The notes under the pieces: generated by a model
Seen by the model: only the letters and a program-made list of their open reading frames with translations
Told to the model about the DNA's origin: nothing
Databases searched by the model: none
Shown here: positions 1 through 64,000 of the stretch, piece by piece
Numbering within the stretch: position 1 is the stretch's first letter
Layout: each line of letters opens with the position of its first letter
Virus record (IMG/VR): IMGVR_UViG_3300009151_000033
Location: 62,001 to 126,000 of that record
Reading direction: 5' to 3' (one strand)
DNA: 64,000 bases
Source of the DNA: a virus
Made by a program: the position numbers and the translations under genes

Positions 1-2361
1 TAATACTGGATTGGATGTATTACCTGTATACAAGGTATAACCTGGTTGTAATGTATTGGTGAAGTACGTACCTGTGCCTGAGATTTGGTTGGATGTGGAT
101 GTGGCGGTTACTGTACCTACAAGGTTGGCATTCTTTGCGGTATCAATGGCCACATATACATTCTGATTCACGGTCTTTACTGTTGCCGAATTGGCTGGTG
201 CTAGTACATCATATAGTATTGAGGCTGTGAAGGATGTATTCTCTGTGGTTCCATTGGCGCTAATGAGTGTAATGGTCATCGTATTGGACGAGGTGATTAC
301 AACATTGGAATACCTATTAGGGAAGTTGATAGGTATACCTGCTGGATAGGTCTTGTTGTGTGTATTGGCTGTAAAGGAATAAGGAATAGTCTGGGCGGCT
401 ACTGCAAAGGTATCATTGGCAATAGATATGATTCTATTCACTGTATTACCAATGAAAATATAGTCAAGTACCTGGTACTGGGTTGTGAACTTGGTTGAGG
501 TACCTGTAATATTGGCCTGGCCTGAGGTCGTGGCTACTGTACCAGCAAAGGTGGTACTATTACCCACATTGGCTGTGGTCTGTGGGATGACAATAACTGA
601 TCCTTGTTGTATTTGATTGAGTGCTCCATTACCATAAGCAAATACTGATGTGCCTGGTAGGTTCTTGGCACCTACACCTGATGTAAAGGTAATGGTATTG
701 GCTGATCTGAATACAAAGGATGTATTGACTGTGGTTGGTACGAGGGTTCTTGTACCACCTGGTGATATTGTAAACAATAGGGGTGAATAGTTTGGATTAC
801 GAATACTTGCCACATTGGCGGCAAGGGTGGCATTATACTCTGGAATAAGGTCTGCGATACCTGTATTGGCTGTACCATTAGATGCGGCCATTGATTTGAC
901 CTGGGCAAATGAGTATCCACTATTCATATTAATATTGGTCAGATATACATCATACACGGCTGTATTGGTATCGATGTTACCGCCTTCATACTGTAGGCCT
1001 GTGACCAGTGCTGTACCAATGGCAGTGCCTGTTGGTGTGGTGGTATAACCACCAGATGTATTGGCGCCTTTGGTAATACCCTGGCTATTAGATGAATAGA
1101 GTACTACTGTATTGCCTGGTGGTATAATGCCTGCCATATCCTGGACACGGACATAATTACCAAAATTAGTTCCAATGCTCTGTGAATAGAGGTTCTTTAC
1201 ATCATTACCTTTTCTAGCCAAGAAGCGGGCTGGTGCCAATTGTTGGATTCTAAACCCACCAACATAACCCAGGCCTGCACCAACAATAACATTGAAGTAA
1301 TCTTTTGTTTGTGGGTTGGGTTCGGCACCTAGTGTGAATTGCTTTACAACATAATTGCCTGCTGATTCGTATTCACGTCGGGCCATTTCATTGCCAATGG
1401 CATTGTACTGTGTATCTTGATTCGTTCTGACTGGTTGACCACCAGAAAAGGATACAATAGAAAGGAAGTTATTAGAAGGCAAACCAGACACGGCTGTATT
1501 GACATATGTGCCGCTGTTGTTAGTAAAGACACCATATGTGTTAGATACAGTCAGAGCAGGGGTCAATTGTAGTCTATGGGCACCAGGTGCAGTATAGTTC
1601 GAATAACCAGAGGCATTATCTAATAGTGATGTATCAGATAGTTCGGTTACAATTGATTCTGATGTGGTGAAACCAACAGAAATATTGTTTGGTGTATTAA
1701 TATATTTTGATACAATGGCAGTAAGGTTATTAGCCACATAGATGAAGTGACCTTTTTGATAGATGGTGCCTTCGCCGACTGACATAGCATAACCCTTGCC
1801 TACTGGGTTCTGGGCGACGCCTAGGCTTGATAATGTATTGGCAACCTTTACATCTAATGAGGTCTGGTAGTTCGAGCTATTGACTGTATTTGAATAGAAG
1901 GTCAGTGTGGTCAATGGGGTGAATGCAGCCAATGAAGATGTACCACTATTGAGGTACTTCAAGTATAGTGTCTTCATGTCTGGGTTCTGTGACTCGAACC
2001 CATCATATGAATTAACAACTATTGCCTGTAGATTGGAAGAGGCATCATATGCAATCAAGCCAACATATTGGCTGACCTGTGCTGGCTGACCATCGATGCG
2101 TAGGTCTGGTAGTTTTACATAATTGTAATTGGCATCAAAGTTAAATGTACAACCAGATACTATGGTCCCATCAACGAATATATTATCAGCAAAGTTGCCG
2201 ATTTGATTTTGAAGCATTGACTGTAGATTGGTCAACTCTCGGGCCTGTAGTGGTACACTAGGCCTGAATAGTACTCTCATATAATTAGATTTGGCATTGA
2301 AATCTGAATAATAAGGACTAATATTAAGATTGGTTGTGATAGAACTGACCATGTATGTCAT
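1..2361 (-). CDS. DUF4815-type virion/baseplate protein, partial at left edge
   Basis: The frame is open from an ATG at 2361 to base 1, so the C-terminus lies outside the window; 787 codons are visible. The N-terminus (NLNISPYYSDF, then VLFRPSVPLQARELTNLQSM) matches the DUF4815 domain that I know from large structural proteins of T4-like cyanophages and relatives. Past about residue 250 it becomes Asn/Thr/Ser/Val-rich and carries at least two copies of a module (about GT-x-T...GTGT-x-F...GY-x-L) also present in the two upstream genes. A TATAAATA late promoter lies 35 bases before the start and GGGG precedes the ATG. An alternative ATG is 9 bases downstream. It is last in the gp25-gp6-gp7-gp8 series and so probably decorates the baseplate or fibre base. 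The family call is firm; the role is inferred. Confidence 0.8.
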   Translation of the reverse strand, partial: MTYMVSSITTNLNISPYYSDFNAKSNYMRVLFRPSVPLQARELTNLQSMLQNQIGNFADNIFVDGTIVSGCTFNFDANYNYVKLPDLRIDGQPAQVSQYVGLIAYDASSNLQAIVVNSYDGFESQNPDMKTLYLKYLNSGTSSLAAFTPLTTLTFYSNTVNSSNYQTSLDVKVANTLSSLGVAQNPVGKGYAMSVGEGTIYQKGHFIYVANNLTAIVSKYINTPNNISVGFTTSESIVTELSDTSLLDNASGYSNYTAPGAHRLQLTPALTVSNTYGVFTNNSGTYVNTAVSGLPSNNFLSIVSFSGGQPVRTNQDTQYNAIGNEMARREYESAGNYVVKQFTLGAEPNPQTKDYFNVIVGAGLGYVGGFRIQQLAPARFLARKGNDVKNLYSQSIGTNFGNYVRVQDMAGIIPPGNTVVLYSSNSQGITKGANTSGGYTTTPTGTAIGTALVTGLQYEGGNIDTNTAVYDVYLTNINMNSGYSFAQVKSMAASNGTANTGIADLIPEYNATLAANVASIRNPNYSPLLFTISPGGTRTLVPTTVNTSFVFRSANTITFTSGVGAKNLPGTSVFAYGNGALNQIQQGSVIVIPQTTANVGNSTTFAGTVATTSGQANITGTSTKFTTQYQVLDYIFIGNTVNRIISIANDTFAVAAQTIPYSFTANTHNKTYPAGIPINFPNRYSNVVITSSNTMTITLISANGTTENTSFTASILYDVLAPANSATVKTVNQNVYVAIDTAKNANLVGTVTATSTSNQISGTGTYFTNTLQPGYTLYTGNTSNPVL

Positions 2362-2395
2362 TACCCCAATGGATTTAAAAACGTTATGTTATTTC

Positions 2396-2403
2396 TATTT
2401 ATA
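2396..2403 (-). promoter_or_regulatory. T4-type late promoter TATAAATA
   Basis: On the minus strand the octamer is TATAAATA followed by G, the exact T4 late consensus, placed 35 bases before the DUF4815 gene start. Confidence 0.7.
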
Positions 2404-2415
2404 ACTAATTCCTTG

Positions 2416-5400
2416 TTATGGGAATGCGATTACTATTTTTAAGGTCTCGGATTGGTTCGAGGCTCTAGTTACTGGCTGTATATTCTCGGCATATACTACT
2501 TGACCTGTGTATGGGATCAATGCAGGATTGATTACACCCAATACTTTCATATTCTTGGTGCCATCGGCTGATGAAATATACTTTGGTGATATGCCTGATA
2601 TGTCCGATGATTGGAATTGGCCCTTTACATTGGTCAGCGCAACAGTGAAGTTGCCACTAGTATTGGCATATACCCAGGTATTGGATGATATAGTAACGAG
2701 AGCATTTGCCGTAAGTGTAACAGATGTGGCATTGGTCACACCACTAGTGGCGATTACACCAATGAGAGCATTATTGCTACCAACATACAAGGCAGAACCG
2801 GCTAATAGAACACTATTGAATGCACTATTGATACCAGTAACGACTGTTGAATTGGATGTCGTAGATATTGTACCATTACCAAATGTAGTTGGTACGGCAT
2901 CGATGGCTTGAATATAACCAAACGCACCACCTAGCCCAATATAACCTTGTTGGACATAATCCCCATCAACAAACAACTTTGAGCCTGATTGATAAGTACA
3001 GGCCAGGCGAGTTCTTTGGTCGAATGTTGGTGTTGGTTGGCCATATATTGTTACTACATTGGCTGAATAGCCTGAATTCGATCCAATAATAGTTTGGCCT
3101 GTGACAAAGAATCCATTAACATTGGTCATAGTAATGGATGTTGAGTTGGATGATGTAACAAGACCAGTGGCGCGAGGGTAAGAATTATTAGTAATGCCAC
3201 TGGTCTGAATGTAAACATTGGCTACTACTACATCACCTGCTACCAATGGATGATTATAGATGGTTAGGTTGGTGTTTGTTACTGAATATGCAGGCACGGT
3301 TGTATTGCGGATGACTGCATTCAAACTGTTTGATGTGAATAGATATGGAGCATTCGCAGTTAATTGTAATGATGTGGCATTGGTGACTGATGCGACTTGA
3401 CCTAATAACGCACCATTGGATGTATAATACAAATTATAACCCACGAATGTATTGGCAAATACTGAAGTTGTAGATGTAACAGTGTTGCTGTTTGTATTAC
3501 CAGTAAATGTACCATTGATGGTTGTTGATGACAGAGGCAAATTGCCAATCTGTGGCAATGGAATGTTATTGAGTTTTACATCTATGCTATATGTGTTAGT
3601 ATTATATGTGAATGAACTATTCGATGCATCAAGACCAATAATATTGGTTGTATTGGCGACATTGACACCACTAGACCCAATAGTATATACAGTGTTTGAT
3701 GTGTTGGCATCATAGATAGTGGCACCATTAGCAAATGATCCGGTATCAGTACGTACAATGATACTGTTTGATCCAACTGTATTAGAGACCACAATACCAT
3801 TGGCTGTCACAGGCGACAATTGGAATATATTATCGCCAACACTCATAGCAGGCGCAGTGGTCAATTGAATTGTAGAATAGTTGGCAATGTTGTATGTGTA
3901 TGTCTTTAGTTTTGCAATAAAAATTGAGTATGCTGTATTGGTTGTGCCTGCTTGTGTTATTGTTTCGCCTACTTGGAATGTATTAGAACTGATGGTCAAT
4001 ACAACGTTTGATACTAATGGATTGGCCAACAATCCAATACGTCTATATTCATTGTCAACAGTAATGGTGCCTGATTCTGTATTAGAAAAGGTTACAGACA
4101 CACCAACTTTATTTGCATTCAATTCATATACTGGATTGGCGCCATGTCCACCAAATGGAGAAATGATGGCCCTACAATTGGCAGAAGATGTGCCTACAGT
4201 TAATATATTGGCTGTAGCAGTAGAAGATGAACCAATTATAATAGACCCCGAAGTGAAATTGGTATTAGATGCCGCATTAGAACTACCTGACAATACACCA
4301 TTGATATTCGTAAGGCTCATGATAGTAGAATTAACTGTAACAACTTGGCCTGTTGCGCCTGTATAAGATTCAGTAACAGTTTCACCGATTTGGAATGTAC
4401 CAATGGTGCTAGTGATGCCGAGATTCAAATACTGTGAAGAAGATCCGGTATTACCTATTACCGACACATTGGCATAAGAATAATTATACCCTTTGCCGAT
4501 CATTTTAATCGATTGTACACTATTGGTTATAGTATTGACAAAGGCAACAGCCGAGGCATTTGATCCATCGCCTGTGATTACAACTCTAGGTGAAATTATA
4601 TAATGTGATGATAGGTCAGGTTGTGGTGAAAAGGCGGTGTCAGTCAATACACGATTCTGTGTGCCGGTTACAATATAACGAGAAATCTTTCGGACTTGAC
4701 CGGCGCCTGTGCCACTATCAATATAGATTGAAGAATCTGTATAGAAGTCTGTATTTGGTGATATGGCAGAAGAAATGATCGCTGTTGGAGTGACGTTGGC
4801 ATGTGATGTGGCACCAACCATTAATGTATTTGTATTGAATGCGCCACTAATATTTGTTAATACAACCGCGGTGTTGTTGCCAGATACAACAGTTGCAGTA
4901 GATGTGGCGTATGTTGTGGTTGTTGTGCCACCGACTGTCATTGAAGTATTGGCAATGTTATTGGCTTGTGATACCGTTTCACCGGCACTGAATAGGCTAT
5001 TCGAGTATGGGAAATTTACTGTAATTGTTCCGGCAGATTGGATGGCATATAATTGTGAGTTGCCTCCAATACCAATAGATGTAAAATATCCATTCGTTAC
5101 GGCAACATAATTCGACCCGCCTGATGAAATAGTAATGACATCTATAGATCCATTGGCTGCATATTTTGCGACGTTTGCATTTGGTGTCAAAGGAAAATAA
5201 GTGGCTGTGGCAAACTTATTGTATGTTGAGTCAGGTATTCCATACATGTATTTCCATTGATACCCGTCTGCGGTCGAATAGTATTCATCCGACTCTGACG
5301 TTTCACTGAGTTTTGGTTGGTATATTGATGCTGCATTGGCGTTGTTATTAAGGCACTTGAACACATTATAATAACCATTTTCGTGAGTCATTACATAATA

Positions 5401-5715
5401 TTTCTTTGAGTACAACAGAATATCTTGGTCATCGAATTGAGCGATTGTTGTATCACCCGATACCCATGGATAATAATTGACCATTGGCAAGAAATCAGAC
5501 GAACTGACAATTTTACCAAAAATCATTTCGTCGAATATTTGATATTGATTGAGATGAACAGACGCATCGACATTATCGGGCACCAAATCATTAACAGACC
5601 ATGGCAAAGGACGACCAGCAAACATGTATAGTACACCATTATTAATTGCGTTAGAGAACGCATTATAACCTTGGGTTACGTTACTATAGATGATTGTATT
5701 CGATAAAACAGCCAT
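2416..5715 (-). CDS. 8: Baseplate wedge protein gp8 homologue with very large repeat insertion
   Basis: Baseplate wedge subunit. Residues 1-190 and the last 50 residues resemble T4 gp8: a GRPLPW motif near the start, GYQWKYMYGIP near residue 155, and a C-terminus with VVYAENIQPVTR then NQSETLKIVIAFP, like the ENRPP...EEINILFTF end of T4 gp8. T4 gp8 is about 334 residues and this protein is 1099. The extra 800 or so are Thr/Asn/Ser-rich and repetitive, with two clear copies of a roughly 65-residue module near residues 730-790 and 945-1010. The gene sits directly downstream of the gp7-like gene, and a CTAAATA late box overlaps that gene's stop. The insertion probably forms beta-rich modules on the baseplate surface (inference). 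Confidence 0.82.
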   Translation of the reverse strand: MAVLSNTIIYSNVTQGYNAFSNAINNGVLYMFAGRPLPWSVNDLVPDNVDASVHLNQYQIFDEMIFGKIVSSSDFLPMVNYYPWVSGDTTIAQFDDQDILLYSKKYYVMTHENGYYNVFKCLNNNANAASIYQPKLSETSESDEYYSTADGYQWKYMYGIPDSTYNKFATATYFPLTPNANVAKYAANGSIDVITISSGGSNYVAVTNGYFTSIGIGGNSQLYAIQSAGTITVNFPYSNSLFSAGETVSQANNIANTSMTVGGTTTTTYATSTATVVSGNNTAVVLTNISGAFNTNTLMVGATSHANVTPTAIISSAISPNTDFYTDSSIYIDSGTGAGQVRKISRYIVTGTQNRVLTDTAFSPQPDLSSHYIISPRVVITGDGSNASAVAFVNTITNSVQSIKMIGKGYNYSYANVSVIGNTGSSSQYLNLGITSTIGTFQIGETVTESYTGATGQVVTVNSTIMSLTNINGVLSGSSNAASNTNFTSGSIIIGSSSTATANILTVGTSSANCRAIISPFGGHGANPVYELNANKVGVSVTFSNTESGTITVDNEYRRIGLLANPLVSNVVLTISSNTFQVGETITQAGTTNTAYSIFIAKLKTYTYNIANYSTIQLTTAPAMSVGDNIFQLSPVTANGIVVSNTVGSNSIIVRTDTGSFANGATIYDANTSNTVYTIGSSGVNVANTTNIIGLDASNSSFTYNTNTYSIDVKLNNIPLPQIGNLPLSSTTINGTFTGNTNSNTVTSTTSVFANTFVGYNLYYTSNGALLGQVASVTNATSLQLTANAPYLFTSNSLNAVIRNTTVPAYSVTNTNLTIYNHPLVAGDVVVANVYIQTSGITNNSYPRATGLVTSSNSTSITMTNVNGFFVTGQTIIGSNSGYSANVVTIYGQPTPTFDQRTRLACTYQSGSKLFVDGDYVQQGYIGLGGAFGYIQAIDAVPTTFGNGTISTTSNSTVVTGINSAFNSVLLAGSALYVGSNNALIGVIATSGVTNATSVTLTANALVTISSNTWVYANTSGNFTVALTNVKGQFQSSDISGISPKYISSADGTKNMKVLGVINPALIPYTGQVVYAENIQPVTRASNQSETLKIVIAFP

Positions 5716-5741
5716 ATTGGTTCCTATTATATGTCATGTGT

Positions 5742-5748
5742 TATTTAG
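5742..5748 (-). promoter_or_regulatory. Late promoter CTAAATA before gp8
   Basis: CTAAATA on the minus strand, about 27 bases before the gp8 start and overlapping the gp7-like stop codon. Confidence 0.5.
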
Positions 5749-8700
5749 AGTGGAATTATAACAGCATACCCACTGTTGTTAGCATACTGGAAATCCAAAT
5801 ATGCTGGATAATTAGAAAGATAAACAGATGCACCAGGCGCGGTTGCTATACCTGTAATGGTTGAGCCAGTTACAACATTGCCAAACAATTGTGTGCCTGA
5901 TACGTGGACCAATTTCTTTAGAATGTCTGCATATCTATCAAGGCTCTTGGATGACCTGATTTCATACGAATATTCTTGATAATATTTGTTGTCATGTATA
6001 TATTTGTCTGAGTTAAGTTTGCCTCTGTTATCTGTCCAATAACCTGCGCCGACACCTTGTTTTTGTATTAATGCATTACCTTGGATCAATTGAGCATTCG
6101 TATTAGTAACGCCATATAGTGTAAGGTCAGAATACTGTGACCAATAGCTTGTTGATATGTCAGGAGATGAAGTAGTATAAGGCACTGATTGTAAGGCAAC
6201 ATAATACTTGCCATTGTACAATACCCGGTCATTTGCATTATATGTTATGTTTGGTGACCATGTTCTAGTTGTTTGATCATATCCATAGCCTGATGTATAA
6301 ATTTGAACCGCGGTTGCAATTCCTGTTGAGGTGGTTACGTTAGCCGACACTACACCATTGTTGCCCATTAGAGGTGAAGTTGGGTCTTGATTAACAGAGA
6401 TAATATTCGCTGAAGCGGCAGTATTTGAATCTGTAATGGCAACACCAGGAATAAAAGCAGTATTGAATAATACACGTTGCACATATAGCGAAGTACTATT
6501 GGCTGATATCACTTTGCCCTTTTGGAATACAGATACGGGCACCGACAGTGTAGAGATGGTTGAAGTTATATTTGCTGTGAACTTGGTGGCCAACCCATAC
6601 ACTGCCGATGTGTTTGAAAATGTATTGATTATATTTGTGATGGTGTAAGTAGATCCGCTTATACCAGCGATAGTACCATATGCATTGGTCGATGGTTGAT
6701 AAATGGCTTCACCATTAGCAAAAGTAGAACCATAAGAAAATTGAATGCTATTTGCTACAACATTGGCGGCACTGTTAGAAGTAAGTGTGAGTGACGTATT
6801 ATTTGCAATTGCAGCAACTGTTCCCAATAATGTGTTGGCACCATAAATCAAATATCCCGAAGCAATATTGGCCACAAACGTTGTGTTTACGCCAGTGACC
6901 ACGTTGGTTGCACTGTTTGCAGTAATGGTACCATTGGAGGTCGTTCCTGTAGCTGTACCTAACGAAAATGATACACCGGTCAACCCTAATTGTTGTTGCA
7001 AAGTATCGCCTGTATTAAATGTGCCAGTTGAATTGGCGATGGCCATAGTAAAATATCTACGATCATAACCAGCAATCAAATTATCTCTAATCATCACGAA
7101 AGGATTGGCATTGTAATTTGACCCAGGGTTGATTCCAGAAATAGAAGCAATAGGGCCCAAATTATAGTTACCTACAGATAATATATCACTCAATGTATTA
7201 AACAACCCGGCGCCTGTATTCTTGGCGAATCCATAGCCACCATATCCATATTGGAAAGTAATACCAGAACCATTTGCTAGACTATTTGCAGTCAAACTCA
7301 ATGATGTATTAGACAATACGGTATTGACAGTACCCAAATATAATCCATTAGCAGCAGCATATAATGCAACCGGAACGATATTATTCTTTGAATATGTAAT
7401 GTTATTCGACGTAAGCAAATATGATGCATTTGAATTCAATTGTAGGCTTGTTGAATTCGTGACATTGTTTACTGTACCAATGATGGCAGCATTAGACGTT
7501 ACATATAAGATATAACCTGGGAATATATTGGTGAATAAGCCTGATGTGCCAGTTACTGTTGTATTGGTGGTGTTACATGAAGCAATACCACCATTGGAGA
7601 AATTAAGCGCGGCAAGTTCTGCAATAAAGGATGTGCCTGTCCCAGTGACCGTTTGGTTAATTGTATTGACTGTAATTGTACCTGTGCCACTAATATGGTT
7701 GACGTTTGAGTTTGTACCATCTAATTTAATATTCATGAAAGGAATACCAGCACTGTTGTTTGCGCCGGTCATATCGCTGAATAGAGGCAAGGTTTCTACT
7801 GTATTCAATGAACCTACAGAAAATGTGGCGCCTGAACCGGTCGATATAGTGGCCAAATTGGCTACAGTATTGGTCGATTGTCCGACTAATTGCCCACCAA
7901 CAATGAATGTATTAGATAGAACACATAGACCAAGGGCGCCTGTTGTATTAGATGACGTATTAGAACCAATCAATAATCCAGAAGCAGATATATCATATGT
8001 GTTGCCGGCAGTCTGGGCATTAGATGTAGCAATACCAGTTAATGTAATATAAGCCGTGGCCGAATTCGAAAATGATCCATTGACCACTGAAATTACAACT
8101 GTTCCGTTTGTATTACTAGTCTTATTACTAGTAACGATATAACCATTGCCTGATACTGTGTTGTTTGCATAATAACTGGTTACATTGGCACCAACGGCAA
8201 ATGCATTGCCTGTTAGACCTGAGGCGGAAATATATTGAAATGTTGCCAAAGGTTGTTTGATTGTTTCGATCGTCGTGAATGTTTGTACCGCCGCATTTGA
8301 ATTGGTCAAACCTGAATAAAACAGTACTGTGTTTGAAACATAAACATTGGCTGATGTAGTATAACCTGACCCACCTGATTGCAAAGTAAACGAAACTTTA
8401 CCTGTGCCATCAACTACAGAGATTACTTTTGCTGTTCCGTATAATCCACTTGATTGATTGATGGTATTAGAATAGATATTGAAAATGTCACCGACTTTAT
8501 TATTTGCACCACCATTTGTGATGTTAATGTTGGTCAATGATCCGGTAATACGAGGTGCATTAGTCAATAGATTATCGTCTGTGATTTGTTCGCCTGTTTG
8601 AAAGTTACCAGAAATATCGCTGATGTATATTACATTGATGAACTTTCCGCCGGCTCTCTTTTGTGTAACTGATTCGACGAAAGCAGTAGCACCAGAAATA

Positions 8701-9176
8701 ACACCACGAATTTGTTTATTCACAAATGTTTTGGTCCTGTCTATTGAATCAACTTCCAAATAATATGGAATCACCCAATTGCCATCTGATGCCCTTAATA
8801 TGTCATCTTTGGGTGTATATATTTTGATATCTTCATTATACAACAATTTAAATAGTAATTGTACAGATTGATTACTACCTTTAGATTTATAAAGGTCTTG
8901 TATATGTTTTAACAGATGAACATTATTGGCCGAAACTAATGCAGGAACACCAGACAAGAATTCTTTTCGGAAATTATCCGTGAATGTATTGATAGTATTG
9001 TCAACGTCTTTATAGTTTAATAGATTTCGCGATGCATTTTCGGCGTAACCTGATTGTTCCATCCATTCATAATAAGCTTTCACGAAAGCAATGAAATTGG
9101 TGCCTTCTTGTCTGTAAAATTCAGGAAATTGTTCTAGGAGTAATGGAGAAATGCGTTGTTCAATATTATAAGTCAT
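5745..9176 (-). CDS. 7: Baseplate wedge protein gp7-like with large repeat insertion
   Basis: Baseplate wedge protein in the gene 7 position between gp6 and gp8. Residues 10-150 (FVKAYYEWMEQ, then LYKSKG, LLFKLLYNEDIKIYTP) resemble the C-terminal third of T4 gp7, which has a similar FLFKLLYNEE stretch. The segment near residues 1060-1110 (IRSSKSLDRYADILKKLVH) matches the region just after it in T4 gp7. Between these lie about 900 residues rich in Thr, Asn, Ser and Gly, with at least two copies (about 529-595 and 742-810) of the GT-x-T...VTG...F...GY-x-L...TSL-x-LT module seen in its neighbours. The N-terminal two thirds of T4 gp7 are missing. Start: ATG four bases after the gp6 stop. Confidence 0.75.
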   Translation of the reverse strand: MTYNIEQRISPLLLEQFPEFYRQEGTNFIAFVKAYYEWMEQSGYAENASRNLLNYKDVDNTINTFTDNFRKEFLSGVPALVSANNVHLLKHIQDLYKSKGSNQSVQLLFKLLYNEDIKIYTPKDDILRASDGNWVIPYYLEVDSIDRTKTFVNKQIRGVISGATAFVESVTQKRAGGKFINVIYISDISGNFQTGEQITDDNLLTNAPRITGSLTNINITNGGANNKVGDIFNIYSNTINQSSGLYGTAKVISVVDGTGKVSFTLQSGGSGYTTSANVYVSNTVLFYSGLTNSNAAVQTFTTIETIKQPLATFQYISASGLTGNAFAVGANVTSYYANNTVSGNGYIVTSNKTSNTNGTVVISVVNGSFSNSATAYITLTGIATSNAQTAGNTYDISASGLLIGSNTSSNTTGALGLCVLSNTFIVGGQLVGQSTNTVANLATISTGSGATFSVGSLNTVETLPLFSDMTGANNSAGIPFMNIKLDGTNSNVNHISGTGTITVNTINQTVTGTGTSFIAELAALNFSNGGIASCNTTNTTVTGTSGLFTNIFPGYILYVTSNAAIIGTVNNVTNSTSLQLNSNASYLLTSNNITYSKNNIVPVALYAAANGLYLGTVNTVLSNTSLSLTANSLANGSGITFQYGYGGYGFAKNTGAGLFNTLSDILSVGNYNLGPIASISGINPGSNYNANPFVMIRDNLIAGYDRRYFTMAIANSTGTFNTGDTLQQQLGLTGVSFSLGTATGTTSNGTITANSATNVVTGVNTTFVANIASGYLIYGANTLLGTVAAIANNTSLTLTSNSAANVVANSIQFSYGSTFANGEAIYQPSTNAYGTIAGISGSTYTITNIINTFSNTSAVYGLATKFTANITSTISTLSVPVSVFQKGKVISANSTSLYVQRVLFNTAFIPGVAITDSNTAASANIISVNQDPTSPLMGNNGVVSANVTTSTGIATAVQIYTSGYGYDQTTRTWSPNITYNANDRVLYNGKYYVALQSVPYTTSSPDISTSYWSQYSDLTLYGVTNTNAQLIQGNALIQKQGVGAGYWTDNRGKLNSDKYIHDNKYYQEYSYEIRSSKSLDRYADILKKLVHVSGTQLFGNVVTGSTITGIATAPGASVYLSNYPAYLDFQYANNSGYAVIIPL

Positions 9177-9179
9177 CTA

Positions 9180-10949
9180 TTAGACTCTCACGCTCGTTGC
9201 ATTGACTGTCGTATCTTCTGGTAGTATTTCTATGATGGTATTGTTATAACAAGTAAAATCTTGCTCAACTGATGTACCATATATTTTGATACCAGAACCA
9301 ACATACGCGGATACATTTAAATTGGTAATAGTGATATCGCCTGTTGTGTAATTAATCGTACCGATATTATTGGTGACGATAACTTTGCTTCCGTTGGTGA
9401 TTGTAATTACATCTAGATTACCAGTTCCGTCGTCCGCCAAATAACAGGTGATGGAATTACTACCATAAGTGAATGAAGTACTATCGATTGTATTTGGCAC
9501 AACCGAATTTTGGAAAGACAATGCATATGAGATGTTAGTATTCAATATAGGTACAATTTTTTTAATCATTTTCAATTGGGTATTAGTGCCGACAATACTA
9601 GAGTCTGTATTGTCGATTGCTGCCACTAATTGGCTATATCTCATAGTGATATTAAAATCATCAAGATTCGTATAATTAAAATTGGCAATTGTATTGTATA
9701 CCGAAGATGAAATGTCAGACGTTGATGATGTAGTGTCATTGATATTGTATTTGATAGATGTATTAACACCAACATATGTGTAATCTGGACTCACAAACAC
9801 AGGCACAATACTCAATAACATTTTACTTTTGATAAATGAAGTGAATTCGTTTGCTTTGGTAGAAGGCAGACCATTGACATTCTTTAAATCAACTGCTATA
9901 ATAACTTTGCCGTATTGGGGAGGGGACAGAGTTTCTCCGCCATATACGTGAACTGCTCTTATCTCTGAATAATTTTCCATAAGAATATTTTTATAGTCAT
10001 CGACGGTGACCGCCCGCTCTTGTGTTTGGTAATGTCTGGGTGCTCGAAATTTAATACTGTCGATAGTCTCGGCCACATCCCCACCAGATGCAGGCGAAGT
10101 CACATTGATATAATAGTTCGAATACCCACCCAAGTAAGTGCCTGTTGGTTTAAATGAGTTGGCGCCATTTGGACCTGTGCCAGAAGATGCACGATAGGTC
10201 ACATTGATGATATTTCCATTAATAGGAGTTGCACCAAATACACCGTCACCAAATAGAATTTGATATTGACCATTTTGTGCGCCTTGCAAGAAATATACCT
10301 TGGAATTTGCACTGACACCCAATAATGAAGACGCATAAGCATATTGAGTATTTGTGGTCGAACTGGATGAATCCTGGACTGTTACCGTAATACTATCTGT
10401 ATCCACAGAAGCGTTAGATATAACAAAGCTTTGATTGTTTCCTGTTACCACAAACTTTTCAGTCACCAAATTACCTTCAAACAAAGACACACCAGTTGCA
10501 GTATATGTGCCATTTGATGTGATAATTAAAGGCGAAGGCAAAGAAAAGTTATATACTTTATTGTCAACCGAAGTTACAAATGAAGTACCCGAAGGCAATA
10601 TAATTTGAGAAGGATAATTTCCAAATGCATCGGCTGTTGGTACGATAGTAATGTCAACAATTGCCTCGGCTGATTTATACGAACGTGGCAAATAGTTCAA
10701 TTCTTTGGCATGACTAACCGCAGAGTCATATGTCTGGCATGAATCCAAAAACATTTCACTAATGGCCATGTTGGTCAAGAAACTATTTTGCCATGTATTA
10801 TAAGATAAAATATCCAACAATACATTGATATTCGATCCTTCGAAATTATAATCTTTGAATACACTCTGAGATTTCAAATATGAGATAAATGAGGCCTTGA
10901 TATCAGAAAAGTCTTGGCCGCTTACAAACAATGCTGAATTAGAAGCCAT
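9180..10949 (-). CDS. 6: Baseplate wedge subunit gp6 (baseplate J family)
   Basis: Structural ring protein of the contractile-tail baseplate that joins the wedges. The N-terminus (DFSDIKASFISYLKSQ, then NFEGSNINVLLDILSYNT, LNYLPRSYKSAEA) is the standard gp6 signature. Its 589 residues are close to T4 gp6 (about 660). It overlaps its neighbours by stop/start spacing of a few bases (gp25 ends at 10951, gp7-like starts at 9176), so wedge proteins are made from one message. Codon use is AT-rich like the flanking late genes. Confidence 0.93.
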   Translation of the reverse strand: MASNSALFVSGQDFSDIKASFISYLKSQSVFKDYNFEGSNINVLLDILSYNTWQNSFLTNMAISEMFLDSCQTYDSAVSHAKELNYLPRSYKSAEAIVDITIVPTADAFGNYPSQIILPSGTSFVTSVDNKVYNFSLPSPLIITSNGTYTATGVSLFEGNLVTEKFVVTGNNQSFVISNASVDTDSITVTVQDSSSSTTNTQYAYASSLLGVSANSKVYFLQGAQNGQYQILFGDGVFGATPINGNIINVTYRASSGTGPNGANSFKPTGTYLGGYSNYYINVTSPASGGDVAETIDSIKFRAPRHYQTQERAVTVDDYKNILMENYSEIRAVHVYGGETLSPPQYGKVIIAVDLKNVNGLPSTKANEFTSFIKSKMLLSIVPVFVSPDYTYVGVNTSIKYNINDTTSSTSDISSSVYNTIANFNYTNLDDFNITMRYSQLVAAIDNTDSSIVGTNTQLKMIKKIVPILNTNISYALSFQNSVVPNTIDSTSFTYGSNSITCYLADDGTGNLDVITITNGSKVIVTNNIGTINYTTGDITITNLNVSAYVGSGIKIYGTSVEQDFTCYNNTIIEILPEDTTVNATSVRV

Positions 10950-10950
10950 C

Positions 10951-11364
10951 TTATCTTACTCTTTCTAGTTGGACCGTAATTGTCTGTGGGTTCGGTTGGT
11001 TTTTTGTCGCAAATGTAATGGTCGCAGTATATAGATTATTATCCACGTCTGAAGACACATCAACTGAAATCAAGTCGGCCCTAGGCTCATAATTTTCAAT
11101 AGCATTTGTAATTTGGTTTTTAAGTTGGATTTCTAGAAATGGTGAAAAATTTTCAAACAAAAGACTACGCAAGTTTGCCCCGAATCTTGGTTCAAATAGT
11201 CTTTCGTAATATGAAGTCCGCAGAATGTTACGGATAGATTGGCTGACTGCCGATTCATTTGTTTTTCTGACGAGATCGCCCCGAATTGGGTGAAAATCCA
11301 AATTATCAAAAAAATCCGAATAGATTTCAGGTTGAACATTCAACTCAGTGAAATTGGAAGCCAT
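10951..11364 (-). CDS. 25: Baseplate wedge subunit gp25
   Basis: Small baseplate wedge protein of the GpW/gp25 family; it helps trigger sheath polymerisation at the inner baseplate. The 137-residue length fits T4 gp25 (132). Visible hallmarks are DFHPIRGDLVRKTNE near the start, a central FEPRFGANLRSLLFE and the YEPRADL segment. First gene of the wedge operon, behind a CATAAATA late promoter. Confidence 0.94.
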   Translation of the reverse strand: MASNFTELNVQPEIYSDFFDNLDFHPIRGDLVRKTNESAVSQSIRNILRTSYYERLFEPRFGANLRSLLFENFSPFLEIQLKNQITNAIENYEPRADLISVDVSSDVDNNLYTATITFATKNQPNPQTITVQLERVR

Positions 11365-11393
11365 AGTTTTTCCTTATCAATATATTGATAAAC

Positions 11394-11401
11394 TATTTAT
11401 G
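11394..11401 (-). promoter_or_regulatory. Late promoter CATAAATA before gp25
   Basis: CATAAATA on the minus strand 30 bases before gp25, directly after the terminator of the upstream early operon, so wedge transcription starts fresh here. Confidence 0.65.
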
Positions 11402-11408
11402 GCGGCCA

Positions 11409-11436
11409 TAAAAAAAGACCTGCCGAAGCAGGTCTT
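11409..11436 (-). terminator. Strong Rho-independent terminator
   Basis: Read on the minus strand: AAGACCTGC, loop TTCG, GCAGGTCTT, then a run of T. A 9-bp stem with a UUCG tetraloop. It separates the early operon (13.5-11.5 kb) from late gp25. Confidence 0.92.
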
Positions 11437-11501
11437 AGTTATTATAGCAATTCGTCGGGGTGCGCCATCAGATGGCGGGACAAGTATTATTGTGGTATAT
11501 A

Positions 11502-11729
11502 TTAGTCGTCCACGACATTAAACTTAAACTTGATGCCTTGTTCGGGACTCATATACCACTTGAGAAATACGACGGCCAACCAAGTTTGCCAATTGATTGG
11601 AATAGAAAGACCGAATAGAAAGTTGACTGTCGCGATTGCAAAAATTGGCATTGCAATAAAAAGCAATACACCAACAATGAACAATCCAAACAATCCAACT
11701 GGATCGGTTACTGTGAACTTATTCTTCAT
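11502..11729 (-). CDS. Small membrane protein, unknown
   Basis: 75 residues with two predicted membrane segments: about 11-35 (GLFGLFIVGVLLFIAMPIFA) and a weaker one around 45-57 (WQTWLAVVFLKW). The C-terminus is polar. AGGATTAAAAAC precedes the ATG. Last gene of a short minus-strand early operon, before a strong terminator. I do not recognise the family. Confidence 0.65.
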   Translation of the reverse strand: MKNKFTVTDPVGLFGLFIVGVLLFIAMPIFAIATVNFLFGLSIPINWQTWLAVVFLKWYMSPEQGIKFKFNVVDD

Positions 11730-11733
11730 GTTT

Positions 11734-12132
11734 TTAATCCTTAATCTTGTGAAAATCTACACTTTCGCTGTAATAACCATTACTTGAGCCATACCAACGA
11801 ATAGTCACGGAACCTTTAATTGTCCTAAAATTATAGAAAGTCCAGGTTTGAGATTCATAGTCAGCCGTTTCCTGATTGTCAGTCGCTCCATGATTGGAGT
11901 CTTCTCGGGCTTCCAGAATAGGAGTACCGACGAGGTCTTCAAGGTCACCAATGATATCTTCAACATATACATGTTCACAACAATCTTGATCATGATACAT
12001 CGCATATCTGGTGCCATCATCAAGTGTGAAGATGATTTCATCATTATCCTTATTGACAACAGAGGTCAGTGTCTTACCAATGAGTTCGGACAATGAACCC
12101 ATATCGAAACAATCATAATTATATCCACGCAT
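11734..12132 (-). CDS. Conserved phage protein (DUF7448-like)
   Basis: 132 residues. The pattern [24 protein letters not shown], then [16 protein letters not shown] is one that I have seen in many phages and some bacteria as an uncharacterised family, which I believe is DUF7448. Function unknown. The AAGGAT ribosome site lies inside the end of the preceding 33-residue gene. Confidence 0.75.
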
Positions 12133-12134
12133 GT

Positions 12135-12236
12135 TTAATCCTTATCATCTAACAAAATACAGAGGAAGCCAATGACCCAGGCCCAGAGAGGAGCATGATA
12201 TGCCCATGCCATACAAAATCCAAATATGGCCAACAT
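12135..12236 (-). CDS. Micro-protein, one membrane helix
   Basis: 33 residues ([13 protein letters not shown], then a Trp/Leu-rich stretch, ending LLDDKD). Its ATG overlaps the upstream stop as TAATG, and its stop sits in the ribosome-binding site of the next gene, which argues that it is translated. Hydrophobic over nearly its whole length. Unknown role. Confidence 0.5.
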
Positions 12237-12517
12237 TAAGTTTTGCCTTCTGTCGAAGGTCGACAAATCGTCGAAAGTCGCCACAGTTTGCCTTTATATC
12301 CACATGGTGCGAAAAATGATTTCTTTGATCTTTCTTCTCTACACATTGGCCAATTTGGTTTACCTTCATGACCATTAGCTAATGACCAGGGATATGTAGC
12401 AACAACTTTAGGATTTGTACACGCATTAACATCACTCCAAATACTATTGTTGGGGTGTTCTGACCACTTACAATGCATACATAAAGCGGGGAAAGGTTTA
12501 TTGTTATTTTTTACCAT
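12236..12517 (-). CDS. Cys-rich small protein, possible zinc binder
   Basis: 93 residues with four or more cysteines: CMHC near residue 13, then ACTNP, MCREER and PCGYKGK. The spacing suggests a metal site, but I cannot place the family. It overlaps the upstream gene by 7 bases and the downstream micro-gene by TAATG. Confidence 0.65.
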   Translation of the reverse strand: MVKNNNKPFPALCMHCKWSEHPNNSIWSDVNACTNPKVVATYPWSLANGHEGKPNWPMCREERSKKSFFAPCGYKGKLWRLSTICRPSTEGKT

Positions 12518-12777
12518 TCTTCTTCCTCAAATTCAAATGACTCATCAGAGTTACGTTCTAGAATATAAATGTCACCAAAGTTTCTATCGAACACTTCAAT
12601 CAAGTTTTCATAATCACCTGATTTCATTTCTTCTAGCATGGAAGAAATTTGTTCTTTAGACCAATTCAACTGTCTTGCTGTCGATTGAGCAACACCCATT
12701 AGAGCAAATGCATTGCCGGCAGGACCATCAAGATCAATTACACGTTGCCGATCGGCTGTTTTGTTGCGAATAGTCAT
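12511..12777 (-). CDS. Conserved small phage protein, unknown
   Basis: 88 residues, with IDLDGPAGNAFALMGVA near the start, a central LEEMKSGDYENLIEVF and a very acidic tail (FEFEEEEW). The DLDGP...GNAF...MKSGDY...NLI pattern recurs in small genes of many large phages. Function unknown. It overlaps the upstream gene by ATGA-type coupling. Confidence 0.7.
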   Translation of the reverse strand: MTIRNKTADRQRVIDLDGPAGNAFALMGVAQSTARQLNWSKEQISSMLEEMKSGDYENLIEVFDRNFGDIYILERNSDESFEFEEEEW

Positions 12778-13133
12778 GGTACGCTCCCAGTTTCAATTGC
12801 GTCATGGACTTTTTGTTTAAACATAGAATGGTCAGTTTCTTCATAAAAAATACTATTCAGAAGAAATGCATGTGTGCCTTGTTGTGTTTTCATTGGTACA
12901 TGTGGCACTCCTGCCGTCTTCAATGCGTCGTAAATTTCAGAGGCATAATATCTTGGACTAAAAATATCGTGGACGCCGACCTCGCCGCAGCACCCACCAA
13001 TTTTACCAAGAATGTTTTCGAGAACTACGGCCTCTTCTTCAGAAAGAACAAGCGTAAATTCTTTTACCCTCTTTGGTTTGATGACTTTTACTTCTTCTGC
13101 CACAACAATATTTTTTGCAGTAATCTTAGCCAT
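12774..13133 (-). CDS. Hypothetical early protein
   Basis: 119 residues; basic N-terminus (about 1-27), then a mixed domain with a GGCCGEVGVHD stretch. No recognised family. Translationally coupled at both ends. Confidence 0.65.
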   Translation of the reverse strand: MAKITAKNIVVAEEVKVIKPKRVKEFTLVLSEEEAVVLENILGKIGGCCGEVGVHDIFSPRYYASEIYDALKTAGVPHVPMKTQQGTHAFLLNSIFYEETDHSMFKQKVHDAIETGSVP

Positions 13134-13462
13134 TAGAAAAATTCTCCATTATAAAATTCAAACCCGTCAGCATCAATCCAAGAATTTATTTGCCTGAATT
13201 CTTTATTGTGCGACTTAGAGGTTGGCTTTTGATTTTTAGAAACTAAAGCCCAAAAATCATGATCATTTATAACGGTACCATCTTCTGTAAAAATACTTTT
13301 GCCAACAAGATGTTCGGCCCATTCTTTGGCAGTTTTGAATTTTTCACCTTGGAAAAGGAACTTCCATCCGAAAGAAGACTTGCCGATATGAGTGTTGGGC
13401 TTTGTAACGTGACCGCAGCACTCACACGAATGGCTATCATGAAGATAATAATTAGTGCCCAT
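13133..13462 (-). CDS. Small Zn-ribbon-like phage protein (MGTNYYLH family)
   Basis: 109 residues. Starts MGTNYYLHDSHSCECCGH, with HIGKSSFGWKFLF following. This N-terminus (GTNYY, a CxxC-type pair, HIGKSS-x-GW) marks a small family common in phages and some bacteria, of unknown function. Three cysteines and two histidines in residues 9-27 suggest a metal site. Preceded by a TTGCCA...TAAGGT promoter. Confidence 0.75.
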   Translation of the reverse strand: MGTNYYLHDSHSCECCGHVTKPNTHIGKSSFGWKFLFQGEKFKTAKEWAEHLVGKSIFTEDGTVINDHDFWALVSKNQKPTSKSHNKEFRQINSWIDADGFEFYNGEFF

Positions 13463-13505
13463 TATATTCTTTCATTTTTCCTGTCTGATTGCTCATCATA
13501 ATCCT

Positions 13506-13533
13506 ACCTTACAGGTATCCGTGACAATGGCAA
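13506..13533 (-). promoter_or_regulatory. Early promoter, TAAGGT subtype
   Basis: Minus strand TTGCCA, 16-bp spacer ending ACCTG, then TAAGGT and AGGATT. The CCTGTAAG context is shared with promoters at 31899 and 32544. Confidence 0.6.
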
Positions 13534-13540
13534 CCAGTTA

Positions 13541-13819
13541 TCAGCAAGCGCGGTCACCGGAAACGATTTTCAGGGCGTGGGCCCAGCCTACACGAAACCC
13601 ATGGTCATATGCTCGGAGTTCTTCTTCCCGGGACTCTTTTAGCAAAACCTTATAATCCTCAATTTCAAAAGCTTGGTCGGCAATTATGCTTTTTTGTTCT
13701 TCAATCTTACCTTCAGCATTCAGCCAAGCTTGTTCAAGTTCGGCAATCTTTGCTTTCAGGTCAGCAATTTCGTTTTCCAACCCACTTTCGCGAGAATAGT
13801 TAAAAATTATAGTTTTCAT
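13541..13819 (-). CDS. Coiled-coil early protein
   Basis: 92 residues from the ATG at 13819; the frame also opens with TTG at 13825. Residues 12-60 form a heptad-rich coiled coil (ENEIADLKAKIAELEQAW), followed by a Glu-rich helix. No family recognised. Starts two bases inside the upstream gene's end. Confidence 0.6.
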   Translation of the reverse strand: MKTIIFNYSRESGLENEIADLKAKIAELEQAWLNAEGKIEEQKSIIADQAFEIEDYKVLLKESREEELRAYDHGFRVGWAHALKIVSGDRAC

Positions 13820-13821
13820 AA

Positions 13822-14004
13822 TCAATAAACCCTTTCGTGTTCCAGAACATGACGAATGATACGTTTAGCCTTCAATTCATATGGCTCACGTTCCGATTGT
13901 TTTACCTCATGATATCGAACAAACGGATGCTCAGACGCCCATAGGACCCGAGCAACAATTTCAAATTCAGTAAGTTTTCGATCACTAGTAAAAAGAGTAT
14001 TCAT
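13822..14004 (-). CDS. Hypothetical small early protein
   Basis: 60 residues, mostly charged helix (LKAKRIIRHVLEHERVY at the end). No family recognised. Lies 2 bases downstream of the 115-residue gene in the same operon. Confidence 0.6.
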   Translation of the reverse strand: MNTLFTSDRKLTEFEIVARVLWASEHPFVRYHEVKQSEREPYELKAKRIIRHVLEHERVY

Positions 14005-14006
14005 GA

Positions 14007-14354
14007 TCAGGCTGCCTTATAACGTTGATTGTTGCAAATATCCGTGATGTATTGATTATACCCGTTGGGATCGACGCTATATCCACCAGCCTTAAGCCAC
14101 TTTTTAATGTGAGGCAAAAGATATCCACGGATTTCCAAAATCTTCAACGGAGGAACACCAGCGTCAATCTGGGCAAAATATTCTTCAACCGTGAAATTCT
14201 TGATAAGAAAAGTCACGAAAGAGGCGGCACCAGATCGGCCGTCCTTGAACCTTGCCACAAACTTACGGTCGGTGTGAGGCGTCATATGACCAAGAGGTGC
14301 ATACATGATATATCCACCGGCATTCAGAAGGGTGTCTTTGGTGAAAGCGGCCAT
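14007..14354 (-). CDS. Hypothetical early protein, first gene of minus operon
   Basis: 115 residues, basic, helix-rich second half (FLIKNFTVEEYFAQI, YLLPHIKKWLKAGGY). It follows a TTGCCT...TAGATT early promoter and a GAGAGAGAAAACGA leader. Function not recognised. Confidence 0.65.
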   Translation of the reverse strand: MAAFTKDTLLNAGGYIMYAPLGHMTPHTDRKFVARFKDGRSGAASFVTFLIKNFTVEEYFAQIDAGVPPLKILEIRGYLLPHIKKWLKAGGYSVDPNGYNQYITDICNNQRYKAA

Positions 14355-14383
14355 TCGTTTTCTCTCTCTTTGCTACATTTACC

Positions 14384-14411
14384 AATCTAAAGGAGGCGGT
14401 GGAGAAGGCAA
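14384..14411 (-). promoter_or_regulatory. Early promoter, TAGATT subtype
   Basis: Minus strand TTGCCT, 16-bp spacer, TAGATT, then GGTAAATGTAGC. Drives the 14.35-11.5 kb leftward early operon, back to back with rightward promoters. Confidence 0.85.
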
Positions 14412-14456
14412 CCAAAAATCGACAGAAAAATAATTTAATTTCATGGCGGATTTTGG

Positions 14457-14485
14457 TTGCCAAAGCGGCCGGGGATGGTTATAAT
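14457..14485 (+). promoter_or_regulatory. Possible early promoter with TATAAT box
   Basis: TTGCCA at 14457 and TATAAT at 14480 with 17 bp between. The conserved GGAAAATGT tail is absent and no gene starts close behind it, so it may make a leader RNA for the 14607 gene. Confidence 0.45.
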
Positions 14486-14554
14486 CAGGTGTCGTTTTGA
14501 AATTAATGGATGGTAACCGATAAAAATAATTATGGCAAAATATCATTTTAGTGG

Positions 14555-14582
14555 TTGCCACTGCCTCCATATCATATATTAT
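14555..14582 (+). promoter_or_regulatory. Early promoter, TATTAT subtype
   Basis: TTGCCA, 16 bp, TATTAT, then GGAAAATAT; 24 bases before the gene at 14607. Confidence 0.85.
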
Positions 14583-14606
14583 GGAAAATATTAAACGAGG
14601 TAACGA

Positions 14607-14804
14607 ATGACCGAAGTCCGAAAATTGAGACAGGACGTTTTTATACGGGTCTGCAAAGATTCCGGTTACCGTATGGACCATATCCAAGCGGCTTCCATAG
14701 CTGCCGGCGTAGCTCAGTGTCATCCGTTAGACATATGGAAGCCGCTTGGGGTCGATAACATGGAAAAAATTGCAACAGGCAATCACCCAATTTGCAAAAA
14801 ATAA
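14607..14804 (+). CDS. Hypothetical early protein
   Basis: 65 residues. Preceded by an early promoter and the ribosome site AACGAGGTAACG. Fits a small helix-turn-helix-sized protein (AASIAAGVAQCHPLDIWKPLG could be a recognition helix), but this is a guess. Ends just before the next promoter. Confidence 0.6.
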   Translation: MTEVRKLRQDVFIRVCKDSGYRMDHIQAASIAAGVAQCHPLDIWKPLGVDNMEKIATGNHPICKK

Positions 14805-14807
14805 TGG

Positions 14808-14835
14808 TTGCCATTGGCCCCATATCGGTTATTAT
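14808..14835 (+). promoter_or_regulatory. Early promoter, TATTAT subtype
   Basis: TTGCCA, 16 bp, TATTAT, GGAAAATGTA; 25 bases before the ATG at 14860. Confidence 0.88.
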
Positions 14836-14859
14836 GGAAAATGTACCAAGGAGATCAAC

Positions 14860-15039
14860 ATGACAACCAAGACCTATTACCATATTGTTATGCATGATGT
14901 TATTGACGATTTTGGCGAACCCAAAACTTTCGATATTGAATATTTTATAGATATCTATGAAGTTGTAGATGATTGGTCTTCATCCAATTACGAAGTCTAT
15001 AAAATAATTGTCGAAAAACTTAACATGCAGGATTATTGA
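14860..15039 (+). CDS. Hypothetical early protein
   Basis: 59 residues, acidic (MTTKTYYHIVMHDVIDDFGE start). The ATG at 14860 is chosen because AAGGAG lies 7 bases upstream; longer in-frame starts would lie upstream of the promoter. Unknown family. Confidence 0.6.
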   Translation: MTTKTYYHIVMHDVIDDFGEPKTFDIEYFIDIYEVVDDWSSSNYEVYKIIVEKLNMQDY

Positions 15040-15041
15040 TC

Positions 15042-15323
15042 ATGAAAAATCTTCGGCCAGTCACAGTTTCCTTGTTTGTCGAACCAGCTAAAACATGGGG
15101 TAATCCGCCATGGTGCGAGCGTCGGCATATTCTTACTGAATATACAGATATGCCTGTGTATCCTCATGGCAAATACACCGAATATCTTGAAGTAAGTAAG
15201 AACATATCTTCTGTTATTGTTTCATCTGGCCGCGAATCCACTATTATTATTCATCCCGAAACTATTCCCATGCTGATCAAAGAACTTCGGCGCGTCTATA
15301 AACAATTTGAAAAAGAATCATAA
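15042..15323 (+). CDS. Hypothetical early protein
   Basis: 93 residues from the ATG at 15042, two bases after the previous stop; a TTG six bases upstream is in frame. Mixed alpha/beta composition (SLFVEPAKTWGNPPW; ESTIIIHPETIPMLIKELRR). Unknown. Confidence 0.6.
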   Translation: MKNLRPVTVSLFVEPAKTWGNPPWCERRHILTEYTDMPVYPHGKYTEYLEVSKNISSVIVSSGRESTIIIHPETIPMLIKELRRVYKQFEKES

Positions 15324-15329
15324 ATTTGG

Positions 15330-15357
15330 TTGCCATCGGCACCAAACATGATATGAT
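15330..15357 (+). promoter_or_regulatory. Early promoter, TATGAT variant
   Basis: TTGCCA, 16 bp, TATGAT. The downstream GGAAAATGT element is not kept. 31 bases before the ATG at 15389. Confidence 0.65.
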
Positions 15358-15388
15358 GAATTATCAAAACGAAAGAGGAAGTTATCTG

Positions 15389-15598
15389 ATGACTAACATG
15401 AGCAATGACGAATACCGCGATCATATGGAATGCCCAATGGAAAGTCTTGCTTTCGTATTGGATGGCATGGGTGTTACAGAAGCAATGTCAGACGCTGAAC
15501 TAGTTGAATTCGCAACCAAGAAGCTTAAGACTTTGTATAAGATGCTTTTGGCTTCTGGTATGCAAGAAGGCCTGCTTAAAACCATTATGTCGGAATAA
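15389..15598 (+). CDS. Hypothetical early protein
   Basis: 69 residues (MTNMSNDEYRDHMECPMESL start). ATG chosen because GAGGAAG lies 9 bases upstream, after the promoter. Helical, with a Lys-rich centre. Unknown. Confidence 0.6.
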   Translation: MTNMSNDEYRDHMECPMESLAFVLDGMGVTEAMSDAELVEFATKKLKTLYKMLLASGMQEGLLKTIMSE

Positions 15599-15601
15599 CT
15601 A

Positions 15602-15820
15602 ATGAAACTCAAATTCATATTGATGTATCCGGATCAACCTATATCAACATTATTCATATTTGGATATATTGGCGACGATTGGGTAATTAGAGAAGACATC
15701 CGTATTAAAACAATAGATTTTGAAACCCAAAAGAAACATCCAGCTATATGGCATAAAATTATATCTTGTTGGATGTATGTCAATGAACAGAAATTTTTGA
15801 ACGAAGAAAAGGAAAGTTGA
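15602..15820 (+). CDS. Hypothetical small protein
   Basis: 72 residues, aromatic-rich (LFIFGYIGDDWVI). Three bases after the previous stop, directly followed by the next ATG. Unknown. Confidence 0.55.
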   Translation: MKLKFILMYPDQPISTLFIFGYIGDDWVIREDIRIKTIDFETQKKHPAIWHKIISCWMYVNEQKFLNEEKES

Positions 15821-16069
15821 ATGACCAATCTCGACGTAACTAAACCTTACAATGGCAAAATTTATATTCGTGAAAAGATCGAATGTCCGACGATTGTTCG
15901 GGGTCAGGAAACATTAGGTTACTTTTGTCTGGTAGAATTTGTCGATCATCCATATTTTTATAATGATCGCGGCAACATTTCTGCTGTAGTTGCCGTAGAA
16001 GGCAACGAACTCGAAACGGTGAATTCACGATATACCGTAATCAACGAAAATTTTGAGGAACTTTTGTAA
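15821..16069 (+). CDS. Hypothetical early protein
   Basis: 82 residues, beta-rich (NGKIYIREKIECPTIVRGQE; GNISAVVAVEGNELETV). Preceded by AAGGAAAG. Stop and next start overlap as TAATG. Unknown. Confidence 0.55.
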   Translation: MTNLDVTKPYNGKIYIREKIECPTIVRGQETLGYFCLVEFVDHPYFYNDRGNISAVVAVEGNELETVNSRYTVINENFEELL

Positions 16070-16716
16070 TGCATTCCCAACTAATGACACAACAACGTGA
16101 AGTACTTCAACAAGAACTTGATCGGGCTCGTGTTGAATCTGAAAAGCTTAGGATCCTCGCCGAGGCTCTTGATAAGAAGCGGACCCGGAGTTTCAACAGA
16201 GTTGATAAGCTTCGGACTAAAGTAGAATCTCTTAGTTATTTTGGTATTGAAGATTTTTTTGCTTTAGGTTCTCTCTGTACTTATCAAATGCAGAAAGATT
16301 TTTTCAAACTTGGTCCGTTTCAAATGATGTCAGGTATGATTCCTAGCACAAAGCAAAGGTGCCTGAATTTGCAAATTAACGCCAACTGGAATCATCTTGT
16401 ACTTGTCCAAGTGGCACTTATGCTTGATACACTGATGGAACATGTTAAGCCCATCGACGATCCGGCACAAGAAATTAGTCATGGCAAGAAATATTTGGAT
16501 ATCAACACTGATGATCTATCGGAATCTGGATGTGTTTATGCATTACAGGCGTCTGATGGTCTTTGGACATTGATGATCGATGTGTATCGACGTCCGAATG
16601 TAATCAAGTCCGATATGACAACTATTGAAATGCTTATGTACATGCAGCATAACGGGCATACCTACAAATATGCGCAGTTTAAGCATGGATTTGGATTTGG
16701 AGGTTTCATTGACTAA
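16069..16716 (+). CDS. Hypothetical protein with N-terminal coiled coil
   Basis: 215 residues. Residues 8-55 are a charged coiled coil (REVLQQELDRARVESEKLR); the rest is a mixed domain with a Gly/Phe-rich end (HGFGFGGFID). No family recognised. Confidence 0.6.
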   Translation: MHSQLMTQQREVLQQELDRARVESEKLRILAEALDKKRTRSFNRVDKLRTKVESLSYFGIEDFFALGSLCTYQMQKDFFKLGPFQMMSGMIPSTKQRCLNLQINANWNHLVLVQVALMLDTLMEHVKPIDDPAQEISHGKKYLDINTDDLSESGCVYALQASDGLWTLMIDVYRRPNVIKSDMTTIEMLMYMQHNGHTYKYAQFKHGFGFGGFID

Positions 16717-16990
16717 GTATCGCATCAAGACAGATTTGAATTTTCACTATATTGTACAGAAGAAGTTTTTGTTCTTTTGGATGCGAGCAAAAGAACCTTT
16801 TTTCTTTATTGGTGGATATTATGATAAGTACGCTTCATTCGATCAATATCGCAAAGCCAAAGAATATATAGAAGAAAAAATAAGAGAAGAAGAGCGGACC
16901 CGGCGCAAAAAAGAAGAATACAAGAAAGCCAAGCGTTCATTTGTGACAAAGTACTTTTATCCTCCATTGCCTGACAAGGAACCAATGTAA
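16709..16990 (+). CDS. Hypothetical protein with charged coiled coil
   Basis: 93 residues from a TTG at 16709, chosen because GGAGG lies 5 bases upstream; an ATG at 16685 would add 8 residues. Residues 30-75 are strongly charged (EEKIREEERTRRKKEEYKKA). Overlaps the previous gene by 8 bases. Confidence 0.5.
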   Translation: MTKYRIKTDLNFHYIVQKKFLFFWMRAKEPFFFIGGYYDKYASFDQYRKAKEYIEEKIREEERTRRKKEEYKKAKRSFVTKYFYPPLPDKEPM

Positions 16991-17148
16991 TGGATCTTGA
17001 AGTTGCATATAGAATGGGCCGCGAAGACTGTTTTCTTGCTGAAATTGGTGGTTTTGTGGCAGTAAATCCATTTGAACCAGATACCGAAGAATGGCAGGAA
17101 TGGGAAAAGGGCTTTTATGATGCCCAATGGGACCACTTCCAACTCTAA
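16990..17148 (+). CDS. Small protein resembling RMF/CrpP-type micro-proteins
   Basis: 52 residues. The pattern A-x2-G...G...NPFEPDTEEWQEWEKGF-x-DAQ recalls ribosome-modulation-factor/CrpP-like small proteins (A-x3-G...NP...W-x-GW-x-DA). The resemblance is short, so it is only a hint. Starts at an ATG overlapping the previous stop. Confidence 0.5.
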   Translation: MDLEVAYRMGREDCFLAEIGGFVAVNPFEPDTEEWQEWEKGFYDAQWDHFQL

Positions 17149-17167
17149 AAGTTTTTTAAAAAATTGG

Positions 17168-17195
17168 TTGCCATTCCTGGTGGTTACCTTATTAT
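17168..17195 (+). promoter_or_regulatory. Early promoter, TATTAT subtype
   Basis: TTGCCA, 16 bp, TATTAT, GGAAAATG; 27 bases before the ATG at 17223. Confidence 0.88.
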
Positions 17196-17222
17196 GGAAA
17201 ATGAAGCCAAGGAAAAAACCGA

Positions 17223-17441
17223 ATGTCTGAGAAATGTCCGTCAGCTATTTTGCGCCGCTGGAACATCGACGGGTCAATTACCCTTTCGAGCCGCGGTAAG
17301 ACGCTCATGAAATTTAAGGGCGCGGATGTGTCGGAACAATCCGAACATTTCATCAAGGGCTGGTTCGGCAATCATCCTCGCCGCGTCCGGACGGTTATCA
17401 CAGAATCTCAAGTTTTGAAAAGGAATGGATTGTATGACTGA
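17223..17441 (+). CDS. Hypothetical early protein
   Basis: 72 residues, basic (KGWFGNHPRRVRTVITE). Ribosome site CCAAGGAAAAAACCGA. Unknown. Confidence 0.6.
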   Translation: MSEKCPSAILRRWNIDGSITLSSRGKTLMKFKGADVSEQSEHFIKGWFGNHPRRVRTVITESQVLKRNGLYD

Positions 17442-17697
17442 TCAAACCAAAGAAGAACTGTTAGACGCCATCGTAATTCTCAAACAAGAAAAGCAAAATC
17501 TTAAGATTACAGTTGCTATGCTCGAAACCGATGCGCGCCGGCAAGAAAACAGGGCAAACGAATTCAAAGCCGAACTTGATATCAAGTCGGCCAGAGTAAA
17601 AGAACTCGAAAAAATGTTAATCCCATTTATTGAATGGGGCGTAACAAAAGCAAACTTGATCGACCATCAAGTAACATTCATAAGGAAACCAACATGA
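17434..17697 (+). CDS. Coiled-coil early protein
   Basis: 87 residues from the ATG at 17434 (AAGGAATGG upstream). Nearly all heptad repeat (LKQEKQNLKITVAMLETDAR). Unknown. Confidence 0.55.
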   Translation: MTDQTKEELLDAIVILKQEKQNLKITVAMLETDARRQENRANEFKAELDIKSARVKELEKMLIPFIEWGVTKANLIDHQVTFIRKPT

Positions 17698-17942
17698 CGG
17701 AAATAGAAGTCTATGACATTACTCGTAACGGCAAGCTTGTGGCTTGCGTCCCTGTGGCTCAGGTCAACGAATATGGTGCCATTAGCACCCTTGCTCCGTT
17801 TCTGTCCGAGCGTGACCGGCGCTGTCTGGAGCGCGGTGAAGTCAGGCGGCTAGCCAATTATGCTATCGCATACCCTCGCGACTCCAGGGGTCGGTATCTC
17901 GAAGGATATTTTTTCCAAAATTATTTCATGAAAGTGGGTTGA
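17694..17942 (+). CDS. Hypothetical early protein
   Basis: 82 residues; start ATG 17694 with AAGGAAACCAAC before it. Begins MTEIEVYDITRNGKLVACV; Arg-rich middle (ERDRRCLERGEVRRL). Unknown. Confidence 0.55.
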   Translation: MTEIEVYDITRNGKLVACVPVAQVNEYGAISTLAPFLSERDRRCLERGEVRRLANYAIAYPRDSRGRYLEGYFFQNYFMKVG

Positions 17943-17966
17943 CACCACCTCCAGTTAGCCTATTAT
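17939..17966 (+). promoter_or_regulatory. Early promoter with consensus -35
   Basis: TTGACA (consensus), 16 bp, TATTAT, GGAAAATGTAGAGAGCAACAG; overlaps the end of the previous gene. Confidence 0.9.
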
Positions 17967-17999
17967 GGAAAATGTAGAGAGCAACAGAGAGACAGAGCA

Positions 18000-18341
18000 A
18001 TGACCACTTTCGAAACCCTTCAAGCCGAAATGGCCGCCGCCCTTGATGCTTACAAGGCGCACCTGACCGAGGACTATGCGGCATGGGATCGTAAGTCTCC
18101 TTATTCCAAGGAAGGCCGTGCCGAAGCTTGGGGTGCCAAGATTAGCTTCCAAAAGGGTCAAAAGTTTATCAAGGTTGTTGAAGGCAGCCGAGTCCATTCT
18201 TTTATCGTTATTGTTCCTTTTGGTTCTTTTAAGTATGGTGATATCCTGAAGGCAGCATCCTGGGCCGCTCCTGCTAAAAATTTCGCGCGAGGCAATGTAA
18301 TCGACCGCGATTTTGCCAAGACCCGTTGGACTGGGTGCTGA
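18000..18341 (+). CDS. Hypothetical early protein
   Basis: 113 residues, basic second half (AKNFARGNVIDRDFAKTRW). GC-richer codons than late genes. First gene after a strong promoter; unknown function. Confidence 0.6.
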   Translation: MTTFETLQAEMAAALDAYKAHLTEDYAAWDRKSPYSKEGRAEAWGAKISFQKGQKFIKVVEGSRVHSFIVIVPFGSFKYGDILKAASWAAPAKNFARGNVIDRDFAKTRWTGC

Positions 18342-18343
18342 TT

Positions 18344-18517
18344 ATGTCTGGGTTCGACATATGGTATGACGAAAAATTCGCTGGCGTAGGCCTTGACAGA
18401 GACGGCAGGCAACTTGTGCTTAAAGGTCTTTTAAGAGAGGCCTGGAATGCAGGTTGGCAAAAAGGATATGACCAAGGAAAATATGACCCAGATTTCGAAA
18501 ATGATGACGAAATTTAG
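18344..18517 (+). CDS. Hypothetical small protein
   Basis: 57 residues (MSGFDIWYDEKFAGVGL start; AWNAGWQKGYDQG centre, an RMF-like A-x-GW-x-GY pattern). ATG 18344 preferred over an in-frame TTG upstream. Ends with TAG. Confidence 0.5.
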   Translation: MSGFDIWYDEKFAGVGLDRDGRQLVLKGLLREAWNAGWQKGYDQGKYDPDFENDDEI

Positions 18518-18527
18518 AAAATAATGG

Positions 18528-18555
18528 TTGCCTTTCCGGCCACCTCCTCTAGATT
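18528..18555 (+). promoter_or_regulatory. Early promoter, TAGATT subtype
   Basis: TTGCCT, 16 bp, TAGATT, GGTAAATGTAGCGA. Confidence 0.88.
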
Positions 18556-18603
18556 GGTAAATGTAGCGAGTGACGAGGTGTCACCGCCTTGGAGATTCCA
18601 AAG

Positions 18604-18924
18604 ATGGCTAAGGCCCGTAAGACCGTTGACGTTGCATCTATCGTCTCTTTCGCCAATACGGTGTTGAAGTGCTCGAATGACAAGGATTTTCCTACTTACA
18701 ATACGGCCGTTCTTTATCGTTCGGCAATCATGACCATGACCGAAAATCTACTGATGGAAGCTGGCGCATACAAAGGATTCCGGTATTTGACTGTCGATGA
18801 TATCGGGTTTGATATGTGGGTTGCTCGCCCCGGAATGAATACGGATGCAAATGGCGAAATGATCGAAAATATCGATGCCCGATATACTAACACCGATTCG
18901 ACCCGCGTACAATATTTCCAATAG
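18604..18924 (+). CDS. Hypothetical early protein
   Basis: 106 residues from ATG 18604 (TTGGAGATTCCAAAG before it). Starts MAKARKTVDVASIVSF; contains SAIMTMTENLLMEAGAYKGF. Possibly DNA-binding by charge, but no family recognised. Ends with TAG. Confidence 0.6.
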   Translation: MAKARKTVDVASIVSFANTVLKCSNDKDFPTYNTAVLYRSAIMTMTENLLMEAGAYKGFRYLTVDDIGFDMWVARPGMNTDANGEMIENIDARYTNTDSTRVQYFQ

Positions 18925-18934
18925 GAGAATTTAA

Positions 18935-19069
18935 ATGTATTTGGTTTATCGTGCTTATTACGGCGGCGGTGATTACATCGAATTTGAAGTATGTACAAGC
19001 TGTGGCCGGGTCCAAGACTTCATTGCACTATCACCGGATCATATTACCGAAAGTTTTTCAGAAGCATGA
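18935..19069 (+). CDS. Micro-protein with a CxxC motif
   Basis: 44 residues (MYLVYRAYYGGGDYIEFEV, then CTSCGRVQDF). TAGGAGAATTTAA before the ATG is a good ribosome site. Its stop overlaps the next start as ATGA. Confidence 0.55.
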   Translation: MYLVYRAYYGGGDYIEFEVCTSCGRVQDFIALSPDHITESFSEA

Positions 19070-19161
19070 CTAAGATTTTTGTTGAAGTACTGTCACTGAT
19101 TTCTATTGCTGTTGTTTCAGCGGCCGCTCTAATTCTCATTGGACTTGCCCAAAATGTTTAA
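19066..19161 (+). CDS. Membrane micro-protein
   Basis: 31 residues forming a single hydrophobic helix (VLSLISIAVVSAAALILIGL). ATGA overlap with the upstream gene and an 8-base overlap with the next. Unknown. Confidence 0.45.
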   Translation: MTKIFVEVLSLISIAVVSAAALILIGLAQNV

Positions 19162-19480
19162 AGATTTTGATAACAGCAATAGTAAATCTTGGGGTCCTCT
19201 TGCTGGCATGAAAAAGGAAGAATTGATGCGGGTCCTGACCAGATCGAATAGTAAATCTGCCATCAAAGTATTGTCTAAAAACAAGGCATATAAAGTAACC
19301 CCCATCCGAACATTTACGTTTGAGCAAACTGGCGATACTTTTACTATCATGGCCGAAAGTGAATCTATGGCCCATTACATGGCCGACCAAGAATACGGTC
19401 GTTATAAATTTTCAGAATTTAATTTTGACGTGGCCACGGCGCCTAAGGTGACGGATCGATATAAAATCACTCGGGCATAA
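19154..19480 (+). CDS. Hypothetical early protein
   Basis: 108 residues from ATG 19154; an in-frame TTG lies 15 bases upstream. Basic N-terminal half, then a beta-rich domain (RTFTFEQTGDTFTIMAE). No obvious ribosome site, so start uncertain. Confidence 0.55.
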   Translation: MFKDFDNSNSKSWGPLAGMKKEELMRVLTRSNSKSAIKVLSKNKAYKVTPIRTFTFEQTGDTFTIMAESESMAHYMADQEYGRYKFSEFNFDVATAPKVTDRYKITRA

Positions 19481-19489
19481 AAAAAGTGG

Positions 19490-19517
19490 TTGCCTCTCCG
19501 GCCAGATAGCCTATTAT
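19490..19517 (+). promoter_or_regulatory. Early promoter, TATTAT subtype
   Basis: TTGCCT, 16 bp, TATTAT, GGAAAATGTAGCGAAG. Confidence 0.9.
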
Positions 19518-19547
19518 GGAAAATGTAGCGAAGAGAGAGAGAAACAA

Positions 19548-20345
19548 GTGACCAACCCGATCATTTTCGACCTGACCAAGCTGGCTCCCGTGATCCGCGA
19601 TCAAATCGAAAACGGCAAATACCGTGACTGGTTCACTCGTAAACCCACCAAGCTCCTCGGCATGGATGGCGATGCTAAGACGATTAAGGGCAATAAGAAA
19701 GGCTTTAAGACTGCCATTCTTTATCTCGCCCCGGCCAATATCTCTGGCGAGCAACTTTGCCCGCTGGCTAAGCTTGCACAATGCGAGGCTCCTTGCTTGT
19801 TTACTGCCGGCCGCGGGGCAATGTCTACCGTTATGCTTTCGCGTCTTTGGAAGACCCTTTTCTTCCAACAATATCAGGAAGAATTCATGTCCATGCTGGC
19901 AAAAGAAATTAAGTCTTATGAAGCTAAGGCTATCAAGGAAGACTTTGACCTGCTGGTCCGTCTGAATGGTACTTCTGATATCCGATGGGAAAACTATGGT
20001 ATCATTCAAGCATTCCCGAATGTGACCTTTTATGATTACAGCAAGCTTATTAATCGTAAGAATATTCCTTCAAACTATGACCTGACCTTCTCGTATTCAG
20101 GAGTATCTGGATTTTCCGCCTTCAATCAAAAGGCAGTTGAAGCTGGTATGCGGATCGCCGTTGTTTTTGACTCCAGGAAGACGGTGGAGCATTATATGGA
20201 GACAGGCTTCATGGGACTGCAAACGGTCGACGGCGACGACACGGACATTCGCCATCTCGACCCTCATGGCGCCGTGGTCGCCCTTTACGCCAAGGGCAAG
20301 GCCAAGCGCGATACCAGCGGGTTCGTCGTCCGCATGGCGGCATAA
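19548..20345 (+). CDS. Conserved phage protein with Cys motif (DUF7227-like)
   Basis: 265 residues from a GTG start behind a strong promoter. Recognisable family in large phages: LYLAPANISGEQLCPLA, three clustered cysteines (C-x7-C-x3-C) followed by LFTAGRGA, then VRLNGTSDIRWE, FYDYSK, TFSYSG, and an end with HLDPHGAVVALYAKGKA then SGFVVR. I believe that this family is called DUF7227; its biochemical role is unknown. The cysteines may bind a metal. Codons are GC-richer than in late genes. Confidence 0.8.
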   Translation: MTNPIIFDLTKLAPVIRDQIENGKYRDWFTRKPTKLLGMDGDAKTIKGNKKGFKTAILYLAPANISGEQLCPLAKLAQCEAPCLFTAGRGAMSTVMLSRLWKTLFFQQYQEEFMSMLAKEIKSYEAKAIKEDFDLLVRLNGTSDIRWENYGIIQAFPNVTFYDYSKLINRKNIPSNYDLTFSYSGVSGFSAFNQKAVEAGMRIAVVFDSRKTVEHYMETGFMGLQTVDGDDTDIRHLDPHGAVVALYAKGKAKRDTSGFVVRMAA

Positions 20346-20361
20346 TTTTTCACTTTTCTGG

Positions 20362-20389
20362 TTGCCTTCTCCTGCAACTCCTCTAGATT
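20362..20389 (+). promoter_or_regulatory. Early promoter, TAGATT subtype
   Basis: TTGCCT, 16 bp, TAGATT, GGTAAATGTAGCGCG. Confidence 0.88.
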
Positions 20390-20437
20390 GGTAAATGTAG
20401 CGCGGCAATGACGCCGCAGAAAAAAGGAAAATCTCTT

Positions 20438-20890
20438 ATGGGTACCCATGCTTCTATCGCTATTGAACGCGAAGACGGTACGATCCTCGCCTCTTATGTC
20501 CATTATGATGGCTACATCCGTCACACCGGAAGAATGCTGACGCAATATTATGCCAGCGAACAATTGGCAGAAAAGTTGGTGTCTCTCGGTAATCTATCTT
20601 TCCTTGACCGGTCTTGCGAAGGACAAGAAGGACACTCGTTCGAGTCTCCTGTCCCTGGCGAAACTATTGTTTACGGTCGCGACCGTGGCGAAACTGGCCA
20701 AGAACCAAAGTTTTATGATAGTTTCGACGAATATCTGGCCATGGTTGGTCAAGAATTCGGGTCGAGCTATAACTATCTATTCATGGACGGTCAATGGATT
20801 GTGTTCAACCGCCATGGTGAAGCCGCACAGAATGTCGAAGCCGCGGTAGAATCCGCGCAAACCAAGACTAACGAAAAGGAAAATGTCTAA
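20438..20890 (+). CDS. Conserved phage protein (HYDGY family)
   Basis: 150 residues, start ATG 20438 (AAAAGGAAAATCTCTT). Contains MGTHASIAIEREDGTILASY, HYDGYIRHTGRML and YGRDRGETGQEP, a pattern found in many phage early regions (x-HWDGY...GKTL...RDRGE). Function unknown. Promoter directly upstream. Confidence 0.7.
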   Translation: MGTHASIAIEREDGTILASYVHYDGYIRHTGRMLTQYYASEQLAEKLVSLGNLSFLDRSCEGQEGHSFESPVPGETIVYGRDRGETGQEPKFYDSFDEYLAMVGQEFGSSYNYLFMDGQWIVFNRHGEAAQNVEAAVESAQTKTNEKENV

Positions 20891-21156
20891 TGAATTATAA
20901 TTTTCCTGTCCCAGAACTGGACATGGTTTTAATTGCTATTTTTGCCCTAGTATCATTTTTCTTATCTATGGTGGGATCTTTGATCCGAATTCTCGAAACA
21001 TTCCAAGAATCACTCAAAAATGAACCAAAGACTCCAATTAATTATTTCTTTCGCATCGTTTTTAATGTTATTGCAGTAATCGGATGTTATACTCTAATGG
21101 TTGATTCCTTCCGTATATTGTTCGTTATTTTGGGCGCACATATAAATATTAAGTAA
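20890..21156 (+). CDS. Small membrane protein
   Basis: 88 residues with two membrane helices (about 10-33 and 54-82, IVFNVIAVIGCYTLMVDSF). Start overlaps the previous stop (TAATG). Function unknown. Confidence 0.6.
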   Translation: MNYNFPVPELDMVLIAIFALVSFFLSMVGSLIRILETFQESLKNEPKTPINYFFRIVFNVIAVIGCYTLMVDSFRILFVILGAHINIK

Positions 21157-21161
21157 CATAC

Positions 21162-21236
21162 GGCCGTTTAGCTCAGTGGTAGAGCAATGTGTTGATAACG
21201 CATTGGTCAGTGGTTCGAATCCATTAGCGGCTACCA
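21162..21236 (+). tRNA. tRNA-Ile (GAU)
   Basis: Full cloverleaf: 7-bp acceptor stem (GGCCGTT with AGCGGCT), D-arm GCTC...GAGC, anticodon loop TTGATAA (GAU), T-arm with TTCGAAT, encoded CCA. Reads ATC/ATT. Confidence 0.95.
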
Positions 21237-21241
21237 GAATT

Positions 21242-21362
21242 AGGTAAGGAAAGTCTTAAGCTAGAACCCGAAATTGCGCAAAAATAGGGGATAAACTTAA
21301 GAGCCGGAGTCGCGACCCGCAAAAGGAGAATGGGCACCAGTGTTCCTGGAGATACCTCACCT
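21242..21362 (+). ncRNA. Unidentified structured RNA between tRNA genes
   Basis: No reading frame. Three nested helices can be drawn: AGGTAAGG with CCTCACCT (one mismatch) closing the element, TCTTAAG (21254) with CTTAAGA (21296), and CCAG...CTGG (21337-21349). The palindromes TTGCGCAA and GTCGCGAC lie inside. It starts 5 bases after the tRNA-Ile CCA. No family recognised. Confidence 0.4.
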
Positions 21363-21392
21363 GCCTAATACTATATAATAGACAAGATTTAT

Positions 21393-21468
21393 TGGACAAT
21401 AGCTCAGCCGGTAGAGCGTCGTGCTGTTAACACGAATGTCCCAGGTTCGAACCCTGGTTGTCCAGCCA
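21393..21468 (+). tRNA. tRNA-Asn (GUU)
   Basis: Acceptor TGGACAA with TTGTCCA, D-arm GCTCAGCCGGTAGAGC, anticodon loop CTGTTAA (GUU), T-arm CCAGG-TTCGAAC-CCTGG, ends GCCA. Confidence 0.96.
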
Positions 21469-21492
21469 TTTTTATATTGACTCGGATGTATT

Positions 21493-21660
21493 ATGAAAAA
21501 ATTATTCATACGGCATATCTTATTTTCAGAATTTGAAAAGACTATGGATGAAGTGTCTAATAATGATAAACTTCGGAATGCTGGATACGTCCAAGTCACA
21601 TTTACTAATAATGGATATCTTATAGAAATATGGCAATATGATTTGCCATCAGGAAGGTAA
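21493..21660 (+). CDS. Hypothetical micro-protein in tRNA cluster
   Basis: 55 residues (MKKLFIRHILFSEFEK start, ends YDLPSGR). GGATG-type ribosome site 8 bases upstream. Basic N-terminus. Lies between tRNA-Asn and tRNA-Trp; unknown. Confidence 0.45.
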   Translation: MKKLFIRHILFSEFEKTMDEVSNNDKLRNAGYVQVTFTNNGYLIEIWQYDLPSGR

Positions 21661-21762
21661 AGGTTCGATTCCTTTTCGCTGGCCGAGACTTGGTAGAATG
21701 TAGGTTCAAATCCTGCTATATCCATTGGATATATTATACTCATTTGGGCAATGAGTGGCCAA
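21655..21762 (+). other. tRNA-like remnants (two T-arm motifs)
   Basis: AAAGG-TTCGATT-CCTTT at about 21661 and GTAGG-TTCAAAT-CCTGC at about 21701 are perfect T-arm hairpins, but no matching acceptor, D and anticodon arms can be placed around them. The segment ends with the 14-mer CAATGAGTGGCCAA, found again at 32771 beside other tRNA-like sequence. Either decayed tRNAs or tRNA-mimic RNAs. Confidence 0.4.
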
Positions 21763-21786
21763 TTATTTACTAAATAATTATAGTAC

Positions 21787-21860
21787 ATGAGTATAGTTCA
21801 ACGGTAGAACGCCAGCCTCCAAATCTGGATATGTGGGTTCGATTCCTACTGCTTATGCCA
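21787..21860 (+). tRNA. tRNA-Trp (CCA)
   Basis: Acceptor ATGAGTA with TGCTTAT (wobbles), D-arm GTTC...GAAC, anticodon loop CTCCAAA (CCA), T-arm GTGGG-TTCGATT-CCTAC, ends GCCA. The anticodon stem has one C-T mismatch next to the loop. Confidence 0.88.
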
Positions 21861-21886
21861 TTTAGTAAATAAAAAGGATTCTTATT

Positions 21887-22123
21887 ATGAATTTAACACA
21901 ACTTATTACCTTCCTAGAAGGCAAAAAGACTTATATCACGGCTTTTGTTACTTTTGCTTTGGCTATTGCTCAAGCTTCTGGTTACACCGTGCCTGAATAC
22001 GTCTATGCGGCTCTAGGTGCCGTTGGTATTGCTACCATTCGACATGGCATTTCTACCTCGGCCATCGCTGTTGTGGATGCAACTACACCAGACGACACGC
22101 CGGCACCCACGGCAACAAAATAA
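21887..22123 (+). CDS. Small membrane protein, holin-like
   Basis: 78 residues. Two hydrophobic stretches (about 15-33, YITAFVTFALAIAQASGY; about 40-55, VYAALGAVGIATI) with a short linker and a Pro/Thr/Ala tail. Small two-helix proteins of this shape with K-K-x-Y-I near the start occur in many phages, sometimes near lysis genes. Holin function is only a guess. AAAAAGGATTCTTATT before ATG. Confidence 0.55.
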   Translation: MNLTQLITFLEGKKTYITAFVTFALAIAQASGYTVPEYVYAALGAVGIATIRHGISTSAIAVVDATTPDDTPAPTATK

Positions 22124-22135
22124 AAATAAAAAGAG

Positions 22136-22167
22136 CCCGGTGGTTGCCAAACACCGGGTTTTCTTTT
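22136..22167 (+). terminator. Rho-independent terminator containing a -35 box
   Basis: CCCGGTG, 9-base loop, CACCGGG, then TTTTCTTTT. The loop region contains TTGCCA, a promoter -35 with TTATAT 16 bp further on. Confidence 0.9.
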
Positions 22168-22171
22168 ATAT
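22144..22171 (+). promoter_or_regulatory. Candidate promoter inside terminator
   Basis: TTGCCA, 16 bp, TTATAT. The -35 box is the terminator loop and the spacer includes its right arm and T tract; the 118-residue gene starts 29 bases downstream. Confidence 0.45.
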
Positions 22172-22199
22172 TGAATTATGGTTAATTGGCAAAAGAAAA

Positions 22200-22556
22200 A
22201 TGTTTAGAAAACGAAATGACGTCAAAAGACGATTGGCGCGCGAAGAATATGAACGCGAATTCGTTAAGAATGAACAACTGAAAAAAATGAAGGCCGAAGC
22301 CAAGCGCATTTCGGTTACAGACGCTGTTTTATATGCAGCCGACAAAAACAAAACCGAACTTATGCTGACGCCTTTTATCCCTTTTAGGACGCTCCAGAGA
22401 ATGCTGGGGCTAATTTGGATGAGCGGCTGTTGGATGGGTTTGGCCATCATGTTCGCGTCCTGGGGTGGTTTGGGATGGTCATTCGTTTGTTTTTGTATGA
22501 TGGCCCTATCGATATTTTTCCTGATTTGCGCCATGCTTTCATATCTTGACGCATAA
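22200..22556 (+). CDS. Membrane protein with basic N-terminal domain
   Basis: 118 residues: strongly charged residues 1-45 (FRKRNDVKRRLAREEYE), then two membrane helices (about 65-85 and 88-112, rich in Trp, Met and Phe). Longer upstream starts fall inside the terminator and are rejected. Unknown function. Confidence 0.6.
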   Translation: MFRKRNDVKRRLAREEYEREFVKNEQLKKMKAEAKRISVTDAVLYAADKNKTELMLTPFIPFRTLQRMLGLIWMSGCWMGLAIMFASWGGLGWSFVCFCMMALSIFFLICAMLSYLDA

Positions 22557-22572
22557 TTTTTAAAAAAACTGG

Positions 22573-22600
22573 TTGCCATTCCTGTTGGTTCCGATATTAT
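22573..22600 (+). promoter_or_regulatory. Early promoter, TATTAT subtype
   Basis: TTGCCA, 16 bp, TATTAT, GGAAAATGTAAAGAGCAACAAAGG. Confidence 0.9.
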
Positions 22601-22639
22601 GGAAAATGTAAAGAGCAACAAAGGCAAGGAGAAAACGTA

Positions 22640-22744
22640 ATGGCGTCTGGTAACTTCATTGCAAAGTATTGCGGTCGGGTAAATCGACCCAAAGTGATTA
22701 CCCCTAAAAAGGGTAAAGGTTCTTTTAAGAGGATTAAAGCATAA
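22640..22744 (+). CDS. 34-residue basic protein with ArfA-like KKGKGSFKR motif
   Basis: Reads MASGNFIAKYCGRVNRPKV then ITPKKGKGSFKRIKA. The KKGKGS-[YF]-x-R motif is the signature of ArfA, the release-factor-recruiting ribosome-rescue protein (E. coli ArfA has KKGKGSYMRK). Here the whole protein is only 34 residues, shorter than E. coli ArfA (72, active at about 55). First gene after a strong early promoter, with AAGGAGAAAACGTA before the ATG. The match is one short motif, so the call is tentative. Confidence 0.45.
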   Translation: MASGNFIAKYCGRVNRPKVITPKKGKGSFKRIKA

Positions 22745-23010
22745 TGACCCTGCATATCAAGCAAATTCTTCATATCGACGTTACGGATACTGCCGATCAA
22801 TGGGAATTGTTCACTGAAGACCATTTTGCGGAAGTTGCTGCAAATGGTCTTAATCGGGCCCTTGAAATGTATGTTAATCAAGGCATGAAAAAAGACCGGG
22901 TACGTGAAATGATGCATATTATGATGGCTAATTATGCAAAGGTCGGGGCGAACGATTCAGAACCCCGGGCCCACCTTGAATTCCTGCTAAATAAAATTTT
23001 TGGAAATTAA
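22744..23010 (+). CDS. Hypothetical early protein
   Basis: 88 residues, helical (HFAEVAANGLNRALEMYVNQ). TAATG overlap with the ArfA-motif gene, so the two are co-translated. Unknown. Confidence 0.6.
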   Translation: MTLHIKQILHIDVTDTADQWELFTEDHFAEVAANGLNRALEMYVNQGMKKDRVREMMHIMMANYAKVGANDSEPRAHLEFLLNKIFGN

Positions 23011-23013
23011 TGG

Positions 23014-23041
23014 TTGCCATCCTCTCCAATTCCTTCATTAT
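23014..23041 (+). promoter_or_regulatory. Early promoter, CATTAT variant
   Basis: TTGCCA, 16 bp, CATTAT, AAAAAATGTAGCGAAACG. Confidence 0.75.
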
Positions 23042-23071
23042 AAAAAATGTAGCGAAACGAAAGGAACTGAC

Positions 23072-23398
23072 ATGACCACTGTGACTCGCGATTCCTTGGC
23101 CCAATTGGTCGCCCGTGAAGATATCCGAATCCACGTTATCGGCCGCGCTCTTAAGGTTCTCATGGACCGACAAACTGCCGACGAAAGAGTGTCCAACACG
23201 ACCAACCATCAAAACAACCGTGGATTCGCTTCCTGTGACGCGAAACAAGGCACCTTGACCGCCAAGACATATATCAAGCGAGGGACGCTCCTGGACTTCC
23301 AGGTCGAATTTTGGACCAAGCCCATGAAGAATGGTTATCCTCGCATATGCAAATACCATGCCCAATTAAATGAGGCGGCCGAGCAAAAAAAGGCTTGA
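23072..23398 (+). CDS. Hypothetical early protein
   Basis: 108 residues from ATG 23072 (AAAGGAACTGAC before it). Basic, helical N-terminal half (IHVIGRALKVLMDRQTADE). Unknown. Confidence 0.6.
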   Translation: MTTVTRDSLAQLVAREDIRIHVIGRALKVLMDRQTADERVSNTTNHQNNRGFASCDAKQGTLTAKTYIKRGTLLDFQVEFWTKPMKNGYPRICKYHAQLNEAAEQKKA

Positions 23399-23422
23399 CA
23401 CCTCGGCTGGTTGGGTTATTAT
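23395..23422 (+). promoter_or_regulatory. Early promoter with consensus -35
   Basis: TTGACA, 16 bp, TATTAT, GGAAAATGTAGAGAGCAAAGG. Confidence 0.9.
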
Positions 23423-23451
23423 GGAAAATGTAGAGAGCAAAGGGAACCGAT

Positions 23452-23706
23452 ATGCAAATCGTGCTTGAAAACCAAGAGATCGTTACCGTCCTCGCCCCCG
23501 CCGATCATCCGGATTATGCCTATCATACTTCGGGTCTTGTTTATGTTTTCCAAGATGGAACTGATATGTGGTCGGCTGATCCAATGACCGCAGCCGAACT
23601 GTATGAACATAAATCAATGGTCGACATTATGGCTAGTATGCCTGAATATGATCAAGACGATTACGAAGAATATTATACGCTCGGTGCGCCTCGGGTAGCT
23701 TTATAG
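23452..23706 (+). CDS. Hypothetical acidic early protein
   Basis: 84 residues, very acidic at the end (MPEYDQDDYEEYYTLGAP). Acidic small early proteins are often inhibitors or DNA mimics, but nothing here proves that. Ends with TAG. Confidence 0.6.
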   Translation: MQIVLENQEIVTVLAPADHPDYAYHTSGLVYVFQDGTDMWSADPMTAAELYEHKSMVDIMASMPEYDQDDYEEYYTLGAPRVAL

Positions 23707-23716
23707 GAATAAAAAA

Positions 23717-23896
23717 ATGAAAATGTATTGGGTTTTGGCATATTATGATTATTATCCCGATGTGGATAATTACAAGGCTTCCTTTATGACTAGAGAAGAA
23801 GCCTTGGAATATATTGTCAATGAAAGAAATAAAGGCGGTTCATACGACAAATATGAAGTAATCGATATTTCTGATCGACTATATGAAAGGAATTGA
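23717..23896 (+). CDS. Hypothetical small protein, Tyr-rich
   Basis: 59 residues (MKMYWVLAYYDYYPDVDNY start). Ten tyrosines. Ribosome site TAGGAATAAAAAA. Unknown. Confidence 0.5.
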   Translation: MKMYWVLAYYDYYPDVDNYKASFMTREEALEYIVNERNKGGSYDKYEVIDISDRLYERN

Positions 23897-23897
23897 G

Positions 23898-24092
23898 ATG
23901 GTTTGGCTTTTGATTTATTATTTTAGTATTAGTCCTTACGCCACAGGACTAAGAAATCCTGTACAAATGCCACATGAGTTTACATCAAAGGCAGAATGTG
24001 AAAGGGCCGCGCAAATAATTAACAATGATAGTCCTTCGAGTGGTACTGCATCTCTAGAACATCTTTGTTTAGGTGTCACTCACTCACACTAA
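23898..24092 (+). CDS. Hypothetical protein with hydrophobic N-terminus
   Basis: 64 residues from ATG 23898 (AAAGGAATTGAG). Begins MVWLLIYYFSISPYATG, a possible export signal; two cysteines follow. Unknown. Confidence 0.5.
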   Translation: MVWLLIYYFSISPYATGLRNPVQMPHEFTSKAECERAAQIINNDSPSSGTASLEHLCLGVTHSH

Positions 24093-24114
24093 TTCTACAA
24101 TAAAGGAAAACAAA

Positions 24115-24480
24115 ATGCATCGTCAATATTTTGAATGGAAAGACGTCTCAAAAAAAGTTTGGGGTCCTGTTACTGTCCAACAAGCTGTAGAAGATATTTG
24201 TGAATTAACTACTGTTATCGATGATCTAACATCCAAGAATTCACATACTATTTCCATTCGCGGGCATGAATTGTCTGGTAACTATAATGCTATTTCGGCA
24301 GTACAAGAATGGGAACGTCAAGCATATGAATCGTATTGCACCATCAAGGAACTAAGGAAAAGGATCGAAGAACTCGAAAATAATCCTCGGGTAAAACAAC
24401 TAAAAAGTAAAATCATCGAAATGTCCGTAGAAAATTATTCCCTTCGAAAGCAACTTACCGAAATGGGAACTATGCCATAA
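24115..24480 (+). CDS. Coiled-coil early protein
   Basis: 121 residues from ATG 24115 (AAAGGAAAACAAA). N-terminal small domain, then coiled coil from about residue 75 (IKELRKRIEELENNPRVKQL). Unknown. Confidence 0.6.
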   Translation: MHRQYFEWKDVSKKVWGPVTVQQAVEDICELTTVIDDLTSKNSHTISIRGHELSGNYNAISAVQEWERQAYESYCTIKELRKRIEELENNPRVKQLKSKIIEMSVENYSLRKQLTEMGTMP

Positions 24481-24496
24481 TTTTTAAAAAAAGTGG

Positions 24497-24524
24497 TTGC
24501 CTTATCCGCTGGTACCTCTAGATT
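24497..24524 (+). promoter_or_regulatory. Early promoter, TAGATT subtype
   Basis: TTGCCT, 16 bp, TAGATT, GGTAAATGTAGACAGCAACGG. Confidence 0.88.
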
Positions 24525-24555
24525 GGTAAATGTAGACAGCAACGGAGATATCCAC

Positions 24556-24807
24556 ATGGCTAAGGCAATCGCTTTTTTCACGGGGTACGATTCCACTATG
24601 CGCGCGGTTGAGGTCGCCATCCGAGAGGATGGAGTCCAATTCTTCCGTAGCGTTATGCGCACCCGTTGGGGTGCCAGATGGTCGGCCTGGACGTTCGTCC
24701 GTCAACCCGTGACTATCACGGAAAACGGAGGTTATTGTGAGTGGGGCTTTAAGACCCTGTATGCTGCGCCTGCGGATAGTTTTGGAAAAATTCGCCTTCC
24801 CTCTTAA
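24556..24807 (+). CDS. Hypothetical early protein
   Basis: 83 residues from ATG 24556 (ACGGAGATATCCAC). Trp-rich beta protein (RWGARWSAWTFVRQP). Unknown. Confidence 0.6.
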   Translation: MAKAIAFFTGYDSTMRAVEVAIREDGVQFFRSVMRTRWGARWSAWTFVRQPVTITENGGYCEWGFKTLYAAPADSFGKIRLPS

Positions 24808-24814
24808 AAAGTGG

Positions 24815-24842
24815 TTGCCTTATCGGCCACTTAGCCTATTAT
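24815..24842 (+). promoter_or_regulatory. Early promoter, TATTAT subtype
   Basis: TTGCCT, 16 bp, TATTAT, GGAAAATGTAGCAAAG. Confidence 0.9.
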
Positions 24843-24872
24843 GGAAAATGTAGCAAAGAGAGAGAAACAGAA

Positions 24873-25283
24873 ATGACCACGCTCCTGACCCTTTCGCAAA
24901 TCGCTTCCACCTCCGTCGAGCGCGCCGGACAGGCTCAAGTTTTTAGCGACCTGCACAAGGACGCCCTCGGTTTCCGCCCCCGTGAACGGGCCTGCCTCTT
25001 CACCTCGGTCGAAGATTTCGACCAGACTTGGGAATACCTCCAGAAGGAACTGGATGCATCCATCGCTGCGGATGCGGCCTCCGAAAAGATGGCCATTCAG
25101 CGGTTCCAAGAACGGGTAGCATTGACTGCCAAAATCGTCATTAATGCGACTAAGGCGGATGCCGTCCGTATGATGGCCGACGCTGACGGTCTGTTGGATG
25201 AATTCCGGGCCGGCGATCTGGACTACATCGATTACCATTGGGGTCTTCCTTATGGATTCCTCAAGTCTTTTTTGGAGTCTTAA
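24873..25283 (+). CDS. Hypothetical early protein
   Basis: 136 residues, all-alpha and acidic, GC-rich codons. Contains FRPRERACLFTSVEDF. Unknown family. Confidence 0.62.
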   Translation: MTTLLTLSQIASTSVERAGQAQVFSDLHKDALGFRPRERACLFTSVEDFDQTWEYLQKELDASIAADAASEKMAIQRFQERVALTAKIVINATKADAVRMMADADGLLDEFRAGDLDYIDYHWGLPYGFLKSFLES

Positions 25284-25286
25284 TAC

Positions 25287-25529
25287 ATGGAAGAAATTTA
25301 CGAATTCGAAGAAATTCAATTAACGGCTAATCATATTGTTGATTATATAACCGATCTTAAATATTGTGTTGGATCGACTACTGTCGATGGAAATCTTATG
25401 CAGATGTATTATCATCCTGCAAGTCAAGAATTGGACATTTATCGTAATTTCAAGTGGATTGCAACGTTTGACTTTCCAGATCAAGTAAAAAAAGCCGTCG
25501 ATTATTACAATGATGGAGGATGTAAATGA
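25287..25529 (+). CDS. Hypothetical small protein
   Basis: 80 residues, acidic start (MEEIYEFEEIQLTANHIVDY). AT-rich codons, unlike its upstream neighbour. Overlaps the next ATG. Unknown. Confidence 0.55.
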   Translation: MEEIYEFEEIQLTANHIVDYITDLKYCVGSTTVDGNLMQMYYHPASQELDIYRNFKWIATFDFPDQVKKAVDYYNDGGCK

Positions 25530-25723
25530 TGACCGAATATGAAATTCAATATTCCGATGAATATGCAGAATATATCATGAGACATAATCATGGAAACCGT
25601 ATTATTTGCGACGGCGATACTTTGCAAATTGCAATGGAAGATGGGTATTTGTTCGATGAATATCTGGAATCCATCGGATGGCAATCGCAATTCCCCACAG
25701 AAAATTTGATCAAAATTTTTTAG
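25526..25723 (+). CDS. Hypothetical small protein
   Basis: 65 residues, acidic (YEIQYSDEYAEYIMRHNHG). GGAGGATGTAA ribosome site; ATG at 25526 or 25529. Ends with TAG. Unknown. Confidence 0.55.
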   Translation: MMTEYEIQYSDEYAEYIMRHNHGNRIICDGDTLQIAMEDGYLFDEYLESIGWQSQFPTENLIKIF

Positions 25724-25741
25724 CTTTTTGGCTTTTAGCTG

Positions 25742-25769
25742 TTGCCTTTTAGGCCAGCTCCGTTAGATT
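25742..25769 (+). promoter_or_regulatory. Early promoter, TAGATT subtype
   Basis: TTGCCT, 16 bp, TAGATT, GGTGAATGTAGCGAG. Confidence 0.85.
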
Positions 25770-25822
25770 GGTGAATGTAGCGAGAGACGCGGTTGTCTCT
25801 CCGACCTTTGAAAGAGATTCAA

Positions 25823-26692
25823 ATGCCTAAGGGTGTCCCCGCTGCTGGTTTTCGTAACACCAAGAATGCTTCTATGCGCGTCGAAAAGATCCGCGAAGTC
25901 CTGGCTGCCGCAAAGGTTTCGAACGAAACTGATGCCGAAATTGAAGCCAAGCTGGCCGAACGATTTGAAGTCCTGTCGGAACTGACCGACGATGCCGTCA
26001 ATGGCGTCACCAAGTCCCTGATCGTTTCGGGTCCCGCCGGTCTCGGTAAGTCCTTTACCGTCGAAAAGGCATTGGAACAATATGACCCCGAAGGCCATCG
26101 CCATGAAATTATCAAGGGTTATGTCCGTGCGACCGGTCTTTTCCGTTCGCTTTATGAGTTCCGTCATCATGGCAATATTATCGTGTTTGATGATGCCGAT
26201 ACCATTTTCTTTGACGACACTTCACTGAATCTTCTCAAGGCAGCTTGTGATTCTACCGAACGTCGTGTTATTTCTTGGCGCTCTGAGTCCCGCTTCGAAG
26301 ATGAAGACGGCGGCGTGATCCCCAAGTCTTTCCAATTCAATGGTACCATTATCTTCATTACGAACCATGACATGGATTCCATGATTGATCGCGGTCATAA
26401 GCTTGCGCCTCACTTTCAGGCTCTGATCAGCCGTAGCCACTATATTGACCTGGCTATGAAGACCAAGCGTGATTACATCATCCGTATCAAGCAGGTCATC
26501 AAGGCTGGTATGCTTCGCGAACAAGGTTACAGTAGTGACCAAGAATCCGATGTGGTTGCATTCATCGATAAGAATGCCGACCAACTTCGGGAACTGTCGC
26601 TTCGTATGGCAATCAAGTTGGCTGCCCTTCGGAAGTCTAACGCCGCGTCCTTCCACAAGAAGGCCAAGATCACCTGCTGTAAGAACGGATAA
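25823..26692 (+). CDS. AAA+ ATPase
   Basis: 289 residues from ATG 25823. Walker A GPAGLGKS near residue 77, Walker B IIVFDDAD near residue 123, sensor-1-type IIFITNHD near residue 183, then an arginine-rich segment and a small helical lid. This architecture fits phage AAA ATPases near replication or repair genes. Partner and substrate unknown. Own promoter; GC-rich codons suggest high expression. Confidence 0.85.
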   Translation: MPKGVPAAGFRNTKNASMRVEKIREVLAAAKVSNETDAEIEAKLAERFEVLSELTDDAVNGVTKSLIVSGPAGLGKSFTVEKALEQYDPEGHRHEIIKGYVRATGLFRSLYEFRHHGNIIVFDDADTIFFDDTSLNLLKAACDSTERRVISWRSESRFEDEDGGVIPKSFQFNGTIIFITNHDMDSMIDRGHKLAPHFQALISRSHYIDLAMKTKRDYIIRIKQVIKAGMLREQGYSSDQESDVVAFIDKNADQLRELSLRMAIKLAALRKSNAASFHKKAKITCCKNG

Positions 26693-26694
26693 AA

Positions 26695-26886
26695 ATGATT
26701 GATTACATGGGTAACCCCCTAGAAAAGGGAGATACAGTTATTTTTATCTCCCCCGGATATAGAGATTTTACAAAAGGTACAATCGTCCGATTTACAAAAT
26801 GTTATGTTATTGTTTCATATAAGCCACGCAATAGCACATTAGAATACGAAATAAAGCAAACACCTGACCAATTGATAAAGGTTTAA
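26695..26886 (+). CDS. Hypothetical small KOW-like protein
   Basis: 63 residues. The stretch GNPLEKGDTVIFISPGYRDF then KGTIVRFTKCYVIVSY has the spacing of a small SH3/KOW barrel (common in RNA- or DNA-binding micro-proteins). Co-transcribed with the ATPase. Tentative. Confidence 0.5.
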   Translation: MIDYMGNPLEKGDTVIFISPGYRDFTKGTIVRFTKCYVIVSYKPRNSTLEYEIKQTPDQLIKV

Positions 26887-26890
26887 AATA

Positions 26891-27184
26891 ATGACTATGG
26901 CAATGCATGTAATGAGTCGACCGGCACGATTTTATGAGCGGGAAATTGTGTTGCGGAGGTATGACAGTCAATGTAAAACTGTTATCGGTCCGTGCATCAG
27001 CGGATATGACGGAGTTACGATTAGTGTTTTTGATTCGGACGGCAGCCTGGCCGGCGAGTTATCTTTCGACCGTGACGAAATTCTGCATGTTGCATATGCT
27101 ATTCTTGACAATTATAATCCTAGCGCATCAACATATAACACTTTACTTGATACCCTTGAAAACGAAGAAAAGGAACCCGACTAA
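26891..27184 (+). CDS. Hypothetical protein upstream of RNA ligase
   Basis: 97 residues; central beta region (YDGVTISVFDSDGSLAGEL), acidic tail. Stop overlaps the ligase ATG (TAATG). Unknown. Confidence 0.55.
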   Translation: MTMAMHVMSRPARFYEREIVLRRYDSQCKTVIGPCISGYDGVTISVFDSDGSLAGELSFDRDEILHVAYAILDNYNPSASTYNTLLDTLENEEKEPD

Positions 27185-28293
27185 TGTCTCGTAAGATGGT
27201 AACAGTCCGTAAGATCGATGATGTCCTTCCGATTGAAGGAGCCGACAAGGTCGAACTTCTCCAACTCGGTGGATGGCAGTGTGTATCTGGCAAAGGCAAC
27301 TTCAAGCGCCACGATTACGCGGTCTATTTTGAAATCGACTCATTTCTACCTATGTCTGATCCTCGTTTTGAGTTCCTTGCTAAGAATGCCATTTCTTATG
27401 ATGGTATTGTTGGTGCCAGGATCAAGACAATCCGTCTCCGCGGTCAATTGAGTCAAGGCCTTTGTCTGCCTCTTTCAGAATTCCCTGAGATTCCGGAAGA
27501 TATTTACGGCGAAGATGGTGAACATATTGACTTCGCCGACCTTCTTGGTGTGAAGAAGTGGGAACCTACCATTCCAGCACAACTGGCCGGAAAAGTCAAG
27601 GGTAATTTTCCATCTTTTATTCCCAAGACCGACCAAGAACGTGTCCAAAATCTGTGGGGCAAGCTAACAGCGCCTGGCTCGCGGGTATATAAGGGCAATG
27701 ATAGCGAAGGCAACCCAATTCTGGAGGACGTGCCTGGCAACAAATATGATGACTATACCTACGAAGTTACTGTTAAGCTTGATGGCTCTTCTATGACCAT
27801 CTATATCGATGCTGATGGAAATTTCGGTGTTTGTTCCCGTAACTTGGATCTTGCCGAAACAGAAGGTAATTCTTTCTGGAATGTAGTACGCCGCGACCAA
27901 TTGGAAGAAAAGATGCGTAAGCTTTTTGCTTCTTACGGTCCCATGGCAGTACAAGGCGAGTTGATCGGACCTGGAATCCAAGGAAATCATGAAGGCCTCA
28001 AGGAACTTGAATTCCGGGTGTTTGATATTTTTGATATCAAGTCTGGAACTTACGTGACTCCGCACCAGCGGTTCATGGTGACTGACCTTTATGGGTTCAA
28101 GCGGGTTCCGATTGTTCATAACCATATGGTGTTCGATACTTCACTTGGGCTGGATTATTGGCTTGCTATGGCCTCTGGACCTAGTATGATGGCTAATAGC
28201 AGAGAAGGTCTGGTTTTCACCTGCAATGAAGATCCATCTTTCTCTTTCAAGATTATCAGTAATGAATATCTTTTGAAGCATGGTGATCGATGA
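27184..28293 (+). CDS. RNA ligase (DRB0094/Rnl2-like nucleotidyltransferase)
   Basis: Joins RNA ends through a ligase-AMP intermediate. Residues 1-130 are the OB-type N-terminal domain typical of the DRB0094 family (KIDDVLPIEGADKVELLQL). The catalytic domain has motif I KLDGSS with nucleophile Lys198, then SRNLDL, motif IIIa FRVFDIFD, motif IV EGLVF and motif V SFKIIS. Its 369 residues match the family. It leads a block with a 3'-phosphatase, a nucleotidyltransferase and an exoribonuclease, which points to repair of broken tRNA or other RNA. RNA as substrate is inferred from family knowledge. Confidence 0.9.
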   Translation: MSRKMVTVRKIDDVLPIEGADKVELLQLGGWQCVSGKGNFKRHDYAVYFEIDSFLPMSDPRFEFLAKNAISYDGIVGARIKTIRLRGQLSQGLCLPLSEFPEIPEDIYGEDGEHIDFADLLGVKKWEPTIPAQLAGKVKGNFPSFIPKTDQERVQNLWGKLTAPGSRVYKGNDSEGNPILEDVPGNKYDDYTYEVTVKLDGSSMTIYIDADGNFGVCSRNLDLAETEGNSFWNVVRRDQLEEKMRKLFASYGPMAVQGELIGPGIQGNHEGLKELEFRVFDIFDIKSGTYVTPHQRFMVTDLYGFKRVPIVHNHMVFDTSLGLDYWLAMASGPSMMANSREGLVFTCNEDPSFSFKIISNEYLLKHGDR

Positions 28294-28433
28294 TTTTAAG
28301 AAATACTCCTAGGATTGATCTTATGTTTGTCTGGAACTATTGGGCATTTGAGATCACTCCTAGGTTCAATTCTGGCCGCCCCTATACCTCATATAGATTT
28401 GGTCCAATTTTTATTAGAAAGTTTTGGAAATGA
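28290..28433 (+). CDS. Hypothetical micro-protein
   Basis: 47 residues, aromatic and basic (FVWNYWAFEITPRFNSGRP). ATGA overlaps at both ends with the RNA ligase and the following gene support translation. Unknown. Confidence 0.5.
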   Translation: MILRNTPRIDLMFVWNYWAFEITPRFNSGRPYTSYRFGPIFIRKFWK

Positions 28434-28825
28434 CCGAAGTTAAGACCCGTTATTGGTGTGTATTTTATGTGCCAGGTTTTATGTTTTCTGAGACCAGCTC
28501 ACTTAAAGTGGATTCTCCTGATTTTAAACCTGCGGCCACGGATTGGCCCCGGAATGCATTCGGCTATTATATCAACTCTCAAACCTATACGGTTGTTGAT
28601 GGTGTAGAATATAAAGGTGAATTCAAGCAGATTGGACCAAGTTGTTATAAAGGTAACATTTATAATATCGATCAGGTTCGAGAAAGTCTGGCCCGAGGCG
28701 AAACAAAGTTTACTCGAACCTGCCTTCAGAATCTTGAATATAACAAAGAATTTTATGATCATGTACTTGAATGTGCTCAAGGTATGGTCCAATTTGACTC
28801 TAGACGGGATGTATTGGTCACATGA
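28430..28825 (+). CDS. Hypothetical protein in RNA-repair block
   Basis: 131 residues from ATG 28430 (TTTTGGAAATGA overlap). Contains YWCVFYVPGFMFSETSS. No family recognised. Overlaps the exoribonuclease start by 4 bases. Confidence 0.55.
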   Translation: MTEVKTRYWCVFYVPGFMFSETSSLKVDSPDFKPAATDWPRNAFGYYINSQTYTVVDGVEYKGEFKQIGPSCYKGNIYNIDQVRESLARGETKFTRTCLQNLEYNKEFYDHVLECAQGMVQFDSRRDVLVT

Positions 28826-29268
28826 GATATTATCTAGACTGTGAATTCGATGGATTTGAAGGTAAACTTCTGACGATGGGTATTGCATCCGATGACGGCC
28901 GGGGGTTATATTTAATTTATGATACGGTTGCTATTGATCCCTGGGTGCAAAAGAATGTATGTCCGATTATCTATGATCTACCGGAAGATCCTAAAATTAA
29001 GTTTATTGGTAATGCATCGGCGCGAGGGGCGGCCGCCATTGCCGAATTCATGGAACATGATTATCAGATCAATATCATCACTGATTGGCCGGATGATATC
29101 AAGTATTTTTGCCAATCGATTATTACTGGTCCTGGTCAAATGATCGGACTTCCGTCGTTTTCTATGCATGTTGTTCGCGTAGATGCATATCCAACAGATT
29201 TAACCGGTGCAATTCAACACAATGCAATGTGGGATGCACTTGCTCTCAAACACTATATTAATTCTTAA
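28822..29268 (+). CDS. DEDDh 3'-5' exoribonuclease (Rv2179c-like)
   Basis: 148 residues. Starts MRYYLDCEFDGFEGKLLTMG: Asp6 and Glu8 are the first DEDD acids, a central Asp-rich stretch holds the next, and HNAMWDALALKHY at the C-terminus gives the His/Asp pair. This is the Rv2179c-like family of T4-type phages, whose mycobacterial member trims RNA 3' ends. Overlaps its neighbour (ATGA) in the RNA-repair block, so end-trimming before ligation is plausible. Confidence 0.82.
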   Translation: MRYYLDCEFDGFEGKLLTMGIASDDGRGLYLIYDTVAIDPWVQKNVCPIIYDLPEDPKIKFIGNASARGAAAIAEFMEHDYQINIITDWPDDIKYFCQSIITGPGQMIGLPSFSMHVVRVDAYPTDLTGAIQHNAMWDALALKHYINS

Positions 29269-29284
29269 TCATTAGGAGAACTAC

Positions 29285-30358
29285 GTGACTTATTTCTTTG
29301 CTTCTGGTAATACTTTCCGTGTGGCTCCCAATGAGTCTGTGGATATCCGCAACGAACTTCCTGTTGGTAATTATATTATCAAGGAAGATCCATTCAAGAA
29401 CTTATATTTGGAAATGATCGATTCTTTTGATCTTCCCAAGAAACTTTATGGTAATACGACGCGGTATGCTGCCCGTATTCTTAATACCTATAATGATAGG
29501 TCAACTTCAACTGGCGTAATGTTGTCAGGTGAAAAGGGTTCTGGTAAGACACTTCTGTCCAAGACGGTATCGATTGAGGCGGCCAAGCTTGGTTATCCTA
29601 CTATTGTTATTAATGATGCATGGTGTGATGATCGATTTAGTCGCCTGATGCAAGATATTGTCCAACCGTGTGTTGTCCTATTCGATGAATTTGAAAAGGT
29701 ATATGACCAAAAGGAACAAGAATCGATTCTTACATTGTTCGATGGTGTATTCCCGACCAAAAAGTTGTTCATTCTTACTTGTAATGACAAGTACAGAGTT
29801 AATGACCACATGAGAAATCGACCAGGTCGTATTTTCTATGCTATCGATTTTAAAGGACTCGAAGAAAAATTCATCCGTGAATACTGCGAAGAAAACCTAG
29901 TCAACAAGACTTATATTTCTAAGATTTGTCTGTTCTCTAATATGTTCTCCGAGTTTAACTTCGATATGCTGAAGGCTCTGATTGAAGATATGAATAGATA
30001 TGACGAATCTCCAGAAGAGGCCATTAAAATTCTTAATACGAAGCCAGATGCCGGCCGAGGAAACGGCAAATATTTCACCGCTGTACTTACTCCTGGAATT
30101 AATGTAGAGTCTTCTATTGACGAAATCAAAAAGATGGGCATCGTCACCCAACGGGTACATTGTAATCCAATGATGATTGGATTCTGCATTGAAGTAGACA
30201 TGGAAGAAAAAGAGTGGTATTTTGAGTTTTCTCCTGGAGATATTGTAGACGCCAACATTAAAGAAGGCAAATTTACTCTTCGCAATCGTGAAGGTGATCA
30301 CCTTGTGCTTACCAAGGAAGAATCCAAAACATTTGACTATATGAGTTATCTAGTATGA
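29285..30358 (+). CDS. AAA+ ATPase in RNA-repair block
   Basis: 357 residues from a GTG start (TTAGGAGAACTAC upstream). Walker A GEKGSGKT near residue 82, Walker B CVVLFDEFE near residue 137, sensor ILTCND, then NRPGRIFYAIDF with a possible arginine finger, and a C-terminal beta domain. Similar ATPases occur in many large phages with unknown substrate. Not obviously related in sequence to the ATPase at 25823. Confidence 0.85.
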   Translation: MTYFFASGNTFRVAPNESVDIRNELPVGNYIIKEDPFKNLYLEMIDSFDLPKKLYGNTTRYAARILNTYNDRSTSTGVMLSGEKGSGKTLLSKTVSIEAAKLGYPTIVINDAWCDDRFSRLMQDIVQPCVVLFDEFEKVYDQKEQESILTLFDGVFPTKKLFILTCNDKYRVNDHMRNRPGRIFYAIDFKGLEEKFIREYCEENLVNKTYISKICLFSNMFSEFNFDMLKALIEDMNRYDESPEEAIKILNTKPDAGRGNGKYFTAVLTPGINVESSIDEIKKMGIVTQRVHCNPMMIGFCIEVDMEEKEWYFEFSPGDIVDANIKEGKFTLRNREGDHLVLTKEESKTFDYMSYLV

Positions 30359-30810
30359 ACAGAACCATTATTGTAGACGTTGACGGAACTATTGCGGATG
30401 CTTCCGGAAGGAAGCATTGGGTAGCCAGTAAACCAAGAAACTGGAAGGCTTTCTTTGCTGATATCGAAAGCGATCCTCTTATTCTTCCTGTATCGAAGGT
30501 AATCGAAGCATTGTCAGAAACTGGCATTTATGATTTGGTTATTTGCACAGGCAGGGCAGAAGAATACAAGCCTGCTACTTTGCGATGGCTACACCGACAT
30601 TTTCCTGATGTACATTTTTCTGCTTATTACTTCCGCAAAGATGGTGATTACAGAGATGATACAGAAATTAAGAAAGATATGTTAGATCAAATGAGAAAAG
30701 ATGGATTTGATCCTATCATGGCTTTTGATGACCGCAAGAAAGTGGTTGACATGTGGGTGGAAAATGGTATCTTTGTATTTGATGTTGCACAAGGAAAGGG
30801 TAACTTTTAA
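30355..30810 (+). CDS. Polynucleotide 3'-phosphatase (HAD, PseT C-domain-like)
   Basis: 151 residues. HAD motif I IIVDVDGTIAD (Asp8 nucleophile, Asp10), motif II CTGRAEEYK, motif III/IV DDRKKVVDMW. These match the phosphatase half of T4 polynucleotide kinase, which removes 3' or 2',3'-cyclic phosphates before ligation. The kinase half (P-loop) is missing here, so 5' phosphorylation would need another enzyme. ATGA overlap with the ATPase, TAATG overlap with the next gene. Confidence 0.85.
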   Translation: MNRTIIVDVDGTIADASGRKHWVASKPRNWKAFFADIESDPLILPVSKVIEALSETGIYDLVICTGRAEEYKPATLRWLHRHFPDVHFSAYYFRKDGDYRDDTEIKKDMLDQMRKDGFDPIMAFDDRKKVVDMWVENGIFVFDVAQGKGNF

Positions 30811-31466
30811 TGCAAATTATTACAGATAAAATTCCGGCAATGGCTAAACTCAATGCCACAATTGCCGAAATTAAAGAACTCCTTGGATACTCAAATGAAG
30901 AAGTTGATGTAACCGATCCTTCATATGAAACGACAAAAAAGCCTCCTTTGTTTTGGATTGCTGGCGGTGCAATTACTGCGGCCGTAACAGGAGCCAAAAT
31001 CAATGATTATGATCTATTCTCACCTGAACCACACAAGGTAGTAGAAATCCTTAAAAAGGAAGTTGGTTATTGTACGTTTGAGACAGAACACTTTGTTAAT
31101 TTTTGGATCAACGGATGTAAGGTCCAAGTTATTCTTCGTTATGCACCCGAAGATCCAAACGCTATTTTCGAAACATTTGATTTTACCATTGTGTGTGGTG
31201 CATATAACGGCACTACATTCTATTGTCATGATAGATTTTGGCAAGATATTGCGTCGAAGAGATTGGTGGTTAACAAACTTTATTTTCCACTAAGATCAAT
31301 GGAAAGAATGGCTAAGTATTCAGGTAGAGGATATACGCCTTGCCCCTTTGGTTTGCTAGAACTTGCGAAGACAATTAACAGAATGACTATCGATTGGGAT
31401 AATCCATCTGAGAATGATCTTAGTTTTTATTCAGACGGCACACCTCGTTTTAATGGACCTGACTAA
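30810..31466 (+). CDS. Nucleotidyltransferase (CCA-adding/poly(A) polymerase head-like)
   Basis: 218 residues. WIAGGAITAAVTGAKINDYDLF near residue 50 (split GG and D-Y-D) is the polymerase beta-type GG...DxD active site of CCA-adding enzymes, followed by a third carboxylate in FDFTIV and an RL...NKLYFPLRSMERM segment like the CCA-enzyme neck. Too short for a full class II enzyme, so a minimal head. In a ligase/phosphatase block it could rebuild tRNA 3' ends (inference). Confidence 0.7.
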   Translation: MQIITDKIPAMAKLNATIAEIKELLGYSNEEVDVTDPSYETTKKPPLFWIAGGAITAAVTGAKINDYDLFSPEPHKVVEILKKEVGYCTFETEHFVNFWINGCKVQVILRYAPEDPNAIFETFDFTIVCGAYNGTTFYCHDRFWQDIASKRLVVNKLYFPLRSMERMAKYSGRGYTPCPFGLLELAKTINRMTIDWDNPSENDLSFYSDGTPRFNGPD

Positions 31467-31467
31467 A

Positions 31468-31659
31468 ATGGAAATGTTTACCGCAATTGCCGTTATGGTT
31501 TATATTCTTGGATTTTTTATCTTGTTTGCATGTTTAGTTGAGTCTCCATTTTTGTTTGGTCCCAGTCCTATTATGGCATTCTTTTGGCCACTTATGTTAC
31601 TGAAGCACATGATCGAAGAATTCTGGAAATATTTCAGTCGATGGAACTTCAAAAGCTAA
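31468..31659 (+). CDS. Small membrane protein
   Basis: 63 residues from ATG 31468; an ATG at 31453 in frame would overlap the previous gene. Two hydrophobic stretches (about 5-24, VMVYILGFFILFACLVE; 30-45, IMAFFWPLMLL), basic end. Unknown. Confidence 0.5.
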   Translation: MEMFTAIAVMVYILGFFILFACLVESPFLFGPSPIMAFFWPLMLLKHMIEEFWKYFSRWNFKS

Positions 31660-31687
31660 ATAATTTTTTATTTTTAGGAGAATAATT

Positions 31688-31897
31688 TTGACATACTATG
31701 TGAAACAATTTCGATCCGGCCGCTTTGTGTGGCGCTATCCAATGAGCCACCAGCCTGGTCTCCCGACCGTGCAAGAAGCCATTAGGTTCGGTGAGGTACG
31801 CGGCCTGGACTTCACCGTGGTCGATGCCGACGACAATTTGGTTTATACCGCAGGCGCGCCTTTGTCGGAAAATAAAAACATTTTTATCCAGGACTAG
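31688..31897 (+). CDS. Hypothetical small protein
   Basis: 69 residues from a TTG start supported by TTAGGAGAATAATT. Contains FRSGRFVWRYP and TVQEAIRFGEVRG. Ends with TAG inside the next promoter. Unknown. Confidence 0.55.
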   Translation: MTYYVKQFRSGRFVWRYPMSHQPGLPTVQEAIRFGEVRGLDFTVVDADDNLVYTAGAPLSENKNIFIQD

Positions 31898-31898
31898 G

Positions 31899-31926
31899 TT
31901 GCCATTCCCTGGGGTACCTGTAAGTT
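31899..31926 (+). promoter_or_regulatory. Early promoter, TAAGTT subtype
   Basis: TTGCCA, 16-bp spacer ending ACCTG, TAAGTT, AAGGATATAG. Likely transcribes the 47-residue gene and tRNA-Leu. Confidence 0.6.
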
Positions 31927-31959
31927 AAGGATATAGACAGAGACGAAAGAGAAATTCAC

Positions 31960-32103
31960 ATGAACAAGCATCTGGTTGTTGGTCCTGGTGGAGTCCGTTG
32001 TGACTGTTGTTTCCCGGCTCCTGGGTCTAAGGAACGGCGCCTCAAGTTTCGAATCGCCAAGCGAAATGAAGCTAAAGCTGCCTGGAAGTGTGAAGAATAT
32101 TAA
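31960..32103 (+). CDS. Basic Cys-containing micro-protein
   Basis: 47 residues: VRCDCCFPAPGSKERRLKF then a basic helix. The CxCC cluster may bind metal. Its stop abuts tRNA-Leu, so the two share a transcript. Confidence 0.55.
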   Translation: MNKHLVVGPGGVRCDCCFPAPGSKERRLKFRIAKRNEAKAAWKCEEY

Positions 32104-32188
32104 GCCCTCTTGGCGGAATTGGTAGACGCGACAGACTCAAAATCTGTTTCCTAACGGAGTCCCGGTTCGAGTCCGGGAGAGGGCACCA
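32104..32188 (+). tRNA. tRNA-Leu (CAA)
   Basis: Class II tRNA: acceptor GCCCTCT with AGAGGGC, anticodon loop CTCAAAA (CAA), variable arm TTCCTAACGGAG, T-arm CCCGG-TTCGAGT-CCGGG, ACCA end. Confidence 0.95.
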
Positions 32189-32206
32189 TTAAAACAGGGA
32201 AATAAA

Positions 32207-32539
32207 ATGGGTTATTATACTAGATATTCACTTGATCTGGTCGTACCTAATACGGCCAGTTATGAGCCAGAAACTGTAATTGAGCAACTCCTATGTGATT
32301 GTGAAAATGCAACTTGGGCTCTGGAAGAAGATGGAACTTCCAAAAGCGAAACAAAATGGTATGATTGGCACAAGGATATGAAGGCATTTAGCCTTAAATA
32401 TCCCGAAACGGTATTTGTGCTTAAAGGCGAAGGCGAAGAAACCGGCGACCTTTGGGTGTGTTATTTTTACAATGGCAAAAGCCAGGAAGAACCCGCTCAA
32501 ATTTTTTATGGTCATTTTGATCCGGAAAAACTAAAATAA
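32207..32539 (+). CDS. Conserved small phage protein (MGYYTRY family)
   Basis: 110 residues. The MGYYTRYSLDL start with later FVLKGEGEETGDLWVCYF is a small family common in phages; function unknown. Directly downstream of tRNA-Leu with CAGGGAAATAAA before the ATG. Confidence 0.7.
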   Translation: MGYYTRYSLDLVVPNTASYEPETVIEQLLCDCENATWALEEDGTSKSETKWYDWHKDMKAFSLKYPETVFVLKGEGEETGDLWVCYFYNGKSQEEPAQIFYGHFDPEKLK

Positions 32540-32543
32540 CCAC

Positions 32544-32571
32544 TTGCCAATCTATATATATCCTGTAAGAT
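32544..32571 (+). promoter_or_regulatory. Early-type promoter before tRNA-like RNA
   Basis: TTGCCA, 16 bp ending CCTG, TAAGAT, AAGAATATG. No gene starts for 350 bases, so it probably makes the tRNA-like RNA that follows. Confidence 0.6.
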
Positions 32572-32898
32572 AAGAATATGAGTTGAACGAGAGATTTTGG
32601 GTCGTCTAAAAAGCCGAGGACGTTCCGACGGGAGAAAATGCCAGCGTAGCCAACTGGACGGATCTATTGATCCGTCGTCTAAAAAGGCAGGACACTCCGA
32701 CTGGAAAAACGTAGGTGCAAATCCTACCCCAAAAGCAAAATGGTGAAACACGACCAAGAATGGACCCCACCAATGAGTGGCCAACCCCCATTCGGTAGCT
32801 CAGGCTTTGAACCTGATGGTGCCAGGTGACAGTGATTTGAATGGTGGTATGTAAAGACCAGCCAGCCGTAGAATTAAGGTAGGGTAAATCTTTCGGGA
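32572..32898 (+). ncRNA. tRNA-like non-coding RNA region
   Basis: No reading frame of note. TTTTGGG (32595) and CCCAAAA (32728) could pair as an acceptor stem, with a perfect T-arm GTAGG-TGCAAAT-CCTAC just before the 3' half. Between them a D-arm-like GTCGTCTAAAAAG...GGAC occurs twice (32601 and 32675), separated by the hairpin GGATC-TATT-GATCC. No standard anticodon arm is visible. A second tRNA-like stretch (GGTAGCTCAG near 32804) follows the 14-mer CAATGAGTGGCCAA. Confidence 0.45.
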
Positions 32899-32906
32899 CA
32901 TAAATA
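32899..32906 (+). promoter_or_regulatory. Late promoter CATAAATA before HNH gene
   Basis: CATAAATA 18 bases before the HNH endonuclease start, followed by AAAAGGAG. Confidence 0.55.
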
Positions 32907-32923
32907 CCCAAAAGGAGAACTCT

Positions 32924-33496
32924 ATGTATAAATGTATATATTGCAATAAGGAATGTAATACTACAAATTCGATAAAAAATCATGAAAGACTTTGCAAGTT
33001 AAATCCAAATAGACAATCAAGTGGATTTGATTTTATCAATAATACAAAGTTTTTTTGTGAGTTTTGTGGTTCTGGATTTACAAAAGGAAATTTTAAAAAA
33101 CATATTAATTCGTGTAATTTAAATCCTTCCTTTCTAGATGCAAATAGAAAAGAATGTGTTGTTTGTGCAACCGTGTATTATAAAAATACAGAAACTTGTT
33201 CACATGCATGTTCCAATAAACTATTCAGATCGGGTGCAAAAAATGGCAACTGGAATGGAAATAACTACCAATCTATATGTTTTTCGGAACATGGTAAAAA
33301 ATGTTTAGTCTGTGATGAAACAAAAATTGTTGCGGCCCATCATGTAAACGAAGATCATACTGATAATAGACCAGAAAATATAGTGCCTTTATGTCCAACA
33401 CACCATCAATACGTACATAGTAGATATAAAAACGAAATTCAGCCTATTATAGATAATTACCTATATACTAAATATAATTCATCTCTGGCGAAGTAG
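32924..33496 (+). CDS. HNH homing endonuclease with zinc-finger N-terminus
   Basis: 190 residues. Two Cys/His fingers (CIYCNKEC...H and CEFCGSGF...H), then a C-x-VC...TCSHAC ribbon, then HNH: CLVCDETK, AAHHVNEDH, N in RPENIVPLCPTHHQYVH. A selfish DNA endonuclease of the T4 MobE/SegHNH sort by architecture. Very AT-rich, unlike its neighbours, and inserted between two blocks of tRNA-like RNA, consistent with recent transfer. Ends with TAG. Confidence 0.88.
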   Translation: MYKCIYCNKECNTTNSIKNHERLCKLNPNRQSSGFDFINNTKFFCEFCGSGFTKGNFKKHINSCNLNPSFLDANRKECVVCATVYYKNTETCSHACSNKLFRSGAKNGNWNGNNYQSICFSEHGKKCLVCDETKIVAAHHVNEDHTDNRPENIVPLCPTHHQYVHSRYKNEIQPIIDNYLYTKYNSSLAK

Positions 33497-33718
33497 GGCA
33501 AGATTACTACGGCCCTTGGAAGGCCGTGAACCTGGGGCAGCGCCAGGGCTGGAGACCAAATATCTCCCGCAGGGCGATGACCCCGTAAGTCTGGAGCGTA
33601 ATAAGATCGGCTGTGGCCCCGCGGCCGTCGACCAATCTGGGGTGAAAATCCCAAGCGGGGTCCAAGTTTAGGTAGAAATACCAAAGTTATTGGTGTGAAT
33701 CCCGAGTTGGATAAGAAA
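33497..33718 (+). ncRNA. Hairpin-rich, tRNA-like non-coding region
   Basis: No gene. GC-rich compared with the HNH gene. Hairpins: ACGGCC...GGCCGT (33509-33527), CCTGG...CCAGG (33531-33546), GGAGA...TCTCC (33551-33567). T-arm-like pieces follow (TGGGG-TGAAAAT-CCCAA; GGTAGAAATACC; TTGGTGTGAATCC) and a closing TCCAA...TTGGA pair. No anticodon arm can be placed. Confidence 0.4.
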
Positions 33719-33719
33719 A

Positions 33720-33727
33720 TATAAATA
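33720..33727 (+). promoter_or_regulatory. Late promoter TATAAATA
   Basis: Exact T4 late consensus 21 bases before the HAD-family gene. Confidence 0.7.
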
Positions 33728-33747
33728 AACTTAAAAAGGTTTAATTG

Positions 33748-34380
33748 ATGTTTTCTTATTCAATATTTCTATCCGAAGAAGAAAAAAAACACAAAACTCT
33801 CCATGCTTTTGATATGGATGAAACACTGTTTGCACATGATCCTAAAAAATTAAAGATACATGTAAAAGACGAAACTGGTAAAAAAGTACAATCGCTCACT
33901 AATCAAGAATTCAATACACATACATTAGAACCCGGTCATTCTTATGACTTCTCTGATTTTAAATCCGCCGAAAAATTACATAAGACTGCTCGTCCTATTC
34001 GCAAAATGTTAGCGAAAATGAAGGCGATACATAGAAATGGCGGAAAGACTGAAATATTGACTGCTAGATCAGACTTTGATTCGAAAGAAAAGTTTGGTCA
34101 TTTTATGAAAAGTTATGGTATAGACATTAATAAAATCCACGTCCGGAGGGCCGGTAATAATCCAGGCCGGCCCTCCGATACTAAGAAAAAAATTGTATCA
34201 GATTTAGTTAAGAAACACGGATATAAGGAAGTCCATCTATATGATGACTCCCACGAAAATCTTCAAAAGTTTTTGTCATTAAAAGATGAACATCCACATG
34301 TAAATTTTGTGGCTCATCATGTGGATCACAACCACGATACTGGGGAAACTCATATCAGAACAGTTCAAAGGCAAAAATAA
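33748..34380 (+). CDS. HAD-like phosphatase with capsid-targeting-like N-terminus
   Basis: 210 residues from ATG 33748 (TTG three bases earlier in frame). HAD motif I FDMDETLF (Asp22, Asp24), motif II LTARSDF, later YDDSHENLQKF. The extreme N-terminus MFSYSIFLSEEEKKH looks like the capsid-targeting peptides of T4 internal head proteins, with a possible gp21 cleavage site LSE. Late promoter upstream. It may be packaged in the head and injected (inference). Confidence 0.7.
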   Translation: MFSYSIFLSEEEKKHKTLHAFDMDETLFAHDPKKLKIHVKDETGKKVQSLTNQEFNTHTLEPGHSYDFSDFKSAEKLHKTARPIRKMLAKMKAIHRNGGKTEILTARSDFDSKEKFGHFMKSYGIDINKIHVRRAGNNPGRPSDTKKKIVSDLVKKHGYKEVHLYDDSHENLQKFLSLKDEHPHVNFVAHHVDHNHDTGETHIRTVQRQK

Positions 34381-34760
34381 TGAAATCTTATCTTTCTTAT
34401 CTCAATGAAGAAAAAGTAAAAGAGCAAATCGATTTATTCGCAAAATTTGCGGCAAAAGAACTTGGTTTGGAATCAGTACCTAAAATCATAATTAAAACAG
34501 ATTCGCATTTACCTGGACGGATTCCAACATTCGGTCAATATTCTCCTATGGATGAAACCATTACTATTTCGACCAAAGGCCGGCATATTATGGATACATT
34601 CAGGACTTTGGCCCACGAATTCGTTCACCATCGCCAAAATCTTAACAATGAATTGCACTCGGAATCTGGCGTCACCGGTTCTGACCATGAAAACGAAGCC
34701 AATGCGCTCGCCGGCATAATTATGAGAAAATTCGCCACCGGGCAAGGATTTTTGGAATAA
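34380..34760 (+). CDS. HExxH metallopeptidase-like protein with capsid-targeting-like N-terminus
   Basis: 126 residues. LAHEFVHHRQ (His79, Glu80, His83) plus a downstream Glu in HENEANALAG (residues 103-112) form a gluzincin-type zinc site. N-terminus MKSYLSYLNEEK resembles a T4 capsid-targeting peptide with LNE as possible cleavage site. Overlaps the HAD gene stop (TAATG). A small zinc protease carried in the virion is the favoured reading; substrate unknown. Confidence 0.7.
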   Translation: MKSYLSYLNEEKVKEQIDLFAKFAAKELGLESVPKIIIKTDSHLPGRIPTFGQYSPMDETITISTKGRHIMDTFRTLAHEFVHHRQNLNNELHSESGVTGSDHENEANALAGIIMRKFATGQGFLE

Positions 34761-34764
34761 GTGG

Positions 34765-34792
34765 TTGCCTTTTAGGCCAGATGGTCTAATAT
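34765..34792 (+). promoter_or_regulatory. Early-type promoter before tRNA-Arg
   Basis: TTGCCT, 16 bp, TAATAT. Lies 50 bases before tRNA-Arg. Confidence 0.6.
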
Positions 34793-34842
34793 GAATTATA
34801 AGATGAATTTGTGAGAGAGAGAGACACCGGAAAAATTGTAAA

Positions 34843-34919
34843 GACCACATAGCTCAATTGGATAGAGCAACAGCCTTCTAAGCTGTAGGTTGGGGGTTCA
34901 AGTCCCTCTGTGGTCGCCA
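34843..34919 (+). tRNA. tRNA-Arg (UCU)
   Basis: Acceptor GACCACA with TGTGGTC, anticodon stem ACAGC/GCTGT, loop CTTCTAA (UCU), T-arm TTCAAGT, GCCA end. Confidence 0.95.
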
Positions 34920-34945
34920 TAAATATATACTCCAAAAACGGAGTA
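34918..34945 (+). promoter_or_regulatory. Late promoter overlapping an RBS-sequestering hairpin
   Basis: CATAAATA (34918-34925) is followed by ATATACTCC-AAAAAC-GGAGTATAT (34925-34948), whose right arm holds the GGAG ribosome site of the 34950 gene. A late start 6-7 bases after the box would remove most of the left arm; read-through from the tRNA promoter would keep the full hairpin. Confidence 0.55.
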
Positions 34946-34949
34946 TATT

Positions 34950-35123
34950 ATGTCAAAAATCACCAAGAATACTGTTCGTACCGGCGGAAAAGCCACAACT
35001 ATTACTGAGCGGGCTAGATCAGGCGGCACAACTACTACAGTTACCCGTAATACAAAGACCGGCAAGACCCGGACTACAGTGAGAACAACTACTGGCGCCG
35101 GCACAACTTCAAAGAAATGGTAA
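34950..35123 (+). CDS. Basic Thr/Gly-rich micro-protein
   Basis: 57 residues, very basic and low-complexity (MSKITKNTVRTGGKATTITE; GTTTTVTRNTKTGKTRTTVR). Looks like a DNA- or RNA-coating peptide. No family. Late-expressed by promoter position. Confidence 0.6.
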   Translation: MSKITKNTVRTGGKATTITERARSGGTTTTVTRNTKTGKTRTTVRTTTGAGTTSKKW

Positions 35124-35672
35124 ATGAGTACCTTTTATTTCGACGAAAACAATAGGATGTTGTCATTCGAACAATGGTGTTTGTCGGAATCAATTGTCGA
35201 TACCCCGACTGAATTCGGTACCAATAAAGAAAAAAATAACGGCGAAATCAAATCTGAATTCGGCAACCATTATACTTTCTTTACCCATAAAGGCAACCAC
35301 CATGCAGTGATAATCCAGACACCGGATGCTAATGGTGAGCATGAAGTCGGTATGGGTACTTCAAAAGATCATTCATTACATATCATGCATTACAGTGATG
35401 TTCGCCAGCCCCATGGAAGTCCCATTGGTGCATTTGGTAAAACTATGCATATCATACATCATATCGCAGATAAGCATAATATTAAAAAGCTTAAATTTCA
35501 TGGCGCCGATCCTAGACTTGGTTCCATGTACGAACGTCTTATGACCAATAAACATTTTATTAAATCAATGGCCGATAAAGGCTGGAGACACAAGGTCACT
35601 GCTGTTTCCAAAAAGAGGAACCATTCGGATATCGTGGATCATTCGAAGGTATTTCATTTCGAACGGGACTAA
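35124..35672 (+). CDS. Late protein with capsid-targeting-like N-terminus, possible acyltransferase fold
   Basis: 182 residues; an internal ATG gives MLSFEQWCLSESIVDTP, like a capsid-targeting peptide with LSE cleavage site. The body has His-rich strands and KLKFHGADPRLGSMYERLM near residue 130, vaguely like a GNAT acetyl-CoA loop. Uncertain. TAAATG overlap with the previous gene. Confidence 0.55.
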   Translation: MSTFYFDENNRMLSFEQWCLSESIVDTPTEFGTNKEKNNGEIKSEFGNHYTFFTHKGNHHAVIIQTPDANGEHEVGMGTSKDHSLHIMHYSDVRQPHGSPIGAFGKTMHIIHHIADKHNIKKLKFHGADPRLGSMYERLMTNKHFIKSMADKGWRHKVTAVSKKRNHSDIVDHSKVFHFERD

Positions 35673-35681
35673 TTTTTATGG

Positions 35682-35709
35682 TTGCCTTCTCCATCGCCTC
35701 CTTTAGATT
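35682..35709 (+). promoter_or_regulatory. Early promoter, TAGATT subtype
   Basis: TTGCCT, 16 bp, TAGATT, GGTAAATGTAGAGAACAACGAGG. Confidence 0.88.
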
Positions 35710-35737
35710 GGTAAATGTAGAGAACAACGAGGAATTC

Positions 35738-35992
35738 ATGGAAACCTATCAAGAAAGAGTCGGCCGCTATCGTATCCTCCGTCATGAGGACCTTCCGCCT
35801 GAACACAAGGCCCAGTATCGCCTTCGCGGTATTGATCCGGATGACCTTTGGTCCCTGATCTGGTCTTTCGATGATCTTGAGTCCGCGGAGCAGGAACTTG
35901 AACGGTCTAATGCCCGCAAGCCGGACTTCTATACCTATCGGTTGGTTGACGCAGGTGCACCCGAGTATATTGAACGTAGTGCATGGTTTTAA
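35738..35992 (+). CDS. Hypothetical early protein
   Basis: 84 residues from ATG 35738 (ACGAGGAATTC). Charged (RYRILRHEDLPPEHKAQY). Unknown. Confidence 0.6.
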   Translation: METYQERVGRYRILRHEDLPPEHKAQYRLRGIDPDDLWSLIWSFDDLESAEQELERSNARKPDFYTYRLVDAGAPEYIERSAWF

Positions 35993-36028
35993 CAGACTAT
36001 ATAATGCACCACTTTATGGAGACATTAT

Positions 36029-36685
36029 ATGACTGAAATTATTACAGGGAATGATGATTTAAAAACATTATTTTATTTTCCCTCTGCTGTATATCAAAGC
36101 ATGAAACCGGAATTTATTCCCGTTGTCTCAGAATTGTGCGAAGAATATTTAAAGAAACTAAATCGACCAAGTAATTGTACCGCATTATACCCAGTTGATA
36201 TGTCTTTGGGTTTCCAAGATGATCCTCGGGCAAAAGAATTTGCTGATTATATTAAAAAGACTTCTTACGGAATCTTGGCATCTCAAGGATTTAATATGTC
36301 TCATTTTAATATGAGGCTACATGAACTTTGGTGTCAAGAACATTATAAGTCTTCCGGGCAAGAAGAACATATTCATGGATTCGGAAATCAAATTTCTGGA
36401 TTTTATTTTCTTGATTGCCCAGAAAATTGTTCTCGGGCAATGATACATGATCCAAGGCCAGCTAAGAAATTCGCGAATCTTCCAGAAAAAAATATGAGTC
36501 AGGCAACATATGCGAGTCATACTATTGGATTCGTACCGCAACCTGGATTGTTTATTTTCACAAATTCTTGGTTGCCACATTCATTTTCTAGAAATGGATC
36601 AGATGACCCGTTTCGATTCGTTCATTTTAACTTGAGTCTTATGCCGGCACAACAAATGAATGAACCTGCCGCGGAAATCATTTAA
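36029..36685 (+). CDS. 2-oxoglutarate/Fe(II) oxygenase-like protein
   Basis: 218 residues. Double-stranded beta-helix oxygenase of the 2OG-FeII_Oxy_5 type common in T4-like phages: QEEHIHGFGNQISGFYFL (first iron His), FIFTNSWLPHSF (distal His) and FRFVHFNLSLMP (2OG-binding Arg). Substrate unknown; in phages it may modify virion or host proteins. GGAG before ATG. Confidence 0.82.
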   Translation: MTEIITGNDDLKTLFYFPSAVYQSMKPEFIPVVSELCEEYLKKLNRPSNCTALYPVDMSLGFQDDPRAKEFADYIKKTSYGILASQGFNMSHFNMRLHELWCQEHYKSSGQEEHIHGFGNQISGFYFLDCPENCSRAMIHDPRPAKKFANLPEKNMSQATYASHTIGFVPQPGLFIFTNSWLPHSFSRNGSDDPFRFVHFNLSLMPAQQMNEPAAEII

Positions 36686-36930
36686 TGGTACACAAATATC
36701 TTATTAGATTTAATAAAACTCGCGGCCTTCCTGGTAGAGGAACTATGGATCACGTTTGGCGGGTATTCGAAGATGACAAAGAATATTTGTTAAAAAACGT
36801 CCAAATTCTAGTTCCTAGTTGGACAGAAGTGTCTACTTTGCCTAATGGACATGATGATTGGAATATTGCTTGTTATGGTACCATGACAATTGACCGAGAA
36901 AAGTCAATAGCGACAATTACGAGCCAATAA
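36685..36930 (+). CDS. Hypothetical protein
   Basis: 81 residues (MVHKYLIRFNKTRGLPGRGT start). Coupled to the oxygenase (TAATGG). Its 3' end overlaps the converging PAAR gene by 14 bases. Unknown. Confidence 0.55.
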   Translation: MVHKYLIRFNKTRGLPGRGTMDHVWRVFEDDKEYLLKNVQILVPSWTEVSTLPNGHDDWNIACYGTMTIDREKSIATITSQ

Positions 36931-37192
36931 AAAAACTACTACTTCCAACCGAAATTGTGTCAGAACAAGATGCTCGGTCGCCAATACGACAGACTTTATT
37001 CCCAGATACTGAGAATGTAGAAGATCCTGTTACCATTGTTATTGTGCCTGTATGACTTCCATGTGGAGTCACATTTGATCCTATATGGGCAATACTTTTA
37101 CCCTCAATAAAAAATGTTGGAGCGCCGGTAACTTGAATGATACCGGCGCTTCCGTTTACGTAATCGATACTTTCTCGGGCTACTCCGGGCAT
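36917..37192 (-). CDS. PAAR-repeat tail-tip protein (gp5.4-like)
   Basis: 91 residues. The PAAR pattern is visible: MPGVARESIDYVNGSAGIIQ, FFIEGKSIAHIGSNVTPHG, then SVSGNKVCRIGDRASC. These proteins cap the central spike with a metal-held cone and sharpen it for membrane piercing. Immediately after the gp5 C-terminal gene, as expected. Confidence 0.88.
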   Translation of the reverse strand: MPGVARESIDYVNGSAGIIQVTGAPTFFIEGKSIAHIGSNVTPHGSHTGTITMVTGSSTFSVSGNKVCRIGDRASCSDTISVGSSSFFIGS

Positions 37193-39171
37193 TATGATTT
37201 AATAAACTGGAGACCTTGAGCAAAGGTCCTATTATTGAAAAGAGTCAATACTTGGCGACGTGGATTGTTTACATTAAATGATAAATGTAGCCAATAAGGT
37301 TTATTACCGAAACTATTATGTTCGAGTAATAATTGGTCAAAATTAGGAACATTATCTCTGATCCATTGGGCGTATGTCAAATATAACTCTGGATTTTGTT
37401 GGGCAGAAGCAAATTGAATGTCGGCCGCTTGGCCTTTACAATGTTGAGATAGATTAGAACCTGTTGTGTTATCGGATCTAAATGCACTTGTTACACTCAT
37501 ATCTGGATATTTTGTATAAATTTTTTCTAAAATATTTAAAGATAATAATTGAAGATTGCCTGCTATTTGGGCTTCTGTTAATCCATATTGAGCTTTCAAT
37601 GGATGGGCGCCAGCCGGCGTGCCGATGGTCAATCGACCTAACGTGAAATGTGGAGACAATTGGAGATTCACAGGGAATGAATCCAGGCTGGATACCGGGG
37701 CTATCTTGTATTGGATACCAGAATTCGACGGAGCTAATGTGGTGTCTGCGGTGCCAGTTCCGGTAGGTGTGGCATTTAAATCGGCTTGTGTGATAAGTCC
37801 TGCCTTGATCGCCGCCTGAGCCGCTTGAGCAAAATGTTGTGGATCGTCGTCGGATTCCAGGAACATATGTTCCACGATAGTCGAATAGGTTAGTCCCGTA
37901 CCATAACTCACATTAGCTATAGGAACCGATCCAGGAACGGTTGGGGCGACTGTTGCGCCTTCTTGGAAGTGAACCGTAGCTCCGTCTCCATTAAACTGTC
38001 CGGCCGCTGCCAGGTTCATTGTCCCGCCGGCACCGACCTTGAAATCAGTGGCAGCCTTCAAATTAATATCGACGGCAGATTGCAATGAGGTCGCAGATTG
38101 CGATATCATATCCAAATGAGATCCTACTGATATTGAAGTGTTCGCAGAAGAAGTCAGAAGATTATTTTTGGACGACACATGTGTATTATTGCCGGCGGTA
38201 GCTTTGATATCGACATTAGCTAATAATTCTACATTCCCTTTGGTGGCTTCCATTACTATATTATTGGCTTTCATTCGAATATCGCCGGCGGAAATAAAAC
38301 TCATTCCTTTTTCGGCTTGGATGACAACCGAGCCTCCAACTCTTAATGTAACGTTGCCTTTTACACTAACTGTTGCTGTGCCTTCAACGTAAACATTTTC
38401 ATCATGCAAAGTAATATGATGGTTCCGACCTACAATTTTCATCACTCGGTCACCGGTATTATGAATTTCTTCATACGTACCTGATTTATGCTGTTGTAAT
38501 AGTCTTTCGTGACCTGGAGTGTCATCGATTTCTATTATATGTCCGGACTCTGTTCTATTTGTTTTTACGTATGGATATTGACCTTTGAATGGAAAATTAG
38601 GTTCGATTGCATGTTGTTGGATATATCGATCTGTTCCATACGTGAATGTTTTGGCAAAATTATTGGCAGGATTCGTAATAGATGCGACAACATCTTTATA
38701 AACAATACTTACTTCTCCACCAGAAGAAACAGTATTTGAAATATTGAATATTGAATCTATAGTAGGAAGAGTGAAATTGCTTGTATTGATGGATGAAATA
38801 TAATTCGTGAAATCAAAATTCGAAGGTGTTCCGCCGGGGAATAAACTAATAAAATCGAATGGATTACTTGAGCCAATTCCTACCGCGGCGGCCGTTGCTC
38901 CTGATGTACCAACAATTACCGACGGAACAGCAATGGTACCAAATTGCATTTGTATTGTTACAATATTGTTATTGTAATCAACAGAAATAACTTGGCCAAT
39001 TGCTGTGCCCGAAGTAACTTCTTCTCCTACCGTAAATTTACCGGTCAACGGAGTCATAGTTATAACAAGAGTAGAAGTTGTGCCTAATACTGATTGTGTA
39101 ACGTCGGCTATAGTTCCAGCAATGGCACCAGTAATATTACCAATAAGATTGGTAGGATCAATTGTAGACAT
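37192..39171 (-). CDS. Spike beta-helix (gp5 C-part) fused to M15-type peptidase
   Basis: 659 residues. About 200-400 form a gp5-type triple beta-helix: SGHIIEIDDTPGHERLLQQH followed by repeats such as VSVKGNVTLRVGGSVVIQAE. The C-terminal 160 residues are an M15-like zinc peptidase: SQHCKGQAADIQF (His577, Asp584) and EHN...YWLHLSF (Glu617, His629), with a LSPHFTLGRLT domain start. It would cut peptide cross-links of peptidoglycan. T4 gp5 has lysozyme, not peptidase, and as one protein. Stop/start overlap with both neighbours. Confidence 0.85.
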   Translation of the reverse strand: MSTIDPTNLIGNITGAIAGTIADVTQSVLGTTSTLVITMTPLTGKFTVGEEVTSGTAIGQVISVDYNNNIVTIQMQFGTIAVPSVIVGTSGATAAAVGIGSSNPFDFISLFPGGTPSNFDFTNYISSINTSNFTLPTIDSIFNISNTVSSGGEVSIVYKDVVASITNPANNFAKTFTYGTDRYIQQHAIEPNFPFKGQYPYVKTNRTESGHIIEIDDTPGHERLLQQHKSGTYEEIHNTGDRVMKIVGRNHHITLHDENVYVEGTATVSVKGNVTLRVGGSVVIQAEKGMSFISAGDIRMKANNIVMEATKGNVELLANVDIKATAGNNTHVSSKNNLLTSSANTSISVGSHLDMISQSATSLQSAVDINLKAATDFKVGAGGTMNLAAAGQFNGDGATVHFQEGATVAPTVPGSVPIANVSYGTGLTYSTIVEHMFLESDDDPQHFAQAAQAAIKAGLITQADLNATPTGTGTADTTLAPSNSGIQYKIAPVSSLDSFPVNLQLSPHFTLGRLTIGTPAGAHPLKAQYGLTEAQIAGNLQLLSLNILEKIYTKYPDMSVTSAFRSDNTTGSNLSQHCKGQAADIQFASAQQNPELYLTYAQWIRDNVPNFDQLLLEHNSFGNKPYWLHLSFNVNNPRRQVLTLFNNRTFAQGLQFIKS

Positions 39172-40211
39172 TAATTACCTTTTACATTTCCCGAATCATT
39201 ATTTGTCGTAATTTGAGCATTTGGATCCGGAACTGATGCTCCTCTTTGTGGAACATTTACTTTATTCAATGCAGCCAATGTTTGTGCTGCATATTGGATT
39301 CTTTCGCCTACATGGTCTTTGCCTTTGGCAGGTCGCTCGAATTCGGCCATAACATATCGGGTGGCACCTTCTAGTGTAGAAGTATCATATGTGCCTGCCC
39401 ATACACCTTTACTAATTGTAACAGGTCCATTAGCTTTTAATCCTGGAATAAGGCGTTGTCCATAAACTCCATCAAGTTCTTGCATAAGATAACCAAGATT
39501 AGCTTCATCTGATTGTGGTGTTTTTCCTGTATTCTTACAGTAATCTAGAAAAAGATCAAGTCTATCGTTGGTCCATTGGGCCCAACCATAACCAACTCTC
39601 TTGGTTCCTCTTGGTGGCGGTTGATCTTGAGGAACTCCATGTAATGTACCATATTCACGAATAGCTTTGAACCCGTTGGATTCAAGCCACATGTTACCTA
39701 CGATAGCACATGCATGATAATCTTTCATACCATATCTGTCTTGGATGATTTTGGCGAATGTTGCGGCTCTATTTGGCAATGATTTACTTCCTTCTGGTAA
39801 ATTGATTGGAATTCCTAAAGGACCCAATGCTGATGCGACTATTTGTGAATCAATAAGTCCATTTTGTGGTACACCATAATTTAGTTGTCCTGTTCCACCT
39901 GCAATTGTTCCAATGATAAACGGGATTTGACAATCTCTTCCGTCAAGCCAGAAACCCATGACATGAGTTCCAGGCACAGGTCCGACTGGAGAGTGTCCAA
40001 TTCCAAAAGCGGCGGCTGAATAGATTGGTTGTAAACACATGGCCCACGGAAGGTCTTCTGTGGGAACAAGGGTTTTATCAGTTGGATGTGTTCCAAATAC
40101 TCTGACTTTGATCCGCCCAAGGCAAAGAGGATCGTCTCGGTCTTCAACGATCCCAAAGAACCAATAGAATCCATTTCTTCCCATAAAATGGTTGTCATTT
40201 GTATTTTCCAT
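39171..40211 (-). CDS. 5: Baseplate hub OB-fold plus tail lysozyme (gp5 N-part)
   Basis: 346 residues, nearly the length of mature T4 gp5 lysozyme (351). Residues 15-110 are the gp5 OB-fold (LGRIKVRVFG, PVPGTHVMGFWLDGRD, PFIIGTIAGG). Residues 150-310 are a phage tail-lysozyme domain: CAIVGNMWLESNG with catalytic Glu177, then GYGWAQW. It digests peptidoglycan when the tail penetrates. The beta-helix that follows in T4 gp5 is encoded by the next gene. Confidence 0.88.
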   Translation of the reverse strand: MENTNDNHFMGRNGFYWFFGIVEDRDDPLCLGRIKVRVFGTHPTDKTLVPTEDLPWAMCLQPIYSAAAFGIGHSPVGPVPGTHVMGFWLDGRDCQIPFIIGTIAGGTGQLNYGVPQNGLIDSQIVASALGPLGIPINLPEGSKSLPNRAATFAKIIQDRYGMKDYHACAIVGNMWLESNGFKAIREYGTLHGVPQDQPPPRGTKRVGYGWAQWTNDRLDLFLDYCKNTGKTPQSDEANLGYLMQELDGVYGQRLIPGLKANGPVTISKGVWAGTYDTSTLEGATRYVMAEFERPAKGKDHVGERIQYAAQTLAALNKVNVPQRGASVPDPNAQITTNNDSGNVKGN

Positions 40212-41674
40212 TATTTTATTACTTTAATTGATGGGGTCAAAGCTAGATCAATTTGTTTTGCTAATTGTACTTGCGATAGTTTGTTTATATCAGATGTGAG
40301 TGAATTGATATTTGTATTTGTACGTTGTTCTGTTTCTTTTACTTCGGATTCGTATCCACTTTTATATAGATCCATCGTGGCAACATAAGCATTTTTCGTA
40401 AATTTATGCTGAATTGTTGCGATCAAAAAATTACCAGATAAAAATAAATCTTTATCAGGAGGATTAGTTAACCCTATGATTTCTGGATAATGTAAGTTAA
40501 TTACATCACCGGCGCGAATTTCAGGATCACCGTATACTTCCATTGTCGTCATATTTTGGGCCAACCTGGTAATATAGCTCGCCTTTGACCCATATACATT
40601 TTCGAACCAAGTATCCGGTAATGTAGAGTCTTTGGCAACCATAAATTTTTTAACATATACATCAGTATTTGCCGCGGAAGAAGTATTAGTGCCACTGGTG
40701 TTTGTTGTTGGACTAGTTACTTTATCTATGAACGCAACAGAATTTTCTGGATAATTTGCCAAAGATACTGTGTTTTTGTTTTCGTCTTTGAACCGAAATC
40801 TGGTTTCAGTGAATGTATGGTTGATAAAATCATATACTATAGTTGAATTTTCGAAATATCCCTTTTTCAATTTTTCTATAGTATCGAATTTATTTTTAAT
40901 TTTGAATGATATTACTGTCTTGAATGCATCAGTCTGATTGTCTGTGATATTAGGATTTTTAATATAATACGTATACAATGAAGAATTTGACGTTTGTTTC
41001 TTGTGCCCATCCAATATAATCTGTTCTAAATTTTTGAAATGAAAAACGCCATCTGTTGTTTCAAAACAAAGAAATGCTGCTATTTTGTTGTCGGCCTGGT
41101 CGACTGATCTACGGGCTAACATTTCCAATGTTTCAAATGGCGTAAGTCTAGGTATAATAATATTTTGTTGGCCTCGCGTAGGTTGTATGTCAAGTGTTTT
41201 ATTTGTTTTCAAATATGAGGTGAAAATGTCAGACGCAATGTCATTGATAGCAGACTTATAAGATTTTTGAATAAGTGTTGTGGCATCTTTGAAATGTTCT
41301 ACACTCGCAAAATGTAATTGGTATTTTCTGTTCTTAAAATTTGGCTCATTTTCAATTCCTTCGATTTTATATATTTGGAATCCAAGGGTAACGTCTGGCT
41401 TGCCTGCGACTTCATAATTGACCGCAAGAAATTCTTCTCCGACAATTGGAAAATATACGTTGCCCGATCCTTTGACTCCGTTCATGAGTCCAATAGAATC
41501 AGTAATAGTAATCGTTCCATACAAAGTAGGCGAAAAAATGTCTTCATAGATCGTCATTGCCAACATTTGCAATGTGATATCTATGGTTTTTGTTCTATCT
41601 GTATTCAATAGAAAAACAGAGAAATTTTTCAGGGAGCCTAATTCTTTGTAGGCTTCATTATTTTGGACTGCCAT
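40211..41674 (-). CDS. 27: Baseplate hub protein, gp27-like
   Basis: 487 residues (T4 gp27 about 391). Position between gp53 and gp5 and the pattern MLAMTIYEDIFSPTLYGTIT, VDQADNKIAAFLCFE, YGDPEIRAGDVINL near residue 395 fit the hub protein that forms the torus on which gp5 sits. Similarity to T4 gp27 is structural rather than close in sequence, so the symbol is by analogy. Confidence 0.72.
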   Translation of the reverse strand: MAVQNNEAYKELGSLKNFSVFLLNTDRTKTIDITLQMLAMTIYEDIFSPTLYGTITITDSIGLMNGVKGSGNVYFPIVGEEFLAVNYEVAGKPDVTLGFQIYKIEGIENEPNFKNRKYQLHFASVEHFKDATTLIQKSYKSAINDIASDIFTSYLKTNKTLDIQPTRGQQNIIIPRLTPFETLEMLARRSVDQADNKIAAFLCFETTDGVFHFKNLEQIILDGHKKQTSNSSLYTYYIKNPNITDNQTDAFKTVISFKIKNKFDTIEKLKKGYFENSTIVYDFINHTFTETRFRFKDENKNTVSLANYPENSVAFIDKVTSPTTNTSGTNTSSAANTDVYVKKFMVAKDSTLPDTWFENVYGSKASYITRLAQNMTTMEVYGDPEIRAGDVINLHYPEIIGLTNPPDKDLFLSGNFLIATIQHKFTKNAYVATMDLYKSGYESEVKETEQRTNTNINSLTSDINKLSQVQLAKQIDLALTPSIKVIK

Positions 41675-42301
41675 TTATTGCACCAATAATGCTTTAAGTT
41701 GCTTGCTAATATCTGAAGTATAAGTTTTATCCAATAGACGTATGAACTTTTTCTTTTCGTTTTTGTCGAATTCTGTAGTGTATAGATCGACCGAATTATA
41801 TTGTGTTGTATCATATGTACTATTTGTTGATATCATAATATTGTTATCTTGTACAACAGGCAACCAATTATATGGATCCGATACTCCAGAACTAAGATAA
41901 GAATTCGACGTCAATACTACGTTTGTTATTTGATTAACATAATATGTGACGGGAATTTGTTTGTATCCGATAATTGTTTTTTTGGCCACGTTAATTCCAT
42001 CGTTCGCCCCAGTTGAACTTTCATATTTCTTTGCAATATATCTATCAAATTGTACTCCAGACAAAGGCCAATCATAATAAGGATCGATAATATTATTAAC
42101 AAGATAGATAATCCACACATAATCTGTACTGTCATAATAATCAAAAGCTAGATTTTCGGCTCTCTCTCCGTCTTTGATAACATAAGGATAATAAATCGTA
42201 GATTGTTCTTTTGATCCTTCGAGTAAACGAATTCTCATCAACAAATTTTGTACGTTGACATTATTATAATCAATTACAGGAAAGTTTTCGAAATATTTCA
42301 T
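41675..42301 (-). CDS. 53: Baseplate wedge subunit gp53
   Basis: 208 residues (T4 gp53 196). Hallmarks: AENLAFDYYDSTDYVWIIYL and NNIIDPYYDWPLS, matching PEELA...YWVLL...NDPYYGW of T4 gp53. Near the end FIRLLDKTY-x-S-D resembles the family end. It completes the wedge so six can join around the hub. Confidence 0.9.
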   Translation of the reverse strand: MKYFENFPVIDYNNVNVQNLLMRIRLLEGSKEQSTIYYPYVIKDGERAENLAFDYYDSTDYVWIIYLVNNIIDPYYDWPLSGVQFDRYIAKKYESSTGANDGINVAKKTIIGYKQIPVTYYVNQITNVVLTSNSYLSSGVSDPYNWLPVVQDNNIMISTNSTYDTTQYNSVDLYTTEFDKNEKKKFIRLLDKTYTSDISKQLKALLVQ

Positions 42302-43206
42302 TATTTGATGTCCTCTCGGGTGAGAACAATTCTTTCTTGGAAACTTAAACTCATGATTACAGAAACAGGATCACCAGTACCAGCAAAAAAAGCTGGATGT
42401 CCTTCGTTATCATATTTGAAATCAACTGATGTCAAGAACATTCCTTGTGTTGAAAATAAAATCAATGAAGGATTTTGTTGCCCGTGGAATGATATTTTGA
42501 AAATATCCGGATAATTAAATGCGAAATCGGATGACTTTGCAGGAAGAGCATGTGACTTGAAAAAATTCATTATTTGAGTTATATTTTGACTTTCTTGTCT
42601 GTTTTTGGCAACCAATTTCCATATAAATTGATGTGACTTTAGATCCATACCATTGAACGTCAATGATAGATTTGGATTTTGACTTTTGCCGAGAGCTTGA
42701 CTTCCAACCGAAGTTATTTGATCTGCTAACCCACCAAGGTTTGGACCGCCTTTGCCGGCAAAAGCTTTGGAAATATAATTTCCGCCTGCATTTAATGCCG
42801 TCGCGGCGGTTTCTTGGGCCCCAATTAAAGCGAGGTCCCCGGCTCCAGGTCCGTTCATTGCTCTATTGCCGGCTGCGCCAACTTGTTTGATCCATTGAGA
42901 AGGATCGTTACCTGAAATATCTTTGGCAAAGCCACCAATTACACCTAATGCATCGGTTTTATAGTTTATCTTATAAGAATCAGAAAGACCGCCAGTTGGC
43001 ATAGGAAGGAATACTGTACCTATTCCATTTCCTCCGCCCGGAGTCAAAGCCGGTTTATCTCCAGCAGCATCTCGGCTATACTTAAATGCACTAATAGCCA
43101 TAAAGTCTTGATACGTTGATTGTAAATCGGAAGGAAATACAAGTCCTGCTTTAGTTTTTAATGAACTATTATTCATTACTGTGGCAGGATCTGTTCTGGT
43201 GGCCAT
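42301..43206 (-). CDS. Baseplate tail-tube initiator/cap gp48/gp54 family
   Basis: 301 residues. C-terminal third: NLSLTFNGMDLKSHQFIWKL, AKNRQESQNI then IMNFFKSHALP, VDFKYDNEGHPAFF, MSLSFQERIVLTREDI, typical of the T4 gp48/gp54 proteins that link hub and tail tube. The central part is Gly/Ala-rich and probably flexible. I cannot tell gp48 from gp54. Divergent CTAAATA late boxes lie upstream. Confidence 0.82.
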   Translation of the reverse strand: MATRTDPATVMNNSSLKTKAGLVFPSDLQSTYQDFMAISAFKYSRDAAGDKPALTPGGGNGIGTVFLPMPTGGLSDSYKINYKTDALGVIGGFAKDISGNDPSQWIKQVGAAGNRAMNGPGAGDLALIGAQETAATALNAGGNYISKAFAGKGGPNLGGLADQITSVGSQALGKSQNPNLSLTFNGMDLKSHQFIWKLVAKNRQESQNITQIMNFFKSHALPAKSSDFAFNYPDIFKISFHGQQNPSLILFSTQGMFLTSVDFKYDNEGHPAFFAGTGDPVSVIMSLSFQERIVLTREDIK

Positions 43207-43214
43207 GTTTCTAC

Positions 43215-43221
43215 CTAAATA
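43215..43221 (+). promoter_or_regulatory. Late box CTAAATA before chimeric gp4 gene
   Basis: CTAAATA on the plus strand 37 bases before ATG 43258; a matching minus-strand CTAAATA at 43240-43246 serves the gp48/54 gene, giving a compact divergent late promoter. Confidence 0.5.
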
Positions 43222-43257
43222 TTGAACCGAGTTTCCTCTTATTTAGTGTATAATTTT

Positions 43258-44214
43258 ATGAATCCAAATATTTGCCAAATTTGTAATAGAAATTTCAAAT
43301 CTAAGCTTTCGGAAATAAGACATGTCAGCCAAGCACATAAAAAAACATCAAAAGAGTATTATGATTTATTTTACAAAAAAGAAGTAGAAGGTAACTGTTT
43401 TGTTTGTAATCAAGAAACAAAATTTTTAAGTATTGTCGAGGGGTATGCAAAAACATGTTCGCATATTTGCGGCGGAAAATTACACAGAAAAAATCTTTCA
43501 TTTGAAGCAGAAAAATTTCAAAAATTTAAAGAATGTGTTTCAATTAACCAAAAAAATATTTGGAAAAATAGAACGACAGAAGAAAATATAACAATTCGAA
43601 ACAAAATTTCTAAAACATCCACCTCGAATAATAGCAAATTAACTAAAGAAGAATTAGCTATAAAATACAGTAGATATCATACGTGTGATGACAAAACTAT
43701 CGATAGATTAAATAAATTAGGCGCAGAACAATGTATAAAAAATATACAAAATCAAACATCAGGGTTCAATAAAGCAATGAAAGGTAAATTCAAACCAAAT
43801 AATCCAAAAAAATACAAAGGTGATCCGACGAATATTATTTATAGAAGTTCATATGAATTCAAATTAATGACATTTTTAGACGCAAATCCAAATGTATTGC
43901 AATGGAACTCAGAAGAAGTTATAATTCCGTATAGAAGTCCTATTGATGGCAGAATACACAGATATTACGTGGATTTTTGGGTTGAACAAATCAATAAAGA
44001 TGGCAAAAAAGAAATTCTACTAATCGAAGTAAAGCCTTCGGTCCAATGTTCACCACCAAAATTACAAAAAAAACAAACAAAAACTTATGTAAATGCCGTT
44101 GCAACTTGGCTAATAAATGAAGCCAAATGGAAAGCCGCGGAATCATTATGTGAAAGTAGAGGCTGGAGATGGCAAATAATTACCGAAAAAGAATTGTTTG
44201 GCCGGTCTTCCTAA
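43258..44214 (+). CDS. 4: Chimera: zinc-finger homing-type N-terminus plus gp4 head-completion nuclease
   Basis: 318 residues from ATG 43258. Residues 5-100: CQICNRNF...H...H finger and CFVCN...TCSHICGGKL ribbon, the same kind found in the HNH gene at 32924. Residues 100-175 are a Lys/Asn-rich linker. From Met174 (MKGKFKPNNPKKYKGDP) the protein is T4 gp4, the head-completion protein with an endonuclease-like core: FKLMTFLDANPNVLQWNSEE, HRYYVDFWVE, LLIEVKPS. An ATG at 43777 sits exactly where gp4 normally starts. Very AT-rich codons in the N-terminal part. Confidence 0.82.
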   Translation: MNPNICQICNRNFKSKLSEIRHVSQAHKKTSKEYYDLFYKKEVEGNCFVCNQETKFLSIVEGYAKTCSHICGGKLHRKNLSFEAEKFQKFKECVSINQKNIWKNRTTEENITIRNKISKTSTSNNSKLTKEELAIKYSRYHTCDDKTIDRLNKLGAEQCIKNIQNQTSGFNKAMKGKFKPNNPKKYKGDPTNIIYRSSYEFKLMTFLDANPNVLQWNSEEVIIPYRSPIDGRIHRYYVDFWVEQINKDGKKEILLIEVKPSVQCSPPKLQKKQTKTYVNAVATWLINEAKWKAAESLCESRGWRWQIITEKELFGRSS

Positions 44215-44217
44215 ATA
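44211..44217 (+). promoter_or_regulatory. Late box CTAAATA
   Basis: CTAAATA overlapping the gp4 stop, 21 bases before the 44238 gene. Confidence 0.45.
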
Positions 44218-44237
44218 TCAAAGGATAAGGGAAACAA

Positions 44238-44849
44238 ATGGCTTCTGTTACAGACAAATACGTATTCAGTACAATTTTACAAAAAGGATTGGCCCAAGGC
44301 CAGTTTCCTAATCGTACCCAGGCTGCCAGAAATTGGTATAGAAATCAGGCAGCACAAGTGACCGGAGCAACACCGGCCGGTATTTTTGAAGAAAAAAATG
44401 CCAGTTTACAATCAAGTATTATCCCTGGACAAATGTACATGTTCGTCTATGATGCAAAAACAAAAGATAAACTTCCATATTGGGATAAATTTCCATTAAT
44501 ATTTCCATTTGATTATGCCGACGGCGGATTTTATGGAATTAATATGCACTATTTGAATCCGAAATTACGCGCGGTACTGATGGACTCCCTATATACAATT
44601 GTTTCTGACAGTCGATTTGATGACAAAACAAAAATCAGATTAGGCTATCAGACATTAAAACAATTCAGTACTCATAGGTTGATTAAGCCTTGTATTAAAC
44701 GATATTTGAACACCCATGTCAAATCAAGATTTATTTTCATCAATCCTATACAATGGGACATAGCATTGTTTCTTCCTACAGAACAATTTACGGGAGCAAC
44801 AAAACAAAAAGTATGGGAAGATAGCCAAAGGATGACCAATGAGCTTTAA
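44238..44849 (+). CDS. Conserved T4-like structural protein
   Basis: 203 residues. GQMYMFVYDAKTKDKLPYW, FPLIFPF, GFYGINMHYLNPKLRA and PCIKRYLNTHVKSRFI form a pattern that I know from T4-like cyanophages and relatives, annotated only as virion structural protein. It lies between gp4 and a tube-family gene. Function unknown. Confidence 0.7.
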   Translation: MASVTDKYVFSTILQKGLAQGQFPNRTQAARNWYRNQAAQVTGATPAGIFEEKNASLQSSIIPGQMYMFVYDAKTKDKLPYWDKFPLIFPFDYADGGFYGINMHYLNPKLRAVLMDSLYTIVSDSRFDDKTKIRLGYQTLKQFSTHRLIKPCIKRYLNTHVKSRFIFINPIQWDIALFLPTEQFTGATKQKVWEDSQRMTNEL

Positions 44850-45477
44850 AGTTTCTGATTTTTCGAATAAAGTAACAACTTATACGAAACCTTCTCATTT
44901 TGAAGTGTCTTTCACTTTGCCTACTTGGGCTCAATCAAAAGGTTATAATGATTCTGATTTTGTTCGTTTGCGTTGTCACAGAGCATCTTTGCCTGGTCTT
45001 GAATTCCAAACATTCGCAAACAGACGCGGCGGCGGCGGAGTCGAAGAATATTTTCCATATGGCGTCAAGTATCCTCCAATTCGTATGTCATTTTATAATG
45101 ATGACCAAGGTAAAATCTATAGACTATTCAGAGATTGGTCAAATCAAATAATCTCAATCGGAGATGATACGAGTAATGATAATTCATATAGAGTTAATTA
45201 CAGAGACACGTATATTTCTAGATGTACAATAGACCATTTCAATCCTCAAGGAGGCATTGCAATGCGATATAATGTACACGATATTTATCCATATCAAGTC
45301 TCTGATACTTCAGTAAGTTGGGATGCGACCGATCAAATTACCAGTATCGATGTGGCATTTTTATATAAAAACTGGACTTTCTCGGCGGACAATTCAATAA
45401 CAAATTCGCAATCTCCAGTAAATTATGTAAATCAAATTATCACGAATTTGCCTGGAACCCCAGGTACAATTTTTTAA
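44839..45477 (+). CDS. Tail-tube (gp19) fold family protein
   Basis: 212 residues. CHRASLPGLEFQTF early, then RMSFYNDDQGKIYRLFRDW and DIYPYQVSDTSVSWDATDQI near the end are typical of gp19-type tube proteins (the T4 gp19 end has LWPTNVGELQLDWDSNNEIQ). Could be a tube paralogue or a gp54-like ring rather than the main tube. Overlaps the upstream gene by 11 bases. Confidence 0.7.
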   Translation: MSFKVSDFSNKVTTYTKPSHFEVSFTLPTWAQSKGYNDSDFVRLRCHRASLPGLEFQTFANRRGGGGVEEYFPYGVKYPPIRMSFYNDDQGKIYRLFRDWSNQIISIGDDTSNDNSYRVNYRDTYISRCTIDHFNPQGGIAMRYNVHDIYPYQVSDTSVSWDATDQITSIDVAFLYKNWTFSADNSITNSQSPVNYVNQIITNLPGTPGTIF

Positions 45478-45496
45478 TCAATAAGGATTTTATAGT

Positions 45497-46201
45497 ATGA
45501 CTTTACCTAAAATTCAGTATCCAGTATTTTCTGAAACTATTCCTTGCACACAACGGGTAATCCAATTTCGGCCTTTTCTTGTAAAAGAAGAGAAAATTTT
45601 GCTTATTGCCCAACAATCAGACGAAAAAGAAGATCAATTGAGTGCAATTACTCAAATATTAAATAATTGTATCATCGATGAAGTTAATATTGACGAACTT
45701 CCGATATTCGCCATTGAATATCTATTCCTTAAAATTAGGGCAAAATCTATCAACAATATTGTAGAATTGAAATATCAAGATACAGAAGATGAAACTGTTT
45801 ATGATTTTTCATTGGATTTGGATAAAATAGATATAGACAATACATTAACCAAAAACAATATTATCCAAATAAATGAAAATATTGGATTAGTCATGAAATA
45901 TCCTAGTTTCAAATCAATGAAGAAATTTTCAACTTATGATTCTTCTAATCCAGAAGATACTATCGAAATAATTGCACATTGCATTGACAAAATTTATGAT
46001 GCTGATACTGTATATCCTGCATCCGAAAGTACAATTGAAGAATTAAAAGAATTCATTTCCAATCTTCGGGTTGATCAAATGAGTAAAATCTACGAATTCT
46101 TTGAATCTATGCCAAAGTTAATTCACACTTTTGAATATAAAAATAAATTAGGAAATGATAGGAAAATTGTATTGGAGGGCCTCTCTGATTTTTTTCAGTA
46201 G
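45497..46201 (+). CDS. 26: Baseplate hub/tail assembly chaperone gp26
   Basis: 234 residues. MTLPKIQYPVFSETIPCT, VIQFRPFLVKEEKILLIA, INELPIFAIEYLFLKIRAKS-type centre: the gp26 family of T4-like phages (T4 gp26 about 208), needed for hub and tape-measure assembly. The frame ends in TTTTTTTCAGTAG with a hairpin just behind, so a longer -1 product is likely (see 45497-46379). Confidence 0.85.
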   Translation: MTLPKIQYPVFSETIPCTQRVIQFRPFLVKEEKILLIAQQSDEKEDQLSAITQILNNCIIDEVNIDELPIFAIEYLFLKIRAKSINNIVELKYQDTEDETVYDFSLDLDKIDIDNTLTKNNIIQINENIGLVMKYPSFKSMKKFSTYDSSNPEDTIEIIAHCIDKIYDADTVYPASESTIEELKEFISNLRVDQMSKIYEFFESMPKLIHTFEYKNKLGNDRKIVLEGLSDFFQ

Positions 46202-46379
46202 GGCTGGCACATAACAGCCTTTCGAATTACTATATATTAAATTTCAATTTGATGCAACACCATAAATACTCATTGACAGAAATAGAAAATCTTATACCAT
46301 TCGAACGCGATATCTATGTTTCATTACTAAATCAATTCTTGGAAGAAGAATACGAACGATTAAGGGATAGCGCAGGATG
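45497..46379 (+). other. Predicted -1 frameshift product of gp26
   Basis: Seven T (46189-46195, U UUU UUU) in the frame, TAG at 46199, and stem GGCTG/CAGCC (46202-46219) 6 bases after the slip site. A -1 slip continues as FSVGLAHNSLSNYY then LMQHHKYSLTEIENLIPFE and stops at 46379, adding about 60 residues. The added piece resembles the small helical domain that follows tail chaperones in other phages. Its stop overlaps the next ATG. Confidence 0.65.
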
Positions 46380-46655
46380 AACGCAAATTTAAAGTATATC
46401 GATAATATTTTTAAAGATATCGATGGTCATCCTTCGTCAAAACGATGGATCACATTCATTTGTCTTGTAGCATTACTCATAGCATTTTTTTCTGATTTGT
46501 TTTGGGGCTACAAGATGGATGGAATTATTTTTGACGGCATTAAAGATATTACAATTGCTGGATTAGGATTTACTGGTCTTGAACAATTTGCCAAAAAAAG
46601 TGCAAATGGTCCAAATACAGTTACAAATATATTGAATGAATCAGATAAACACTAA
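46377..46655 (+). CDS. Two-helix membrane protein, holin-like
   Basis: 92 residues: soluble start, helix about 24-45 (WITFICLVALLIAFFSDLF), second hydrophobic stretch 55-75 (IKDITIAGLGFTGLEQF), charged tail with KKSANG. The SSKRW...TGLEQFAKK layout resembles small phage holin-type proteins. Lies between the chaperone and the tape-measure candidate, so a virion membrane role is also possible. Confidence 0.55.
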   Translation: MNANLKYIDNIFKDIDGHPSSKRWITFICLVALLIAFFSDLFWGYKMDGIIFDGIKDITIAGLGFTGLEQFAKKSANGPNTVTNILNESDKH

Positions 46656-48520
46656 TGGCCGATAAAACACCCCAAATAAAAATTGGCGATACCACGTATA
46701 TCAAACAAGACGATACTTGGGTCGACAAAAAATCAAAAGCACCGGCACCACCCGGAATGCAAAATGTATTGGAACAAGGTTTAGCAAAATCACAAAAAGA
46801 AACTGTACCGGTAGAAGATAAAAGCCTAAAAGTTGATTTGTTGGCCTTACAAAATTCAGTAGAAAAAGGCGACAGCAAAGAACAAGAATCTTTACTTGCG
46901 CTCATTGATAGAGTAAAAGAACTTAATAAAACCATGGGTGGAGTTGAGTCTGAAGTTTCGACTCTTGGTGATAAATTGCAACGTGGGCCAGGAGCAGGAC
47001 CAAATGAATCTCCTATGTCGCCACAGGACCAAATCAAAAGTATTAAATTATCAATAGGTGAATTACTTAAAGCCGCCATCAAAGGTGCAATCGGTGAGGG
47101 CAGCCGATCTGGCGGCAAATTTATGGAAACATATAATCAACTCAGAGCAGTTCCTCAAATAGAAAAAGATCCAGCAACCGGCAAATATATTAATAAATTG
47201 ACAGGGAAAGAACATGGCGAGAGTGATTACAAAGAAGAACAAGAAAAATACAACAATCGTCCGGGGCGGTTGGTCGCCGCGGGATCTTCCGCAATGGCAG
47301 GAATTGGAAAATACTTCCAGGGGGTCGGCGAAAGATTGGATCCCACAGGGATCGTGCGTCGGTTCAATGACCTTAACCAAAACAATAAAGACCAAATCAA
47401 AGCGAATGAATATGAACAAAAAAGACTCGCTGGATTGCCTGGCAGTGGATCCGATGCCCCTGACGCGAAACCGGCACTGAATACAGGCGATCATATTTCT
47501 GCCCAATCAGGCGTAAAGATTACGGATATAAGTCAAAATGTAATTACTAAATTAGCAGATGCGATTACTAAAGCAATAAAAGGCGAAACTCCTCCTCCTA
47601 TCACACCGGAAGAAATTGCCCAAGACAGTCGACCTATGGCTGCAAATGATAATAAACAAGATGCCACCAAAGTACCTGAAGGAGATCCTAACGGAACTGG
47701 CGCAGGATTATTATTAGGGTTGGAAGCACTTTGGTCCACGTTCAAAAGTAAATTGGGAGATATCTTCGAAGGTATTGCCAAATTTGGTAAGAAAATGGCA
47801 GCTTCTGCCGGAGAATTCATTGGTGCTATTGCAGACAAGGCAAAGAAAATTGTTGGTGATTTACTAGAAGGCGCCGGGAAATTATTAGAAGGCGCGAAAA
47901 AATCTATTGGTGGTATTGCCGAAGAAGGCGGCAAATTAGTTAAAGGTGGTATGAAAGCAGTCGGTGGATTGGCCGAAGGCGCAGGTAAAGCTTTGGGGAC
48001 CGGAGGTAAAGTTGTCGCCAAAGGCGCCGGTAGATTAGGCGGAGCTTTAATTCCAGGAGTCGGCGCCGGGATCGATGCATACTCTTCAGCGGAAGCCTAT
48101 AAAAAAGGTAATAACTTGGCCGGTGGATTATATGCTGCCGGTGGTGCATTGAATGCTACTGGGGCAGCGGCCGATTTAACAGGAATCGGAGCCCCAATTG
48201 GTATCGCGGCTGATATTGCTGGGTTTGGTTTGACGGGCGCAGGTATGGCGGCCGAATTCTTTGGTGATCCATTTGCAAAAAAGAAACCTGCTAATGTTCC
48301 TTTAAAACCATCTGTTGTTCCTAAGACGGCGGCAGTAGCAGGCATGACAAACAAAAACGCGGCCATGAAAGATCAGGCCGCGTCTTCTAAGTTTAGTTCA
48401 CCTATTATTTCTTCTGATAATAGCAGCAAAACCACTGTTATCAATCATAACTCGAATATGAGTATGATGTTGCCAACCGCAGCAGACCGAGGTTCACTGA
48501 AGTTGGCAACATACACTTAA
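46655..48520 (+). CDS. Tape-measure candidate / Gly-Ala-rich virion protein
   Basis: 621 residues, close to T4 gp29 (590). N-terminal third charged and partly coiled coil; 365-480 is a long amphipathic repeat (AKKIVGDLLEGAGKLLEGAK, GMKAVGGLAEGAGKALGTGG); 480-550 hydrophobic (LYAAGGALNATGAAADLTGI). It follows a frameshifting chaperone, the usual place for the tape measure. No direct gp29 motif seen, so the role rests on composition, length and place. Stop is adjacent to the converging lipoprotein stop. Confidence 0.5.
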   Translation: MADKTPQIKIGDTTYIKQDDTWVDKKSKAPAPPGMQNVLEQGLAKSQKETVPVEDKSLKVDLLALQNSVEKGDSKEQESLLALIDRVKELNKTMGGVESEVSTLGDKLQRGPGAGPNESPMSPQDQIKSIKLSIGELLKAAIKGAIGEGSRSGGKFMETYNQLRAVPQIEKDPATGKYINKLTGKEHGESDYKEEQEKYNNRPGRLVAAGSSAMAGIGKYFQGVGERLDPTGIVRRFNDLNQNNKDQIKANEYEQKRLAGLPGSGSDAPDAKPALNTGDHISAQSGVKITDISQNVITKLADAITKAIKGETPPPITPEEIAQDSRPMAANDNKQDATKVPEGDPNGTGAGLLLGLEALWSTFKSKLGDIFEGIAKFGKKMAASAGEFIGAIADKAKKIVGDLLEGAGKLLEGAKKSIGGIAEEGGKLVKGGMKAVGGLAEGAGKALGTGGKVVAKGAGRLGGALIPGVGAGIDAYSSAEAYKKGNNLAGGLYAAGGALNATGAAADLTGIGAPIGIAADIAGFGLTGAGMAAEFFGDPFAKKKPANVPLKPSVVPKTAAVAGMTNKNAAMKDQAASSKFSSPIISSDNSSKTTVINHNSNMSMMLPTAADRGSLKLATYT

Positions 48521-48700
48521 TTATGGGATTTGATGCCCAGGTGTTGCATGATCAACTGACGTTGTATTGTCGTCAGCCACAACTGTATTTTCTACAGGAG
48601 CAGGAACGGGCGTACTATTCTTTTTCGAACATGCCGAAATAGATAGAGCGGCGACCGAAAGACCAGCAATCATAATATTACGTACTACATGTGAAGTCAT
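48521..48700 (-). CDS. Small lipoprotein
   Basis: 59 residues. Signal peptide with lipobox: IMIAGLSVAALSISAC, cysteine near residue 24, followed by SKKN and a Pro/Thr/Asp-rich tail. Would be anchored in the outer membrane (lysine/serine after Cys). Could be an outer spanin or an exclusion lipoprotein. GGAAGATTAAT before the ATG; lies right after gp32. Confidence 0.7.
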   Translation of the reverse strand: MTSHVVRNIMIAGLSVAALSISACSKKNSTPVPAPVENTVVADDNTTSVDHATPGHQIP

Positions 48701-48701
48701 A

Positions 48702-49634
48702 TTAATCTTCCTTTGTTAAATTCTTAAAATATTCCATGAAATCTTCTTCTTCTGTCTCCTCGGCTTCGGCCTTTTTTGGGGCCTTACGCTTTGGAGTTGC
48801 ATCAAAAGGGATATCGTCCTCGTCATCAACCTCCACTTTCTTGGCTTTTGTTGAAGATCGACGCGCAGGTAGATCATCTTCTTCTTCTAAGGCAAGGACT
48901 TCGTGCAGTCTCTTCTTGAGATCCGCATAAGGCTTAAATTCACTTGGTTGCAAAAATGCTTGAAGTGAATGTTCTGACTTCCAAATTCTTTCTAGTTCCT
49001 CGTCGTCATCCAACAAAGGAGCCACATCCGCGAAGTCTGACTTATCGTAGTTACGATAATTATCAACTTGACGAATCTTGAGACGGAAATTTGCGCCTTC
49101 CCAAAGATCGTATGGATTTACTGGAGTTTCATCCTCGAACGATGGATTCATTAGATCATTTAGCTTGTCGAAAATCTTCTTGCCATACTTGAATAGGAAG
49201 ACCTTGCCTTCATTTTCAGGATGAGCAGAATCTTTTACGACATAAATGTTGGAAACATAATACAAGCGACGCTTTTGTCTGCGTACTTGTTCGCGCTCAG
49301 GAGACTTATCGTCATCTGACATATTCCAGAGCTTACTATTATATTCACTGACCGGATCGTTTTGACCAATAGTTGTCAATGACTTTTCAATATACCACTT
49401 GCCTGTTGGACCCTTGAATGCATGGTCGAATAGTCGAACAAATGGGACATCTTCTGATCCGGGAGCGGGTAGGAATCGGATTGTAGCTGAACCGTTACCA
49501 GCCTTATCGGCTGTAGGTTGCCAAAACCGAGTATCATCGGCGCCATTCGCCGGCGAACTCATTTTATTCAATTCTGCCGTTAGCTTCTCTAGTGATGACT
49601 GACGGTTCTTTTTTAGTGAGGCAAAATCTACCAT
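48702..49634 (-). CDS. 32: ssDNA-binding protein gp32
   Basis: 310 residues (T4 gp32 301). N-terminal basic B-domain MVDFASLKKNRQSSLEKL, then the OB core with FWQPTADKAGNGSATIRFLP, WYIEKSLTTIGQNDPVSEYN, and an acidic, Ser/Lys-mixed C-terminal tail (EETEEEDFMEYFKNL) that binds partner proteins. Coats ssDNA in replication and recombination. The zinc-binding His/Cys set of T4 is not evident. A CTAAATA box lies upstream. Confidence 0.95.
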   Translation of the reverse strand: MVDFASLKKNRQSSLEKLTAELNKMSSPANGADDTRFWQPTADKAGNGSATIRFLPAPGSEDVPFVRLFDHAFKGPTGKWYIEKSLTTIGQNDPVSEYNSKLWNMSDDDKSPEREQVRRQKRRLYYVSNIYVVKDSAHPENEGKVFLFKYGKKIFDKLNDLMNPSFEDETPVNPYDLWEGANFRLKIRQVDNYRNYDKSDFADVAPLLDDDEELERIWKSEHSLQAFLQPSEFKPYADLKKRLHEVLALEEEDDLPARRSSTKAKKVEVDDEDDIPFDATPKRKAPKKAEAEETEEEDFMEYFKNLTKED

Positions 49635-49700
49635 GTTTTATTTCCTTGTATGTTTGTATGTTGCTATATGCGATTTATCCACTGTATTCATAATATATGG

Positions 49701-49707
49701 TATTTAG
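49701..49707 (-). promoter_or_regulatory. Late box CTAAATA before gp32
   Basis: CTAAATA on the minus strand about 67 bases before gp32, overlapping the 3' end of the tRNA gene. Confidence 0.4.
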
Positions 49708-49779
49708 GCAAGCCCCAGGAGTCGAACCTGGTTTCTCCGACATGTACGGTGCATCTTATCCGAGATGCTAGGCTGCCTA
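49704..49779 (-). tRNA. tRNA, isotype unclear (loop TACATGT)
   Basis: Acceptor TAGGCAG with TTGCCTA, T-arm CCAGG-TTCGACT-CCTGG, D-arm-like GCATC...GATGC. The anticodon loop reads TACATGT, giving CAU (Met or lysidine-Ile) but with A rather than U at position 33 and an imperfect stem. CCA is not encoded. Confidence 0.65.
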
Positions 49780-49800
49780 AACTTTAGTATATCACAAGCC

Positions 49801-50502
49801 TTATAGGTTGGCAAATGATAGTTTATCGTAGTTCCGAAGAAACCTCTTTTGACTATTTTTAATAGGATAAGAAGCAATCGCGGTCATTTCATTGTTTAGA
49901 TCTGGTTCTAAAAAGAAAGTGTAATCAAAGTTATTTTTTCTAAGCAATTCACCAACATCTTCAAGGGCAGATAGATTATCCACACCAATAAGAGCAATAT
50001 GAAGATTACTAATGCTAGACCCAGTTTCACCAAGTCGATGCCCCAATTCAATGGATGCATGGTTTGATTGTACAATGATTTGTTCTGGACTGAGATCCTT
50101 TCTGACAAAAATAAAGGCGTATTCCTTGTCTGGAAAAGTACCCGTATTACATACGGACTCCTTGATTTTCTCCATCAATTCGCGATATAATACAAATTCA
50201 TCGTACGTGTCGAATTGATCGTATGGAAACCAAAGACTCTTTGTTTTCATTATTTCCCATTGCGGCTCAGTCATTTTATGAAAATGTCGATACAACAGAG
50301 CATTATAAATGCCTTGGTAATCGTATTCGTGTAGCCGTCGGTTTAAACTAAATGCCCGCATTAATTGGGCGGTCGCAATTTCATATTTGTCTTTGTTACT
50401 TTTGGCCACCATGGCGCGCAGTACACAAAGGCAAATGTGGTCCCATGCAGTATTTTTCTTTTCATGGGCAAGTTTGGCGAATGCAGTTCTAAAATTTTTC
50501 AT
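49801..50502 (-). CDS. Pth2-like (peptidyl-tRNA hydrolase fold) protein with N-terminal extension
   Basis: 233 residues from ATG 50502 (TTACGGAAAAACACA upstream; a GTG at 50550 is in frame). C-terminal 110 residues: YAFIFVRKDLSPEQIIVQSN, HASIELGHR, NLHIALIGVDNLSALEDVGE, then FFLEPDLNNEMTAIA, the pattern of phage Pth2-type proteins (x-V-R-x-DL...Q-x-AVQ-x-AHA...). Pth2 frees tRNA from stalled peptidyl-tRNA. The N-terminal 110 residues are unknown. Sits among tRNA genes. Confidence 0.68.
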   Translation of the reverse strand: MKNFRTAFAKLAHEKKNTAWDHICLCVLRAMVAKSNKDKYEIATAQLMRAFSLNRRLHEYDYQGIYNALLYRHFHKMTEPQWEIMKTKSLWFPYDQFDTYDEFVLYRELMEKIKESVCNTGTFPDKEYAFIFVRKDLSPEQIIVQSNHASIELGHRLGETGSSISNLHIALIGVDNLSALEDVGELLRKNNFDYTFFLEPDLNNEMTAIASYPIKNSQKRFLRNYDKLSFANL

Positions 50503-50544
50503 TGTGTTTTTCCGTAATTGTAATAATTTAAATGAGGTGTATGT

Positions 50545-50583
50545 GGTCACCTATTGTGACCTCAAATGAATATTACGGAGGTC
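50545..50583 (-). promoter_or_regulatory. Inverted repeats upstream of Pth2-like gene
   Basis: GGTCAC (50545) and GTGACC (50556) with a 5-base gap, and GACCTC (50558) with GAGGTC (50578). No T run, so operator or leader hairpin rather than terminator. Confidence 0.35.
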
Positions 50584-50603
50584 CTGTTTGATAATAAATC
50601 TAC

Positions 50604-50756
50604 CTATGCATTATAATCATCCTCAAATTGGGTTAAATCTTGTTCTAGAATAGCATTATATGCCATAAGAAGATATTGTTTTGTCCAGTCATCAACAACG
50701 GTAAAATCTTCTTCTGTCAATTCATTCGGCTCTAAAATATTTTCTGGGTGTTCCAT
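50604..50756 (-). CDS. Acidic micro-protein
   Basis: 50 residues, strongly acidic (MEHPENILEPNELTEEDFTV start, FEDDYNA end). TGGAGAATCAC before the ATG. Ends with TAG. Directly after the CUA tRNA, likely one transcript. Confidence 0.55.
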   Translation of the reverse strand: MEHPENILEPNELTEEDFTVVDDWTKQYLLMAYNAILEQDLTQFEDDYNA

Positions 50757-50778
50757 GTGATTCTCCATTATATAGTAT

Positions 50779-50853
50779 TGGCGACCCCGGTGGGACTTGA
50801 ACCCACAACCTAACAGTTTAGAATTGTTTGCTCTAACATTGAGCTACAGGGCC
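50779..50853 (-). tRNA. Putative amber-suppressor tRNA (CUA anticodon)
   Basis: Acceptor GGCCCTG with CGGGGTC, D-arm GCTC-AATGTTA-GAGC, T-arm GTGGG-TTCAAGT-CCCAC, encoded GCCA. Anticodon arm AACAA-TTCTAAA-CTGTT: U33 present, anticodon CTA, one A-C mismatch beside the loop. Position-by-position alignment with tRNA-Arg(UCU) at 34843 confirms that the anticodon is CTA, not TCT. Confidence 0.8.
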
Positions 50854-50868
50854 TAATATTTGGTATGT

Positions 50869-50962
50869 TGGTAGTCCCGGTTGGATTCGAACCAACGACG
50901 CTCTCTAATCTGGAGACGATGCTGGGTATAAGCCAGGTGTTTTACCACTAAACTACAGGACT
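50869..50962 (-). tRNA. tRNA with long variable region (loop CTTATAC)
   Basis: Acceptor AGTCCTG with CGGGACT, D-arm GTTT...AAAC, T-arm GTTGG-TTCGAAT-CCAAC, ACCA. Anticodon loop CTTATAC gives UAU by position (Ile, ATA codons). About 24 bases between anticodon and T arms include a TCTC/GAGA stem with 7-base loop, like a class II variable arm or an insertion. Confidence 0.75.
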
Positions 50963-51050
50963 ATAAATATAATGTGACTCGCGGTTGGGTGCCCAGTCAC
51001 TCTAATAGCTAGCAAGGAGCATCAGCATGTTTATTTATACCATCATTTAA
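50962..51050 (+). pseudogene. Remnant leader and start of a GIY-YIG endonuclease gene
   Basis: TATAAATA (50962-50969), hairpin GTGACT...AGTCAC, CAAGGAGC, then ATGTTTATTTAT at 51027 followed by a stop after 7 codons. The same order and start codons (MFIY) precede the intact GIY-YIG gene at 53831. Looks like what is left after loss of the coding part. Confidence 0.5.
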
Positions 51051-51059
51051 AAAATCAAG

Positions 51060-51287
51060 TTAATAGTTTGCGATATATCCCCACATGCCCCAAGCAGGCG
51101 ACCAACACGATCCACCGACGAGTTGCCATGGAACGACTTGCCATCCGGCAGGCGTTTGACAAATATTACCGTAATACAGGCCATTGTTATAATTATAAAC
51201 AGTAGCGGCATTAACTGTAGTAGCATTCATTGCAAAGGTGGCAGTAAATAGTCCAGCAACCAAAGCCAAAGTTTTAAAGAGTTTCAT
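51060..51287 (-). CDS. Small secreted protein
   Basis: 75 residues from ATG 51287 (AAGGATAGTGACT). Signal peptide MKLFKTLALVAGLFTATFAM with likely cleavage near Ala26, then a mature part of about 48 residues with two cysteines and many Trp/Gly/Tyr (GWQVVPWQLVGGSCW). Exported to the periplasm; unknown role, perhaps exclusion or envelope change. CTAAATA late box upstream. Confidence 0.68.
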   Translation of the reverse strand: MKLFKTLALVAGLFTATFAMNATTVNAATVYNYNNGLYYGNICQTPAGWQVVPWQLVGGSCWSPAWGMWGYIANY

Positions 51288-51318
51288 AGTCACTATCCTT
51301 ATGTTATGTTGACTGTTT

Positions 51319-51325
51319 TATTTAG
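51319..51325 (-). promoter_or_regulatory. Late box CTAAATA
   Basis: CTAAATA about 32 bases before the secreted-protein gene. Confidence 0.5.
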
Positions 51326-51330
51326 TCGAA

Positions 51331-51915
51331 TTATTCTGTATAATTTACATTCTTCAAGAACAATGACTGTTGTCGGATATAACGTTCTTTCATTGTTGAG
51401 GCTTCTCGGATTTCATTTGTCGATTCTACATCAACTTCGAATCCAAATGCCTGCATGACCGCTACCCAATATTCAATAGGCTGACAATTCACATGATGAT
51501 GTCCAGGTTGACCAGGAAGCGCATGTGTCATAATGACATATTTACATGACTGAAAAGTTGTAACGAAATTTTGAATGTATCTGGCTTCGATGTGCTCAAC
51601 AAATTCAACGGACCAAGCAAGGTCATAATTCTTTTCTGGTTTATATGGAGCCACCTGATAATCATGGATTACAATGTCTGACACGGCCCGATCGACAATA
51701 AAGTCTCCATCGACGCCCAAGACTTCCAAGCCTTTTGACCTTGCCAATTCTACCATTCCGGCAGGTCCACATCCTACATCGATCATTGACTTGATGCCAA
51801 ATTTTTCGATAATATAATTTAGAGCACCTTCGTCTAGGTGTGTTTCATTTTCATGCCCACCTAAATGCGAAGGAAGAGCGGAACCACCAGGTGGGATAAT
51901 ATTCAATTTTACCAT
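51331..51915 (-). CDS. SAM-dependent methyltransferase
   Basis: 194 residues. Motif I MIDVGCGPAGMVEL (residues 44-57), acidic residue in VLGVDGDF, then DLAWSVEFVEHIE, the Methyltransf_23 pattern; ALPGQPGHHHVNCQP with YW is common in T4-like phage members acting on small or sugar substrates. Substrate unknown. Confidence 0.82.
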   Translation of the reverse strand: MVKLNIIPPGGSALPSHLGGHENETHLDEGALNYIIEKFGIKSMIDVGCGPAGMVELARSKGLEVLGVDGDFIVDRAVSDIVIHDYQVAPYKPEKNYDLAWSVEFVEHIEARYIQNFVTTFQSCKYVIMTHALPGQPGHHHVNCQPIEYWVAVMQAFGFEVDVESTNEIREASTMKERYIRQQSLFLKNVNYTE

Positions 51916-51917
51916 TA

Positions 51918-52511
51918 TTATTCCTTATTATCATTAATTGTTTTTATGGCCAATTCTTTAAATTTTTGTTTATCAAATTTAATGAACGGTTTATATTTGT
52001 TACATAGTAAATATACATTTGCCCATATCGGATCATCTTTTAGTATCTTACACCATGCAGGGAAAAAGGCAACCAGTTCATTCAAAATAATCAGTGTTTC
52101 AATCGAAATAGATTTGGACAAAAACAATTTTAACAAATAAGGATGACTTGAAGTTTCCGTTGGTTTGAAATTTTCATCAAAATTGGATTTCAATTTTTCA
52201 AGATCGGTTTTAAATGTTCTGGTCAAAGATTGCTGTCTGCCCAACCATACATTATATATATGATCACTTCGGCTATTAGATACAAGGTCTCCAACCCAAA
52301 TATTAGGACCAGTCTCCACAAAATTCGCGACAAGAAAGTTTTTGACGTCTTCTTTTTTAGAAAGCTTTTGAAATTGATATTTGTCTTTTCTTGCGTCAAA
52401 TGCGGCAGGCGAGACAGGAATTTTTCCATTATATTTGATAAAATCATAAGATTCCGACGTAAAATGCCGTTTGAGCGCAAGATACATTACATAAGATTCA
52501 TAGGGGGTCAT
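51918..52511 (-). CDS. 59: Helicase loader gp59
   Basis: 197 residues (T4 gp59 217). YVMYLALKRHFTSESYDFIK, YNGKIPVSPAAFDARKDKYQ, FQKLSKKED, WVGDL match T4 gp59. It loads the gp41 replicative helicase on gp32-coated forks. Coupled to gp33 by ATGA; the 32-59-33 gene set is the T4 arrangement. Confidence 0.9.
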   Translation of the reverse strand: MTPYESYVMYLALKRHFTSESYDFIKYNGKIPVSPAAFDARKDKYQFQKLSKKEDVKNFLVANFVETGPNIWVGDLVSNSRSDHIYNVWLGRQQSLTRTFKTDLEKLKSNFDENFKPTETSSHPYLLKLFLSKSISIETLIILNELVAFFPAWCKILKDDPIWANVYLLCNKYKPFIKFDKQKFKELAIKTINDNKE

Positions 52512-52741
52512 TCAATTGGTAGACGTTGAACCTTAGGAAGAAAGTGTAGTACTTCTGCATCCAATGAAATTTTTGATTTTAGATTTTCATTTTTTCGGAC
52601 GAGAGATACTACACTTTCGATTTCCAGATTGTTAATTTCACAGTATAGTACAACAGCATCAATATAATTGATGTCATGCTGCCAAACCAAGTCCTCAATG
52701 TCGTCATAGAATGTATCAGCCGACTTGATCTTTATTTCCAT
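52508..52741 (-). CDS. 33: Late transcription co-activator gp33
   Basis: 77 residues from ATG 52741. DTFYDDIEDLVWQHDINYID then AVVLYCEINNLEIESVVSLV and a LPIE end fit the short gp33 of T4-like phages, which links RNA polymerase to the sliding clamp at late promoters. Agrees with the many TATAAATA-like late boxes in the window. Next to gp59 as in T4. Confidence 0.8.
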   Translation of the reverse strand: MEIKIKSADTFYDDIEDLVWQHDINYIDAVVLYCEINNLEIESVVSLVRKNENLKSKISLDAEVLHFLPKVQRLPIE

Positions 52742-52746
52742 TATAA

Positions 52747-53307
52747 TTATCCCGTATAAAAAATATGTTGTCCAATAGTTACTGTTTTCGCTAATCTCCA
52801 GTGAGGATGACACCATGTAGCATGGTAAAATTTGGCGCCGCCTGTGTTATCTTGGATATTGCCAATGTAAACTTGTTCGGCAATTTTCCTATTTTTTTCT
52901 ATCTTACAATGGAATTTATGTCTTTTGGACGATTCGCGCATCCAAGAAAATTGATAAATTCCACCTATCTTTTGTTTCACAACAGAACATGCATTGTCGG
53001 CAAATCTAGGATCTTTTGTCCTATTCATTACCACATGAGCCACGGCAATTTTGCCTTCTGTTGGTTGATTGTCCGCCTCATATGTGATATTCGTGGCGAG
53101 ACAATCGATTTGTTTTTTATCTTCCGTGGTTAATTTTACTGGAACTTTCACGATTACTTTCTGCTCAATTACTTTAGTCTGTGGTACTACCATAACCAAT
53201 GGTTTAGGTTTTAGTAGAAGGGCTCCACCGGTAATGGCTGTCATACCAATAGTTAATCCGAATAGAAACCCAATGGCCAAGCGATTTCGCTTAGGTAAAT
53301 CGGTCAT
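52747..53307 (-). CDS. SleB-type cell wall hydrolase with membrane anchor (endolysin)
   Basis: 186 residues. Residues 10-33 are a hydrophobic anchor (LAIGFLFGLTIGMTAITGGA); residues 65-186 are the hydrolase_2/SleB domain: CLATNITYEADNQPTEGKIA, HVVMNRTKDPRFA, GGIYQFSWM, AKFYHATWCHPHW. Cuts peptidoglycan; an N-terminal anchor fits a signal-anchor-release endolysin or a membrane-tethered lysin. It follows the coiled-coil membrane protein gene, so a lysis unit is likely. Confidence 0.85.
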   Translation of the reverse strand: MTDLPKRNRLAIGFLFGLTIGMTAITGGALLLKPKPLVMVVPQTKVIEQKVIVKVPVKLTTEDKKQIDCLATNITYEADNQPTEGKIAVAHVVMNRTKDPRFADNACSVVKQKIGGIYQFSWMRESSKRHKFHCKIEKNRKIAEQVYIGNIQDNTGGAKFYHATWCHPHWRLAKTVTIGQHIFYTG

Positions 53308-53383
53308 CTTTCTCCCTTTGTTTTGATACTCCTTAATAAAGGGTTAAGACACATGTCTATGTCACGGAGTATAGCAGTCGTTT

Positions 53384-53427
53384 AGAAAAAATGAAATCCA
53401 AGCCAGATTTATAACCTGGACTTCATT
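53384..53427 (-). terminator. Rho-independent terminator
   Basis: Minus strand AATGAAGTCC, 18-base loop, GGATTTCATT, then TTTTTTCT. Ends the transcript of the 53618 gene before SleB. Confidence 0.75.
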
Positions 53428-53456
53428 GTAATACTTAGTATGTACGTTGTCAAGCC

Positions 53457-53618
53457 TTAGTGTCTATGTTTCGCCATTAATTTGACGATTTTTTCTTCGG
53501 CTAGCTTCAATTTTGCGTTTGCAGTGAGCAATTCGTCTTTCACTCTGATCGCTTCTAATGCATGAAAAAAATATAATATCCCACCTATAATAATAACGAA
53601 CAATAAAAGATAGACCAT
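53457..53618 (-). CDS. Small membrane protein with coiled coil, inner-spanin-like
   Basis: 53 residues: one helix (MVYLLLFVIIIGGILYFFHA) then coiled coil (VKDELLTANAKLKLAEEKIV), the layout of a short inner spanin (Rz). CAGGAGGCAGAC is a strong ribosome site; CTAAATA late box at 53655. No family match. Confidence 0.55.
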   Translation of the reverse strand: MVYLLLFVIIIGGILYFFHALEAIRVKDELLTANAKLKLAEEKIVKLMAKHRH

Positions 53619-53654
53619 GTCTGCCTCCTGTTTGTTACCTGTGGTTGGATAAAC

Positions 53655-53661
53655 TATTTAG
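53655..53661 (-). promoter_or_regulatory. Late box CTAAATA
   Basis: CTAAATA 37 bases before the small membrane protein gene. Confidence 0.45.
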
Positions 53662-53667
53662 TGAAAG

Positions 53668-53740
53668 TGGGGAGTTTCTGTTGCAAGGTACTCCCCGAAC
53701 CCCGGCACGGCTTACGCCGCTAGTGCCATAGGTGCGTTAT
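53668..53740 (+). other. Hairpin-rich intergenic segment
   Basis: Inverted repeats GGGGAGT...ACTCCCC (about 53672-53699) and GGCAC...GTGCC enclosing CGGC...GCCG (about 53703-53726). No gene. Could be terminator or leader structure of either strand. Confidence 0.35.
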
Positions 53741-53763
53741 GTTCGTCCTGTATCCTTATTTAG

Positions 53764-53771
53764 TATAAATA
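53764..53771 (+). promoter_or_regulatory. Late promoter TATAAATA before GIY-YIG gene
   Basis: TATAAATA, then hairpin GTAGGT...ACCTAC and CAAGGAGC before ATG 53831. Confidence 0.65.
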
Positions 53772-53830
53772 TGTGTAGGTCACGGATAGCGGTCCCACCT
53801 ACTCTAGTCCTCATACAAGGAGCCCAGCAC

Positions 53831-54256
53831 ATGTTTATTTATTACGTCTATGCCTATCTAAGGGAAGATGGCACACCTTATTACATTGGTAAAGGAACCG
53901 GTAAAAGAGCATATGACAAAAGACATTCTGTTGGTATACCTCCCAAACATCGTATTGTAATAATGGAATCCAATCTCAGTGAATTGGGTGCTTTTGCACT
54001 TGAACGATTCTACATTCGGTGGTATGGACGTAAAGATATTGAAACTGGAGTTCTTAGAAATAGAACAGACGGCGGCGAAGGTCAACAGGGTATTGTCCGG
54101 TCAGAAGAAACAAAGAAAAAAGTTTCTGAATCAAAAAAAGGAATACCACATCACTGGTGTTGGAATAGAGGATTAAAATGCCCACATTCTGACGAAACAA
54201 AAGAAAAAATTCGACAGAAAAAACTAGAATATTGGGCAAGAAAAAAAGCAAGTTGA
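53831..54256 (+). CDS. GIY-YIG homing endonuclease
   Basis: 141 residues from ATG 53831. GIY-YIG core: MFIYYVYAYLREDGTPYYIG, KGTGKRAYDK, later ALERFYIRWYGRKD and RNRTDGGEGQQG, then NUMOD3-type EETKKKVSESKKG and SDETKEKIRQKK. A selfish nuclease like T4 Seg proteins. Only plus-strand gene between 48.5 and 64 kb, inserted beside the tmRNA gene; its stop lies inside the tmRNA terminator hairpin. Confidence 0.9.
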   Translation: MFIYYVYAYLREDGTPYYIGKGTGKRAYDKRHSVGIPPKHRIVIMESNLSELGAFALERFYIRWYGRKDIETGVLRNRTDGGEGQQGIVRSEETKKKVSESKKGIPHHWCWNRGLKCPHSDETKEKIRQKKLEYWARKKAS

Positions 54257-54279
54257 TTCTGTTCCGAGGCTCAACTTGC
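54248..54279 (-). terminator. Terminator after tmRNA gene
   Basis: Minus strand GCAAGTTGA, 14-base loop, TCAACTTGC, then TTTTTTT. A perfect 9-bp stem; overlaps the end of the converging GIY-YIG gene. Confidence 0.85.
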
Positions 54280-54540
54280 AAAGCCCGTGTAGATTATGCT
54301 GCTAGAGCAAATTCCACAGTGTTGTCATTAGCTGCGACATTTACAGTTTTTAGTCATTAACGGAACTACCCGAGTTGCTATTCTATCTACTAACTGTCAG
54401 TCGATTCTATTCGCCCCCAACAAAGATACACAGGTAGAGGCTTTCACTCTACTTTGGCTTATAGCCCCATCAAGACCTGTTGCGGCTGTGTACCTTTGGT
54501 GGAGGCGGGGAGATTCGCACTCCCGTGTTGCCCAGCTTTT
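54280..54540 (-). ncRNA. ssrA: Circularly permuted (two-piece) tmRNA
   Basis: Minus strand order: acceptor half first (T-arm GGGAG-TGCGAAT-CTCCC, then CGCCTCC and ACCA ending at 54497), a 78-base intervening hairpin, then the 5' half starting GGGGGCGAATAGAATCGACT at 54418. GGGGGCG pairs with CGCCTCC, keeping a G-U at the third pair, the alanine identity element. The tag frame (54335-54294) starts at GCA after AAATGTC and reads AANDNTVEFALAA-stop. Frees stalled ribosomes and tags proteins for proteolysis. Confidence 0.92.
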
Positions 54541-54570
54541 AATAGTTTAGTTTACAACCATTGATCTTAT

Positions 54571-54687
54571 TTAGTCATACCGCGCGGCTTCGGCCCGGCG
54601 CCCTACCTCGCGCTTCGCCAAAGCCGATTCGTTGGCTTCGATAGCAAATTCGTTCACTTCCGAAACACTCGTCACTTCATACGGCAT
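54571..54687 (-). CDS. Micro-protein between early promoter and tmRNA
   Basis: 38 residues (MPYEVTSVSEVNEFAIEANE then KREVGRRAEAARYD). Promoter 30 bases upstream. GAGAGAAACAAA leader. Unknown; first reading frame of the transcript that could run into tmRNA. A CTAAATA box overlaps its stop. Confidence 0.45.
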   Translation of the reverse strand: MPYEVTSVSEVNEFAIEANESALAKREVGRRAEAARYD

Positions 54688-54716
54688 TTTGTTTCTCTCT
54701 TTTCACGTTATAATTC

Positions 54717-54744
54717 ATAATAACATATGGCCGCCATATGGCAA
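54717..54744 (-). promoter_or_regulatory. Early promoter before micro-protein and tmRNA
   Basis: Minus strand TTGCCA, 16 bp, TATTAT. The downstream GGAAAATGT is replaced by GAATTATAA. Confidence 0.75.
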
Positions 54745-54753
54745 CCATAAAAA

Positions 54754-54845
54754 TGGCGGCAGGAGTGGGATTCGAACCCACGGAACCCTTTCAGGTTCTC
54801 CGGTTTTCAAGACCGGTGCAATAAACCAGGCTCTACCATCCTGCC
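54754..54845 (-). tRNA. tRNA-Ser (UGA)
   Basis: Class II: acceptor GGCAGGA with TCCTGCC, anticodon arm CCGGT-CTTGAAA-ACCGG (UGA), variable arm GAACC...GGTTC, T-arm GTGGG-TTCGAAT-CCCAC, GCCA end. Confidence 0.95.
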
Positions 54846-54855
54846 ATATTGTTAC

Positions 54856-55464
54856 TTAGGCCACCAAACTAATGATGTTACCGTAAGACTTTTTAGCAGG
54901 AGAAATATTATCCCCATGTTGATTACGTACGGCTTCAATGATTCTTTTTTCTCGGTCGGGTTGCTGGAGGTCTAGAATCCTTTGAAGTAGTTGGTCAACA
55001 TTTTCTTCCGGAATGATTAGTTCCGGTGGCTTTTCAACATAGGCAAAAATATCAAAGTCCGACATCTTCTGTTGAATAGGACCTCTAATCACGGGCTCTG
55101 CGTCGATGGATTTAAAATCTTTAAAATGTAACGGGGCAGGATGCTGGACGTAAACAACATCTCGGCCCATCGATATAACATTAAACTGTATCGGTTGGGT
55201 CAATCTTTGGCCCCGCAATGAACCATACACGTCCGTATTTTCACCATGAGCCTCGGCTAATCCTTTTAGATTATAGCCCCTGTGTTCCATGGCCAACAAA
55301 TGCCGAGGCCGATAGTGCATTGCATCCATCATTCTGTCATATGATAATTTCCATCCTGCATTTTGCAGGGCAAATGTATCACTACGGAATGAACCAAAAT
55401 GTACTTCAATCGGCCGGGAAAGTATGGGGTCTACCGACAATTCAAAGTAACGGTCGACCGCCAT
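54856..55464 (-). CDS. Hypothetical protein
   Basis: 202 residues; contains RPRHLLAMEHRGYNLKGLAE and PIQFNVISMGRDVVYVQHP, acidic/Pro-rich end. No family recognised. Last of a four-gene early operon (DUF932 and two coiled-coil genes upstream). Confidence 0.6.
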   Translation of the reverse strand: MAVDRYFELSVDPILSRPIEVHFGSFRSDTFALQNAGWKLSYDRMMDAMHYRPRHLLAMEHRGYNLKGLAEAHGENTDVYGSLRGQRLTQPIQFNVISMGRDVVYVQHPAPLHFKDFKSIDAEPVIRGPIQQKMSDFDIFAYVEKPPELIIPEENVDQLLQRILDLQQPDREKRIIEAVRNQHGDNISPAKKSYGNIISLVA

Positions 55465-55637
55465 TACGCGCCGATATCCCGTAGAAGTACTTGATACTCT
55501 TCTTCAAGATTAGCAACGACCTTTTTGGCAGCCGCAATCTTAGCCAGGTGAGCCTTGATCTTGGACTTGGCAGCAGTGGACTTTTCGTCTGCGAGTTCCT
55601 TGCGGGCCTCTTCTTCAACTTGCTTGATATCGAACAT
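55464..55637 (-). CDS. Coiled-coil micro-protein
   Basis: 57 residues from ATG 55637 (AAAGGATCTAAT). Ala/Lys/Glu-rich helix (IKAHLAKIAAAKKVVANLEE). Overlaps the next gene by TAATG. Unknown. Confidence 0.6.
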   Translation of the reverse strand: MFDIKQVEEEARKELADEKSTAAKSKIKAHLAKIAAAKKVVANLEEEYQVLLRDIGA

Positions 55638-55638
55638 A

Positions 55639-55791
55639 TTAGATCCTTTCAATTCTGATTTTAAATGGGAAAATCTTTTGGATTAGAGACTTCCGATTAC
55701 GGAGTCTGTCTTTTGCCTCTTCGACCCTGGCCCGGAATTGCTCCCGGGCCAGTTCCTCTAGTGCAACCTTTTCTACCTCTTTTAGGTCCAT
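55639..55791 (-). CDS. Charged micro-protein
   Basis: 50 residues (MDLKEVEKVALEELAREQFR, ending FPFKIRIERI). TAATG overlap with DUF932 upstream; TAATATG with the next gene. Unknown. Confidence 0.55.
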   Translation of the reverse strand: MDLKEVEKVALEELAREQFRARVEEAKDRLRNRKSLIQKIFPFKIRIERI

Positions 55792-56738
55792 TAAGATGCC
55801 TCTGCCATTTCGACGGCAAGGTCGATAGCCTTGCCCTTAAGGCCCTTATTGGCGCCAAACCAGGCGCTGGTCAGGCGAGCATCCACCGAGCGACCAATAA
55901 TATGGTCAGTCATGTGTGTCACCGCATTGAGGGCGGTCCACCACGTTCCTGGAGCATATTCGGCACCAGGTTGGGTTTCGAGTAGGGCAAGACCAACCCG
56001 AGCATTCTTAGACAGTTCCTTCTTGGTCGACGTACCAGGGAAAATGCGCTTGAAATAGTCAACCACAGTTTCTTCGGTATATCGCTTCGATCCAAGAAAG
56101 GCAGCCATTTCCTTATACGTTTGGAGCTTTTCCTTGGCTACACCAAGTGTTTCCTTCACTTCATCCGCATTGAACACGCGAGCATGAGAAACCTTGGCCA
56201 TCTTTGAAGACTTTGTATTCAAAGACAGGGTAAGAGTGTTGTTACAAACAACCCGAATAGGGGTGAACCGGATATCAATAGACTGTCCGTATTGGTGTGG
56301 ATTCGTGAAGAGTAGATAAGATTCTACACGATCTCCGTCGAACAGGTCAAAGGAATCATGGACCTTCGCAAGTGCCCAAACGACCTTGCCGCCCTTGAGG
56401 GAGCCGGCAGTGTGCATTTCCATATCACCGGCGCCAATGAAGTCATTGAAAAATTCAAAGGCTTCGAGATTCTGACAAGGATTCCAATCGTCGGTAATCA
56501 CATCAAGAATCTTATTATCACTCGAACGAACAAGGGCAGAATGGCCCGTTTCGATTCGCTTGCCGGCAATTTCGACTGTAGCCGGATACTTTTCTACAGA
56601 CCAATCAAGCCCGGCAGCACCGAGCATTTGGACTGGCGTTAGATCATTAGGAACCTTCGTTCCGAGCCCGTGCCATGGCGTTTCGCCAACATAAACATGT
56701 TGGGCTTGGCCGTTGATAATTTCAATTTCATGAGACAT
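55791..56738 (-). CDS. DUF932 / TIGR03299 phage-plasmid protein
   Basis: 315 residues. HVYVGETPWHGLGTKVPNDL, ALVRSSDNKILDVITDDWNP, FTPIRVVCNNTLTLSL and TWWTALNAVTHMTDHIIG are hallmarks of the DUF932 (LGT-like) family found on phages and plasmids. Function unknown. Own early promoter. Confidence 0.92.
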   Translation of the reverse strand: MSHEIEIINGQAQHVYVGETPWHGLGTKVPNDLTPVQMLGAAGLDWSVEKYPATVEIAGKRIETGHSALVRSSDNKILDVITDDWNPCQNLEAFEFFNDFIGAGDMEMHTAGSLKGGKVVWALAKVHDSFDLFDGDRVESYLLFTNPHQYGQSIDIRFTPIRVVCNNTLTLSLNTKSSKMAKVSHARVFNADEVKETLGVAKEKLQTYKEMAAFLGSKRYTEETVVDYFKRIFPGTSTKKELSKNARVGLALLETQPGAEYAPGTWWTALNAVTHMTDHIIGRSVDARLTSAWFGANKGLKGKAIDLAVEMAEAS

Positions 56739-56777
56739 AATCTATTTCTTTCTTTCGAGGTTTCAACTTACATTATG

Positions 56778-56805
56778 ATAATAACACAGATGGCCGATAA
56801 GGCAA
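56778..56805 (-). promoter_or_regulatory. Early promoter before DUF932
   Basis: Minus strand TTGCCT, 16 bp, TATTAT, then CATAATGTAAG. Confidence 0.8.
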
Positions 56806-56822
56806 CCACCTATTTCACTTTT

Positions 56823-57560
56823 TTATCGATTGCCGATGGCCAAAACCGAATTGGTCGGGCCGTTAACAGGACGGTTGAGGTTTACTCGGTTGGCAGCCTC
56901 GGCGCCCTTATAATAAGATTGGCCATCCGTAACAGTGGTGTTGGAATAAGCCTTCTTAAGGCGAAGCTGGAGATTAGCATATGCGTCGGACACCAATTGG
57001 CTCTTAAGAACCACAAGCGCATTGTTACCCGTGGTTTCGTTTTCCTTACGATTGGACCGAATGATATCATACAGGCGCTGGCTGATACGTCGGCCCATGC
57101 CGATACCAAAGGAGGAGCTTGCTCCGCGCTTGGATACACCACGCACATGGCAGCGATTATATTCCGGTGTGGTTTTATACGCCGCCAGTTCGGTATTAAG
57201 GGCGGATGTGATGACATCGAACAAATACCTGACCATCAAACGGTCGGATTCTTGTCCAAAAAACGAATAAGAAAGTCCGTTCTTACTGCGAACGGTCCAA
57301 ACCTTACAGTCACAGAAATCAGCAATAGCAGAGACGGCATAATAGAGGCCGTCCTTATGCTTGCTTCCTGTATGAATTTGGAGAGTATCGCACTTTTCGT
57401 CTCTCAGTTGGACTTCATCCATGGAGAGGTTATACTTTTGGAGCAACTTACCAACCATAGCGATGGCGGTCATTGCTTCGGCTTCCGTGCAACCATTTGC
57501 AACGGTCTTATTCGACATGGCTCGGATTTGTGCCTTGATCGAAGAAAGGTCGGCAGTCAT
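56823..57560 (-). CDS. DUF2786-family protein
   Basis: 245 residues. N-terminal DUF2786 helix pair (NGCTEAEAMTAIAMVGKLLQ, KYNLSMDEV), then a SprT-less middle with FFGQESDRLMVRYLFDVITS. Known from phages and bacteria without assigned function. Own early promoter. Confidence 0.8.
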   Translation of the reverse strand: MTADLSSIKAQIRAMSNKTVANGCTEAEAMTAIAMVGKLLQKYNLSMDEVQLRDEKCDTLQIHTGSKHKDGLYYAVSAIADFCDCKVWTVRSKNGLSYSFFGQESDRLMVRYLFDVITSALNTELAAYKTTPEYNRCHVRGVSKRGASSSFGIGMGRRISQRLYDIIRSNRKENETTGNNALVVLKSQLVSDAYANLQLRLKKAYSNTTVTDGQSYYKGAEAANRVNLNRPVNGPTNSVLAIGNR

Positions 57561-57592
57561 TTCGTGTCTCTCTGTTGCTCTCTACATTTTCC

Positions 57593-57620
57593 ATAATAGC
57601 CTATATGGAGGAAGAGGCAA
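57593..57620 (-). promoter_or_regulatory. Early promoter before DUF2786 gene
   Basis: Minus strand TTGCCT, 16 bp, TATTAT, GGAAAATGTAGAGAGCAACAG; the -35 lies in the end of the PD-(D/E)XK gene. Confidence 0.9.
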
Positions 57621-58278
57621 CCATCTTTTTTTGATAATCGAACATTTTTCTGGCGGTCAATTCCAACCAATCCGACCTGTTTTGGATAAAAATAAAAGGT
57701 TCCGGTTCGTCGTTAACAACCATGACAATAACCAATTGTTCGACCTTCATTCCTGTGATTTCCTGCCACATCATTGAGTACATTGTGGTTTGGATAAAGT
57801 AATCACCGATTTGAGTGATGTCTTTTAGTTTATTGGATGTCTTGAAATCAATAATAGATAATTTGCCATCATAATCACCGATGCAATCAACTCTACCGGC
57901 AACTTTTAATTTATTTGACCATAGAGCATTTTCCATGGCATATACCGTCGTTAATCTTTTTTCGAGACCTTTTCTTATGGTTTTGAAGTGTGCTATATTA
58001 ACTGGCATTTCGCCTTTGAAAATATTATCTTCACCGAGGAGCATACGCTCAATCATTCGGTGGACCGCAGTACCTTTTCGTCCGGCTTGGTCGCGGATTT
58101 TGTTTGCTTCTTCTTGTCCTACCCGTTTAATCCACTTTTGTAGATATTCTTTTTCAAAAGAACCAAGTACGGTGGTAACCGATGGGTAAACATTGCCTTC
58201 TGGCGTGGTATAAAAACGGCCGGAATCAGTCGTTTTTACTTCTAACTCCGGCGTTTTTATTAATTTCAGTGTATACAT
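57601..58278 (-). CDS. PD-(D/E)XK exonuclease-like protein
   Basis: 225 residues. RKGTAVHRMIE (helix with Glu), VAGRVDCIGDYDGKLSIIDF then KTSNK give the D...D-x-K core of the Cas4/RecB-type nuclease fold. T4-like cyanophages carry a similar gene annotated as exonuclease. Probably acts on DNA ends in recombination. Confidence 0.82.
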   Translation of the reverse strand: MYTLKLIKTPELEVKTTDSGRFYTTPEGNVYPSVTTVLGSFEKEYLQKWIKRVGQEEANKIRDQAGRKGTAVHRMIERMLLGEDNIFKGEMPVNIAHFKTIRKGLEKRLTTVYAMENALWSNKLKVAGRVDCIGDYDGKLSIIDFKTSNKLKDITQIGDYFIQTTMYSMMWQEITGMKVEQLVIVMVVNDEPEPFIFIQNRSDWLELTARKMFDYQKKMVASSSI

Positions 58279-58285
58279 TACATTC

Positions 58286-59062
58286 CTATAATACGATGTT
58301 TAGATCCTCACATGCGATAATGAAGTCTTTAACGAGTTTCGACCTTACGATATCATTTCGAGTAAAGTTGATTGTAGCAAATTGGTCCAATTTGTCAATG
58401 ACTTTTACGAATGATTTTAGTCCCATTCTTTCTTGTTCTTTTGTCAAATCGGACTGTTTGAAATCACCACAAAAAATAATTTTGCAATTTTCACCGACTC
58501 TCGTCATAACGGCATTCAGCTCAGGACCAGAAAGATTCTGGATTTCATCCACAATTACAATGCAATTTTTTAAAGTAATACCGCGGACGAATGAAGTTGT
58601 AATGAATTCAATTTGCCCTTTTCCTTTTAGGATTGAATATGCATCTCCGCGATTATAGAGTTCAGTGCAAATAGCTTGATATGGCAATTCATATACTTTA
58701 GATTTTTCAGCAACACTACCTGGCAAAAATCCTTGGTCTCGGCTTTGGACTGCCGATCTAATAACAACAACTCTTTCGTATTCTTCTTCTTTAGCAACGT
58801 CAGACAATGCAAGAAAGAAGCTTAAGAAAGTTTTACCTGTGCCGGCCGATCCAAGCAATAAAAGATGCTTGTCGGAAGCATATTGATAAAATACGTCTCT
58901 TTGATTTTCGGTAATTGGTACAATAGACTTTAAATGTAACCCTTTTGGTTCTGGCTTATGTTGGGTTTGAATGTGTTGTCTATTAGGATTTTTTCTGGCA
59001 GCCTTTCTTTGTCTTCTAGATAGGAAAGCTTGGTCTTCGTCTGTATATGAATCTAAGGCCAT
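58286..59062 (-). CDS. phoH: PhoH-like ATPase
   Basis: 258 residues from ATG 59062 (ACGGAGAAAATCAA). Walker A LLGSAGTGKTFLSF near residue 80, Walker B CIVIVDEIQNLSG, then KIIFCGDFKQSDL: PhoH family, very common in T4-like phages. N-terminal 50 residues basic. The cellular role (RNA handling, phosphate stress) is unsettled. Confidence 0.92.
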   Translation of the reverse strand: MALDSYTDEDQAFLSRRQRKAARKNPNRQHIQTQHKPEPKGLHLKSIVPITENQRDVFYQYASDKHLLLLGSAGTGKTFLSFFLALSDVAKEEEYERVVVIRSAVQSRDQGFLPGSVAEKSKVYELPYQAICTELYNRGDAYSILKGKGQIEFITTSFVRGITLKNCIVIVDEIQNLSGPELNAVMTRVGENCKIIFCGDFKQSDLTKEQERMGLKSFVKVIDKLDQFATINFTRNDIVRSKLVKDFIIACEDLNIVL

Positions 59063-59127
59063 TTGATTTTCTCCGTGTGCCTTGTTTTTACGTGATATAG
59101 TCACGGCGCACATAATCAATAGCCAGG

Positions 59128-59418
59128 TTACTTTGTCTGGATTGTACTCCTGGCTAATCCGTATTTCTCGGTAAGCTTAGCGCCGCCGAGAGTTGAACTT
59201 TCTGAGTGTTTACCTTTAATTCGTCCGAGTAGATCATTAAATCCTGAATCCACTTTAAGTCCGCCGCCAAGACCAATGCCGCTGTGGAGACCAGGTGCAC
59301 CGTTTACTTTGCGTTCGATGTGGGGATTATTTTCCAAAAAAGTATCTGCTTCAGAAATACCCATAAATTGGATATATTCTTCATTTGTTTCATGATTAAA
59401 AAATTTATAATAGGGCAT
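59128..59418 (-). CDS. FmdB-like small phage protein
   Basis: 96 residues from ATG 59418. MPYYKFFNHETNEEYIQFMG, ISEADTFLENNPHIER then APGLHSG: the small MPTYxFRxxETGE...SE-x-E-x-FLKENP family of T4-like phages, related to FmdB zinc ribbons but without the cysteines. Overlaps the next gene by TAATATG. Confidence 0.72.
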   Translation of the reverse strand: MPYYKFFNHETNEEYIQFMGISEADTFLENNPHIERKVNGAPGLHSGIGLGGGLKVDSGFNDLLGRIKGKHSESSTLGGAKLTEKYGLARSTIQTK

Positions 59419-59419
59419 A

Positions 59420-60013
59420 TTAATCCTTAATCTCATTCCCGGGTGTTCCTAACGACAACTTTGTGTGCCATTCCCCGCCAATTTTACGTCTATAAAATTT
59501 ATGTTTTAGTTCTGGATGTGCCTTGACTTCTGGATCATCATCAGGAACATGAGTATCAATTTCATCATCTGGCATCAATTTCTTGACGGCTTCTGGATGA
59601 ATAGCAGCTTTTTCTAGGTGACCATCAGGCAAATGCCGCTTCAAAAATTTAAGGGAAGGACCTGATTGTTCTGCATACGCACGATTGCGTTTTACGTCAT
59701 CTGACATAATTGTGGCAAGATGTTTTTTGCCTTCGTCTGATCCATCGGTAGCCACCGCAACTCTTTTACGGCCGCCTTTATCTTTGTATAACGCGGCCGA
59801 GACGATCTTGCCTTTATGTTTCTTGAGTTTCCACATGGGAACATTTTTAACCATGTCATCAGCATCTTTGAATCCTGATCCATGAATGCCGCCAATTGGT
59901 TTATATGCATCTTGAAGTAACTTAAAGACTTCATGCTTATGTTTTTCTTTGTCGGGATGATTTCCGACAAAATTTAGCCAATGTTCAGTGATATAATTAC
60001 TGTATGAAAGCAT
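59420..60013 (-). CDS. Late protein with capsid-targeting-like N-terminus
   Basis: 197 residues from ATG 60013 (AGGAG 9 bases upstream). MLSYSNYITEHWLNF resembles capsid-targeting peptides with ITE as possible gp21 site. Basic, His-rich body (WKLKKHKGKIVSAALYKDKG) resembles small ADP-ribosyl/GNAT-like phage proteins only loosely. CATAAATA late promoter upstream. Possibly injected. Confidence 0.6.
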   Translation of the reverse strand: MLSYSNYITEHWLNFVGNHPDKEKHKHEVFKLLQDAYKPIGGIHGSGFKDADDMVKNVPMWKLKKHKGKIVSAALYKDKGGRKRVAVATDGSDEGKKHLATIMSDDVKRNRAYAEQSGPSLKFLKRHLPDGHLEKAAIHPEAVKKLMPDDEIDTHVPDDDPEVKAHPELKHKFYRRKIGGEWHTKLSLGTPGNEIKD

Positions 60014-60038
60014 CAATAACATCTCCTATTCTGGAGAG

Positions 60039-60046
60039 TATTTATG
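60039..60046 (-). promoter_or_regulatory. Late promoter CATAAATA
   Basis: CATAAATA on the minus strand, 26 bases before ATG 60013. Confidence 0.6.
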
Positions 60047-60049
60047 CTT

Positions 60050-60619
60050 TCAGTGAGGTTCTTGATTCATCAGCCGCTTGATGGCATCGATCATAGCAGG
60101 ATAGTTTTCGAACCGGTGGGAACCACCAGGAAGCAAATGAAATTCCGCATGATGCTCTTGATTCATACCGAGTTGTTCGATCACATCATCACTAGAAATG
60201 ATATCGTCGCCCATTTCACACAGAACAATTCTTGGAATCCCGTCATTTAACTTTAATTTATATTCATTGTACGCTAGTGCGTCACAGAACATCCATTCTT
60301 TTCCGTCGATTTCTCGCCCAACATATTTTGTCAAAGATTTGCCTGGGTCAAGACTTGGATTCAACATGACAGCTTTTTCTCCAAAATAAGTGGAGAAAAA
60401 TGCAGACCAAAATCCACCTAGACTCGTTCCAACGAAAATTATGCTATTGTTTTTTTCATAAATTCTGCCTGCTTCCCAGCAAATTTGCCGAAATGCATCA
60501 TCCGCGCGGGCAGAAATATACGGGGCGACCACTTGTCCGGGGAAAGCGGCTTCCAGTGCATCCAATTTAGGAGACCGGCCGCCGCCACCAAACCCATTAA
60601 TATAAAGAATCTTTGTCAT
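60050..60619 (-). CDS. Alpha/beta hydrolase (YqiA/UPF0227-like esterase)
   Basis: 189 residues. ILYINGFGGGG near the start, nucleophile elbow IFVGTSLGGFWSAFFS (Ser73 region), GDDIIS acid region and GGSHRF with catalytic His. Small esterase of the YqiA/YcfP type. Substrate unknown. Own TTGCCA...TAGGAT promoter. Confidence 0.8.
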   Translation of the reverse strand: MTKILYINGFGGGGRSPKLDALEAAFPGQVVAPYISARADDAFRQICWEAGRIYEKNNSIIFVGTSLGGFWSAFFSTYFGEKAVMLNPSLDPGKSLTKYVGREIDGKEWMFCDALAYNEYKLKLNDGIPRIVLCEMGDDIISSDDVIEQLGMNQEHHAEFHLLPGGSHRFENYPAMIDAIKRLMNQEPH

Positions 60620-60625
60620 AATTAT

Positions 60626-60653
60626 ATCCTACATGGTTGCCGTAGGATGGCAA
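60626..60653 (-). promoter_or_regulatory. Early-type promoter, TAGGAT variant
   Basis: Minus strand TTGCCA, 16 bp, TAGGAT, ATAATTATG, 7 bases from the hydrolase ATG. Confidence 0.55.
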
Positions 60654-60656
60654 CCA

Positions 60657-61037
60657 TTAATGTGCCTGTCTCGTAAGAAAATTTCGCCGAATTGTTTTTG
60701 GATTAAAAAATCTTCGAACAACATCAATTGCAATTTTTTCATCATATGGTTTACATGAAAAAATATCGATATAACCTTCTTGTGTATTATCACAAAAATG
60801 AGCGATAATATTGGACGTTTCGATTAATTGAATAACGGTCCAACCAGCAAGATGATCTTCTCCATGGCCAAAATGAATGATCTGTGGATCACCATATGCC
60901 ACCATGTCGATTTCTTTAACCAAAGTTTCAGCAAAAGACTTCAATGTTTCCGGGTCAGTAATTGATTGTATGTCGCACTCGGCGCAATCTAGGAGCAAAT
61001 GATACCCCCAATAATGTGTATCTGCAATATCAGACAT
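60657..61037 (-). CDS. S-adenosylmethionine decarboxylase-like protein (SpeD family)
   Basis: 126 residues. GYHLLLDCAECD, FAETLVKEIDMVAYG, HFGHGEDHLAGWTVIQLIET and YIDIFSCKPYD align with bacterial SpeD. In SpeD the self-cleaving ESH gives a pyruvoyl Ser; here the aligned residues are ETS, so normal activation is doubtful. T4-like phages often carry such a gene. May be an inactive or antagonist form. Confidence 0.78.
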   Translation of the reverse strand: MSDIADTHYWGYHLLLDCAECDIQSITDPETLKSFAETLVKEIDMVAYGDPQIIHFGHGEDHLAGWTVIQLIETSNIIAHFCDNTQEGYIDIFSCKPYDEKIAIDVVRRFFNPKTIRRNFLTRQAH

Positions 61038-61299
61038 CTCTTAGGACATTCTTAACATTTACCAAAACAGTGTTCAATGCGGCATTTTTGTTACCCAATG
61101 CTTTATTTGCTTCGACAACCAATTCGAATTGTTCAGTCAAACGTTTAATTTCTGACTTGAGAACTTCAATTTTATCCAAATCTTTTTGCCGCTCTAGACG
61201 TTCAGCCTCAATTTTAGCAAATTCTGCTGTTACTTTTTCAAGGATTTCTTGGAGTGCAATTGGAATTTCCTTGTTCCATTTAATATATTCTTTAGTCAT
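61030..61299 (-). CDS. Coiled-coil protein
   Basis: 89 residues; residues 20-75 a charged coiled coil (FAKIEAERLERQKDLDKIEV). Starts one codon after the 54-residue gene stop. Unknown. Confidence 0.6.
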   Translation of the reverse strand: MTKEYIKWNKEIPIALQEILEKVTAEFAKIEAERLERQKDLDKIEVLKSEIKRLTEQFELVVEANKALGNKNAALNTVLVNVKNVLRDV

Positions 61300-61464
61300 T
61301 TATTGATCATCCTCGTCGTCTTCTAAAAGAACATCGATATCCATACTTCTTAGGGCGTTTTTTAGTCGTTTTTCTCGTCTATGCCGGAGAGGTTCTTCCG
61401 GGTCAACATCATATTCTCTATACTCAACATAATCCCGAGCATCACGGTGTCTAGACTTTCCCAT
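61300..61464 (-). CDS. Charged micro-protein
   Basis: 54 residues: basic Arg-rich start (MGKSRHRDARDYVEYREYDV), acidic end (LLEDDEDDQ). TAAATG spacing to the next gene. Unknown. Confidence 0.55.
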   Translation of the reverse strand: MGKSRHRDARDYVEYREYDVDPEEPLRHRREKRLKNALRSMDIDVLLEDDEDDQ

Positions 61465-61479
61465 AGGTAACGTATATCC

Positions 61480-62064
61480 TTACTTTCTATTTGCTTCGAT
61501 TTCAGCCTGGCGGGCGTACCACGCGGCTACTTTTGCTTGGTTGGTAGAATTTGCTTTAGGAGGCTTAGCGCCGTGTGGAACGGAAATAGTAGCCACCTTT
61601 TTATTTTCTGTAGTCTCAATTGGACTTTCAGCTTGAAACGGACGAGGAGGTAGCAAGTCTGGAAAAGTCTTTCGAACCAGATCCTCTGTAATGTTTTCGT
61701 ATGGCATCTTTCTATCCTTCATAGCAACAATCAATGCCGCATCATCAGGATCCAGTACTTCTAACATTTCAATGAAAAGTTGTTCTTTACGTACACGTTG
61801 GGCTTTTGTTTCAGGAAGAAAAATATACATCTTCTTGATTTCTCTATACAGAGAACCTTGCAAATCTTGGCTCTTTTTTGCTGGGGTGTAAGGTGGTGTT
61901 CCAGCAGGAAGGTCTAAAATTTGATCTTCGGCCCAGAAGCCGCGAAGAATCTTAAGCATTGTCGTATTTGGCCAATGCCCTGCCAATACATCTTGTCGTT
62001 CTTGTTCAGTTGTCTTTTCGTTGACACCCTTTAGAATCTCGGCTACGCCGGGTAGTTTTGCCAT
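61480..62064 (-). CDS. Conserved T4-like phage protein (DUF6433-like)
   Basis: 194 residues. LKILRGFWAEDQILDLPAGT, PPYTPA, YREIKKMYIFL and a Pro/Thr-rich tail are the pattern of an uncharacterised family near the RNase H or clamp genes of T4-like cyanophages, which I believe is DUF6433. Confidence 0.7.
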   Translation of the reverse strand: MAKLPGVAEILKGVNEKTTEQERQDVLAGHWPNTTMLKILRGFWAEDQILDLPAGTPPYTPAKKSQDLQGSLYREIKKMYIFLPETKAQRVRKEQLFIEMLEVLDPDDAALIVAMKDRKMPYENITEDLVRKTFPDLLPPRPFQAESPIETTENKKVATISVPHGAKPPKANSTNQAKVAAWYARQAEIEANRK

Positions 62065-62074
62065 TTTTTAATCC

Positions 62075-62926
62075 TTAAAAATCACCAATATCAGTTAATA
62101 GGTGTTTGAGTTTGAATTGGACGAAATAGTTAAATAACTTTTCGCGACCTTTATTTTCTTGTTCATTATATATAGAAACGATGGATTTTTGAATTTCTTC
62201 CGGAATGAAATCAAAATCAATCAATTGTTGATTACGTTTATAGTTTCTTAGCATATATGAATTACAAAATGTTTCTGGTTCTTGATTGAGCCAATATGCC
62301 AACTTCTTGGTGGTGACGGATTTTTGTCTAACTCCAACAACAAGACAATTATCTTCAGAAAGAAAATTAGGAACACCATCACTGGTATCGCCCTTGAGTA
62401 TATGCTCTTTCAGGAAGGCAGACGGGGAATTACATTGCAAGAACTTTTTTCGTGTTGGATCGTATTGTTGGACGAAAGGATATTTTTGTAATTGTTGGAA
62501 ATCTTTGTCGCCAGAAACAATCAAAATTCGTTCGCCTTGATTTTCTTTGACTAACGTCGCAATAATGTCGTCGGCTTCAGCGGTGTCGAGTTGAATTACT
62601 CTATATGGAAAATACTCTTTCAATTCGTCTCGAATTTTACCTAGACTTTCGAAGATAAGGGTCCAGTTTAGTTCAGACTCTTCACGATTCTTTTTACGAT
62701 TAGCCTTATAAAATGGAAATACATCTTTGCGCCAGCTATGACGGCCGTCACATGCAATTACGAATTCGCCATATTCGTCGGCGAATTTGCGCTTATTTGC
62801 TCTGACGCTATTGAGCACCATATGCCTAAGCAAATTTTCGTCGATTTCAGCATTATGATGGTTGCCAATTTGGGCCATCAAAGTTGAAATCATCACTTGA
62901 GATAGATCAAGAATAATCATTGCCAT
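62075..62926 (-). CDS. rnh: RNase H (T4 Rnh, FEN-1 family)
   Basis: 283 residues (T4 RNase H 305). MIILDLSQVMISTLMAQ, FVIACDGRHSWRKDVFPFYK, LDTAEADDIIATLV, ILIVSGDKDFQQLQ and GDTSDGVPNFL hold the metal-binding acids. A 5' nuclease that removes RNA primers and trims lagging-strand DNA. Confidence 0.92.
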   Translation of the reverse strand: MAMIILDLSQVMISTLMAQIGNHHNAEIDENLLRHMVLNSVRANKRKFADEYGEFVIACDGRHSWRKDVFPFYKANRKKNREESELNWTLIFESLGKIRDELKEYFPYRVIQLDTAEADDIIATLVKENQGERILIVSGDKDFQQLQKYPFVQQYDPTRKKFLQCNSPSAFLKEHILKGDTSDGVPNFLSEDNCLVVGVRQKSVTTKKLAYWLNQEPETFCNSYMLRNYKRNQQLIDFDFIPEEIQKSIVSIYNEQENKGREKLFNYFVQFKLKHLLTDIGDF

Positions 62927-62945
62927 CCATTCTTAAGAAACATAT

Positions 62946-63326
62946 TCATTCATCTTCATAATCTAAATTTGATACCGGCAATTTTTCTTCGGGTATGTTA
63001 TCTAGGTCAATTATATCATCCACAAATTCTTGTATAGGATGATTTATACCTTGACTACGCAATAACATAGATTTAATTGCTTCACTGATCATTACCGCAT
63101 CCCGGACATTTTCGGGGCCTTCTAACATAGAATACCCTGCAATTTGGCATTTGGCAAGAACAAATCCCATAATTTCATCGGCGGTTAATTCGGCATAATA
63201 TGCTCGGGCGGTCTCAGCTTCTTCGACGGCTTTTTCTAAATTTGTAATGTGCGACAAATCGCCCCATACATTTGTTTTAGGAAATTGAATTACGTTATCA
63301 GAATTACTAACCGCGGTGTTTGACAT
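62946..63326 (-). CDS. Hypothetical protein
   Basis: 126 residues; VIQFPKTNVWG near the start, coiled helix 30-60, acidic end (DLDNIPEEKLPVSNLDYEDE). Starts at the previous stop (TAATG). Unknown; replication-region context. Confidence 0.6.
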   Translation of the reverse strand: MSNTAVSNSDNVIQFPKTNVWGDLSHITNLEKAVEEAETARAYYAELTADEIMGFVLAKCQIAGYSMLEGPENVRDAVMISEAIKSMLLRSQGINHPIQEFVDDIIDLDNIPEEKLPVSNLDYEDE

Positions 63327-64000
63327 TATCTATCTACTCTCAACAAAATTGCATCTTCGGTTGTTCTGCCAGTAAACAAAGAGACGTTTGTGGCCTTCAA
63401 TGTATTTAGGTTCTTATTTTTGGCCATTTTTGTCAATTGAGCTTTAGTTGAAGATAAAATGAGTTTAGTTGCATCGGCAGGTTTTCTCACCCTAAGTCTA
63501 AAAGACTTTTCATTATTGTATCCGATGATGGTCGTGCCCTTAACAGTAAGGGAAGTGTCAGACTCATAATATGTGATATGCTTATATCGGGGATTAAAAA
63601 CCCAGAGAGTAGATGCACCAATGATTCCAGTTGGATCGATGGATACAATTTTATATTCCGTATTTTCTTTTGCATAATTAAACTTTGACACCAGTTGGCT
63701 TGCGGCCTTGGGTTTTGGCTTACGTGCAGCCCTAGTCACCTTGCCTGTGGATTGGATAGCTTTACCAGCTTCCACTATTTTTTCAAGAAAGGCAACCAAT
63801 TTTTTCGCGTTCGCCTTAGTCATATGGGATAGAGTATCCGCATTTTTATATTCATCGACAATTCGCGAATAATAAGAAATAATTTTTGCTGCATGTACAG
63901 GTTTAATTTCTTGTGATTTCATGAACGAATATGGATCCATTTCCAGATCACGATTGTCAATTGCGAAATCGAATTCTGCAATTATATTATTTGTTTTTTC
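63326..64000 (-). CDS. Hypothetical protein, 5' end beyond window
   Basis: Open from the right edge (225 codons visible); the ATG at 63940 is internal to a frame that continues upstream (EFDFAIDNRDLEMDPYSF). Basic, Lys-rich middle (VTRAARKPKPKAASQLV) then a beta domain. Unknown family. Confidence 0.6.
   Translation of the reverse strand, partial: EKTNNIIAEFDFAIDNRDLEMDPYSFMKSQEIKPVHAAKIISYYSRIVDEYKNADTLSHMTKANAKKLVAFLEKIVEAGKAIQSTGKVTRAARKPKPKAASQLVSKFNYAKENTEYKIVSIDPTGIIGASTLWVFNPRYKHITYYESDTSLTVKGTTIIGYNNEKSFRLRVRKPADATKLILSSTKAQLTKMAKNKNLNTLKATNVSLFTGRTTEDAILLRVDR

Follow-up and report, generated by a model that had tools for sequence, protein, structure and literature searches.

Is the gap between a tRNA-Ile and a tRNA-Asn gene of a phage occupied by an RNA of its own and, if so, of what kind? 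An initial annotation, made from the letters of the sequence, had read the 121 bases at positions 21242-21362 as an unassigned structured RNA with three nested helices. We followed this reading up in a window of 64,000 nucleotides, the whole stretch of DNA that was analysed, which runs from base 62001 to base 126000 of a virus record of 151,248 bases; positions are those of the window unless another sequence is named.

The locus and its carrier

ARAGORN places tRNA-Ile (GAT) at 21162-21236 and tRNA-Asn (GTT) at 21393-21468, both on the + strand and both matched in Rfam (67.2 and 67.8 bits, respectively), which bears out the position of the 121 bases between them. By its gene sequences, the record is that of a phage with a T4-type baseplate, and the best-ranked named record for its baseplate gene was Caulobacter phage Cr30 (43.0% identical). 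Elsewhere in the window we noted a degenerate tRNA-like stretch between tRNA-Asn and tRNA-Trp (21624-21724, + strand; 22.2 bits, gathering threshold 29), perhaps the remains of a tRNA; a tRNA with the anticodon CTA (50779-50853, - strand), named Pyl by ARAGORN and possibly an amber suppressor; a permuted tmRNA (RF04321, 86.7 bits; 54294-54559, - strand); and a 621-aa open frame (46655-48520, + strand) for which PHROGs gave no match at E up to 0.001.

The energy of this one sequence alone indicates structure no better than chance. The minimum free energy of the 121 bases was -25.9, against a mean of -27.68 for shuffled sequences (z = +0.52, 128 of 200 shuffles being as good), and z was -1.09 for their opposite strand and -0.91 for a longer stretch (21235-21373). 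Nor did the three nested helices appear in the lowest-energy fold, which consists of an outer stem enclosing two hairpins. Two palindromes that had been pointed out, CTTAAG (which occurs twice) and GTCGCGAC, are present. No known family had come to mind, and none was found in Rfam 15, either for the 121 bases at gathering thresholds or for the stretch 21100-21900 at E up to 5.

Homologues of the element

A blastn search (word size 11) of 50,697 phage records gave one weak place (E = 5), in a gap between genes of Cobetia phage Carin-5, where the 3′ half is mostly letter-identical to the window and the letters of the flanking stem differ yet still pair. The other blastn rows, with E-values of 0.6 or more and about 18 to 34 aligned bases, mostly in annotated genes, were judged to be chance matches; they include Aeromonas phage CC2 and Klebsiella and Streptococcus phages (52 records were listed in one search). 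We also set aside a 22-base plasmid match, which lies inside an integrase gene, and MT835476, which had no match to the covariance model. An exact 22-base pattern had zero matches. In IMG/VR, a strict pattern found two stretches, looser ones 13 and 16, and the last one 26, covering all the earlier ones. The 18-base pattern excluded the closing stem P1 and the 5′ half of the element, yet both that half and a P1 that pairs are present in all 16 stretches found. A further copy, in Vibrio phage 1.121.O, was found by blastn with a relative as query. The 29 occurrences thus comprise the 26 IMG/VR stretches, Carin-5 (L062), Vibrio phage 1.121.O (L083) and the window; after omission of identical or near-identical copies (L064, L070, L071, L072, L074, L077, L079, L081 and L090), 20 rows were aligned (alignment A3). 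Sixteen of these rows have a short form of 68 to 87 nt, a few flanking bases included, and four (the window, L067, L068 and L085) a long form of 130 to 142 nt.

The covariance model R1 matches 21235-21373 at 66.9 bits, the window being among the model's own rows, and finds one copy in the window's record. Among 40 records searched with the model there were seven strong matches, all in known carriers, and weak ones in G005, Cr30 and T4; wherever whole records were searched, there was one strong match per record. Attempts to reach relatives through neighbouring genes led to other phages: the 265-aa upstream gene gave 24 loci and the baseplate gene 32, and 31 records from these 56 loci held no clear copy by the model (G005 scored 20.5 bits). 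The 160-aa neighbour gene gave one distant locus and 126 phage records, and the 88-aa one zero phage records.

The last pattern was also run through a collection of bacterial and archaeal genomes (one genome per species, 84,980 species, contigs under 3 kb left out) and found two stretches there, both lacking the 5′ half and both in genomes that do not match the covariance model. The model itself found no match in 398 genomes of one phylum, in a search with strict filters and no positive control.

Architecture and covariation

Comparison, rather than energy, is what makes the family real as judged from these alignments. Folding energies of eight members gave z values from -2.00 to +0.71, and minimum-energy folds contain the modelled helix P2 in three of the eight (L076, L075 and L062). 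In the 20 rows of alignment A3, on the other hand, the covariation score of the modelled helices was 0.304 against 0.093 in shuffled alignments, with none of 500 shuffles as high, and slid registers scored 0.014 to 0.106. Paired cells made up 93.8%, against 81.0 ± 1.3 in shuffles, and 37 cells were changed on both sides, against 9.9; neither value was reached in 500 shuffles. Coarser measures separated less well: seven pairs had a double change against 5.4 in shuffles (51 of 500 as high), and there were 18 pair types against 13.8 (7 of 500 as high). Because shuffling does not remove relatedness, the rows were thinned too, and the score stayed at 0.34 with 17 rows and 0.33 with 15, with none of 1000 shuffles as high. 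That the locus holds a conserved structured RNA is almost certain, and in this the initial annotation was right: its reading is backed both by covariation among the homologues and by the Rfam searches, in which the window copy matched no family. The stem it had proposed as the closing one is not among the helices that covary.

The element, in its long form, spans 131 nt of the + strand (21239-21369). It is closed by P1, a stem of seven pairs (21239-21245 with 21363-21369; letters checked) that lies partly outside the 121 bases and is firmly supported in the alignment: four pairs show compensatory changes, two are invariable, 92.9% of cells are paired, and the inner end, GG(U)/(G)CC, is followed by a variable outer part. 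The U.G pair at the end of P1 is kept in 17 of 20 rows (C-G in one, unpaired in two). The closing stem proposed initially, 7 of 8 pairs between AGGTAAGG and CCTCACCT, is there in its letters and finds no support in the 20 homologues (covariation score 0.015 against 0.019 in shuffles, 295 of 500 as high); its 3′ strand is assigned in our model to P2, where it pairs with 21324-21333.

Inside P1 follows a one-sided internal loop (21246-21253), unpaired in the model, with the consensus NNGNAAAG followed by U, in which G14, A16 and A18 (numbering of the window row) are invariant in alignment A3. Between P1 and P2 the 5′ side carries a conserved NNGNAAAGUAAA, and it is here, at the same site in the window, L067, L068 and L085, that the long-form insertion sits. 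In the window it is predicted to form two hairpins, P2a (21254-21302; 21254-21260 with 21296-21302), from the alignment and insert folding, and P2b (21303-21320; 21303-21307 with 21316-21320, one mismatch), from insert folding. When the inserts were folded in isolation, P2a was seen in the window and L067 and not cleanly in L068 and L085; P2b came out of folding for the window insert only and was read by eye in the other three. A terminator-like site lies inside the element on the opposite strand (21318-21301), one of four such sites in 1.4 kb where 0.9 are expected.

P2 pairs 21324-21333 (xGG.A.GA, an AU bulge, GG) with 21355-21362 (CC UC.A.CCx; letters checked). Its outer pair is A-U in 14 of 20 rows, C-G in four and C.C in two; the other six pairs support nothing, since they never vary, and P2 as modelled, resting on one covarying pair, is likely. 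RNAalifold, run on an earlier 14-row alignment, also found P1, with two local hairpins in place of P2 and P3. We prefer P2 because in alignment A3 those hairpins are broken in four and five of the 20 rows and show zero double changes. Support is good for the hairpin P3 (21337-21349; 21337-21340 with 21346-21349), whose second pair is C-G in 15 rows, U-A in two, G-C in one, U-G in one and unpaired in one; the next pair varies and is unpaired in seven of 20. In the otherwise variable P3 loop, GAAAC often occurs once or twice (L062, L063, L083 and others).

The same alignment bears on whether the conserved letters could be protein-coding. No reading frame had been noticed; in fact a frame of 12 codons starts at ATG 21330 in the window copy, although among homologues that frame is not conserved. 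AAAGGAG-A-ATG might be taken for a ribosome site and start: both the window and L063 have an open frame with the same final residues, and true ribosome sites do score weakly with the model, as at the matches set aside in Cr30 (21.2 bits, an ordinary ribosome site on reading) and RisingSun (16.3 bits). The frame, however, contains stops in Carin-5, a GAAA loop shifts it in L076-L081 (read by eye), wobble positions hardly vary in their letters, and P1 covaries. The homologous sequences of Carin-5 and L076-L081 contradict the coding reading, and we give it next to no credence.

A site acting as DNA, for recombination, packaging or as an origin, would be compatible with the copies of Carin-5 and Vibrio phage 1.121.O, around which no genes are annotated over 385 nt and 1.4 kb, respectively. 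Yet the element shares the strand of the neighbouring tRNAs wherever any were found (up to five nearest listed), and on the other strand the U.G pair kept in 17 of 20 rows would read as a mismatch, so that it speaks for an RNA of the + strand, which is the tRNA strand. We regard a DNA-level site as very improbable.

Genomic context

Twenty-four of the 29 occurrences, all copies being counted (16 of the 20 rows), have a same-strand tRNA within 300 nt of the searched core, whereas in 12 carrier sequences this holds for 4.5% of strand positions. In 11 of the 29 the next tRNA begins 6 to 28 nt past the invariant GCC of the element. The five occurrences away from detected tRNAs are those of Carin-5 (2.0 kb) and Vibrio phage 1.121.O (1.1 kb), together with L063, L064 and L065, where the fetched stretch contains no tRNA. 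There is no fixed neighbour tRNA, and the distance to the upstream tRNA varies.

Such company might mean that the element is a cis-acting part of tRNA operons, a hairpin which marks cut sites or shields tRNA ends and has no independent life. The 24 tRNA-adjacent copies, with the 11 that lie 6 to 28 nt before a tRNA, would fit, as would the result of a scan for simple promoters on the + strand from 20850 to the element, which found none (other phage promoter types being outside its scope). Against this stand the five copies away from detected tRNAs, the single strong match per searched record although the arrays hold several tRNAs, the lack of a fixed neighbour and an internal loop that seems to be conserved beyond what a cut site would need. 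A role purely in cis is, in our judgement, unlikely.

Ligand-binding RNAs typically have a conserved internal loop flanked by covarying helices. This element has one too, which could suggest a metabolite-binding, riboswitch-like RNA or a leader controlling a downstream gene. Downstream, however, lies mostly a tRNA and, in the two annotated carriers Carin-5 and Vibrio phage 1.121.O, genes of unknown function; neither a constant neighbouring gene nor a common downstream gene was seen, in an inspection that was not systematic. We consider this reading highly unlikely.

By their sequences, the carriers are phages of different kinds, T4-like and others, and not one lineage. T4-type gp6 (phrog_219) was matched strongly in the window's record and in G033 and weakly in Carin-5 and G032; it had no match in Vibrio phage 1.121.O, nor in a further eight carrier records, which are mostly fragmentary. 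In Vibrio phage 1.121.O, about 1.4 kb around the element (L083:2157-3534) is without annotated genes and without an Rfam match above gathering (L095), and perhaps holds more structured RNA. Further similar hairpin-like sequences, seen by eye up- and downstream of the element in L076-L081, L086 and L088, are perhaps more small RNAs.

Comparison with known RNAs

By place and by structure, as read from the alignments, the element is a small structured RNA in or beside phage tRNA genes, and none of the nearest kinds could be shown to be the same. Apart from the window copy, the Carin-5 copy (401 bases searched) gave four Rfam matches of at most 14.5 bits, of which one falls on the element (RAGATH-8, 9.2 bits, gathering 86.7), and 11 loci, other copies or the window's, searched at E up to 10 gave only two overlaps with it, both sub-threshold (Diantho_3_UTR, 18.5 bits, in L103; snR49, 20.7 bits, on the other strand, in L086). 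A few letters recall RNase P RNA, for which there was no Rfam match, and GGA motifs of the CsrA type are not kept in all rows. In the open-access literature we found no paper naming this RNA family, subscription papers and preprints being outside that search.

T4 species 1 and 2 RNA (rnaC and rnaD, 139 and 119 nt) are, like the element, small phage RNAs adjoining tRNA genes, and stable ones; parts of a 2010 review (PMC3014915) and a 2022 study (PMC9697503) give them no known role. Searched at E up to 10, the T4 tRNA region (L082) gave no match to the model, whose best match in the whole T4 record (15.3 bits, 41989-42042) lies outside that region, so we do not identify the element with either. 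GOLLD and ROOL are likewise phage RNAs often found near tRNA islands, as described in part of PMC12286853; unlike the element, they have models of 416 and 574 positions. Among 18 carrier records, none exceeded the cut-off for GOLLD (RF02032; three matches at chance level, 9.8 bits at most) and none reached gathering for ROOL (RF03087), for which no control genome matched either. The permuted tmRNA (RF04321) occurs in six of 22 carrier records, the window's included, in a search of 24 records that took in the non-carriers T4 and Cr30; none lies on the element, and a link with it was dropped, as Carin-5 and Vibrio phage 1.121.O are without one. Phage permuted tmRNA seems to be already in print (PMC9004378).

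Theta (HDV-like) ribozymes fold as a double pseudoknot. Like the element they are small, of phage origin and adjacent to tRNAs, and in them the first base of J4/2 is the catalytic C, according to the relevant part of PMC10879173; the setting would therefore suit a small ribozyme that trims tRNA ends by cleaving itself. The element, however, is modelled as nested helices without such a joint: the 3′ strands of P2 and P1 abut, so that, if the P2 model is right, no unpaired base lies between them to serve as the catalytic C of J4/2. Theta ribozymes cut within 5 nt of a tRNA 3′ end, whereas the distance from the element to its upstream tRNA varies, and the window copy has no Rfam ribozyme match at E up to 5. 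The ribozyme reading seems to us decidedly unlikely.

The abiF-type RNA (RF03085), like the element a short structured RNA, is present in some of the same phages. At E up to 0.001 it was matched in four of the 29 carrier records (L075:7170-7217, L084:797-844, L080:15-51 and G033:C1:244849-244885), twice above the cut-off and never on the element; in L075 and L084 it directly follows the element and precedes the next tRNA (32.6 bits, cut-off 37). The other 25 carrier records, many of them fragments, had no match. It differs from the element in its 37 model positions, its sequence and its known bacterial toxin partner: in C. difficile, abiF RNA is an RNA antitoxin that binds its toxin AbiF, as stated in part of PMC12373285. 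The occurrence of abiF RNA in a phage, cyanophage S-CREM1, is already in print, as part of PMC9964418 indicates.

Discussion

Our comparison points to a small structured phage RNA family, absent from Rfam 15 and characterised by a variable, covarying P1, an inner P2, a short P3 and near-invariant internal-loop nucleotides. We think it reasonably probable that the element of the window is a member of this family with a trans-acting, protein-bound role. It would be transcribed together with the tRNAs and freed when tRNA-processing enzymes cut the adjoining tRNA ends, as the initial annotation had also proposed; joint release is plausible, given the same-strand tRNA found within 300 nt of 24 of the 29 copies, and tRNA processing cannot be the way in which all copies are freed, since five lie away from detected tRNAs. 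The freed RNA might then persist as a stable trans-acting molecule, with a protein bound at the conserved internal loop. In the alignment, unpaired and mispaired bases that hardly vary point to a protein or to a tightly packed fold, and the combination of no tied gene in sight, residence mostly in tRNA arrays, one strong match per record and diverse carriers is the pattern of an RNA that acts in trans as a module.

As to the partner of such a trans-acting RNA, the likeliest candidate would be a host defence or RNA-handling protein, a guess from the company that the element keeps, the sole hint being that of the abiF-type RNA. That the element acts as a decoy or inhibitor of a protein of this kind is a tentative proposal, and our leaning towards an anti-defence decoy over other trans-acting roles is equally tentative. 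A copy of a host RNA antitoxin should have its original in the hosts, and the failure to find a bacterial counterpart, by pattern in the genome collection or by the model in 398 genomes, counts against the decoy reading.

More speculatively still, the family may represent a new class of anti-defence RNAs of phages. Its members would be compact and would either bind a protein as decoys or mimic an RNA antitoxin, and unrelated large phages would exchange them by way of their tRNA arrays. The element differs from the RNAs of the T4 tRNA region, and it recurs in different phages with a structure backed by covariation and a near-invariant core. Two of its carriers, Cobetia phage Carin-5 and Vibrio phage 1.121.O, are isolated phages, which makes the role of such RNAs directly testable. 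If the proposal is true, phage tRNA arrays would be stores of RNA countermeasures, holding tRNAs, abiF-type RNA and the element described here.
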